35,216 nucleotides of DNA from Patescibacteria group bacterium (GTDB lineage: Bacteria > Patescibacteriota > Minisyncoccia > Minisyncoccales > Staskawiczbacteraceae). Position 1 is the first letter of the stretch. The number at the start of each line of letters is the position of its first letter. The DNA lies in the NCBI GenBank assembly GCA_018829965.1, contig JAHJTG010000005.1, positions 113,558 through 148,773 of the forward strand. The letters run 5' to 3'. This document shows, piece after piece, positions 1-35,216 of the stretch. The notes beneath the pieces were generated by a model, which was given only the letters and a program-made list of their open reading frames with translations, had not been told where the DNA came from and ran no database searches. Position numbers and translations under genes: made by a program.

Positions 1-128
1 CAATATGTGGTGGTGCATTAGTATAAGCAATGCTCGTTGTTATATAGAATTTTTTGTTTTTGTTTAACATAATGTATACTTATAACTATCATCATATTAT
101 CACAATATCGTTAAATTTCCATTAGAAC

Positions 129-632
129 ATGATTTTAATTCCGCATTTAGTCATCGGTGCCGTTATCGCAGTAAAAATACCGTATTGGCCACTTGCAATC
201 GTTTTGGCTTTTTTAAGCCATTATTTTTTAGACTTCTTCCCTCATATTGAATATTCGATTGATAATATAAGACAAAGGCGATGGCGGAAAATCAAACCAG
301 ATATATTTAAACTAACACTAGATTTAATAATAGGATTAATACTTATCTTTTCAATACAACAATTAACAAACATAAACCCTCTATTAATACTTGCTACTGC
401 ATTTTTTGCTATATTGCCGGATATATTAATTATTTTACTATTAATTTTCCCGAAGAATGTAATTCTGCAGAAAAATTTTTATATACATCAAAAAGTTCAT
501 CTTTTAAACAACAACCCTCCTTCGTCCTTCGCTAAACTCAGGACTACAGAAGGGCAAAGAAAAATCTCCAATGGATGGAGAGTTCTTACTCAAATCGCTT
601 TTGTTATTTTAGGCTTTGCTTTTATATTATAA
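129..632 (+). CDS. hypothetical multi-pass membrane protein; carries a dispersed palindromic repeat in its C-terminal part
   Basis: ORF of 167 aa with hydrophobic segments; repeat-encoded PPSSFAKLRTTEGQ near the C-terminus. Confidence 0.6.
   Translation: MILIPHLVIGAVIAVKIPYWPLAIVLAFLSHYFLDFFPHIEYSIDNIRQRRWRKIKPDIFKLTLDLIIGLILIFSIQQLTNINPLLILATAFFAILPDILIILLLIFPKNVILQKNFYIHQKVHLLNNNPPSSFAKLRTTEGQRKISNGWRVLTQIAFVILGFAFIL
517..555. repeat. palindromic dispersed-type repeat inside ORF 129..632 (CCTTCGTCCTTCGCTAAACTCAGGACTACAGAAGG)
   Basis: interrupted inverted repeat CCTTCgTCCT...AGGActacaGAAGG; related to 14981-15004. Confidence 0.6.
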
Positions 633-635
633 CCT

Positions 636-1670
636 CTAAACTAACTGTGCCCCCTCTTCTTTTTTCTTTTCCAAAAATTCTTTTGTAAATTCAAATAATA
701 TCCCAAAAATTGGAATTGCAAAAATTGCGCCTAAAAATCCAAACATTTTCCCTCCAATTACTATGGCTAATAAAACTAAAACCGGAGGCAAACCAATAAA
801 TTTTTTCATTAACGTTGGGGATATTATGCTGTTTTCAATTTGGTTGATAATAATAAAACCGATAAGGACAATAAGAGCTTTTAGCCAAGAATCTGCCACA
901 CCGACAAAAAGAACTAATAAAATACCTGTTACCAACGCTCCTAAAAACGGGATAAAAGCTAAAACTCCGGCCAAGAAAGCTAAAGTAAAGGTGTATTTTA
1001 TTTGGAATAAAGAAAATACAATAAAAGAAGCAACTGCGATAAAAACACAAGCAAGAATTCTAGCCCCAAACCAACCGCTTACTTTCTTCTGACATTTCGC
1101 AAAAAGTGACAAAACGAAATCCTCATATTTTTTAGGCGAAAGTAATCTCAGAACAGTTTCCAGTCCTTTTTCTTCTATAGAAAGGAAAAAGGCAATGGAA
1201 ATTATAAACAAGGCTGAAACCACTCCCCCAAAAAAAGTAGACAGAGCATTAAAAATACTAACTGAAACCTGCTCTAACCCACCTGTAATAGTTTTGGTAA
1301 AACTTTCTAAGTCTTGCAAAGCCCCTATCTTTAATTCTTTAAAAATAGGACTGATTTTCTCAAAATAATCGGGAACCATTTGAGAGAACTGTTTAATTTC
1401 AATAATGAAAATCGGAGCTGTTAAATAAATAGCTAAACCTAAAATTCCGAAAAAGGATAGATAGATAAAAACTACTGCTAAAATTTTATTAATCCGCAAG
1501 GCTCTTAAAAAATTAATTGCCGGTTCAAATAATACTGAAATTATGAGTGCGAATAAAAACCAAATAATAATATCTTTAATAAGAAATAATACATAAAAAG
1601 CAACTCCCGAAAGAGCAATTTTCAAGATTGTTTCCCATGAAATATCTAATGTATGAGAATTTTGATTCAT
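636..1670 (-). CDS. AI-2E family transporter (PerM-like permease)
   Basis: 344 aa, multiple TM segments, typical AI-2E_transport C-terminus (AFLAGVLAFIPFLGALVTGI...IENSIISPTLMKKFIGLPPVLVLLAIVIGGKMFG). Confidence 0.88.
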   Translation of the reverse strand: MNQNSHTLDISWETILKIALSGVAFYVLFLIKDIIIWFLFALIISVLFEPAINFLRALRINKILAVVFIYLSFFGILGLAIYLTAPIFIIEIKQFSQMVPDYFEKISPIFKELKIGALQDLESFTKTITGGLEQVSVSIFNALSTFFGGVVSALFIISIAFFLSIEEKGLETVLRLLSPKKYEDFVLSLFAKCQKKVSGWFGARILACVFIAVASFIVFSLFQIKYTFTLAFLAGVLAFIPFLGALVTGILLVLFVGVADSWLKALIVLIGFIIINQIENSIISPTLMKKFIGLPPVLVLLAIVIGGKMFGFLGAIFAIPIFGILFEFTKEFLEKKKEEGAQLV

Positions 1671-1770
1671 AAAACTCTAAATTCTAATTTCTAAACTCTA
1701 AATAAATTCAAATCACCAAAATTCAAAATTCTAAACCGGTTTTGTGTTTTGGATTTATAGTTTTGATATT

Positions 1771-1850
1771 GCTCCGACTTTGTTCCGACCTTGTCGAGAA
1801 TGCTCGACTTTGTCGGCATCGAGAGTCCTCGATTATATCGGGATTTAGGA
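1771..1850. repeat. dispersed repeat copy 1, 62 bp identical to 23461-23522, flanked by (TTTAGGA)-type A/T repeats
   Basis: direct comparison: GCTCCGACTTTGTTCCGACCTTGTCGAGAATGCTCGACTTTGTCGGCATCGAGAGTCCTCGA present in both. Confidence 0.92.
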
Positions 1851-1866
1851 TTTGGGATTTAGTATT

Positions 1867-3135
1867 TCAAATTTTTAGCAACTGTTGAAATTTTGTTTCT
1901 TTTTTGAACGGACCGATTATAGCTAAATTCAGTTTTTCTGGTATGAATATATCTTCTGCTACTTTCTTTATATCATTTACAGTAACTCGGTCAATCTTTT
2001 TAAAAATTTGTTCTGGTTTTAAAATTTGTTTTCTAAACAACTCTTGTTCGGCATAAAAAAATGCCAGCGCGTCAGATGGCTCAAGGTGTAGAGGCATACT
2101 TCCCTTAGTATAGTCTTTTGCTTTTTTAAGCTCTTCTAAAGTAATTTTTATGTTTTTCAAAGATTTGTATTCTTCTAAAATCATTCTGATAACTTCTTCT
2201 ACATTTTTATGGTCTACTCCAGCTTGAGTCATCAGCCATCCAGTATTAGTATTCTCTTCTACGGAGGTATGAATATAATAAGCCAAGCCCTTCCTTTCCC
2301 TAACTGAAATAAAAAGACGAGAACTCATATTCCCTCCCAATATAGTGGCTAATAACCCTAAAGCATATCTTCTTGAGTCAAATAAATTATAAGCTCTTAC
2401 GCCTAAACATAAGTGCGTTTGGTCAGTTTCCTTAAAATGAATTAAACTTTCTGGTTTATTTTGCTCTTCTTTTACATCTATTTTTTCTTTGGGGTAGGTT
2501 TCATTAATATCTTTAAAGTATTTTTTAATCTTTTCTTCTACTTTCTTAGAATTAATATCACCGGCGACGCAAATTATGGTATTTGCAGAAGAATAATGCG
2601 TTCTTAAATAATCAACGATCTTTTCCCTAGTCATACTAATAATGTTTTCTTTTTCTCCGATGACTCTCCAGCCAGCTGGCTGGTCCTTATAGAGTAATTT
2701 TTCCCATAAATCTCCTATATATGAAGTAGGAGTATCTAGATACATATTAATCTCTTCAATAATCACTCCTTTTTCCCTATCCATTTCCACCTGCTCTATT
2801 TTAGAATTCAAAGAAATATCTGAAATCCAATCCAAGGCAATATCTTGGTTTTTTGAAGCTACCTTCGCCCAGTAGCCAGTGACTTCCTTAGAAGTAAAAG
2901 CATTATATTCTCCGCCAACCTTATCTAAAGTTTCAGCAATATCTAAAGTAGTTGGTCTCTTTTTTGTACCTTTAAAAAACATATGCTCTAAGAAATGAGA
3001 GATGCCGTTTATTTCTTTTGTTTCATACTTTGAGCCGGTATTAACTAAAACTAAAAATGTAACGGTGTTTGTATTTTTTACCGGAATAGTAATTATTCTT
3101 AACCCGTTTTTAAGTGTTGATTTTTTTATACTCAT
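1867..3135 (-). CDS. M16 family zinc peptidase (insulinase/processing peptidase-like)
   Basis: HFLEH zinc motif (HxxEH), 422 aa, typical M16 domain order. Confidence 0.92.
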   Translation of the reverse strand: MSIKKSTLKNGLRIITIPVKNTNTVTFLVLVNTGSKYETKEINGISHFLEHMFFKGTKKRPTTLDIAETLDKVGGEYNAFTSKEVTGYWAKVASKNQDIALDWISDISLNSKIEQVEMDREKGVIIEEINMYLDTPTSYIGDLWEKLLYKDQPAGWRVIGEKENIISMTREKIVDYLRTHYSSANTIICVAGDINSKKVEEKIKKYFKDINETYPKEKIDVKEEQNKPESLIHFKETDQTHLCLGVRAYNLFDSRRYALGLLATILGGNMSSRLFISVRERKGLAYYIHTSVEENTNTGWLMTQAGVDHKNVEEVIRMILEEYKSLKNIKITLEELKKAKDYTKGSMPLHLEPSDALAFFYAEQELFRKQILKPEQIFKKIDRVTVNDIKKVAEDIFIPEKLNLAIIGPFKKETKFQQLLKI

Positions 3136-3650
3136 ATTTTTAAAAATTTTCCTGCGAGGAAAAGTGATAATTTTTCTAATACTCTTATTATTCTAATCAA
3201 TATTTGCTCTTTACGCGAAATCGGTTCTATTAATATAGTTTTGGCTCCGCCTAAATTTCCAAATAAAATATCTGTGAATATCCTGTCTCCGACCATAGTA
3301 ATTTTCTTGTTCTGAAGGTCATACTTTTTTTTAATCTCTGCAAATAATTTTTGAGAAGGCTTTTTTCTTTTGCTCAAGAAAATCTCACAACCGAATAAAT
3401 TTTCTATCTTTTCTCTTCTCTGCCATTTTGTTCTGCTGTTTGAGGCCAAGATACAATGATAATCTTTTTTAATATTATCCAACCATTCAATAATATCTTT
3501 CTTACTCTCACATGTCTCTGAAAAGACCAATGTGTTATCAATATCAAGAATAATTAAATCGCTCCCTAAAAATATATTAGGGCTTATGTCTGTTATTTTT
3601 TTAAATTTATAATCGGGTAAAAAGATTTTAATTCCTTTTTTCATATACAA
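3132..3650 (-). CDS. YqeG family HAD-IIIA phosphatase
   Basis: DIDNTL motif, ASNSRTKW, MVGDRIFTDILFGN. Confidence 0.85.
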   Translation of the reverse strand: MYMKKGIKIFLPDYKFKKITDISPNIFLGSDLIILDIDNTLVFSETCESKKDIIEWLDNIKKDYHCILASNSRTKWQRREKIENLFGCEIFLSKRKKPSQKLFAEIKKKYDLQNKKITMVGDRIFTDILFGNLGGAKTILIEPISRKEQILIRIIRVLEKLSLFLAGKFLKI

Positions 3651-3677
3651 GCTGAAACATTCTTTTACTCCATAATT

Positions 3678-5072
3678 TTATAATTTTTCTTTTAATAGAG
3701 AGGCGATATCTTTTATTTTTATTCTCTCCTGCTTCATTGTGTCACGATTACGAACAGTAATAGTATCGTCTTTTATAGTATCAAAATCAATCGTTAAACA
3801 CAGATAGGTTCCAATTTCGTCCTGACGGCGATATCTTCTACCGATAGAACCTGCTTCGTCGTATTGGCAAACAAAATCTTTCTTTAATAATTGATAAACC
3901 TCTTTTGCCTTCTTTGTTATCTCCTCGTTATTCTTCACCAAAGGCAGTATCGCAACCTTTATCGGAGCTAGGGCTTTATGGAGCCTTAAAATCACTTCTG
4001 TCTCTTTGGTTGATTCTGTTGTCTTGGTTCTGCCGCCTTCAACTTCTTGATAGGCTTCGCATAGAAAAGCAAAAAGAGACCTATCTGCTCCAACCGATGT
4101 TTCAATAATATATGGGAAATATTTGTCCTTGCCAGCTTCTTCAAGATAGCCTAAATCCTCTCCGCTGTTTTTTGAATGGTTGGATAAATCCCAATCCCCT
4201 CTGTTGTGAATGCCTTCAATTTCTTTCCAGCCGAACGGAAACTTATACAGAATATCAACTGCTTTTTTGGCATAATGAGCAAGTTCTTTTTTTGGTACTT
4301 CGTATGTTTTTAAATTCTTTTTATCAATACCTAATCTGTAATACCAACTTAATCTTTGCTCTAACCAATAATCAAAAAACTTGTCTGCGTCTTGCGGATT
4401 GCAGAACCATTGCATTTCCATTTGCTCAAATTCTCTCATTCTATAAATAAAGTCTTTTGGGGTAATCTCATTACGAAATGCCTTTCCGATTTGAGCTATC
4501 CCAAATGGAATTTTTAGGCGCATTGACTGCAACACATTTTTAAAATTCATATATATACCCTGACAAGTTTCCGCTCTTAAATAAGTTGCTGCCGCTTCAT
4601 CTTCAACCGGTCCGACAAATGTTTTCATCATTAAATTAAATTTTCTCGGTTTTGTCAGTTCTCCATTACAATTAGGGCACCGCATTTCCCTTGCCATTTT
4701 TTTAGCAATGCTTTTTTCTGTATTATCTTCAATTTTTTCCAATTCATCTTTTCTAAATCTGATATGACAGGACTTACATTCAACCAATTCGTCTGCAAAT
4801 CCTGCTGTTAAATGACCTGAGGCCTGCCAGACTTTAGGACTCATTAAAATTGCTGCATCCAAACCTACGATATTATCGTGAAATTTTGTCATCTCCTCCC
4901 ACCAAACTTTTTTAATATTATTTTTCATCTCCACTCCCAAGGGTCCAAAATCATAGCAAGAACCAAACCCGCCGTAAATTTCTGACGACTGGAAAATAAA
5001 ACCCCTTCTCTTGCATAAAGATACAATTTTATCCATCCTATTAGAAATTTCTTTTTTTGTATTTTTATCCAT
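3678..5072 (-). CDS. glyS: glycine--tRNA ligase (single-chain class II)
   Basis: YDFGPLGVEMKNNIKKVWW, MRCPNCNGELT, FRNEITP, IETSVGADRSLFAFL. Confidence 0.95.
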   Translation of the reverse strand: MDKNTKKEISNRMDKIVSLCKRRGFIFQSSEIYGGFGSCYDFGPLGVEMKNNIKKVWWEEMTKFHDNIVGLDAAILMSPKVWQASGHLTAGFADELVECKSCHIRFRKDELEKIEDNTEKSIAKKMAREMRCPNCNGELTKPRKFNLMMKTFVGPVEDEAAATYLRAETCQGIYMNFKNVLQSMRLKIPFGIAQIGKAFRNEITPKDFIYRMREFEQMEMQWFCNPQDADKFFDYWLEQRLSWYYRLGIDKKNLKTYEVPKKELAHYAKKAVDILYKFPFGWKEIEGIHNRGDWDLSNHSKNSGEDLGYLEEAGKDKYFPYIIETSVGADRSLFAFLCEAYQEVEGGRTKTTESTKETEVILRLHKALAPIKVAILPLVKNNEEITKKAKEVYQLLKKDFVCQYDEAGSIGRRYRRQDEIGTYLCLTIDFDTIKDDTITVRNRDTMKQERIKIKDIASLLKEKL

Positions 5073-5175
5073 AATTTTTCTATTTTACCCCGTTAGAAAT
5101 CTAAAAACAATAAGTTTATATTCCATTATTTGAAAAATAATCCATTTACAAATTTCTAACGTGGTTTAGCTTAAT

Positions 5176-6879
5176 TTACTGAACAATTCCAGAATGGTTA
5201 GTAACACTAGCGTCATCGGGTAAAGTAGTGTCTACGATTAAAGATTCTGCTTCAGTATTTACACCTGTCCATTGATCTTCAGCGGTGATTTTAGCCTTAT
5301 TGATAATAGGCAAAACTTGCCCCCTTTGGCTGGAGTCTGGGAATAAAGAAACCTGAAAAGAAATATTCTGATTTGTATCAGAAGCACCAATACCTGCTAC
5401 CATATCAACAGGACCAGTCCAAACAATTTCTCGGCTCGTGCTGTCAAAAGATAATTTTGATATTTCGCTTTCAGGAGAAATCCTGCCAGTAAGATTAACT
5501 CCCTGCGGTAAAATTGCCCGAACTTTAACGTTTTTAACATTGTTATATAAGTTTTGGATTTGCCAAGTGATTGTATATGTGGTTGCTTGGCCAGCTACTG
5601 GCGGAAAGGGACCGGAATTGTTAAAAGTGCTATCTTGATAAAAACCTTTTTGTAAAATTACTAATTTAGAATTAACTTTTATTTGAAAATCTTGATTTAT
5701 TTGAGAGATGTTAATCCTATTCCCTATAACCGTAGCATTAACATCTGTTTCTGAAGGTGGCCAAGAAGATTTCAAAGTTATACCAAATTCAACTTTACCC
5801 TCTTTTTGAGCGTCTAAATATTTTAATTCTGGAACTTGCTTCCAATCCCAAACAGCCATATTATCATCAATCCGAGTATCTCCTTTATCAACCCTTAATG
5901 TTGATAAATCAAAAACCGAGCTATTAAAGCTATTTGTTAAAAACAAATTCTCAAACGGGGTATTTCCTATATTCCTAAAATAGATTTCATAGTGAAGCTC
6001 TTCCCCGGGACTGGCTATATAACTAGAGGACCCGTTAACCTGCTGGGAGATATAAAGTTGGGGCTCTACAACTTCAACATTTTTAGTTGTTTCTTTTAAT
6101 AAAACATACTCTCCCTCTTTCCAAATCCCAAACCTCACTTTAAATTCTAATTGCTTGCCTGCTTCTTCCGTTAAACTGCCTGTTATTTTTATCCTTCCGC
6201 CTTGCGCCTTACTTAATTCCCCGATATCCCATTCATTTTTATCTAATGATTGTGGTTCCGCGCTGATAAATTCAAACTTTCCAGGATATTCAACATCTAT
6301 TCTTAAGCCTGAAAGAGTGCAATCAACATTAGAAAAATAGTTAATTGAGAACTGAATTTCTTTGCCTCTCTCCAATTTTGACGGCAAGTCAAAATCTAAG
6401 GTTAAAGGAGCCGCTGTAATTTTTGTAGTAAAAGTTGTATTTGACTCATAACGCGGTTTCATATTTTTTGGCCTGTAAGATAACCTAGCATTAGCCACCT
6501 TTAAACCATTTTCCTTTCCTAAAAGCCTGCCCTTAAATTGAACAAATTGTTCGTCTCCGGGATAAATATCTTTTAAAACCTTCGAAACTATTGTTTTCCC
6601 CTCATCGTTAATAGTATATTCGGGATATTCAAAAGTAAGCTTCGGTTCTTCTAATGTAAAATCACTATTATTCTTATATCTAACAGTATATTTAATTTCT
6701 TCACCGATTTGAGCCTCTTCAATACCCAAAATTTCCAGCTTTAAAATGCTTTTTGAAAAAATTCTTTGCTGATAGTACCAATATCCGGCTATCGCCAATA
6801 TAATTACTATTATTAAAAAAATAATAAGTTTCTTTTTCATAATTATAGATAATAAATTATTTCTATATTTTTTTACCAT
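5176..6879 (-). CDS. membrane-anchored surface protein with repeated beta-sandwich (DUF11/CARDB-like) domains
   Basis: N-terminal TM (KKKLIIFLIIVIILAIAGYWYY), repeated EIKYTVRYKNNSDFTLEEPKLTFEYP-type segments; 567 aa. Confidence 0.65.
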   Translation of the reverse strand: MVKKYRNNLLSIIMKKKLIIFLIIVIILAIAGYWYYQQRIFSKSILKLEILGIEEAQIGEEIKYTVRYKNNSDFTLEEPKLTFEYPEYTINDEGKTIVSKVLKDIYPGDEQFVQFKGRLLGKENGLKVANARLSYRPKNMKPRYESNTTFTTKITAAPLTLDFDLPSKLERGKEIQFSINYFSNVDCTLSGLRIDVEYPGKFEFISAEPQSLDKNEWDIGELSKAQGGRIKITGSLTEEAGKQLEFKVRFGIWKEGEYVLLKETTKNVEVVEPQLYISQQVNGSSSYIASPGEELHYEIYFRNIGNTPFENLFLTNSFNSSVFDLSTLRVDKGDTRIDDNMAVWDWKQVPELKYLDAQKEGKVEFGITLKSSWPPSETDVNATVIGNRINISQINQDFQIKVNSKLVILQKGFYQDSTFNNSGPFPPVAGQATTYTITWQIQNLYNNVKNVKVRAILPQGVNLTGRISPESEISKLSFDSTSREIVWTGPVDMVAGIGASDTNQNISFQVSLFPDSSQRGQVLPIINKAKITAEDQWTGVNTEAESLIVDTTLPDDASVTNHSGIVQ

Positions 6880-6887
6880 ACTAATAT

Positions 6888-7643
6888 TTAATTATTATTT
6901 TCATTTAGAAGATGAAAATAATAATCGTTTGTTATATCTTTTAATAGTTTTTGGGAGAATGGAGGAATTTTTAGTTTAAATAAAGTATTCCATTCTCTTT
7001 TTAAAATTAATCTTAGGGTTTTTATAACGTCGGAATTTATCCTTCGACAATTCTCAGGACAAGTTCGTCTGGACTCTTTATCGTCTTTAAAGCAAGCTCG
7101 GCAAATTACTCCGCCTTCTTTTGAAGAAAAATAGAAAAATCCCAGCACTAATTTTTTCTGACAATTTGCGCATTTATAAAGCTGCGGCTTATATCCTAAA
7201 AGGTAAAAAAGATTCCAAATAAAATAGAAATATAATAAACGCAACTGTTTGGAATCAAACTCTAAATCATTCAGCCTTGAATATGTTTTTTTAAGCAAAC
7301 TAAATATTTTTTCGTCTTTCTCCTCTCCTTTTATCAAACTATCCACTGGTTCGTTTATCTTATAGGCCGTCCTTAATTTTTCTAAATTGCTTTTTATTCC
7401 TTCAAACTTTTCTAAAACCATGGCATCTGTAAGGGTTTTATACGCCTTGCCTTGGATAAACTCAATCTCCGACAAAGAAACAACATTAATACCGCTTTTT
7501 AGCTTTGAGGCAATTTTTCTAATTGCCCTGCCTAGAACTTTAATTTTCCCAAAATCTTGGGCAAAGACAGTGAATATTCTGCCGTGTTCTCCAGTGTCAT
7601 TTTTCTTAATAACAAACCCGCTGGTTCTGTAATGAGTTATCAT
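6888..7643 (-). CDS. recO: DNA repair protein RecO
   Basis: N-terminal OB fold (TSGFVIKKNDTGEHGRIFTVFAQDFGKIKVLGRAIRK), Zn-finger CANC...CRAC. Confidence 0.88.
   Translation of the reverse strand: MITHYRTSGFVIKKNDTGEHGRIFTVFAQDFGKIKVLGRAIRKIASKLKSGINVVSLSEIEFIQGKAYKTLTDAMVLEKFEGIKSNLEKLRTAYKINEPVDSLIKGEEKDEKIFSLLKKTYSRLNDLEFDSKQLRLLYFYFIWNLFYLLGYKPQLYKCANCQKKLVLGFFYFSSKEGGVICRACFKDDKESRRTCPENCRRINSDVIKTLRLILKREWNTLFKLKIPPFSQKLLKDITNDYYFHLLNENNN
7039..7076. repeat. dispersed repeat inside recO (CCTTCGACAATTCTCAGGACAAG)
   Basis: matches reverse complement of the ileS copy at 8932-8959 (CCTTCGGCAAGCTCAGGGCAAG) with 4 mismatches. Confidence 0.65.
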
Positions 7644-8170
7644 TTTATCCCTCCTATTCTTTTAAAGAATTTTATTTCTTTTCTTAACTGCTTTTTTTGC
7701 CCAGGATTTTTTGACGCAACCAACTCTCGACAAAGTTTGCTGATGCTCTGCTTTAAATCTGTTTTAGAAATATTTCTTCCTAGAATTGGCGAGAATACTT
7801 TTTTCTCTAATTTTACCCTCTCTCCTCGACTTAGATTTAATCCTGTCTCCCTTTGCGCTTTAAAAACTTTTGGGTCTTTTCTTAAGGCTTCTCTTAAATC
7901 CCCTCTACAAATTCCACTCTTTCCTTTAAATAAACCTCCACCGCTCTGGTTGTTATTTTTTTGCAAATTAGGGTTAAATAATGGTTTTGTCTTAGGGGAA
8001 GGATATGTATTCAATAATGGTTTATCGTTTTGATTAGAAATATTTTTAGAAATTTTGGCGTTAATCTTTCTAAAAGAAGATTGATATGATTTAGATAGTT
8101 GAATTGATGACCTAGGCGGGCCAGAAGGCCGACCTGGTGGTGAAAAATTTGTTCTATCTAATAATGACAT
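7640..8170 (-). CDS. hypothetical protein, disordered basic N-terminus, 4-nt (ATGA) overlap with recO
   Basis: ORF of 176 aa; 7640-7643 overlaps recO start. Confidence 0.5.
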   Translation of the reverse strand: MSLLDRTNFSPPGRPSGPPRSSIQLSKSYQSSFRKINAKISKNISNQNDKPLLNTYPSPKTKPLFNPNLQKNNNQSGGGLFKGKSGICRGDLREALRKDPKVFKAQRETGLNLSRGERVKLEKKVFSPILGRNISKTDLKQSISKLCRELVASKNPGQKKQLRKEIKFFKRIGGIK

Positions 8171-8240
8171 GTTATTTATCCAGTTAAATAATTTTCAACT
8201 TTTCTCAAAAAATTGGAAATTAAAATCCAAAGGATTTTAT

Positions 8241-11186
8241 TTAACAGGGGTGAATCTTTTTTATTATTAATAATAGTTTTTGCCCACTGATTATAATTTC
8301 TTTTTCCAAGTAAGAATTGTCACCCCTTTCAACGCCATAACTTATATTTTTAGATTTAGTCTCAGTTAAAATAAACTCTTTATTTTTATTTATAATCTCA
8401 ACCAAAGATTTGTCACCTGAAATATAAATAGAGATTTTATCTTCTGGTTTCAATCCCTGCTTTTTTCTCATTTCCTGGATCTGCCTGATTATCTCTCTCA
8501 ATGCGCCCTCTTGCCTTAATTCGTCTGTTAATTCAGTGTTCAATTCTACCTCCTTTCCAATTTTATCACTAAAAACAATCTCCCTTACATTCACTTCATC
8601 TTTTATTAAACCCAAAAAGTCCTCTTCGTTTTTTAATTCCTTATTCTTAATTCTTAATTCTTTCAATGGCTGACGGACTTTAATCCCAAGCATCGTTCTT
8701 TCAGCAAGCGCTAAATTGACAATTGCTCTTACTTTTTCCATCTTTTCTTCTAATTTTTTATCTATCTGTTTTTTATTCACTTTCGGCCAATCATTCAAAT
8801 GCACTGATTCCGGCATTCTTTCTGTTTTTAAGTTTCGGTAAATCTCCTCTGCAAAAAACGGCATTATCGGAGCGATAAGTTTCATTAAAGTTAGAAGCGA
8901 AAAATAAAGTGTTTTAATAACATTATCTCTATCCGCTTGCCCTGAGCTTGCCGAAGGGTGGAATCTTTTTCTTGACCGCCTTAAATACCATATTGATAAA
9001 TCATTTATAAAAAAATCTTCAATTGCAATAACTGCAGTTGCGGGGTTATATTCTGCGAAATTTTTATCAACTTTATCAATTAAATTATTCAGTTTTGAAA
9101 CAATCCATTTGTCTAATATATTTTCCGGCTTTAATTTATCTTTTCTCGGAAACTCTTCTTTTTTTACATAAGTAGTTAGAAAAGTGAAGACATTGTAAAG
9201 AGTTAGCAGTTTTCTCTTCACTTCTTCTAAGGCAGGATAGCCGAATCTTAAATTATCTGCCGGATTCTGCTTCGTATACATCCAGCGCATCGGGTCTGCA
9301 CCAACTTTTTCTACAGCATCATTGAACCAAATAGCATTTCCTTTTGACTTATGCATTTCTTCGTCTTTTTCGTCGTGGACTGAAGCAAAACCAAAAATTG
9401 TTTTTACAGGAGATACGCCCTCTAAAACCGTGCTCATTACAATAATTGAATAAAACCAGTTTTTGAATTGGCCAGGAAATGATTCGCAAACCAATTCGGC
9501 CGGAAACCACTTTTTCCAATATTTACGGTTATTATTATAATTCATTGTTGAAAAAGGAACTATTCCTGCGTCCAGCCAGGGATTTCCCACATCAGGAATG
9601 CGAGAAATGATTTCTTTGCATTTTGAACATTTAATTTTGACGCTATCAACCCAGGGACGATGAGGAGAATTCCCTTCTCCGCCTGAGGCGGATCCGCATT
9701 TAGCGGAAAACTCATCCCAGCCGCTAACCGCTCTCTTTTTAAGCTCTTCCTTTGAGCCAATCACATCAAAATTACCGCATTTACATTCATAAATAGGCAA
9801 AGCTAAGCCCCAATATCTTTTTTTAGAAATAAGCCAATCGTGCATGTTCTTTAGCCAATCCAGTTCCCTATCTAAGCCAAACCCAGGAATCCATTTTATT
9901 TTCTTTGCAACTTCCATCAAAGGCTTCCTCAATTTCTCCATTGAAATATACCATTCGTCTACCACTCTCCAGACTAATTCTGTTTTGCATCTCCAACAAG
10001 TCGGGTAGCGATGGGTATATTTTTCGGTTTTAAATAAAAACTCGCCGTTTTTATAGGTCTTCAGACAGTCAAAAATTATTTCCGGGTTTGTTTTTGCATT
10101 CTGACCTGAAAAATTATCCATACCGCTTAAATAAACAGCACTCTCGTCAATTACATCAATCACTGGCAATTTTTCTTTTTGGCCTATCTTAAAGTCTTCT
10201 TCTCCGGCGCCCGGAGCAATATGGACAATACCAGTTCCTTCTTCTGCTGTTACTAAATCTTTATCTAAGACAACAGTGTGAAATGTTTTCGGATTTTCTT
10301 CCTTTGCATTTTTTACTCTTGGCAGATTATCAAATGGGCCTTCGTATTTTAACCCTCCTAAGTCTTTCCCTTTATATGTTTCTTTTGCAATAAAATTCTT
10401 GCCTAATATTTTTTCTGCTAAAGATTTTAATAAAATCAACTCTCCCCCATTAACCTCAAAAACTCCGTATTCAAAATCAGGATTTATAGCTAAAGCAACA
10501 TTTGCCGGAACAGTCCAAGGAGTAGTAGTCCAAACTAGAAAGTTTGCTCCTTTAAATTTTCCATCTAAAATCGGCAATTTTAAATATATTGCCTCGTGAG
10601 TGATTTCCTTATACTCTTCAGTTAAAATTTCGTGTTGAGAGAGAGCAGTCCCGCAACGAGGGCACCAAGGCACAGAATCTCTTCCTTTATACAGATATCC
10701 TTTTTCATGGCATTTTTTCAAAAAACCCCAAATCGTATAATTATTCTCATCGGACATTGTATAGTAAGAATTATCCCAATCCATCCATTGGCCTAATCTA
10801 ATTGATTGTTGAGTTTGCATAGCAGAATATTTCTTCACCCTTTCTTTGCATTTCTCAACGAACTTATCAATCCCATATTTTTCAATATCTTTTTTAGTTT
10901 TGAACCCTAACTCTTTTTCAACTTCAACCTCAACCCATAAACCTTGGCAATCAAAACCATTCTGATAACGTTGGTCAAAACCCTGCATCGCATTATATCT
11001 TTGGAACACATCTTTATATGTTCTACCCCAAGCATGATGCACACCCATAGGATTATTGGCAGTAATCGGGCCATCTAAAAACGACCAACGGTCTTTCCCT
11101 TGGTTTTTAGCGCGAAGCTTCTTAAAAATATCGTTATCTTCCCAAAATTTTAGTATTTTATTTTCTATTTCCGGAAAATTAAGCAT
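8241..11186 (-). CDS. ileS: isoleucine--tRNA ligase
   Basis: 981 aa; LDGPITANNPMGVHHAWGR, LVWTTTPWTVPANVALAINP, KSKGNAIWFND, anticodon-binding C-terminus. Confidence 0.95.
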   Translation of the reverse strand: MLNFPEIENKILKFWEDNDIFKKLRAKNQGKDRWSFLDGPITANNPMGVHHAWGRTYKDVFQRYNAMQGFDQRYQNGFDCQGLWVEVEVEKELGFKTKKDIEKYGIDKFVEKCKERVKKYSAMQTQQSIRLGQWMDWDNSYYTMSDENNYTIWGFLKKCHEKGYLYKGRDSVPWCPRCGTALSQHEILTEEYKEITHEAIYLKLPILDGKFKGANFLVWTTTPWTVPANVALAINPDFEYGVFEVNGGELILLKSLAEKILGKNFIAKETYKGKDLGGLKYEGPFDNLPRVKNAKEENPKTFHTVVLDKDLVTAEEGTGIVHIAPGAGEEDFKIGQKEKLPVIDVIDESAVYLSGMDNFSGQNAKTNPEIIFDCLKTYKNGEFLFKTEKYTHRYPTCWRCKTELVWRVVDEWYISMEKLRKPLMEVAKKIKWIPGFGLDRELDWLKNMHDWLISKKRYWGLALPIYECKCGNFDVIGSKEELKKRAVSGWDEFSAKCGSASGGEGNSPHRPWVDSVKIKCSKCKEIISRIPDVGNPWLDAGIVPFSTMNYNNNRKYWKKWFPAELVCESFPGQFKNWFYSIIVMSTVLEGVSPVKTIFGFASVHDEKDEEMHKSKGNAIWFNDAVEKVGADPMRWMYTKQNPADNLRFGYPALEEVKRKLLTLYNVFTFLTTYVKKEEFPRKDKLKPENILDKWIVSKLNNLIDKVDKNFAEYNPATAVIAIEDFFINDLSIWYLRRSRKRFHPSASSGQADRDNVIKTLYFSLLTLMKLIAPIMPFFAEEIYRNLKTERMPESVHLNDWPKVNKKQIDKKLEEKMEKVRAIVNLALAERTMLGIKVRQPLKELRIKNKELKNEEDFLGLIKDEVNVREIVFSDKIGKEVELNTELTDELRQEGALREIIRQIQEMRKKQGLKPEDKISIYISGDKSLVEIINKNKEFILTETKSKNISYGVERGDNSYLEKEIIISGQKLLLIIKKIHPC
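8932..8959. repeat. dispersed repeat inserted in ileS (encodes HPSASSGQAD)
   Basis: CCGCTTGCCCTGAGCTTGCCGAAGGG; interrupts a conserved region RRSRKRF..DRDNVIKTLYFSLLTL. Confidence 0.75.
9678..9707. repeat. tandem pair of 15-nt palindromes inside ileS (TCCGCCTGAGGCGGA + TCCGCATTTAGCGGA)
   Basis: two exact stem-loops back to back; encode the extra segment SAKCGSASGGEG. Confidence 0.75.
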
Positions 11187-11239
11187 TTTTTAAATATTCT
11201 TAATTCTATCTTAGAAAAACTATTTTTTCAAATAAAAAA

Positions 11240-11261
11240 GCGGGGAGTTATCTCTCTCCGC
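11240..11261 (-). terminator. intrinsic terminator downstream of 11293..11529
   Basis: GCGGGGAG...CTCTCCGC stem, poly-A on + strand (U-tract on - strand). Confidence 0.7.
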
Positions 11262-11292
11262 TTTCTATTGAAAACTCTTTTTTAATATTATC

Positions 11293-11529
11293 CTAAGCGA
11301 TTGCTATTTTTTTCTTCTGCTCAAGCGGCTTAAAAAGATCTTGGAAACCGACATAACTTATGTTGCATACGATATAAAAATCACAAAAAAGAGCAAAAAT
11401 AGCTACAATCATTCGCGAAGGACTTATCCCACCTACTTGCTTACATCCAATAATAAGCCCAATTATCGCAAGAATTGGTATTCCCCAGATAAGCAACAAA
11501 AATAGCAAAATAAGAATTTTATTTTTCAT
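11293..11529 (-). CDS. small hypothetical membrane protein
   Basis: 78 aa, two hydrophobic segments, upstream SD-like GGAG, downstream terminator. Confidence 0.5.
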   Translation of the reverse strand: MKNKILILLFLLLIWGIPILAIIGLIIGCKQVGGISPSRMIVAIFALFCDFYIVCNISYVGFQDLFKPLEQKKKIAIA

Positions 11530-11656
11530 TTCAACTCTCCTATCTATAAACTCATTTCTCTATTATTTTTATTTCAAAAAACTTTTAGTTAATTAGTTAA
11601 ATAGAACAACTATTTAGCCTAATTTTAAACTACTACTTTTTTGGTTTTTTACAATA

Positions 11657-12157
11657 CTAATTTTTTTCCCAAACAAAATATCTTTTTTTAACTGAAGTTG
11701 ATTTGAGGTTTTTAACACAATCTTTATCCGAATTTATAATCAATAAATTACTATCGGCTCGAAAATCAATACCGCAAGGAACAATTTCTGGCAAATTATA
11801 AACCTTACCATTAGTTGCATCCATCACTAATCCTTTTTCACAATTTTTCCCACAGTTCCAAAGCGCTAAAAAATAGCTTCCGGCAAAATTAACTCCTTTT
11901 TCAATTGCTTTTTTTATCTGTCCCCTAAACTCTCTTGCATTTTCATTGCTAAAATAATCAATCGGCGCTATTTCTCCTGTAAATTTTTCCGGAGATAAAT
12001 AGTCTCCAAAAGTTGGAACCTTATTTGCTATAAAATTTCCCTCAATTTTTAGAAACTTCTCTACCCAAAAATACTGATAAGCAATGGCTCCGCCAACTGC
12101 AATTATCGACCAAGCGATAATAATAACTATTCCTAATAAAGTTGGTATTTTTTTCAT
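11657..12157 (-). CDS. hypothetical membrane-anchored extracytoplasmic protein
   Basis: 166 aa, N-terminal TM, Cys pairs (NCGKNCEKG). Confidence 0.55.
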   Translation of the reverse strand: MKKIPTLLGIVIIIAWSIIAVGGAIAYQYFWVEKFLKIEGNFIANKVPTFGDYLSPEKFTGEIAPIDYFSNENAREFRGQIKKAIEKGVNFAGSYFLALWNCGKNCEKGLVMDATNGKVYNLPEIVPCGIDFRADSNLLIINSDKDCVKNLKSTSVKKRYFVWEKN

Positions 12158-12355
12158 AATTATGAGTGAGCAAAGAATGAGAATTTATAATTATAAGCGA
12201 GGGAGGAATGAAAGCTTGTTTTCATTTTGACCGAGTGCAATAATTATATTAAATATTATCATTCCGACCGAGCGATTAATTATATAGATAATAAATTATC
12301 TCTATATTTTTATAACTATTTTTTAATTTTACCATATTCTATTCTTTCTTCAACT

Positions 12356-13975
12356 CTACATCTTCTCTGGAGAAGAAACGCCCATCAAACTTAAAGTGTT
12401 TTTTAAAACAATTCTAGTCGCTAAAATTAAAGACAAACGCGCTTGAGTTAGCTTTTTCTTTTCTCCTATCACTCGGCACTTTTCGTAAAATCGATGAAAT
12501 GCATCGGCTAAATCAGTAGCATATTGTGGCAATCTCTGTACTTGATAATCTTCTGCAATTTCTTGAATGATTTCCGGAAACCTAATCAATTGCTTAATAA
12601 GATTTAATTCTGCAGAATTAGTTAATAACCTATAATCCGGACCAATAAATATCGATGGTTTTTTCTTTTTTAAAATACTGGATATCCGAGCATACGCATA
12701 TTGTATATAATATACCGGATTTTTCTGCGACTGCTCTTTTGCCAAATCTAAATCAAAGTTCAAATGCGTATCCGCTCCTCTTATTAAAAAGAAGAATCTG
12801 GCGACGTCTAAACTGACCTCATCTAACAATTCGTCTAATGTGACGTAATCGCCGGCTCTTTTCGACATTTTGACTTCTTCACCATCTTTAAAGAGCTTAA
12901 CCATCTGCTCCACGATTACATCTATGTTTTCTTTTTTAAAATTCAATGTATGCGCCATTGCCCTCAACCGCGCAATGTATCCGTAATGGTCTGCTCCAAC
13001 AAATAATACTATTTTTTCAAAACCTCTAGAAACCTTGTTTTTTAAATAAGCGATATCCGACGCGAAATAAGTTCTAATGCCGTCTTTCCTAACTAAAACC
13101 CGGTCTTTATCATCGCCGAGATCCTTTGATTTAAACCATACTGCTCCCTCGCTTTTATAAGTAAAACCTCTTTTTGTAAGGTCATCTATTGCTTTATCAA
13201 CTTCTTTGCTATTATATAGGCTCTTTTCTGAAAACCAGATATCGAAATTGATTCCTATTCTTTTCACTGCCGGCTTTATCATCTTCTTCAATATAACCTC
13301 CACCGCCGCCTCTCCGACTTTTTCCGGGTCTGTTTTTTTATTTTTTTTCCTTAATTCATCAATATATTCTCCTATATAAACTGCTTCGCTGTCCCCCAGA
13401 ATTGAATGCCCTAATTTTATAATCTGATTGCCCCTGTCGTTGATATAGTATTCTTTTGTTACACTATAACCTGCTTTGATTAAAACATTTGATAGAACAT
13501 CTCCGCAAAAACCACCCCTGCCATTACCTAAGGTTAATGGGCCTGTTGGATTGGCAGAGATAAATTCAACGTTCACCTTCTCGCCATCTCCTATCTCCAA
13601 ATTACCAAATCTATCTTTTTGTCTTATAATTTCTTTAATTTGATTTTGCAGATATTCTTCTTTTAAAAAGAAATTCATAAATCCGGCATTAGCTACTTCA
13701 ATTTTTTCAAAAATATAATTAAAATCCTTATCATTTTTTATTTTTTCAATTAGTAGGTCTGTTATTTCTTTTGTTTCCTCTTTTACTATTTTTACTTTAA
13801 TTTTTTTTCTCAATTCAAAAATTATATTTGTACTATAGTCTCCGTGTCCTTTTATTATTGGTTTTACATTATTAAAAATAAAAACTTCTGGGAGCTCGAA
13901 TTCCGGAAATTTTTTCTCTTCTTGTAAGTCTTTAATTGCTCTTTCAACTAATTTTTGAATTTCTTCTTTTATCAT
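12356..13975 (-). CDS. argS: arginine--tRNA ligase (degenerate HIGH motif: TLGN)
   Basis: SANPTGPLTLGNGRGG, VEQMVKLFKDGEEVKMSKRAGDYVTLDEL, C-terminal DALR-like domain. Confidence 0.93.
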   Translation of the reverse strand: MIKEEIQKLVERAIKDLQEEKKFPEFELPEVFIFNNVKPIIKGHGDYSTNIIFELRKKIKVKIVKEETKEITDLLIEKIKNDKDFNYIFEKIEVANAGFMNFFLKEEYLQNQIKEIIRQKDRFGNLEIGDGEKVNVEFISANPTGPLTLGNGRGGFCGDVLSNVLIKAGYSVTKEYYINDRGNQIIKLGHSILGDSEAVYIGEYIDELRKKNKKTDPEKVGEAAVEVILKKMIKPAVKRIGINFDIWFSEKSLYNSKEVDKAIDDLTKRGFTYKSEGAVWFKSKDLGDDKDRVLVRKDGIRTYFASDIAYLKNKVSRGFEKIVLFVGADHYGYIARLRAMAHTLNFKKENIDVIVEQMVKLFKDGEEVKMSKRAGDYVTLDELLDEVSLDVARFFFLIRGADTHLNFDLDLAKEQSQKNPVYYIQYAYARISSILKKKKPSIFIGPDYRLLTNSAELNLIKQLIRFPEIIQEIAEDYQVQRLPQYATDLADAFHRFYEKCRVIGEKKKLTQARLSLILATRIVLKNTLSLMGVSSPEKM

Positions 13976-14032
13976 TAACTTATTTTACCCTTATATTAGG
14001 AATTTTCCAAATTTTTATGATATTATAAACTA

Positions 14033-14479
14033 ATGAAGATATTCACGAAAAACAAAAAAGCGAGCTTTGACTATAGTATCCTGGAAAAAATGGAGGCTGG
14101 GATGATTTTGATCGGGCAAGAGGTAAAATCTATAAGACTAGGCAGAATGAGCTTAGAAGGCTCTTATGTCGTGTTAAAAGGCAGAGAGCCTTATCTGATA
14201 GGAGCAAAAATACCTGCCTACCAGCCAAAGAATGCGCCCGATGGTTATGATGTTGAAAAATCAAGAAAGCTTCTTTTAAATAAGAAAGAAATCAGTTATT
14301 TACTCGGAAAAGCTAAGCAAAAAGGCTTGACCTTAGTGCCCTTGAAAGTATATAGTAATGGTGCTAAGATAAAACTCGAATTCGGGATAGCCAAAGGGAA
14401 AAAGAAGTTTGATAAGCGGGAAAATATTAAAAAAAGAGAAGTTGACCGGGAAATTGCCAGAGAATTCGGGAGAATTTAA
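14033..14479 (+). CDS. smpB: SsrA-binding protein SmpB
   Basis: KKASFDYSILEKMEAGMILIGQEVKSIRLGRMSLEGSYV...KREVDREIAREFGRI. Confidence 0.95.
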   Translation: MKIFTKNKKASFDYSILEKMEAGMILIGQEVKSIRLGRMSLEGSYVVLKGREPYLIGAKIPAYQPKNAPDGYDVEKSRKLLLNKKEISYLLGKAKQKGLTLVPLKVYSNGAKIKLEFGIAKGKKKFDKRENIKKREVDREIAREFGRI

Positions 14480-14504
14480 TGCGCCCCGCTAAGCGGGGTA
14501 TAGA

Positions 14505-14925
14505 GGGGATGCAAGCTTCGATAAAAGATCTTTCACAAAATAAGCAAACCGAGTATTCTTAAACCTCGTAAAACTTTAAGAGACAAAATAAGTGTCAACT
14601 TATTTAAACAACCAGCGTTAGCATACGTTTAACGCTCATCCTTCCTGCCAACTCCTAATAGGCAGAATAGCCCTATGCTTAAACCTATTTTGCAAAAGTT
14701 TAAGACGGGCCCGTTCAGAATTTTTTAAAAAATTCTAAATAGGGGGTGTCACATATTAGGATATGTGATTTTCCGCCTTAGAAAATCATCGAAAAAATTC
14801 AAGGCTAAGGATATATAAGATTTTTGTCTATTCTTTATCTAATATCCAAGAACTAAAATAGACTACGTTTGTAGAATTATTTTGTAAAAACTTTTAGACG
14901 CGGTTTCAATACCGCCATCTCCACC
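14505..14925 (+). ncRNA. ssrA: transfer-messenger RNA (tmRNA)
   Basis: acceptor stem GGGGATG (14505-14511) pairs with CATCTCC (14916-14922); T-arm GCGGTTTCAATACCGC; directly follows smpB; candidate tag ORF 14594-14632 GTC AAC TTA TTT AAA CAA CCA GCG TTA GCA TAC GTT TAA; CCA tail not fully encoded. Confidence 0.88.
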
Positions 14926-14933
14926 CTCTTTCG

Positions 14934-14951
14934 CCCCACTAAAGTGGGGCT
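14934..14951. terminator. hairpin GCCCCACTAAAGTGGGGC after tmRNA
   Basis: 7-bp GC-rich stem just downstream of tmRNA 3' end; no strong U-tract. Confidence 0.4.
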
Positions 14952-14980
14952 TCAAAGGGCAAAGCCATTTGGGAAAGAGG

Positions 14981-15004
14981 TCCTTCGAAGCTTTAGCGAA
15001 GGAG
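14981..15004. repeat. palindromic dispersed repeat TCCTTCGAAGCTTTAGCGAAGGAGGA
   Basis: inverted repeat CCTTCG...CGAAGG; same family as 517-555. Confidence 0.55.
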
Positions 15005-15014
15005 GAACAAAAAA

Positions 15015-15254
15015 ATGTTTTACGTTTACATTATAAAAAGCAAAAACTATAATAAACATTATACTAGGATTACGAAAGATTTAAGAAAGCGATTCCGGGC
15101 ACATAATTTTGGACAATCGCCACATACTGCAAAATATAAACCCTATGTTTTAGCTTGGTACTGTTGTTTCTCAAATAAAAATAATGCATATAAATTTGAG
15201 AAATATCTAAAAAGTGGTTCTGGAATCGCTTTCTTAAAAAAACATTTAATATAA
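15015..15254 (+). CDS. GIY-YIG nuclease superfamily protein, degenerate second motif (YTR instead of YIG)
   Basis: MFYVYIIKSKNYNKHYTRITKDLRKRFRAHN...KFEKYLKSGSGIAFLKKHLI. Confidence 0.75.
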   Translation: MFYVYIIKSKNYNKHYTRITKDLRKRFRAHNFGQSPHTAKYKPYVLAWYCCFSNKNNAYKFEKYLKSGSGIAFLKKHLI

Positions 15255-15260
15255 TTTGAT

Positions 15261-15767
15261 TTGTACAATAGAATACCAATAAATAATAATATAAGAGCGA
15301 AAGAAGTACGGGTAGTTGATGAAACAGGTAAACAACTTGGTATAATGCCTCTTTTGGAGGCATTACGCATATCTAAAGAAAGGGGATTAGATTTAATCCA
15401 AGTTACAGAAAAAGTTGAACCGCCTGTCTGTAGAATTGGAGATTTTGGTAAATACCTTTACCAATTGCAAAAGAAAGAAAGAAAAATAAAAACCACTGGT
15501 GGAGAATTAAAAGAAATAAGAGTAAGTTTTAATATTTCTCCTCACGATTTAGAAACCAAAGCAAAGACGGCAGAAAAATTTTTAAGGAATGGAGACAAAA
15601 TCAAAATGTCTATGCTCTTAAAGGGCAGAGAAAAAGCATTGGGCAATTTTGCTAAAGAAAAAATAAGCCAATTCTGTGAAGTCTTGGATAAATTAATACC
15701 AATTAAAATTGAAAGAGATTTAAAAAGAGAACCGCGAGGTTTTACAATGATTATTTCGAAACAATAA
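15261..15767 (+). CDS. infC: translation initiation factor IF-3 (TTG start)
   Basis: NNNIRAKEVRVVDETGKQLGIMPLLEAL...FNISPHDLETKAKTAEKFLRNGDKIKMSMLLKGRE. Confidence 0.95.
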   Translation: MYNRIPINNNIRAKEVRVVDETGKQLGIMPLLEALRISKERGLDLIQVTEKVEPPVCRIGDFGKYLYQLQKKERKIKTTGGELKEIRVSFNISPHDLETKAKTAEKFLRNGDKIKMSMLLKGREKALGNFAKEKISQFCEVLDKLIPIKIERDLKREPRGFTMIISKQ

Positions 15768-15769
15768 CC

Positions 15770-15876
15770 TACGAATTACGAATGTTAACGAATTACGAAT
15801 AAAAAATTCGTAACGAAAAACGCAAATTCGTACAACGGTTTCCGTATATTCGTAATTCGAAAAAATTCGTAATTAG
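15770..15876. repeat. MITE-like element of CGAATTACGAAT repeats with CCTAC...GTAGG inverted ends between infC and rpmI
   Basis: CCTACGAATTACGAATGTTAACGAATTACGAAT ... ATTCGTAATTCGAAAAAATTCGTAATTAGTAGG; related copies at 18726-18760 and 34485-34520. Confidence 0.75.
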
Positions 15877-15886
15877 TAGGAATTTT

Positions 15887-16078
15887 ATGAAAGCCAATCA
15901 AGCAATCTTAAAAAGATTCAAAATAACAAAAAACGGAAAGATATTAAGGAGAAAAACCGGTCAAAATCATTATCGCTCCAAGAAAACCGGCGAACAGAAG
16001 AGAAAGGGCCGCAAGTGGATTTTGGTTTCCAAATGGGAAACAAAAGCAATTAAGAAAATGATAGGGAAGGTGAAATAA
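15887..16078 (+). CDS. rpmI: 50S ribosomal protein L35
   Basis: KANQAILKRFKITKNGKILRRKTGQNHYRSKKT; between infC and rplT. Confidence 0.93.
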   Translation: MKANQAILKRFKITKNGKILRRKTGQNHYRSKKTGEQKRKGRKWILVSKWETKAIKKMIGKVK

Positions 16079-16113
16079 CTTTGAGTTAAATTGCCGAACT
16101 TTATTTTAAATTT

Positions 16114-16470
16114 ATGGTGAGAATAAAACGAGGAACAATTGCAAATAAAAGGAGAAAGAATATCTTAAAAGAGACTAAAGGTTTTCGCTGGGGAAGAAAA
16201 TCAAAATACAAACTAGCTAAAGACGCGATGAAGCATGCTTGGAAATGGAGCTATAGAGATAGAAAGAATAAAAAAAGAGTATTTAGGCAAATCTGGACAA
16301 CTAATATAAACGGCTCTTGTAGAAAATTAGGGATATCTTATAGTAAATTAATCAACGCATTAAAAATAAATAAAATTGAAGTGAACAGAAAGATTTTAGC
16401 CCAATTAGCTCAAGAAAGACCTGATATATTTGAAAAGATTGTGGAGATAGCCAAGAAAAAATATGAATAA
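16114..16470 (+). CDS. rplT: 50S ribosomal protein L20
   Basis: MVRIKRGTIANKRRKNILKETKGFRWGRKSKYKLAKDAMKHAWKWSYRDRKNKKRVFRQIW. Confidence 0.96.
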   Translation: MVRIKRGTIANKRRKNILKETKGFRWGRKSKYKLAKDAMKHAWKWSYRDRKNKKRVFRQIWTTNINGSCRKLGISYSKLINALKINKIEVNRKILAQLAQERPDIFEKIVEIAKKKYE

Positions 16471-16481
16471 AAAATATTTAT

Positions 16482-16946
16482 TCATTCCTTCATTCCAAGA
16501 ATAAATTTATTCGCTCTTGTTAAAACTCCCTGGCTTTTTTTGCGAAACCTATTTTTCCCAAGCCTTTCTATAGCTTTCTCAAAATCTAACCACTCAAATC
16601 CTTTATGCTCGTGGGATATTTTAACATTTTTATTTTTAGACTCGACCAAATAAAAAGCTACTGTTTTAAAAATCTTTTGGCCGCGCATATTCCCTTTGTA
16701 AAAATTTCTTGAGGCAATAAAGGAGAAGCTTTCTTTAGTTTTAAAGCCCGAAATTATTTCTAAATTATCCAATCCTGTCTCTTCTCTCGTCTCCCTCTCC
16801 GCCGCATTAATCTCTTTCTCCTTTTTTTCAATTTCTCCTTTTGGAAAATACCAATAACGTTCATTATGTTTTAAAAGCAGATATTCAATTTTTCCATTTG
16901 GATTGCGGTAAAATACTACCGCTCCAGCTGTTTTTTTGATAGGCAT
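16482..16946 (-). CDS. NUDIX hydrolase (Ap4A hydrolase-like)
   Basis: AGAVVFYRNPNGKIEYLLLKH, NUDIX box GEIEKKEKEINAAERETREETGL. Confidence 0.9.
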   Translation of the reverse strand: MPIKKTAGAVVFYRNPNGKIEYLLLKHNERYWYFPKGEIEKKEKEINAAERETREETGLDNLEIISGFKTKESFSFIASRNFYKGNMRGQKIFKTVAFYLVESKNKNVKISHEHKGFEWLDFEKAIERLGKNRFRKKSQGVLTRANKFILGMKE

Positions 16947-18706
16947 TATTTGAAAAACTTTAATAACCTGTCTAAAGATTGTGTATTAATAACATCCTCT
17001 TTTTCCGCCCAACCACGACGGGCTTGGGCAACACCATACTCTATCTGGCTCATTTGTTCTTTTTGATGAGAATCAGTATTTATTATCATTTTAACTCCGG
17101 CTTCTTTTGCTTTCCTTATGTTCGTATCTTTTAAATCTAACCTCACCGGTGAAGAATTTATCTCTAAAATAGTGCCTGTTTCTTTTGCCACTCTCAATAT
17201 CTTATCAAAATCAATTGCATACTCTTCACGACGCTGGATTAAACGGCCGGTAGGGTGAGAAATAATATCAATGTTGGGATTTTTCATGGCTCTGATTATT
17301 CTCTCGGTCATTTCTTCCTTTGCCATATTCATATGAGAATGAACACCAGCAATAACATAATCGAGCTGCGACAGAACCCCGTCTTTTATATCAACCGAAC
17401 CATTTGACAATATGTTTGTCTCACAACCCTGCAAAACTTGAAACTTGGAACTTGGAACTTGAAGCTTTTCGTTCAATTTTTCAATTTCTTTTCGTTGTTG
17501 AAGCAATTGCCTCCCACTTAAGCCATGCTCAATTCTTAAAAACTCTGTGTGGTCGGAAATGCCAAGATATTCATATCCTAAATTTCTCGCATATTTTGCC
17601 ATTTCTTCAATTGAATCTTCCCCGCCATCCCAATTAGAATGACAATGCAAATCTCCTTTAATATCTTTTTGCTCAATTAATTTTGGCAGTTTATTTTTAA
17701 GACCTGCCTCTAATTCTCCTTGATTTTCTCTTAATTCCGGCGGGATCCAAGGCAAGCCAATTTTTTTATAAATTTCCTCTTCGGTCTTGCCTGCGAGCAT
17801 TTTTGAACCACGAAACATGCCATATTCGTTCAGCTTTAGACCTCTGCTTATAGCAAGCATCCTGGTTTCTATGTTATGCTCTTTTGAGCCAGTAAAATAT
17901 TGCAGAGCAGACCCATAGCTTTTTTCCGGCACAACTCTTAAATCTACGTCGAAACCTTGTTTCACCCCCACACCACAACTTTGTTTGGTGTGGGGGTGAA
18001 TTCTTACAGAAGCTTTAGTAGAACCTTTTGCCCAAACTTTTTCTACTCCGGGTAGTTTAATAAAAAAATCTACCACTTTGGCGGGATTCTTAGAAATTGT
18101 TAATATATCAACATCGCCAATAGTTTCTTTCATCCGTCTCGCAGACCCAGCTAAACTTATTTTCTTTATCTCTTTTAAGCTTTCTATCTCTTTTAAAATT
18201 TCTCGGATTCTGGGCATAATTTCGCCCAAAAGAAACCTTCCTTTACCACGTTTTAAAAAAGCAAGACCTTCTAAAATATTCTTTTCTGTTTTTTCTCCGA
18301 AACCGAATAAAGGAGCGATTTTGTGAGACTTGGCTGCTTTTTCCAAATCTTTTAGAGCTTTGATTTTAAGTTTTTGATAAAGAATCTTTACTTTTTTAGG
18401 ACCCAATCCTTCAACAGAAGTTAGGGATTCCAAATCCATTGGAAACTTTTTCTTGTACTCTTCATAAATTCTAATTGTTCCGGTTTTTAAACATTCTTCA
18501 ATAGCCTTTGCAATACCCTCTCCAACTCCCGGAATCTTTTTAAGGACTTCAAATCCTCCTTTTCTATACATCTCCTCAACGTCTTCATCCAGCGCCTCTA
18601 AAGCCATGGCCACTTTTTCGTAGGCATAAGGCTTAAACGGCACTCCGTCCATTTGAAGATAAGTTGCAACAGTATAAAATATTTTTGCTATCTCCTGATT
18701 TTTCAT
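16946..18706 (-). CDS. polX: DNA polymerase X family protein with C-terminal PHP domain
   Basis: HhH motifs, GSARRMKETIGDVDIL, VDLRVVPEKSYGSALQYFTGSKEHN, PHP GDLHCHSNWDGG. Confidence 0.93.
   Translation of the reverse strand: MKNQEIAKIFYTVATYLQMDGVPFKPYAYEKVAMALEALDEDVEEMYRKGGFEVLKKIPGVGEGIAKAIEECLKTGTIRIYEEYKKKFPMDLESLTSVEGLGPKKVKILYQKLKIKALKDLEKAAKSHKIAPLFGFGEKTEKNILEGLAFLKRGKGRFLLGEIMPRIREILKEIESLKEIKKISLAGSARRMKETIGDVDILTISKNPAKVVDFFIKLPGVEKVWAKGSTKASVRIHPHTKQSCGVGVKQGFDVDLRVVPEKSYGSALQYFTGSKEHNIETRMLAISRGLKLNEYGMFRGSKMLAGKTEEEIYKKIGLPWIPPELRENQGELEAGLKNKLPKLIEQKDIKGDLHCHSNWDGGEDSIEEMAKYARNLGYEYLGISDHTEFLRIEHGLSGRQLLQQRKEIEKLNEKLQVPSSKFQVLQGCETNILSNGSVDIKDGVLSQLDYVIAGVHSHMNMAKEEMTERIIRAMKNPNIDIISHPTGRLIQRREEYAIDFDKILRVAKETGTILEINSSPVRLDLKDTNIRKAKEAGVKMIINTDSHQKEQMSQIEYGVAQARRGWAEKEDVINTQSLDRLLKFFK
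17961..18000. repeat. perfect 15-bp inverted repeat (40 nt) within polX
   Basis: TTCACCCCCACACCA - CAACTTTGTT - TGGTGTGGGGGTGAA; encodes the extra segment HPHTKQSCGVGV. Confidence 0.9.
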
Positions 18707-18725
18707 AAAATTTTCTTCAAAGTCG

Positions 18726-18760
18726 TGATTCGTAATTCGTTTAGATTCGTAATCCGTAGG
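18726..18760. repeat. CGAATTACGAAT-family repeat copy
   Basis: reverse complement CCTACGGATTACGAATCTAAACGAATTACGAATCACG. Confidence 0.75.
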
Positions 18761-19396
18761 TCAGAATGGTCTTGACGGAGGAATCTCATGTAATTGTCCA
18801 TCTTTTGGCCTCATATCTTTACGAATTAAAAATATAAGGAAAACAGAAATCATAGTAAGTGTCCCTGTCAAAATAAATATTGCCTGAAACCCAATATAAG
18901 CGGCCATAATCCCACCTAATGCGCCAGTAATACCTACGCCAATCCCTAAAAGAGTGCTATCTAAACTACTTTCATAAGCTTCTCTACCTTTATCAATATG
19001 TCTTATAAAAATTGCCCATGAAGAAGGAACAACCATAGACATACCAATTGCATGGAGTATTTGCAGTAAATAAACATGTATTGGCAAAAAAGAAATCAAA
19101 AAACCAAACGGTACCAATCCGGTTAAAAATACGCCTATCACAAAAAACCAAAAATCATCTTTTTCTCCATGATTTTTATCAAGATAACGGCCAATCGGTA
19201 TTTGTAGTATTGATTTTACCGCCCAATAAGAAAGAGAGGCAAATCCAGCTATTTTTACTCCATTAGCTACATCACCAACAGCAATTGTTTGAAGAATAAA
19301 TATAGCAAAAACCGGACCCAACAAACCCCAAGCAGAGTTTATAACAATATCCCAATATATATAAATCCTTATTACTTTGTTTACTCCTTTAAACAT
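18761..19396 (-). CDS. half-length (about 6 TM) MFS-type transporter
   Basis: 211 aa, hydrophobic, SILQIPIGRYLD loop motif; no second half found in any frame nearby. Confidence 0.65.
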   Translation of the reverse strand: MFKGVNKVIRIYIYWDIVINSAWGLLGPVFAIFILQTIAVGDVANGVKIAGFASLSYWAVKSILQIPIGRYLDKNHGEKDDFWFFVIGVFLTGLVPFGFLISFLPIHVYLLQILHAIGMSMVVPSSWAIFIRHIDKGREAYESSLDSTLLGIGVGITGALGGIMAAYIGFQAIFILTGTLTMISVFLIFLIRKDMRPKDGQLHEIPPSRPF

Positions 19397-19461
19397 AATT
19401 TTTAAAATATTAGTTTCTTAAAGTTTGTTTATTCAATATACTATAAAGTTATCAAACAAAA

Positions 19462-19481
19462 AATGCCCCAGAAGGGGCATT
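19462..19481 (-). terminator. intrinsic terminator downstream of greA
   Basis: AATGCCCC-AGAA-GGGGCATT with A/T-rich flanks. Confidence 0.75.
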
Positions 19482-19499
19482 TTGAATCAATGCTCTGAA

Positions 19500-19973
19500 T
19501 TATGATGTAAAATATTTAATTCTTTTTACTGTATAGGTTTTTTTAATTGGGGTAAAAATAGTAATTTTATCTCCAACCCTGTGCCCCAAAAGAGCGCTAC
19601 CTACCGGAGATTCATTGCTAATTTTACCCAACGCTGGATTTGCCTCTAACGTTCCGACAATAACGAATTCATCTTTTCTGCCATTAATCTCTAATGTTAC
19701 AGCAGACCCTAATCCTATTGAGTTTTGTTTTTCCGAAGAAGATTTTTTTATGATTTCGTAACTTTTCAAAATATTCCCCAGATCATTAATCCTTAACCTT
19801 AAAGACTCCATATCTTCCTGAAAATTAACGTATTCGGGGTTTATATCCTCAGACTCAAAAGGTTTAGGAGTATCTCCTTTTGTTTTATTAAGCTCAACAA
19901 TAAGTAAATCTTCGTACTCTTTCTTTAACTCTCCGAATTTCTCTTTAGTTATGTAAAATATTTTTTCTGTCAT
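19500..19973 (-). CDS. greA: GreA/GreB family transcription elongation factor
   Basis: coiled-coil N-terminus and C-terminal VTLEINGRKDEFVIVGTLEANPALGKISNESPVGSALLGHRVGDKITI. Confidence 0.88.
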   Translation of the reverse strand: MTEKIFYITKEKFGELKKEYEDLLIVELNKTKGDTPKPFESEDINPEYVNFQEDMESLRLRINDLGNILKSYEIIKKSSSEKQNSIGLGSAVTLEINGRKDEFVIVGTLEANPALGKISNESPVGSALLGHRVGDKITIFTPIKKTYTVKRIKYFTS

Positions 19974-20106
19974 AAAGTTTTACTATAACGTTTTTAGGGT
20001 GCGTTCATTTTATCCGCAAGAATTATTTATGTCAACCCTTCATCCATTTTCCATTTTTTAATATTCGTTTTATTTAAACCGACAAAGTTTTTGTATAGGT
20101 GAAGGG

Positions 20107-21405
20107 TTAAAAAAGAGCTTTTTGTTTTGATAATTTTTTATTTTTTTCAGAAAATATCTTAATTTTTCCGTATACGCCATCAAAACCAGGCTCAATAAAG
20201 ACCTTTCCTTCTCTTACTTTTATAATACCGTCGGCAATTTCGGGAAGGGTGTTTTTATTAAGTTCTTCTTTTGAAACCTCTAATAATATCTTTAATTCGT
20301 TCCCGCATTTCCCGATTAATTTATTATATTCTTGATTAACTTTTTTTGAAATTACACCTACACCTTGAGCTTCAGCAATTATTTCCTGTAAAGGTATTAA
20401 ACTGCGAAATGGTATTCTATTTTCGGGTAGAAATCCCTCAGGTCTATCGGCCAATTCTTCTACCCTATTTAAGACACCTATTGTTAAAGGTTTTTTACAA
20501 ACCGGGCAAATATTGTTATATTTTTTTGATTCTCTTGGTAATAAACTTATTTCGCAATTCCTATGACCATCATGATGATATTTCCCCTCTTCTGGAAAGA
20601 ATTCTATTGTATAAAGAAACTTTTTATTGTTCTTTGCCTCGATATCGACTGCGTCGGTATCGAGGATACTCGACGGCGAAGCCGTCGGGAATTTAATCGC
20701 TTCAGATATTCCCTGATAATTTATTTCTGTATCAAAAACATTTGCCTCCCTTCCAATTTTTTGGGGAGAATGAGCATCTGAATTGCTTATTAAAGTAATT
20801 CTTCGACCATCTGGCATTCGCCAAAGCATCTCGGGACTAGCCGAAAGTCCGGTTTCGCCCGCATAAATATATTTAACATAATCGTCAAAACATTCTTCAA
20901 GAGAATCAAATCCTGACTTTGAACCAAATACAGAAAACCATGGAGTCATTAAATGCGCCGGAACAACTAAGCAATCTTCCGAAGTATTCAATACGATCTT
21001 CGCCAATTCTTTGGCATCTAAACCTAAAATCGGTCTGCCGTCTGCTTTTAAATTTCCTATCCAGCCTAACTGTGTATTAATTTTTTCTACAACATCAAAA
21101 GACGGCGCAAAAACTATAATATGTATCTTCCTTACCCTGTTATTTTTTGAGTAAATACAGCTGATTTCCGAAGTTAAAATAAAGCGCGTCGGCGAATCTG
21201 TCTCTTTTATCTTAAAAAGGCCAGCTTCTGCTGGCTCTAATTTTTGTTTCAGGGATTTAAGCCACTCTGGATGCGTAAAATCCCCTGTGCCAAGAACCTT
21301 AATCCCTTTTATCCTCGCCCACTTATCCAGACTTTCTAAATCCATCTGTGGGGAAGTGGCTCTTGAATATTTGGAATGGATATGGAAATCAGCTACGAAC
21401 TTCAT
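20107..21405 (-). CDS. Endonuclease Q-like PHP-domain protein (TIGR00375-type)
   Basis: MKFVADFHIHSKYSRATS, LGTGDFTHPEW, VVPAHLMTPWFSVFGSKSGFDSLEECF, FFPEEGKYHHDGHRNC, CPVCKKPLTIGVLNRVEELADR. Confidence 0.85.
   Translation of the reverse strand: MKFVADFHIHSKYSRATSPQMDLESLDKWARIKGIKVLGTGDFTHPEWLKSLKQKLEPAEAGLFKIKETDSPTRFILTSEISCIYSKNNRVRKIHIIVFAPSFDVVEKINTQLGWIGNLKADGRPILGLDAKELAKIVLNTSEDCLVVPAHLMTPWFSVFGSKSGFDSLEECFDDYVKYIYAGETGLSASPEMLWRMPDGRRITLISNSDAHSPQKIGREANVFDTEINYQGISEAIKFPTASPSSILDTDAVDIEAKNNKKFLYTIEFFPEEGKYHHDGHRNCEISLLPRESKKYNNICPVCKKPLTIGVLNRVEELADRPEGFLPENRIPFRSLIPLQEIIAEAQGVGVISKKVNQEYNKLIGKCGNELKILLEVSKEELNKNTLPEIADGIIKVREGKVFIEPGFDGVYGKIKIFSEKNKKLSKQKALF
20647..20689. repeat. 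diverged copy of the 1771/23461 repeat within the EndoQ-like gene
   Basis: GACTGCGTCGGTATCGAGGATACTCGACGGCGAAGCCGTCGGG vs GACTTTGTCGGCATCGAGAGTCCTCGACGATGTCGGG; encodes extra PTASPSSILDTDAVDIE. Confidence 0.65.
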
Positions 21406-21553
21406 CCCAGTATATCAACCTCCAGAAGTCAAACCCATTTAGTTCTTGGTTTGAATTCTCGTGGTTAATTGTTAATTTATTTACCCAGTATTATATTCCT
21501 GTATTTTTGGTTTGACATTTTGAGCCAAGAACACTGGAGGTTATATTACTGGG
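21406..21553. repeat. imperfect inverted repeats framing the intergenic region upstream of the EndoQ-like gene
   Basis: outer arms CCCAGTATATCAACCTCCAG (21406-21425) and CTGGAGGTTATATTACTGGG (21534-21553), 16/20 matches; inner arms GTCAAACC/GGTTTGAC and GTTCTTGG/CCAAGAAC; third CCCAGTATTATATTCCTG internally. Confidence 0.8.
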
Positions 21554-22543
21554 TCATTTATAAATTAAACCTCCTTGATAATTTAATTTATATACATTCT
21601 TCCCACCTGAGAATATTTTTTCTTCTCCAAAAAACTTTCCGATGTCACCCGAACCATTATCTTCATAGCGGAATTCCTTCTTTTCTATTTCACACTTCTC
21701 GCCAAATCGGCACTTATCGGCTAATTTTAATAATGCTTGTTTCAAAAATCCAGCTGATTTTTCGGATAATTGATCTCCAAAATATCCCATACCCCAAACT
21801 GGTCTACTATTATAGTAAATGACTTCTTGGCCGATAAGGTTTTTCTGACCGTTAAAATAGACGTCCCTATAGAACCAATCTCCTTTCTGATATTCCATTT
21901 CCTTTGATCCCTTTAACCTTGGCGCCTCAACCTCAACCCCGCCGCCGGCAAAAGTTTTACTGCGCGCTTCAGTTATAAACTCTTTTAATTCACCTGGTTT
22001 TATCTTTACTATCTCAGAAAATCCAGTTTCAGGAAAAACAAGTTTGCCACCATCATTAATTATTTTTATTAAAACATTAGCAAGATCTCTTTTCTCTATC
22101 AAATATTTTGAATAATTGCTATTTATATTAACATCTATCGGCACTTTAAATTGAAAACTTCTTGTTGCTATCTCGTCGGCAATCTCAAAAAACTTATCTG
22201 CTGGAATCAACCAAAGATACTCACTAATATCTTGAGCCACTATATCGAAACTTGAAAATAGAAAATAGAAGTTGAGTTTTTCTTCGTACTCTCCTTCTGA
22301 TATTTTATTGATAAAAACCTTTTCTTTAATTTCTTTTTCACACTCCCTAATCTGAAGATGTATTTCGATATCGTCATAATATTCTCCTCTTTTCTTTATA
22401 ATAATATCCGTACCGACGAGAGTATTCGGTGGTTTAACAATAGTGAGCTTGCCACTAGCTGTCTCAGCAACCCAATCAATAATTTTATTCTCAATTTTTT
22501 CTTTAGTCTCTGTTGAGTTATTAACTCTTTTTGTTTTCATCAA
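21554..22543 (-). CDS. hypothetical protein with C-terminal DUF5680-like domain
   Basis: EFITEARSKTFAGGGVEVE...YQKGDWFYRDVYFNGQKNLIGQEVIYYNSRPVWGMGYFG. Confidence 0.7.
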   Translation of the reverse strand: MMKTKRVNNSTETKEKIENKIIDWVAETASGKLTIVKPPNTLVGTDIIIKKRGEYYDDIEIHLQIRECEKEIKEKVFINKISEGEYEEKLNFYFLFSSFDIVAQDISEYLWLIPADKFFEIADEIATRSFQFKVPIDVNINSNYSKYLIEKRDLANVLIKIINDGGKLVFPETGFSEIVKIKPGELKEFITEARSKTFAGGGVEVEAPRLKGSKEMEYQKGDWFYRDVYFNGQKNLIGQEVIYYNSRPVWGMGYFGDQLSEKSAGFLKQALLKLADKCRFGEKCEIEKKEFRYEDNGSGDIGKFFGEEKIFSGGKNVYKLNYQGGLIYK

Positions 22544-22976
22544 TCTTTAAAAACTTTTCTTCTACTACTCTAAAAATAGTCAATATTCCTAATGCTAAAA
22601 AAGCAGTGAAAGCAGCTATCAAGTAGAGTTTGATCCCAACTGCCACACCGATAGCTGAAACCAGCCAGATTCCGGTAGCAGTTGTTATCCCGTCTATTTT
22701 AGAGCCGTGAGGAAGAATCAACCCCGCGCCGATAAATCCCACTCCTAAAACTATACCAGCTATAATACGAGAAGGGTCAAAAACAATTCCGGTCGTTCCC
22801 GCAAAGGCTGTGAAAGCCTCTGAAGAAATTATTGTAAAAAGAGCGGCGCTTAAACAAACTAAAGAGTATGTTCTTAGTCCAGCTGCCCTCTTTTGGTATT
22901 CTCTTTCTACCCCCACTAACCCGCCTAATACAGCTGCTAAAAGCAATTGGAGAATAATTTGAATTTGAATTGCCAT
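22521..22976 (-). CDS. MgtC/SapB family membrane protein
   Basis: LLLAAVLGGLVGVEREYQKRAAGLRTYSLVCLSAALFTIIS...VGFIGAGLIL...ITTATGIWLVSAIGVAVG. Confidence 0.93.
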   Translation of the reverse strand: MAIQIQIILQLLLAAVLGGLVGVEREYQKRAAGLRTYSLVCLSAALFTIISSEAFTAFAGTTGIVFDPSRIIAGIVLGVGFIGAGLILPHGSKIDGITTATGIWLVSAIGVAVGIKLYLIAAFTAFLALGILTIFRVVEEKFLKIDENKKS

Positions 22977-23082
22977 AATAAAAACAAATTAAATCTTAAT
23001 TTTTAATATATTTTAAGATTAAAGTTTATAAATTTATAAACTTATAAACTAATATTAAATATAATTATATTTAATATTAGGG

Positions 23083-23397
23083 TTATACTTTATAAACACT
23101 ATAACCTTCTCTTACTTTTTCGCTTACCTTTAAGCCGGTGGAACTGCCTTTTTTTGCTGTTTTTACTTTTTCGTGCTCAACCTGCATTGAATCAACGGCT
23201 TGAGTAAAATCGGTATTTTCTCCGCCGACAATCCTTATATTATCTCCTTCTTTTAAAACACCTGAAAGCTCAATCACCGCTACTCCGATATTAGAAAAGT
23301 AATGGGTAATCTTACCGATTAGTTTTCCTTCCTTGTCCGCCGTAGCTTTAGCGGAGGCGGATTCTTTTTCTTTTGGCATAATACTTTTGCCTTGCAA
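23083..23397 (-). CDS. translation elongation factor-like (EF-Tu domain 2-like) small protein; likely start at internal ATG (MPKEK)
   Basis: GKLIGKITHYFSNIGVAVIELSGVLKEGDNIRIVGGENTDFTQAVDSMQVEHEKV. Confidence 0.75.
   Translation of the reverse strand: MQGKSIMPKEKESASAKATADKEGKLIGKITHYFSNIGVAVIELSGVLKEGDNIRIVGGENTDFTQAVDSMQVEHEKVKTAKKGSSTGLKVSEKVREGYSVYKV
23335..23361. repeat. palindromic repeat in the EF-like gene (TCCGCCGTAGCTTTAGCGGAGGCGGA)
   Basis: encodes low-complexity SASAKATADK; TCCGCC...GGCGGA inverted repeat. Confidence 0.7.
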
Positions 23398-23460
23398 AAG
23401 AAACTCTAAATACTAAATTCTAAATACGGCTTGGATTTTATTATTTAGAATTTGGGATTT

Positions 23461-23540
23461 GCTCCGACTTTGTTCCGACCTTGTCGAGAATGCTCGACTT
23501 TGTCGGCATCGAGAGTCCTCGACGATGTCGGGATTTAGGA
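23461..23540. repeat. dispersed repeat copy 2 (see 1771-1850)
   Basis: 62-bp exact identity to copy 1. Confidence 0.92.
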
Positions 23541-23617
23541 TTTAGGATTTCTAATTTAGGATTTACTATTTATTCGACCTTTTTAATATACTCTATTTTA
23601 ACATATTATTACGCACT

Positions 23618-23647
23618 CCGCACCAGAGTAAACACGATGCAGAACAG
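23618..23647. repeat. repeat copy CCGCACCAGAGTAAACACGATGCAGAACAG (intergenic)
   Basis: 27 nt shared with elp3 copy at 24860-24887 with four transitions. Confidence 0.75.
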
Positions 23648-23649
23648 AT

Positions 23650-23813
23650 CAAAAAACTCGCCTGAGGCGAGTGTTTTGATGAGGGGGCGTATAACTCTCA
23701 ATACCATCGGTTTAAGCTCGAGCCTGATTCGGACAAGTGAATCAAGTTTATATAGTTTAACCTTTTGCATTAAGAACCATTTTGTCCTTGAGAATAAATC
23801 TCTCACCCCCTCA
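23650..23813 (-). ncRNA. candidate orphan structured ncRNA (about 165 nt)
   Basis: 10-bp closing stem 23680-23689/23804-23813; hairpin TGATTC/GAATCA (23725-23744) whose loop GGACAA pairs with TTGTCC (23782-23787); intrinsic terminator ACTCGCC-TGA-GGCGAGT with U-tract on - strand. Confidence 0.6.
23656..23672 (-). terminator. intrinsic terminator of the candidate ncRNA
   Basis: ACTCGCC TGA GGCGAGT, followed by TTTTTT on - strand. Confidence 0.8.
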
Positions 23814-23819
23814 ACTTGT

Positions 23820-23847
23820 ATTCTAATCTCAGAGAAAAACGTGTCAA
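23820..23847 (-). promoter_or_regulatory. sigma70-type promoter for the candidate ncRNA
   Basis: TTGACA (23842-23847) - 16 nt - TAGAAT (23820-23825) on - strand. Confidence 0.6.
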
Positions 23848-23982
23848 GTTTTTTTATATGTGGATATTCAAACGAGATGCTTGTCCTTCCGAAGCCCGAA
23901 TGTAAATGAGGGCGAAGGAAGAAATTATGGGGACTTACTCTATTCAGAAATTTATAAAAATTTCTGACGAGCTCGACGCAAA

Positions 23983-24690
23983 CTATGTTTGCCTATAGAG
24001 TTTTTCAGTTATGAGATAAATATTCTGCCTGTTCCTTCTTTTGTTTTTTATAACACCTATCTTCTTAACCTTAAACCCTGCTTTCTTAACTAAGGCCACT
24101 AATTCTTTTTTTGAAAACCAATGATAATATCTATCTGTTTCTTTACCCCAATGCTTCATAATATCTTTAAAATCTAATTTTGATTTCCCAATAAGTTTTA
24201 AGATGCTATATTTAATTAAAGAATAAATCTCTTTGAGTTGATGAAACTTCCAAACAGTAAAAATTAGGATTCCATCCTTTTTTAAAACTCTTTTTGCCTC
24301 TTTCAAAAACTCCGAACGAAATTCTTTTGATGGAATATGGTGCAAAACCGCCATACTACAAATTTTATCAAAACAATTATCCGGAAAAGGAAGTTTTAAG
24401 GCATCGGCTACCTGAAAACTAATCATTGGATATTTTCTTTGAGCAATACTAATCAATCTTTCAGAATTATCAATCCCGATATAATCTATTTCTTTATTTT
24501 TAAACAACTCATAATAACGGCCGTTTCCGCATCCTAAATCTAAAACCCTATCCCCCTTAGCTAAATAATCATCAAACAAGAACTCTGTCTCTTTCCATAC
24601 TTCATTTCTTGTTCTTGAAAACTGTTCAGAAATTAAGTTATAATCCGTCTTAGTTTTATTGATTAAATATTCTGCGTAATCTCTTCTCAT
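23983..24690 (-). CDS. class I SAM methyltransferase, Trm9-like (tRNA cm5U methyltransferase candidate)
   Basis: MRRDYAEYLINKTKTDYNLISEQFSRTRNEVWKE, VLDLGCGNGRYYELF, SMAVLHHIPSKEFR, RYYHWFSKKELVALVKKAGF; ORF track extends to 24771 but the ATG at 24690 fits better. Confidence 0.72.
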   Translation of the reverse strand: MRRDYAEYLINKTKTDYNLISEQFSRTRNEVWKETEFLFDDYLAKGDRVLDLGCGNGRYYELFKNKEIDYIGIDNSERLISIAQRKYPMISFQVADALKLPFPDNCFDKICSMAVLHHIPSKEFRSEFLKEAKRVLKKDGILIFTVWKFHQLKEIYSLIKYSILKLIGKSKLDFKDIMKHWGKETDRYYHWFSKKELVALVKKAGFKVKKIGVIKNKRRNRQNIYLITEKLYRQT

Positions 24691-26308
24691 GAATAAAATT
24701 GATCCCAATTTAATAATTCCTAAATTAATTAAAGCCCGACTGAAAACTTCGGAGGATTTAGCTACATTCAAAAGAAAAATATCTAAAGAAATCGGGCTTT
24801 CAATTGTTTCTAATGTTGATTTATTAAGAGCTTATCATATTTTTTGTCATAAAAAAACCCCGCACCAGAGCAAGCACGGTGCAGAGCGTAGGTCAAAGCC
24901 AGATAGGAAAATAGAGTTTTTATTAAGGAAAAGACTTGTCCGCTCTCTTTCCGGCGTAGTTATAGTTTCAGTTTTAACAAAACCTTATCCTTGTCCTGGG
25001 AAATGCCTTTATTGCCCGACCGAAAAAGGAATGCCTAAATCTTACCTCTCCAACGAACCGGCTGTGATGAGGGCGATTTTAAACAGCTTTGACCCGGCAA
25101 GACAGATAGAAAACAGATTAAAATCTTTAAGTCTTCAAAGCCATCCTACCGACAAGATAGAGCTTGTTATTATTGGCGGAACTTGGTCTTATCTTCCAAA
25201 GCCTTATCGCGAACAATTTATAATGCGTTGTTTTGAAGCGTGCAATAATAAAAAATCAAAGGATTTAGAAACCGCCCAAAAAATCAATGAAAAAGCAAAA
25301 CATAGGATTATCGGCATCACAATTGAAACAAGGCCAGACTATATCAATGAAAAAGAAATTCTACACTTAAGAAAACTCGGAGTAACTAGGGTAGAGTTGG
25401 GAGTGCAAAGCACTTATGATGATGTTTTAAAATTTAATCTGCGAGGACATTTAGTAAAAGATACGATTAAAGCAACTAAACTATTGAAAGACGCTGGTTT
25501 CAAGATTTGCTACCATATAATGCCTAATCTGCCCGGCTCGGATGTAAAACATGATGAAAAAGTATTTGAAGAAATATTCTCTAATCCTGATTTCCAACCG
25601 GATTTATTAAAAATATATCCTTGTGCTATTTTAAAACAAGCTCCTTTATATAAATTATGGCAAGCAGGAAAATATAAGCCTTATACTGAAAAACAATTAA
25701 TTAGTTTATTGTTAAAAATAAAAAGGCGCATTCCTTATTACTGCCGTATTCAAAGATTAGTTCGTGATATTCCCTCTCCAAGCATTATTACTGGCCCTGC
25801 AAAAATCTCTAACATGCGGCAGGTTTTAAAAAAACTATCTAAGAAACAAGGATGGCGATGCAAATGTATAAGATGCCGAGAAGTAAGCGGAGACTATAAT
25901 CCAAAAGAAAAACTTTACTTATACAGAGAAAACTATGATGCCTCTGACGGAAAAGAAATATTTTTAAGCTACGAGAATAAAGACCGAAGCCGTCTTTATA
26001 GTTTGCTTCGCCTACGTATTACTTCAAAAAATACTGCCATAATCCGCGAGTTACATACCTATGGCCAACTTCATCCTTTAAATAGCTCTGCTATTTCTCC
26101 CCAGCATAAAGGACTAGGGAAAAAGCTTATAAAAGAAGCTGAAATGATAACTAAAAAGGAACACGGATTAAAAAAAATCGCCGTTATCTCCGGCGTTGGT
26201 GTAAAAAATTATTATCGAGAGCTCGGCTATAAATTAGAGAATACTTATATGGTTAAAAATATTTCGCAGAATCATAGACTGCCTACACTTGACATAACAA
26301 CCGTCTAG
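24689..26308 (+). CDS. elp3: Elp3 family radical SAM/GNAT tRNA U34 modification enzyme
   Basis: VLTKPYPCPGKCLYCPTEKGMPKSYLSNEPAVMRA, VTRVELGVQS, C-terminal GNAT QHKGLGKKLIKEAE...ISGVGVKNYYRELGY. Confidence 0.95.
   Translation: MNKIDPNLIIPKLIKARLKTSEDLATFKRKISKEIGLSIVSNVDLLRAYHIFCHKKTPHQSKHGAERRSKPDRKIEFLLRKRLVRSLSGVVIVSVLTKPYPCPGKCLYCPTEKGMPKSYLSNEPAVMRAILNSFDPARQIENRLKSLSLQSHPTDKIELVIIGGTWSYLPKPYREQFIMRCFEACNNKKSKDLETAQKINEKAKHRIIGITIETRPDYINEKEILHLRKLGVTRVELGVQSTYDDVLKFNLRGHLVKDTIKATKLLKDAGFKICYHIMPNLPGSDVKHDEKVFEEIFSNPDFQPDLLKIYPCAILKQAPLYKLWQAGKYKPYTEKQLISLLLKIKRRIPYYCRIQRLVRDIPSPSIITGPAKISNMRQVLKKLSKKQGWRCKCIRCREVSGDYNPKEKLYLYRENYDASDGKEIFLSYENKDRSRLYSLLRLRITSKNTAIIRELHTYGQLHPLNSSAISPQHKGLGKKLIKEAEMITKKEHGLKKIAVISGVGVKNYYRELGYKLENTYMVKNISQNHRLPTLDITTV
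24860..24887. repeat. repeat copy CGCACCAGAGCAAGCACGGTGCAGAGC within elp3
   Basis: matches 23618-23647; encodes TPHQSKHGAE. Confidence 0.75.
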
Positions 26309-26369
26309 AATTAAGATATAAATATAAGGAGTCGGTATATGTGCGGCTAGCCATGATCGGCTTTTTTGT

Positions 26370-27113
26370 TTAAACGAGTATCTCAAAAATCCCAGGATTA
26401 TCTTTGTCTATCATTTTTCTATTTATGAGCCTACTCATCATAACCTGCACTTTTGTAGGTTTTTTATTTTTACCCATCTTCATCATATAAACCATATCCG
26501 CCATTACGGCTAAAATATCTGCCATTTGGATATCGACATCTAAATTTTGTTTATTTACCAAGCTTAAAGATGTAATCTTATTTCTATAGTCCGAACCAGT
26601 AATCCCTTCTGATGGGATTCCAATTGACTGCAATCTATTATGTGCCTCTATTAAATATTTATCTTGGTAAGGGTCTGACTCCACTACAATTTTCCCGCAA
26701 TTACATCCAAGATGCTTTTTTGTAAATTCCTCTAAAATTTTACTGTAAGCCTTTCTTAATATTGCGATATCATTCCATCCTAATTTTTTAGCCTTATCTT
26801 TGTCCGTGATAACAAAAGCCAATGATAATTCCTTAATATTCAGTGGAGTAATGAGTTCCGACCAAAAATTTATTTCTTTTACTGGATCTTCCCGTAACAA
26901 TGCGAAAGAACCCTTTTTCCTTATTATATCTCTGCAATGGAAAACTATTTCCTCATCGTTAAAATATTTCTTCTTTAACTTACTAATTATTTTATCTAAT
27001 TTAGGCTTAAATTTCTCTGGTATTATTAAACCAGATAGTACAAAATTTTTGGACAAATGATTAAAACTAGCCTTTCCAGTTTCGTCTAATGCTAAAACTT
27101 TATAATCGCGCAT
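26370..27113 (-). CDS. DUF3800 domain-containing protein
   Basis: N-terminal LALDETG motif, KIVVESDPYQDKYL, LDVDIQMADILAVMADMVY. Confidence 0.78.
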   Translation of the reverse strand: MRDYKVLALDETGKASFNHLSKNFVLSGLIIPEKFKPKLDKIISKLKKKYFNDEEIVFHCRDIIRKKGSFALLREDPVKEINFWSELITPLNIKELSLAFVITDKDKAKKLGWNDIAILRKAYSKILEEFTKKHLGCNCGKIVVESDPYQDKYLIEAHNRLQSIGIPSEGITGSDYRNKITSLSLVNKQNLDVDIQMADILAVMADMVYMMKMGKNKKPTKVQVMMSRLINRKMIDKDNPGIFEILV

Positions 27114-27131
27114 ATTTTTATTTTATCAAAA

Positions 27132-27155
27132 AGCCACCTCAATTAAAAGGTGGCT
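27132..27155 (-). terminator. intrinsic terminator downstream of NIF3 gene
   Basis: AGCCACCT...AGGTGGCT. Confidence 0.7.
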
Positions 27156-27174
27156 CGAAAAGACTAACTTACTT

Positions 27175-28131
27175 TTAATTTCTTTTTATTCTAATCAATC
27201 CAGAGCAAGGAATTATTTCAACCCCATTCTTTTCTATTTCATCTAAGAATAGATTTATTCCTAAAGAATCAGAAGAAATATGACCGGCTATGACAACATT
27301 TAAATTCGCATTTTCAGCTTCTTTCTTATGTTCTTCAGAAATATGCATTCCAACAACAGTGCCGATACCAGCCTGAACCATTTTTTCAAAAAGTTTAGGG
27401 GAGCCTTCTGTCCCTCCTGTGATTTCAGTTAAAGCAATTTTACCACAGCGATTATCAGGAGAACCGACAAAAATCTTAGGACCAGCGCCAATTTTCATTG
27501 CTTCTTTATATTCCGGCACTTCTTTTAACAAACTAACCAAATCACTAATTCTTTCTGGATTTTTGCTTTCTATAAGTTTTTTAAGAAAACTAGCTGCTAA
27601 GTTATCACAACAAGTGTGCACGTTTATTAAATTAGCCTTTAAAAGCTTAGCAGCGTCAACTGTTCTTTGATGATTAGCTGAGTTAACGCCTCTGGCAACT
27701 TCTGATATTCTTTCTTTCATAAGCCCCTCGGCAACGTTTATAGGAACACCGTAATAATTTAGAACATCGCACTGCAAACTCATTACGTCTGCTAAATTAG
27801 CTAGTCCTTTGCCAATAGGGTGATGGCCTATTATTAAATCTATATTTCCTAATTCTTTTGCAATCAAAATCTCGTCGGAGCTAATATCAACACCGACCAT
27901 GATCCTCTTAATTTCTTTATCCTCTGCGATATGGTAAATTCTAGAATCTAAATAAGGGTTTTCTAGCGCTTCTTTATCAAATTCTTCTTTTTCTTTCTCA
28001 TTCATCCCCTCGTATTTCTTTTTTTTATTATCCAAAAATTTCCTAACTCCATCTTCTCCCCTAAAGTCAACTTTTATACCCATCTGTATCGCTAAATTGT
28101 GGATCTCTTTAATCTTCACCCTACACACCAA
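27175..28131 (-). CDS. NIF3/NGG1p-interacting factor 3-like family protein
   Basis: IKRIMVGVDISSDEILIAKELGNIDLIIGHHPIGKG, VGMHISEEHKKEAENANLNVVIAGHISSDSLG. Confidence 0.82.
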   Translation of the reverse strand: MVCRVKIKEIHNLAIQMGIKVDFRGEDGVRKFLDNKKKKYEGMNEKEKEEFDKEALENPYLDSRIYHIAEDKEIKRIMVGVDISSDEILIAKELGNIDLIIGHHPIGKGLANLADVMSLQCDVLNYYGVPINVAEGLMKERISEVARGVNSANHQRTVDAAKLLKANLINVHTCCDNLAASFLKKLIESKNPERISDLVSLLKEVPEYKEAMKIGAGPKIFVGSPDNRCGKIALTEITGGTEGSPKLFEKMVQAGIGTVVGMHISEEHKKEAENANLNVVIAGHISSDSLGINLFLDEIEKNGVEIIPCSGLIRIKRN

Positions 28132-28425
28132 ACGAGTTTAATACCCAAGGCTTCTCTTTATCCTAACAATGAGTTGCCTTAAAGCTTTGGCCCGTAGTTT
28201 TAAATTATGTTCTCTTTTAAATGCGTCTTGTTTTGAAGCATACGCTTCATAGTAAACCAAATTAAATGGTTTCCTTGTTTTCGTGGACTTAACTAATCCT
28301 GAATTATGTTTTTTAAACCTCTCTCTTAAATCATTAGTACACCCTATATACAATTTACCATCTTTTTTACTTTTTAGGATATAGATAAAAAACATAATTC
28401 AAAACTCGTTATGGTGTGGGGGTTC
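28115..28425. mobile_element. GIY-YIG gene flanked by short inverted repeats (candidate small mobile unit)
   Basis: left ACCCTACACACCAAACGAGTTT (28118-28139) vs reverse complement of right ACCCCCACACCATAACGAGTTT (28402-28423); only the nuclease gene lies between. Confidence 0.5.
28138..28395 (-). CDS. GIY-YIG nuclease family protein
   Basis: MFFIYILKSKKDGKLYIGCTNDLRERFKKHNSG...NLVYYEAYASKQDAFKREHNLK. Confidence 0.92.
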   Translation of the reverse strand: MFFIYILKSKKDGKLYIGCTNDLRERFKKHNSGLVKSTKTRKPFNLVYYEAYASKQDAFKREHNLKLRAKALRQLIVRIKRSLGY

Positions 28426-28426
28426 A

Positions 28427-28708
28427 TTATTTTTTAGATTGTTTCTTTGATCTATCGTGTTTAGGTGCGCTTTTGTTTTTAGCAGGTTTAACTAATTTCT
28501 TTTCTTTATCTTTTTTTACTACCTTTTCTATTTTAATATCCTCTATCACAGCTCCGGCTTGAATAGGAGCAGGAGATTTTATGAATTTTGTAATAAGCGC
28601 AATAATTTGTTCTTCCTGTTTTTTAGGATCTAAAACCTCCCTGCGGATTTTAGCCTTAGTTAGACGAATGTATTTCCTAATTGAATTTGGTAATTTACTT
28701 TTTGACAT
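28427..28708 (-). CDS. small Lys-rich hypothetical protein
   Basis: 93 aa ORF, highly basic C-terminus. Confidence 0.5.
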   Translation of the reverse strand: MSKSKLPNSIRKYIRLTKAKIRREVLDPKKQEEQIIALITKFIKSPAPIQAGAVIEDIKIEKVVKKDKEKKLVKPAKNKSAPKHDRSKKQSKK

Positions 28709-28785
28709 ATGGTAATCTTCTATACCTTACCCGAGAAACCAACTAAAATCAAGCTTTGTTTATCAATTTTATCATAAAAAGAAAA

Positions 28786-28812
28786 AATGCCCCGCTAAAG
28801 CGCAGGGCATTT
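28786..28812 (-). terminator. intrinsic terminator downstream of GH130 gene
   Basis: AATGCCCCGC TAAA GCGCAGGGCATT. Confidence 0.7.
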
Positions 28813-28815
28813 TAA

Positions 28816-29784
28816 TTAAAAATCGGTGCATTTTTTTAAGTAGTCGATAACATCTTTTAGATTAGCAATAGCTAAAGCAACAACAGAATCAGCAGCGCCG
28901 TAATAAAGTAAAAGCTCATTTGTTTTCTCATCAATAACAGTACCGCAAGGGAAAACAATGTCGTCTACATTGCCTACTCTTTCATAATTTTCTTTTGGAC
29001 CAAAAACCCAATCTCTGCTCCGACGAATTACCTTAAGAGTTTCTATGTCCAGCAAAACCAGCCCAACTCGATAAAGAGTGCCGGAAGCTGTATCTCTTGC
29101 TCCGTGATAAATAATTAACCATCCCTCTGGGGTTTCAATTGGTGGAGAACCTAATCCTACTCTATCACAGTCCCAAGCTCCATCACGTCCCACAGGGATT
29201 AATACCCTATGCTCCCCCCAAAATTTAAGATCTCTAGAAAAAGAGACCCAGATATCAGCTCTGCTACCAACAATAATTGGTCTGTTTATAAGGGCATAAT
29301 ACCCGTTTATTTTTTGGGGCAATAAACAACCGTCTTTATTAGCGGGCATTAATTGTTGTCCCAAACGTTGAAAATCTTTAAAGTTTTTAGTTGCGAGCAA
29401 AGAAATGCCAGGAGGTTCCCCTACAACTCCCGCAAAGAAAGAAACACAAGTAATTATGTATTCCTGCCGTTCTTTTAGCCAGACAATTCTCGGATCCTCT
29501 AATCCTTTTACAGCTTCGCCAAATTCTTGTTCTGCTGCTAACGCCGGCGCAGGACTTATCTGCCAATCTGTTTTTCCATCTTTACTTCTTGCGATTGTTA
29601 AATGGGAATACCCCCGTCCGTCTTCAACTCGCACCAAAAGCAATACTTCACCATTGAATCTTATTGCTCCTGGATTAAAAACCGACCCTACTCTATATGG
29701 CCAATTTTCTGTTGTCAATATCGGATTTTCTTCATACCTTACAAATAATTCTTTTATCGAATTCCCCATAAAAACTCCCTTCAA
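28816..29784 (-). CDS. glycoside hydrolase family 130 (mannoside phosphorylase-like)
   Basis: NPILTTENWPYRVGSVFNPGAIRFNGEVLLLVRVEDGRGYSHLTIARSKDG, GLEDPRIVWL, YHGA...YRVGLVLLDIE, YYGAADS. Confidence 0.9.
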   Translation of the reverse strand: MKGVFMGNSIKELFVRYEENPILTTENWPYRVGSVFNPGAIRFNGEVLLLVRVEDGRGYSHLTIARSKDGKTDWQISPAPALAAEQEFGEAVKGLEDPRIVWLKERQEYIITCVSFFAGVVGEPPGISLLATKNFKDFQRLGQQLMPANKDGCLLPQKINGYYALINRPIIVGSRADIWVSFSRDLKFWGEHRVLIPVGRDGAWDCDRVGLGSPPIETPEGWLIIYHGARDTASGTLYRVGLVLLDIETLKVIRRSRDWVFGPKENYERVGNVDDIVFPCGTVIDEKTNELLLYYGAADSVVALAIANLKDVIDYLKKCTDF

Positions 29785-29889
29785 AAATTATATTATCAAC
29801 GAACTAAAACGTGTACTAACACCAACTATCTTAATCGTTTTTAAAGGAAAGTCAATCCCTATGTAATGGTTCAATAGCTTATGACCACT

Positions 29890-31143
29890 TTAGTGCGATA
29901 TTCTTCTATGCTCTTCTCTTACTACCTCTCTATCGTCCCAAGGAATCTTTTTAGAACCGATCACTAATAACTGCTCTGTGCCTTTGCCCAAAACTAAAAC
30001 AATATCATTTTCTTCTGTCAACTCCAGCCCTTTTTTAATTGCTTCTCTCCTATTTGGAATTTCGTATAAATTGGTTTTCTGAAACCCCTCCCCGATAACC
30101 CCTGATTTTATTTCTGATATAATCTCTTCTGGCTTTTCGTTATATGGGTCTTCATTGCATAAAATAATAATATCTGAGTTTTCTGCGGCTATCTTGCCTA
30201 AAACCGGTCTTTTCCATTTATCTCTCCCTCCACCAGCAGAACCGAAAATAGCAATTATTTTATTATGCGGAAAATCTTTGACTGCTTTAAAAACTTCTTC
30301 AAAAGAATCTGGGGTATGAGCTAAGTCTACAATCACTTTAAAAGGTTTTTCTATTATTACCTCCATGCGTCCCTGTATTGTTTTTATCTTTTCCAAAGCT
30401 CTTTTGCAGGTTTCTAAATTTACGCCGTATATTAAACCGATACAAATTGCCGATAGGGCGTTATATATATTAAATCTTCCTAATAGTTTTAAGTTGAACC
30501 TTATACTATCAATAGAAAAACTTACTCCGTCTCTCGATTCTTCTAAATCTTTTGCAAAGATTGCTTCGGGTTTTTGGTTCTTTGTGCTAAAGCCCAGTTT
30601 CTTTTCTGCTTTGAATCGTAAAAAATAATCTACATTTTTGTCGTCTAAATTAAGGATGTGATTCTTTTTCGTCGCTTTAAATAACTTCAGCTTTTCGTTC
30701 CTATAATTTTCAAAGCTTCCATGGGCTTCAATATGTTCTGGCTGTAAGTTAGTAAAAACAGCTGTATCAAAGGTTATAAACTTATGACGATATTGTTTAA
30801 TGCCTTCAGATGTTACTTCTAAAATTGCGTAATCGCATTTGGCTCTTACTGCTTTTCTTAAAAAACCTTGAATTTTAAAACGGCCGGGCATTGTCATATG
30901 CTCGGGGTTTAGAATTTCTTTATCACCAACTTTAATAGTAGCTGAAGTAAGCCAGGCAACCTTAAATCCCGCCTCTTCTAATATATTCCCTGCCAATATG
31001 GCAGTTGTAGATTTCCCCTTAGTGCCGGTAATCCCAATAACCTTTATCTTTTTGCTGGGAAATCTATGCCAAAAAGCGCTTATAAGCGCGAGTTTATAAT
31101 GATAAACATTAAAAATAAATTTAGGAATGAATTTTTTAATCAT
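29890..31143 (-). CDS. Mur ligase family protein (MurE-like)
   Basis: KVIGITGTKGKSTTAILAGNILEEAG, VFTNLQPEHIEAHGSFENYRNEK, GRMEVIIEKPFKVIVDLAHTPDSFEEVF. Confidence 0.9.
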   Translation of the reverse strand: MIKKFIPKFIFNVYHYKLALISAFWHRFPSKKIKVIGITGTKGKSTTAILAGNILEEAGFKVAWLTSATIKVGDKEILNPEHMTMPGRFKIQGFLRKAVRAKCDYAILEVTSEGIKQYRHKFITFDTAVFTNLQPEHIEAHGSFENYRNEKLKLFKATKKNHILNLDDKNVDYFLRFKAEKKLGFSTKNQKPEAIFAKDLEESRDGVSFSIDSIRFNLKLLGRFNIYNALSAICIGLIYGVNLETCKRALEKIKTIQGRMEVIIEKPFKVIVDLAHTPDSFEEVFKAVKDFPHNKIIAIFGSAGGGRDKWKRPVLGKIAAENSDIIILCNEDPYNEKPEEIISEIKSGVIGEGFQKTNLYEIPNRREAIKKGLELTEENDIVLVLGKGTEQLLVIGSKKIPWDDREVVREEHRRISH

Positions 31144-32160
31144 TTGCTTAATTGCTTTGAGATTTCGTTTTTTAGTTTATAGGAATTACAATGCTTTAAA
31201 ACTCCGAAATACGACTGGATTGTCTGCCCAAAAGAATACTTCGTTATTTTATTTTGTTCTAATCCTAATAATTTATTATTTATCTTTTTAAACATTCTTC
31301 TCTTAGTTTTTGTTCTTAAAACTCTATGACAGGGAAAACTCACATATCCTAGAAAATCTGCGCCTTTATAATACTTTCTAATACTTATCTTAGCCGGATG
31401 CAGAGATAATTTCAAATTGTTTTTAAGAAAAGCATTTATCTCAAGAATAAGCTCTTTTAGATATTTTTTATCAACGCTTAAGATAATAAAGTCGTCGCAA
31501 TAACGGACATAGTATTTTATTCTCAGTTTTTGTTTAATAAATTGGTCTAGTTTGTTAAGATATATATTAGCAAATAATTGGCTGGTGATATTTCCTAATG
31601 GTAGCCCCCTATTAAAACTTCTAATTATTTTCTCTATTAACCAGAAGGCGTTTTCATCTTTGATTTTCTTTTTGATTAAATTGGTTAAAACATCTTGATT
31701 AATAGAGTCAAAGAATTTTTTAATATCGCATTTTAAGACAAAACAAGTTTTAGTGCTGTTTTTGCCAACTTTTCCAGCAAATTTCTGAAGCCGATTTATG
31801 GCCCTATGGGTTCCTTTATCGTTTCTGCAAGAATAAGAGTCGGAAATAAAGGACTTATCAAAAATCGGATACAGAATCCTAAATACGGCGTGATGTAAAA
31901 CTCTATCCTTCACACAGGACTTATGGATTCTTCTTAGCTTTGGGTCGCAGATATTAAATGATATATAGTCAGAATGACAATAAGTTTTAGTTTTTAATTC
32001 GTAATGGAGTTTGAATATATTACCTTCTAGGTTATACTCAAACTCCTGAACGTCTTTTTTCTTTCTTTTGCCTTTTTTAAATTCGTCCCAAGCTAAAAAT
32101 AGGTTTTCAAGAGAAATAATTTCATCAAAAATATTATGACTTTTAAATCCCCCCCCCCAA
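31140..32160 (-). CDS. DGR-type reverse transcriptase; 5' end disrupted relative to an ATG by a G10 tract. The ORF track shows only 31140..31913 (GTG start), but the frame is open to the G tract and encodes the RT N-terminus
   Basis: SHNIFDEIISLENLFLAWDEFKKGKRKKKDVQEFEYNLEGNIFKLHYELKTKTYCHSDYISFNICDPKLRRIHKSCVKDRVLHHAVFRILYPIFDKSFISDSYSCR...GLPLGNITSQLFANIYLNKLDQF...YVRYCDDFIIL (DGR-like LGNxTSQ and YxDD-type motif). Confidence 0.9.
32149..32158. repeat. C10 homopolymer (G10 on - strand) at the overlapping 5' ends of RT and avd
   Basis: ten consecutive C in an otherwise very AT-rich region. Confidence 0.97.
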
Positions 32161-32170
32161 CCAGTTTAAT

Positions 32171-32503
32171 TTGCCTATTTTGCATAAAGTTTATGAGTTG
32201 TATAAATTGTTTTATCAATACCTTGAATCTTTTCCGAGAAAAGACCGCTATGTTTTAGGCCAAAAATGCGAAAATATAATTTTGGAGATTTTAGAATTGC
32301 TTATCTCTACGACACAATTTTTTAATAAAAATAAGAAAATAGAACTGTTAGAAAAAGCGAGTATAAAATTAAACGTGTTAAGAATTATTGCCCGATTAGC
32401 AAAAGATGTAAAAGTGTTGGATTTAAAGAGATATATTATTTTACAAGAAAAAATTAACGAAATCGGAAAAATGCTTGGTGGTTGGATAAAATCGTTAAAA
32501 TAA
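32171..32503 (+). CDS. avd: DGR accessory variability determinant (Avd-like four-helix bundle protein)
   Basis: LPILHKVYELYKLFYQYLESFPRKDRYVLGQKCENIILEILELLISTTQFFNKNKKIELLEKASIKLNVLRIIARLAKDVK; only a TTG start in the present frame, an ATG at 32136 becomes in frame with one extra C. Confidence 0.85.
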   Translation: MPILHKVYELYKLFYQYLESFPRKDRYVLGQKCENIILEILELLISTTQFFNKNKKIELLEKASIKLNVLRIIARLAKDVKVLDLKRYIILQEKINEIGKMLGGWIKSLK

Positions 32504-32518
32504 TAAAAACGGTTTTAC

Positions 32519-32557
32519 TAGAGACACCCCTAGAAACTAGGAACGTCTCTTTTTTTA
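32519..32557 (+). terminator. intrinsic terminator of avd
   Basis: AGAGAC-acc-CCTAG-aaa-CTAGG-aac-GTCTCT-TTTTTT. Confidence 0.88.
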
Positions 32558-32572
32558 GAATAGAGAAAGAAG

Positions 32573-32687
32573 TTCGGGAGGCGGCAAGACCAAGATTGTC
32601 ATTAACATTGTCATCCGAGTAGTTGTTGACATTCAAACCATCAGGATCAGAGTTACCGACATTGAGACGGTTGCCATTCGAAGAAAT
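32573..32687 (-). repeat. DGR template repeat (TR), 115 bp
   Basis: aligns without gaps to 32996-33110; 7 mismatches, every one at a TR adenine (sense = - strand). Confidence 0.96.
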
Positions 32688-32803
32688 TTATCTGTTTTTA
32701 TCTCTACCACTGGAAATTGAAAATGCAAATTATATTTTCTCTTTCCTGTATTTTATTCCGAAGTAGCTCTATCAGAGATAGAACACCTTCGCCAAAAACA
32801 GAC

Positions 32804-32995
32804 AAGAAGTTCAGTCTCTATTAAATAACTCTTGCGGGGTTAAGCCGTAACCGAACCCTCATTAGCAAGTAACCATATTATACAAAATTTCGCGACAAAA
32901 AAATAACCCTGCAACAAAACGAACATTCGTTTTGACACAGGGTTAGAATTAACGATTCAATTCTCAAATCTCAAAGATTCAAGACTGAACTTCTT
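32804..32995. repeat. 13-bp perfect inverted repeat abutting the VR
   Basis: AAGAAGTTCAGTC (32804-32816) and GACTGAACTTCTT (32983-32995). Confidence 0.85.
32905..32944 (-). terminator. long hairpin downstream of the VR: intrinsic terminator of the variable protein gene and/or DGR retrohoming cruciform
   Basis: AACCCTG-CAA-CAAAACGAA-CA-TTCGTTTTG-ACA-CAGGGTT, T-tract on - strand. Confidence 0.85.
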
Positions 32996-33824
32996 TTCGG
33001 GAGGCGGCAAGACCAAGATGGTCACTAACATAGTCATCCGAGTAGTTGTAGACATTCAAACCATCAGGATCAGAGTAACCGACATTGAGACGGTGGCCAT
33101 GCGAAGAAATATCCTGGCATCTACCATATTTTGTCTGATTAAGGTAGATACCATTCTTCTTATAATAGAGGACGTGTTTTGTAATTTCCTCTATCGCAGA
33201 TGGCACTTCGTACTCTGCCGAAAGCATTGCTTTTTGCTGGTCAAAGGTCTTACTTGTAGAGTCAGGGATGATTTCCAACGGCATCAGATACCATTTGTAT
33301 TTGCAAATCGATTTATTGACGAATTCCTCTCTAATATACCAAGCGTCTGCATAACGATAGAAGCGTAGCTGACCAGGAGCCGGACAAATCTCTTGCCACT
33401 TAACGATAGAAAGGGGATCGCCATTAATTTGGCTAAGCCCGAGAAACGCAAAGTGCGTGTCTTTAACCATTTTACCTTTGTAAAACGGGCAAGGGCCATT
33501 CAAAATATCCTCATTGTACGGAAACTTTTCTATCTCGCGAAGCTGTTTTTTGGTGAAATTGACACCAAAATCTTTTGCCCAATTTATAGAACCGTAGTAA
33601 TTTTTGCCCATAATAACACGGGCGATTTCTTGGCTGATAGACGGCTGAAAGCCTTTAGTCAGCCAGAAACTTACTAAACGTTCCCGAAATTTTGGGTCAT
33701 CAATTGGCACCTGCAGATCATTATAAGTAAGACCTGCCTCTTCCAACACACGATGCAAGGTTGCCAGCTTACCGGATACCTTGCTAAAACTAACTTGGTT
33801 CACAATGGTTTTTTTATTTTCCAT
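32979..33824 (-). CDS. DGR variable (target) protein with C-terminal VR; ORF track start 33875, likely start ATG at 33824 (MENKKTIVNQ) preceded by AAGGTG
   Basis: C-terminus SSHGHRLNVGYSDPDGLNVYNYSDDYVSDHLGLAASRKEVQS encoded by the VR. Confidence 0.9.
   Translation of the reverse strand: MENKKTIVNQVSFSKVSGKLATLHRVLEEAGLTYNDLQVPIDDPKFRERLVSFWLTKGFQPSISQEIARVIMGKNYYGSINWAKDFGVNFTKKQLREIEKFPYNEDILNGPCPFYKGKMVKDTHFAFLGLSQINGDPLSIVKWQEICPAPGQLRFYRYADAWYIREEFVNKSICKYKWYLMPLEIIPDSTSKTFDQQKAMLSAEYEVPSAIEEITKHVLYYKKNGIYLNQTKYGRCQDISSHGHRLNVGYSDPDGLNVYNYSDDYVSDHLGLAASRKEVQS
32996..33110 (-). repeat. DGR variable repeat (VR), 115 bp
   Basis: see TR; A-to-C x3, A-to-T x3, A-to-G x1 relative to TR. Confidence 0.96.
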
Positions 33825-33907
33825 CGTACACCTTCCCTTCTTTGTAAAAGGACTTCTTTTTTCTGAACGAAACACAATGTTTTGTTCTACATTATATCTA
33901 TAACATA

Positions 33908-34477
33908 CTACTTATTCCTTGTCAATAGCTTTAACCCCTCTTTTACTCTTTCTTCCGTACCCCCTAAACTCTTAGGGATTTGAAGTAAAATCTCTTTTAC
34001 TTTTTGTTTTGGAAAGCCCAAACCGACTAAGGCATCTTCAACCTCATCTCCGCTGGAAACTTTTTGCTTTGAAATATTTTTAATCTTGCCAGTGAGCTCC
34101 AAGATAATCGTCATCGCTCTTTTCTGGCCTATTCCAGGTATTGATTGAAAGATTGTTTCGTCTTGATGCATAATTTTATCTTTTAACTTTTCTAATGGTC
34201 CCAAAGAAGCAATTTCAATTGCTACCTTTGGTCCAATACCTCGTATATCATTTAAAACCTCAAAGAAATCTAATTCTTCATAGCTGAAGAAACCGTACAG
34301 ATCTAAAGCTGTTTCTTTAACGTCTTGAAAACAAAAAAGCTTAAGCTCTTTGCCTATTTCCGGCAAACTTAAAAGAAACTTCTTAGATAAAAAAACTTTG
34401 TAGCCGATATTATTGACCTCTAAGATGACAAACTTCTCCTTCTTTAGAATGATTTTGCCGTTTAAATAGGAAATCAT
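33908..34477 (-). CDS. ruvA: Holliday junction branch migration protein RuvA
   Basis: MISYLNGKIILKKEKFVILEVNNIGYKVFLS, DLYGFFSYEELDFFEVLNDIRGIGPKVA, SIPGIGQKRAMTIILEL. Confidence 0.94.
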   Translation of the reverse strand: MISYLNGKIILKKEKFVILEVNNIGYKVFLSKKFLLSLPEIGKELKLFCFQDVKETALDLYGFFSYEELDFFEVLNDIRGIGPKVAIEIASLGPLEKLKDKIMHQDETIFQSIPGIGQKRAMTIILELTGKIKNISKQKVSSGDEVEDALVGLGFPKQKVKEILLQIPKSLGGTEERVKEGLKLLTRNK

Positions 34478-34484
34478 AATAATC

Positions 34485-34520
34485 CTACGAATTACGAATA
34501 TTACCGAATTACGAATATTT
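34485..34520. repeat. CGAATTACGAAT-family repeat copy
   Basis: CCTACGAATTACGAATATTACCGAATTACGAATATTT. Confidence 0.8.
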
Positions 34521-34639
34521 TATTTTATTGTATCATAATTAATATATACTTAGAATCTAATTACAGTTTTTAAAACTCACCCTTGAAAAGTTTTTTGTTT
34601 ATGTTAACATACAGACAATATAAATTTTAAATTTGAAAC

Positions 34640-34903
34640 ATGGCAATTACAAAATCAGCTAAAAAAGCTCTTCGCCAGAGCATAAAAAGAAGAGGGAGAA
34701 ATATTGTGTATAAAGACAAATTGAAAAAACTCGTAAAAGAGTTGCGAACTTTAATTGCGAACAAGAAAATTGATGAGGCAAAAAAACTCTTGCCACAGGT
34801 TTACCAAATTTTAGACAAATCAGCAAAAGTAGGAGTAATCAAGAAAAACACCGCAGACAGAAAGAAATCTAGACTAACAAGGTTGATAAACCCTAAGCAC
34901 TAA
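34640..34903 (+). CDS. rpsT: 30S ribosomal protein S20
   Basis: MAITKSAKKALRQSIKRRGRNIVYKDKLKKLVKEL...GVIKKNTADRKKSRLTRLI. Confidence 0.93.
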   Translation: MAITKSAKKALRQSIKRRGRNIVYKDKLKKLVKELRTLIANKKIDEAKKLLPQVYQILDKSAKVGVIKKNTADRKKSRLTRLINPKH

Positions 34904-34904
34904 A

Positions 34905-35092
34905 TCCTAAACTCTAAATAAATCACAATTCCAAAATCCAAAACTCAAAAACGTTTATAACCATGAGTGAGGTTGAAAAAGAAAAATAAATTTTTCTTTT
35001 TCAACCGAGCGAAGTGATTATGTGGCAACGCCACAATAATTTGAATATTTGAATTTAGTATTTATTTAGGATTTAGAAATTAGGATTTAGGA
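34905..35092. repeat. third TTTAGGA-flanked intergenic element with 16-bp perfect hairpin core
   Basis: flanks AAATCCTAAACTCTAAAT ... TTTAGGATTTAGAAATTAGGATTTAGGATTT; core GGTTGAAAAAGAAAAA-taaa-TTTTTCTTTTTCAACC (34971-35006) and TGTGGC-AAC-GCCACA (35021-35035). Confidence 0.75.
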
Positions 35093-35094
35093 TT

Positions 35095-35214
35095 TTATAA
35101 TTTCATTATTAGCATTTCTAGCGCTATTTCTGGCTCGATTCTCCCTGTTTTAATATTAAGGTCTACCTCAAAAATCCTTTGGTAGATTTTTTTTAGTTCC
35201 TGCAAGCTGAATTG
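35095..35214 (-). CDS. holA: C-terminal end of DNA polymerase III delta subunit-like protein (truncated by window edge)
   Basis: own translation QFSLQELKKIYQRIFEVDLNIKTGRIEPEIALEMLIMKL*. Confidence 0.7.
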   Translation of the reverse strand, partial: QFSLQELKKIYQRIFEVDLNIKTGRIEPEIALEMLIMKL

Positions 35215-35216
35215 AC

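Follow-up and report, generated by a model that had tools for sequence, protein, structure and literature searches.

The minus strand of the window, the whole 35,216-nucleotide stretch of Patescibacteria DNA that was analysed, carries, at approximately 23813-23650, a structured RNA some 136 nt long together with its promoter and intrinsic terminator. This RNA belongs to a family that is real and uncatalogued, as no Rfam 15 family fits it. We favour, with a probability of roughly 0.7, the reading that it is a stand-alone, trans-acting structured RNA with its own promoter, which folds into a pseudoknotted rod and works as a homodimer paired through palindromes.

A structured RNA gene and its family

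The conserved core of the RNA, delimited by two covariance models (R1 and R2) and by covariation, spans 23680-23813 on the minus strand, with the 5' end near 23813. It measures about 136 nt including flanking bases, and about 164 nt with the terminator. The promoter, TTGACA-N16-TAGAAT (23820-23847, minus strand; TTGACA at 23847-23842, TAGAAT at 23825-23820), matches the consensus hexamers at 11 of 12 positions. At least 10 of 12 matches were found in 74 of 83 homologues, compared with about 3 expected from shuffled sequences, and the -10 element of the homologues mostly ends 4-7 nt ahead of the closing stem. The terminator (23650-23672, minus strand) consists of the hairpin ACTCGCC-TCA-GGCGAGT at 23672-23656 followed by a run of T's, and such a T run lies no more than 70 nt after the closing stem P1 in 81 of 83 homologues. 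The hairpin at 23656-23672 scores as a terminator on the plus strand as well. A 176-nt stretch covering the RNA has a minimum free energy of -61.8 kcal/mol (z = -6.15), and none of 200 shuffles was equally low. The folding z-score, the conserved covarying structure and the promoter matches across homologues together confirm that the structured RNA is real and beyond chance. A preliminary description had proposed an orphan structured noncoding RNA with promoter, pseudoknot and terminator; all of these sequence elements are present on the minus strand, and the proposal is strongly supported. The mini-ORF MVLNAKG that it also listed is there in the sequence, but has no counterpart in 69 homologues and is incidental.

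The secondary structure was assessed in an alignment (A8) of 69 distinct RNAs, which was fitted to most of the helices; the pseudoknot was absent from the model. Over helices P1, P2, P3, P3b and P4 and the pseudoknot, 92.2% of the cells are paired. Changes on both sides were seen in 38 of 43 pairs, with 428 doubly changed cells as opposed to 114 in shuffles, and the covariation score was 0.456, against 0.201 when shuffled and at most 0.131 when the partners were slid by 1-3 columns.

All helices lie on the minus strand. The 10-bp closing stem P1 pairs UGAGGGGGUG (23804-23813) with CGCCCCCUCA (23689-23680) and shows changes on both sides in 8 of 9 pairs. Hairpin P2, GAGA-UUUAU-UCUC, is found at 23790-23804 (the matched string starts one base ahead of the hairpin); 4 of 4 pairs covary and 99.3% of its cells are paired. 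The long internal helix P3, AUGGUUCUUAAUGC/GGUAUUGAGAGUUAU, joins 23767-23780 to 23705-23691, with both-side changes in 12 of 13 pairs. In P3b, GGUU (23759-23762) pairs with AACC (23712-23709), and 3 of 3 tested pairs covary. Hairpin P4, UGAUUC-ACUUGUCC-GAAUCA (23744-23725; 9 of 9 pairs covary), bears the loop that engages in the pseudoknot, in which GGACAA (23782-23787) is complementary to UUGUCC (23731-23736). The two pseudoknot strands change together, as GGACA/UGUCC, GGGC/GCCC, GGAUA/UAUCC and GGCC/GGCC, and as GGCAG/CUGCC in RNAs found later. Since they covary although they lie outside the model, the pseudoknot is confirmed. The closing stem, the inner hairpin and the pseudoknot of the preliminary description thus all stand, the last by passing the test for compensatory changes, whereas P2, P3, P3b, the palindromic segments and the genomic block described below were absent from it. 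The predicted fold would be a closed rod, with hairpin P2 and the P3/P3b rod both inside P1. P3b would open into a junction with hairpin P4, the loop of which would form the pseudoknot by pairing with the GGACA segment that separates P2 from P3, leaving an unpaired self-complementary segment on either side of P4.

A plain DNA search revealed relatives in 16 of 58 genomes. Model R1, built from five relatives, detected the RNA in at least 68 of the 247 genomes sampled from the order to which this genome belongs; each gave a single match, almost always full-length, and two of the matches were short and spurious. These are the 49-nt matches L083 and L084, and the true copy in one of the two genomes is L140. 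With model R2, at least 81 of the 247 genomes and at least 68 of 178 good-quality ones carry the RNA. It is therefore a single-copy RNA, distributed over many families of the order and present in at least about one third of the sampled genomes. Named records with the RNA include Candidatus Staskawiczbacteria, Nealsonbacteria, Wildermuthbacteria and other Patescibacteria. Outside the order the RNA is rare: it occurs in at least one genome (G314) of the class sample, and the candidates scored in the phylum sample added none. DNA-pattern matches in Komagataeibacter, a betaproteobacterium and Caldilineaceae gave no covariance-model match and are due to chance, and a viral origin was rejected, the DNA pattern being absent from viral contigs. 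The hosts are ultra-small bacteria, most of them uncultured, that have reduced genomes, and a single-copy noncoding RNA gene retained there probably earns its place.

None of the 4227 models of Rfam 15 reached its gathering threshold in the RNA region or for the RNA in the loci of eight relatives, and at E<=10 the RNA and divergent members of the family gave only chance-level scores. The only Rfam match in the window is a tmRNA at 14505-14926 on the plus strand (87.6 bits; missed by ARAGORN), and the RNase P RNA is encoded on another contig, so that an identity with either was rejected. The two SRP RNA models (RF00169 and RF01854) match neither this RNA nor any other place in the genome. An SRP RNA is implausible, because the RNA fits neither model and is missing from many relatives. 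The preliminary description had likewise seen no signature of these three classes. The genome, whose listed completeness is 99.7%, may encode a diverged SRP RNA, or the search may have overlooked the gene.

Self-complementary segments and the putative homodimer

Two self-complementary segments lie between P3b and P4, flanking P4, and are unpaired in the model. Site 1 (UAUAUA, 23749-23754, minus strand), recognized by palindrome and covariation statistics, is up to 12 nt long and GC-richer in relatives. In this genome it is weak (-3.0 kcal/mol), and only site 2 (GCUCGAGC, 23716-23723, minus strand) is strong. A perfect palindrome of at least 6 bases was found at site 1 in 87% of the 69 RNAs, compared with 20% in shuffles (maximum 35% in 500), and one of at least 8 bases in 70%. 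The palindromes come in 35 different sequences, for example GCAGCUGC, GGAUAUCC, GGAAUUCC, AAAGGUACCUUU and GGCGUACGCC. The result was replicated with 14 RNAs found later, 10 of which have a site-1 palindrome (2.4 expected; maximum 8 in 2000 shuffles).

When the four symmetric pairs of site 1 were scored at fixed alignment columns, 86.4% were standard pairs, and the covariation score reached 0.736, against 0.223 for shuffled and at most 0.175 for slid columns. The innermost pair is formed by neighbouring columns, with complementary bases in 56 of the 69 RNAs (UA 29, GC 18, CG 5, AU 4). At least 14 double changes have occurred at this pair, as counted on a tree built without these columns. Neighbouring bases are unable to pair in one chain, and therefore the pairing should be between two molecules. 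For the same reason standard alignment folding misses covariation of this kind, as adjacent positions cannot be paired there.

Site 2 follows the same trend but more weakly (covariation score 0.407 vs 0.227 shuffled). In 97% of the RNAs, one site or both can form a self-duplex of -9 kcal/mol or better, in contrast to 25% of shuffles; a few members, such as L025, lack a clear palindrome at one or both sites. The self-duplex energies of the two sites are anticorrelated (r = -0.47 overall, -0.32 within the own family and -0.57 in the rest), a value that ignores relatedness and carries no weight in our reading. Computation on the aligned RNAs shows that self-complementarity is kept by selection while the sequence itself changes. 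We infer that a dimer would form in cells and that the RNA would act in trans: two molecules would pair through one or both palindromic segments, and the resulting homodimer may serve as a scaffold, probably together with a protein.

Genomic setting and alternative readings

The RNA is part of a conserved block with the order tRNA-Arg, RNA, SLOG gene (optional) and a gene for a small protein resembling domain 2 of EF-Tu. In the window this last gene is located at 23083-23397 on the minus strand, and was assigned by synteny and by a PF03144 match just below the cut-off (E 3e-6). It follows the RNA on the same strand, either directly or after a Rossmann-fold gene, which proved to be SLOG cluster 4 (PF18306) in the one member scanned and resembles a related LOG-type protein in a few loci. 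In many genomes (L022, L028, L033, L035, L038, L039, L048, L050 and others) a tRNA-Arg gene (anticodon CCG or CCT) closely precedes the RNA on its strand; in this window none lies just upstream of the RNA. In some relatives the tRNA-Arg gene adjoins the SLOG or the EF-Tu-domain-2-like gene, and no remnant of the RNA was detected between them with filters off, while in four loci the RNA lies next to other genes. The EF-Tu-domain-2-like protein may, judging from its position, be a functional partner of the RNA; this tie, derived from synteny alone, loses weight because some relatives have the gene block but not the RNA.

Several features of the downstream region were observed besides. A short, conserved leader word, AAAGGTC(G), follows the -10 element of the EF-Tu-domain-2-like gene at about 23577-23582 (minus strand) and in L112, L116, L122, L124 and L128; genomes that lack the RNA have it too. 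The gap between the RNA and the next gene, at 23400-23570, is filled with degenerate repeats of small size (AAATCCTAAAT units and units like CGACAAAGTCGAG), which lengthen the leader of that gene here. At its start (23320-23397, minus strand), the EF-Tu-domain-2-like gene carries a palindromic, GC-rich insertion, TCCGCCTCCGCTAAAGCTACGGCGGA, which is translated in frame as SASAKATADK. Some relatives have comparable insertions (ASAKATAGK) in this gene, a pattern that looks like the entry of a mobile palindromic repeat into coding DNA.

The arrangement of promoter, structured RNA, terminator and gene is that of an attenuator, and in 79 of the 83 distinct loci the RNA is followed, on its own strand, by a SLOG and/or EF-Tu-domain-2-like gene. 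The RNA could accordingly be a cis-acting leader, a riboswitch or transcription attenuator that responds to some signal and governs transcription past the terminator into these genes, as the preliminary description had considered. We regard this as unlikely. After the terminator, the next gene has an extended -10 element of its own (TGTTAAAAT, 23595-23603, minus strand), and an element of this type is found at the same place in most homologous loci, as judged by consensus alone. The RNA is also separable from the genes that it would regulate, because the block without the RNA and, in the four loci mentioned, the RNA without the block both occur. The terminator varies freely, and inspection revealed no conserved alternative pairing with it; the 5' strand of P1 fits a terminator arm in this genome but, on inspection, not in relatives, so that a conserved antiterminator was rejected. 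Moreover, a leader has no need for self-complementary segments. The putative -10 element that the next gene usually has, the clean absence of the RNA from some loci and its persistence elsewhere thus speak against a riboswitch or attenuator. The RNA behaves like an independent cassette that brings its own promoter and terminator, which makes a trans-acting, stand-alone RNA the likelier reading.

The RNA might also be monomeric, its palindromes being either small local hairpins, each with a loop of 4 nt, or accidents of sequence. Hairpins of 3-4 bp around a 4-nt loop are indeed possible in some members (e.g., AAAG-GUAC-CUUU), and RNAalifold places such hairpin pairs at site 1. Yet a hairpin loop needs no self-complementarity, whereas the central columns of site 1 are complementary with four pair types in the 56 RNAs counted above, and most site-1 palindromes, folded as a local hairpin, would keep just two outer pairs. 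This makes a monomer quite improbable. Least probable of all, and very much so, is a diverged 6S-like RNA binding RNA polymerase, another option of the preliminary description. The RNA resembles 6S RNA as a closed rod of similar length, with a long closing stem and a single copy per genome, and Rfam finds no 6S RNA (RF00013) in this genome. The region itself, however, gave no 6S match even at E<=10, and there is no correspondence in structure: hairpin P2 and the pseudoknot strand occupy the place of the open central bubble of 6S RNA. The RNA is patchily distributed, being missing from many relatives, and a conserved pseudoknot and palindromes, both present here, are not known features of 6S RNA.

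Possible role and relation to known RNAs

The motif AAGGAG occurs in 36 of the 69 members. Anti-Shine-Dalgarno pairing was rejected as the core function, since the motif is confined to these members and is missing in this genome's copy. Together with the neighbouring genes, the motif only suggests a role near translation. A more specific proposal, that the RNA is a pseudoknotted homodimer of Patescibacteria which uses two palindromic contacts to scaffold a translation-linked ribonucleoprotein, is unlikely as a whole, while its dimer part appears well supported by the covarying palindromes. As to what might be held together, the EF-Tu-domain-2-like protein or two ribosomes tethered via the Shine-Dalgarno-like segment are speculative examples.

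RNAs of the raiA type are orphan structured RNAs that are often located upstream of a gene apparently related to translation. The RNA described here shares with these and other orphan RNAs its position, often ahead of a translation-looking gene, but it has no Rfam match and differs in genes, lineage and fold. In the literature on noncoding RNA of these bacteria, of which our coverage was partial, we found nothing on this RNA.

Few natural RNA-only homo-oligomers are known, and those from bacteria whose structures were solved recently are very large. If the homodimer is real, a core of about 136 nt with dozens of covarying palindromes would offer a small, tractable system for studying the purpose of RNA quaternary structure. 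The closest parallels are OLE, ROOL and GOLLD (PMC12286853), to none of which Rfam matched this RNA. They too are bacterial noncoding RNAs of obscure function with symmetric palindromic loop-loop contacts, and for OLE and GOLLD, Kretsch et al. used the same neighbouring-base argument and saw the contacts by cryo-EM (PMC12286853). A palindromic segment with neighbouring-base covariation, as in OLE and GOLLD, is found here as well. OLE, ROOL and GOLLD differ in being much larger, with other folds and other hosts, and their multimers were seen by cryo-EM, whereas we infer the dimer of the present RNA from the covariation of its palindromes.

Follow-up and report, generated by a model that had tools for sequence, protein, structure and literature searches.

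The window analysed here (the whole stretch of DNA, 35,216 nucleotides in length) belongs to a 740-kb genome that is 99.7% complete and whose relatives are Patescibacteria. It contains an RT gene on the minus strand and an avd gene on the plus strand that diverge and overlap at their 5' ends, followed by a template repeat (TR) and a target gene that carries the variable repeat (VR). A tract of ten C residues lies inside the overlap. The coordinates of these features are collected in Table 1.

Table 1. Features of the avd/RT locus in the window (positions are those of the window).
Feature	Position	Strand	Remarks
Likely avd start codon, ATG	32136..32138	+	Precedes the tract by 13 nt; not in frame at C10
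C10 tract (G10 on the RT strand)	32149..32158	+	Within the overlapping 5' ends of avd and RT; proposed switch
TTG	32171	+	Sole in-frame avd start at C10; positioned after the tract
avd body	32171..32503	+	bAvd PF22296, E 1e-21; NCBIfam NF033474 DivGenRetAVD, 97.5 bits (cut-off 80)
Likely RT start codon, ATG	32183..32185	-	27 nt from the tract, on its other side; out of frame at C10
RT open frame (P0001, 341 aa)	31140..32165	-	RVT_1, E 1.9e-21
TR, 115 nt	32573..32687	-	29 adenines
VR	32996..33110	-	At the 3' end of the target gene
Target gene	32979..33875	-	VR at the C-terminal end; ORF end at 32979

The best PDB match of the RT was 8ub7 chain A (E 1.1e-45), and motif 4 of the protein reads LGNITSQ, the form that this motif has in diversity-generating retroelements (DGRs). 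The Avd match scored above the curated NF033474 cut-off, the target ORF carries the VR at its 3' end, and the TR and VR had 7 mismatches in 115 positions, all 7 of them at TR adenines. Sequence searches of Pfam, NCBIfam and the PDB gave no match for the target protein. With its RT, Avd, TR/VR pair and VR-bearing target ORF, the element is a DGR. The confinement of the TR/VR differences to adenines indicates that this DGR has been active in the past, although the assembled RT and avd are cut off from their ATG codons. The element resembles the DGRs of the BPP-1 type in its 8ub7-related RT, its Avd, its adenine-only TR/VR differences and a VR that ends the target ORF. Unlike known DGRs, it has a divergent avd that overlaps the RT start, with a non-triplet simple repeat within the overlap. 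By host group, it may be placed tentatively in the Patescibacteria-restricted DGR clade 2 (Roux et al. 2021, PMC8144416).

A hairpin followed by a T run, resembling a terminator, is found at 32517-32555 of the window, 3' of avd and before the TR. The same genome also has a second DGR (L012, G000:C3:103113-104075) with the same divergent overlap, in which there is only a G6 run and avd is in frame; in L034, a same-genus relative of L012 that is 89% identical upstream, the run is G9 and avd is also in frame. The third RT copy of the genome (L058, G000:C3:84298-85264) occupies two overlapping frames that are split near residue 150, and its avd is intact and in frame.

The original prediction had described a C10/G10 tract at the overlapping divergent starts of RT and avd, and its reading of the sequence was right in every detail checked. 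On the minus strand, the RT frame is open with a TAA just upstream of it, and no ATG, GTG or TTG is available between the tract and an internal GTG at 31913, which is the first start. The avd frame on the plus strand is open through the tract. As predicted, changing the tract to C11, or equivalently to C8, brings both the avd ATG and the RT ATG into frame, so that each gene would be joined to its own start codon. At C10, the TTG behind the tract could yield some Avd.

A chance homopolymer was considered and rejected. The window has three overlapping C8 matches, all from the C10 tract, against 0.39 expected, and repeats occur at the same site in related loci far more often than in control windows (see below). 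Only three tracts of C8 or longer are present in the whole 740-kb genome; neither the other C10 (C16:239445) nor a C8 located in a terminator-like stem (C3:197556) is a DGR site. That only other C10 of the genome (G000:C16:239445-239454, or L010:2946-2955; G10 on the minus strand) seems to lie inside a small membrane-peptide ORF and is possibly part of another phase-variable gene.

RT loci were collected from whole genomes that share the family, class or phylum of the window, from GTDB contigs and from viral contigs, and were reduced to 267 distinct DGR RT loci, almost all from Patescibacteria, 245 of which have a divergent avd. A simple repeat was found at the overlap of the avd and RT starts in 175 of the 267 loci and was missing from 92. 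Of 5,304 control windows placed at other positions of these loci, 34 had a repeat, some of the 34 being clustered. The comparison with related genomes proposed by the original prediction revealed a slippage-prone repeat of six kinds at the same place. G runs of G7-13, mostly 9-10 long and always with G on the RT strand, account for 149 of the 175 repeats, and the others are (AG)n (14 loci), (GT)n (6), (CT)n (3), (CCTGT)n (2, with arrays of 37 and 43 nt) and (ATTG)n (1, with an array of 28 nt). The repeat unit was 1, 2, 4 or 5 nt long in 175 of 175 loci and never divisible by 3, versus 4 of the 34 repeats in the controls. Because the kinds of repeat are interchangeable at one site, the comparison argues that slippage, not a particular sequence, is likely the conserved property.

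Repeats were also noticed elsewhere. Behind many of the G tracts stands a motif of modest strength, [CA]TTA[AG]A[AG]G; the G12 tracts at the 3' end of RT in L038 and L039 have a similar flank. In about ten loci (L078, L080, L081, L085, L086, L179, L186, L199, L038 and L039), a repeat coincides with the 3' end of RT or lies immediately behind it, at approximately +1020 to +1130 nt relative to the RT anchor. These repeats are tetranucleotides (GGAT, ATAG, GTAG), C13, C7 and G12; in L038 and L039 a surface-protein-like ORF follows the repeat. Ten DGRs without a junction repeat (L159, L192, L211, L237, L248, L299, L324, L326, L329 and L332) carry a (GA)n repeat midway along RT, immediately ahead of motif 4, at approximately +520 to +580 nt relative to the anchor; six of these are in frame, L329 is out of frame, and the other three have no assigned frame. 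Many RT matches break at about residue 185, which may have the same cause as the mid-RT (GA)n. Among viral contigs, the G-tract pattern matched 12 contigs, none with an RT or avd. The viral contig L340, which is not a DGR, has three G8 tracts within 340 nt (at 7412, 7567 and 7749), and at least two of them are seemingly near the starts of small ORFs.

How the repeat bears on the reading frames was analysed with start codons assigned by rule. All 164 loci that have both a repeat and an avd keep the avd frame open across the repeat, and in 163 of the 164 an upstream ATG was joined to avd in at least one length class. In the unambiguous loci the joined ATG was always within 57 nt, while 44% of comparable control sites antisense to RT bodies were without such an upstream ATG. 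At the assembled length, the avd ATG was in frame in 37 of the 164 repeat loci versus 78 of 81 repeat-free loci (Fisher 4e-31), and two of the three repeat-free exceptions (3/81) are masked with N. Only 27 of 144 unambiguous loci were ON, which is below one third (p = 1.3e-4; the loci are related, so that binomial p-values overstate their independence). This shortage may come from typical lengths and geometry and not from selection.

For RT, 75 of the 175 loci, the window included, were without a start beyond the repeat, and the other 100 had a possible RT start past it. Where each gene has a single ON class, RT and avd shared that class in 41 of 42 loci; the shared class spans 39 combinations of distance and length and is also true of (AG)n loci. 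Such sharing is expected when the ATG of either gene is in codon register with the gene facing it. Within avd bodies, only 10% of the antisense ATGs that have an open frame were in register, and therefore the lock between RT and avd is not a by-product of the overlap. Because the loci share ancestry, the p-value of the lock is indicative only. The idea in the original prediction that one repeat switches both genes thus holds for the shared ON length, but RT is tied to the repeat in the 75 loci and not in general. It appears that Avd is the constant target of the repeat (164/164), that RT is co-controlled in a subset, and that joint control is not universal. In the 100 loci with a possible RT start past the repeat, Avd alone would be switched. 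This should suffice, because homing of the reconstituted BPP-1 DGR is abolished when either Avd or bRT is inactivated (PMC12875486).

On a tree of 259 RTs, the presence of the repeat changed 27 times against a shuffled mean of 73, and the length class modulo 3 changed 59 times against a shuffled mean of 59.2. Thus, the presence of the repeat is inherited, whereas the frame state is without phylogenetic signal. Sister G tracts differed in 31 of 46 species-level pairs. In one comparison, L018 (G9) is ON and L019 (G10) is OFF with no gap in 585 flank columns; in another, L150 (GA, 13 nt) is ON and L161 (GA, 17 nt) is OFF. No length difference was found in 27 same-key locus pairs, but these pairs look like duplicate records. 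The absence of mismatch repair would favour slippage, and MutS_V had no match in 19 of 19 genomes (the window genome and 18 relatives), while 11 of 14 control genomes had one. The tract, the frames, the conservation of the repeat, the two-gene lock and the random frame state across species were computed directly. The phase-variable on/off switch that had been predicted draws its support from this comparative evidence, in which the repeats are conserved and the frame class is random with respect to phylogeny.

We propose that the tract is a slipped-strand contingency locus that would phase-vary Avd and, in a subset of DGRs including that of the window, RT (probability roughly 0.85). Slipped-strand mispairing during replication would alter the length of the repeat. 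One length class in three would join the avd ATG to Avd in frame, and the same length would join the RT ATG to RT, the divergent genes overlapping in codon register; in the other two length classes, both Avd and RT would end early. Since both Avd and RT are needed for mutagenic retrohoming, a single indel would heritably toggle targeted hypermutation, and the state would be inherited until the next slip. The window element would be OFF at its assembled C10. We infer that tracts slip often within populations, that the VR is mutated in ON cells, and that the OFF state has the advantage between episodes of diversification.

The main rival to such a switch is recoding, in which slippage of RNA polymerase or of the ribosome would make some in-frame Avd and RT at any length. 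Homopolymers can slip, and 127 of the 164 loci have no in-frame upstream ATG at the assembled length, yet their genes are intact and their TR/VR differences are kept. However, the same site is also filled by (AG)n, (GT)n, (CT)n, (ATTG)n and (CCTGT)n, which are not known recoding sites, and the shift required is in either direction or none (72/45/27 by nucleotide class), while programmed frameshifting is unidirectional. Repeats with units of two, four and five nucleotides in particular make recoding unlikely. The intact genes of the OFF loci bear also on the idea that the DGR is decaying and that the frameshift is the first step of pseudogenisation. Genes out of frame at the assembled length would be expected of decay, and the RT copy L058 in the window genome is indeed split between two frames; but all 7 TR/VR differences in the window are on adenines, and a full-length RT is retained in 120 of 123 OFF loci versus 82 of 90 repeat-free loci. 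A complete avd was found in 125 of 127 OFF loci, and TR/VR mismatches fell on adenines in 92% of cases in OFF loci, 95% in ON loci and 92% in tract-free loci. We consider decay hardly credible. An error of sequencing or assembly, the mundane alternative raised by the original prediction, would mean that the true tract is C11 and that both genes are simply in frame. Although homopolymers are error-prone and one base restores both genes, such errors cannot account for repeats from di- to pentanucleotide at the homologous site in independent genomes (175 loci, with pentanucleotide arrays of 37 and 43 nt among them), and the assembled lengths are spread over the three frame classes with ON the rarest. 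As a general explanation, error is very improbable; a one-base error in the tract of the window itself is possible, and the interpretation would stand regardless.

A further alternative is that the G run acts as a G-specific element, such as a G-quadruplex, a protein site, a promoter spacer or a Shine-Dalgarno-like sequence, with its length incidental. This would agree with the excess of G runs (149/175), all with G on the RT strand, and with the motif behind many of the tracts. It leaves the frame effects and the shared ON length unexplained, and the site is filled by other units in 26 loci and by no repeat at all in 92, so that we regard it as scarcely tenable. The last alternative concerns the extent of the switch rather than its existence: only Avd would be switched, and the RT of the window would be made from an unrecognised start after the tract. 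The possible RT starts beyond the repeat in 100 of 175 loci are in its favour, as is the closest relative (L014), whose RT starts at an ATG downstream of the tract. On the other hand, the window offers no ATG, GTG or TTG before GTG 31913, and an untranslated RT leader would give no reason for the ON lengths of RT and avd to agree. For the window, an Avd-only switch is unlikely, and we favour the phase variation of both genes by the tract.

Phase-variable genes with poly-G/C tracts are known from the contingency loci of Campylobacter, Neisseria and Helicobacter (PMC8437040, PMC6321876, PMC2823697). The DGR repeats share with these a position near the 5' end of the coding sequence, variable lengths, non-triplet units and a predicted frame-dependent ON or OFF state. 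While those loci switch a surface structure or a methylase, the DGR repeat would switch a machine that generates mutations, and unlike them, one repeat would gate two divergent overlapping genes. The homopolymeric 5' off-switches of Orsi et al. 2010 (PMC2831843) are likewise runs near gene starts that allow reversible inactivation; those are poly(A) or poly(T) tracts in many genes, whereas the DGR site is one system with six kinds of repeat. Both halves, the DGRs and the simple-repeat contingency loci, are thus already known, and their combination is apparently unreported. The search, which covered open-access papers, did not find it, and its matches concerned host or phage surface variation instead; priority is therefore not certain.

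Roux et al. 2021 (PMC8144416) reported that the targets of cellular-encoded DGRs, including those of a Patescibacteria clade, turn over more slowly, and left undetermined whether the slower turnover reflects stronger control of RT activity. A slippage switch is a concrete, heritable candidate for such control in cellular DGRs, and a compact one, with two divergent genes gated by one repeat. Across the Patescibacteria, it is probable, with somewhat less confidence than we place in the switch itself, that an untargeted generator of mutations, an interchangeable slippage repeat, gates the hypermutation of DGRs through Avd and often through RT by way of the in-register overlap, and that intermittent hypermutation has evolved repeatedly. 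The latter is suggested by the DGRs that have no junction repeat and sometimes carry one elsewhere, such as the (GA)n in the middle of RT. If the switch is real, many Patescibacteria genomes are assembled at an out-of-frame repeat length, and their avd and RT are probably cut short or overlooked by gene callers as a result. The ON or OFF state could be read from the repeat length in existing metagenome reads, and clonal populations of these bacteria would carry a minority of diversifying cells.
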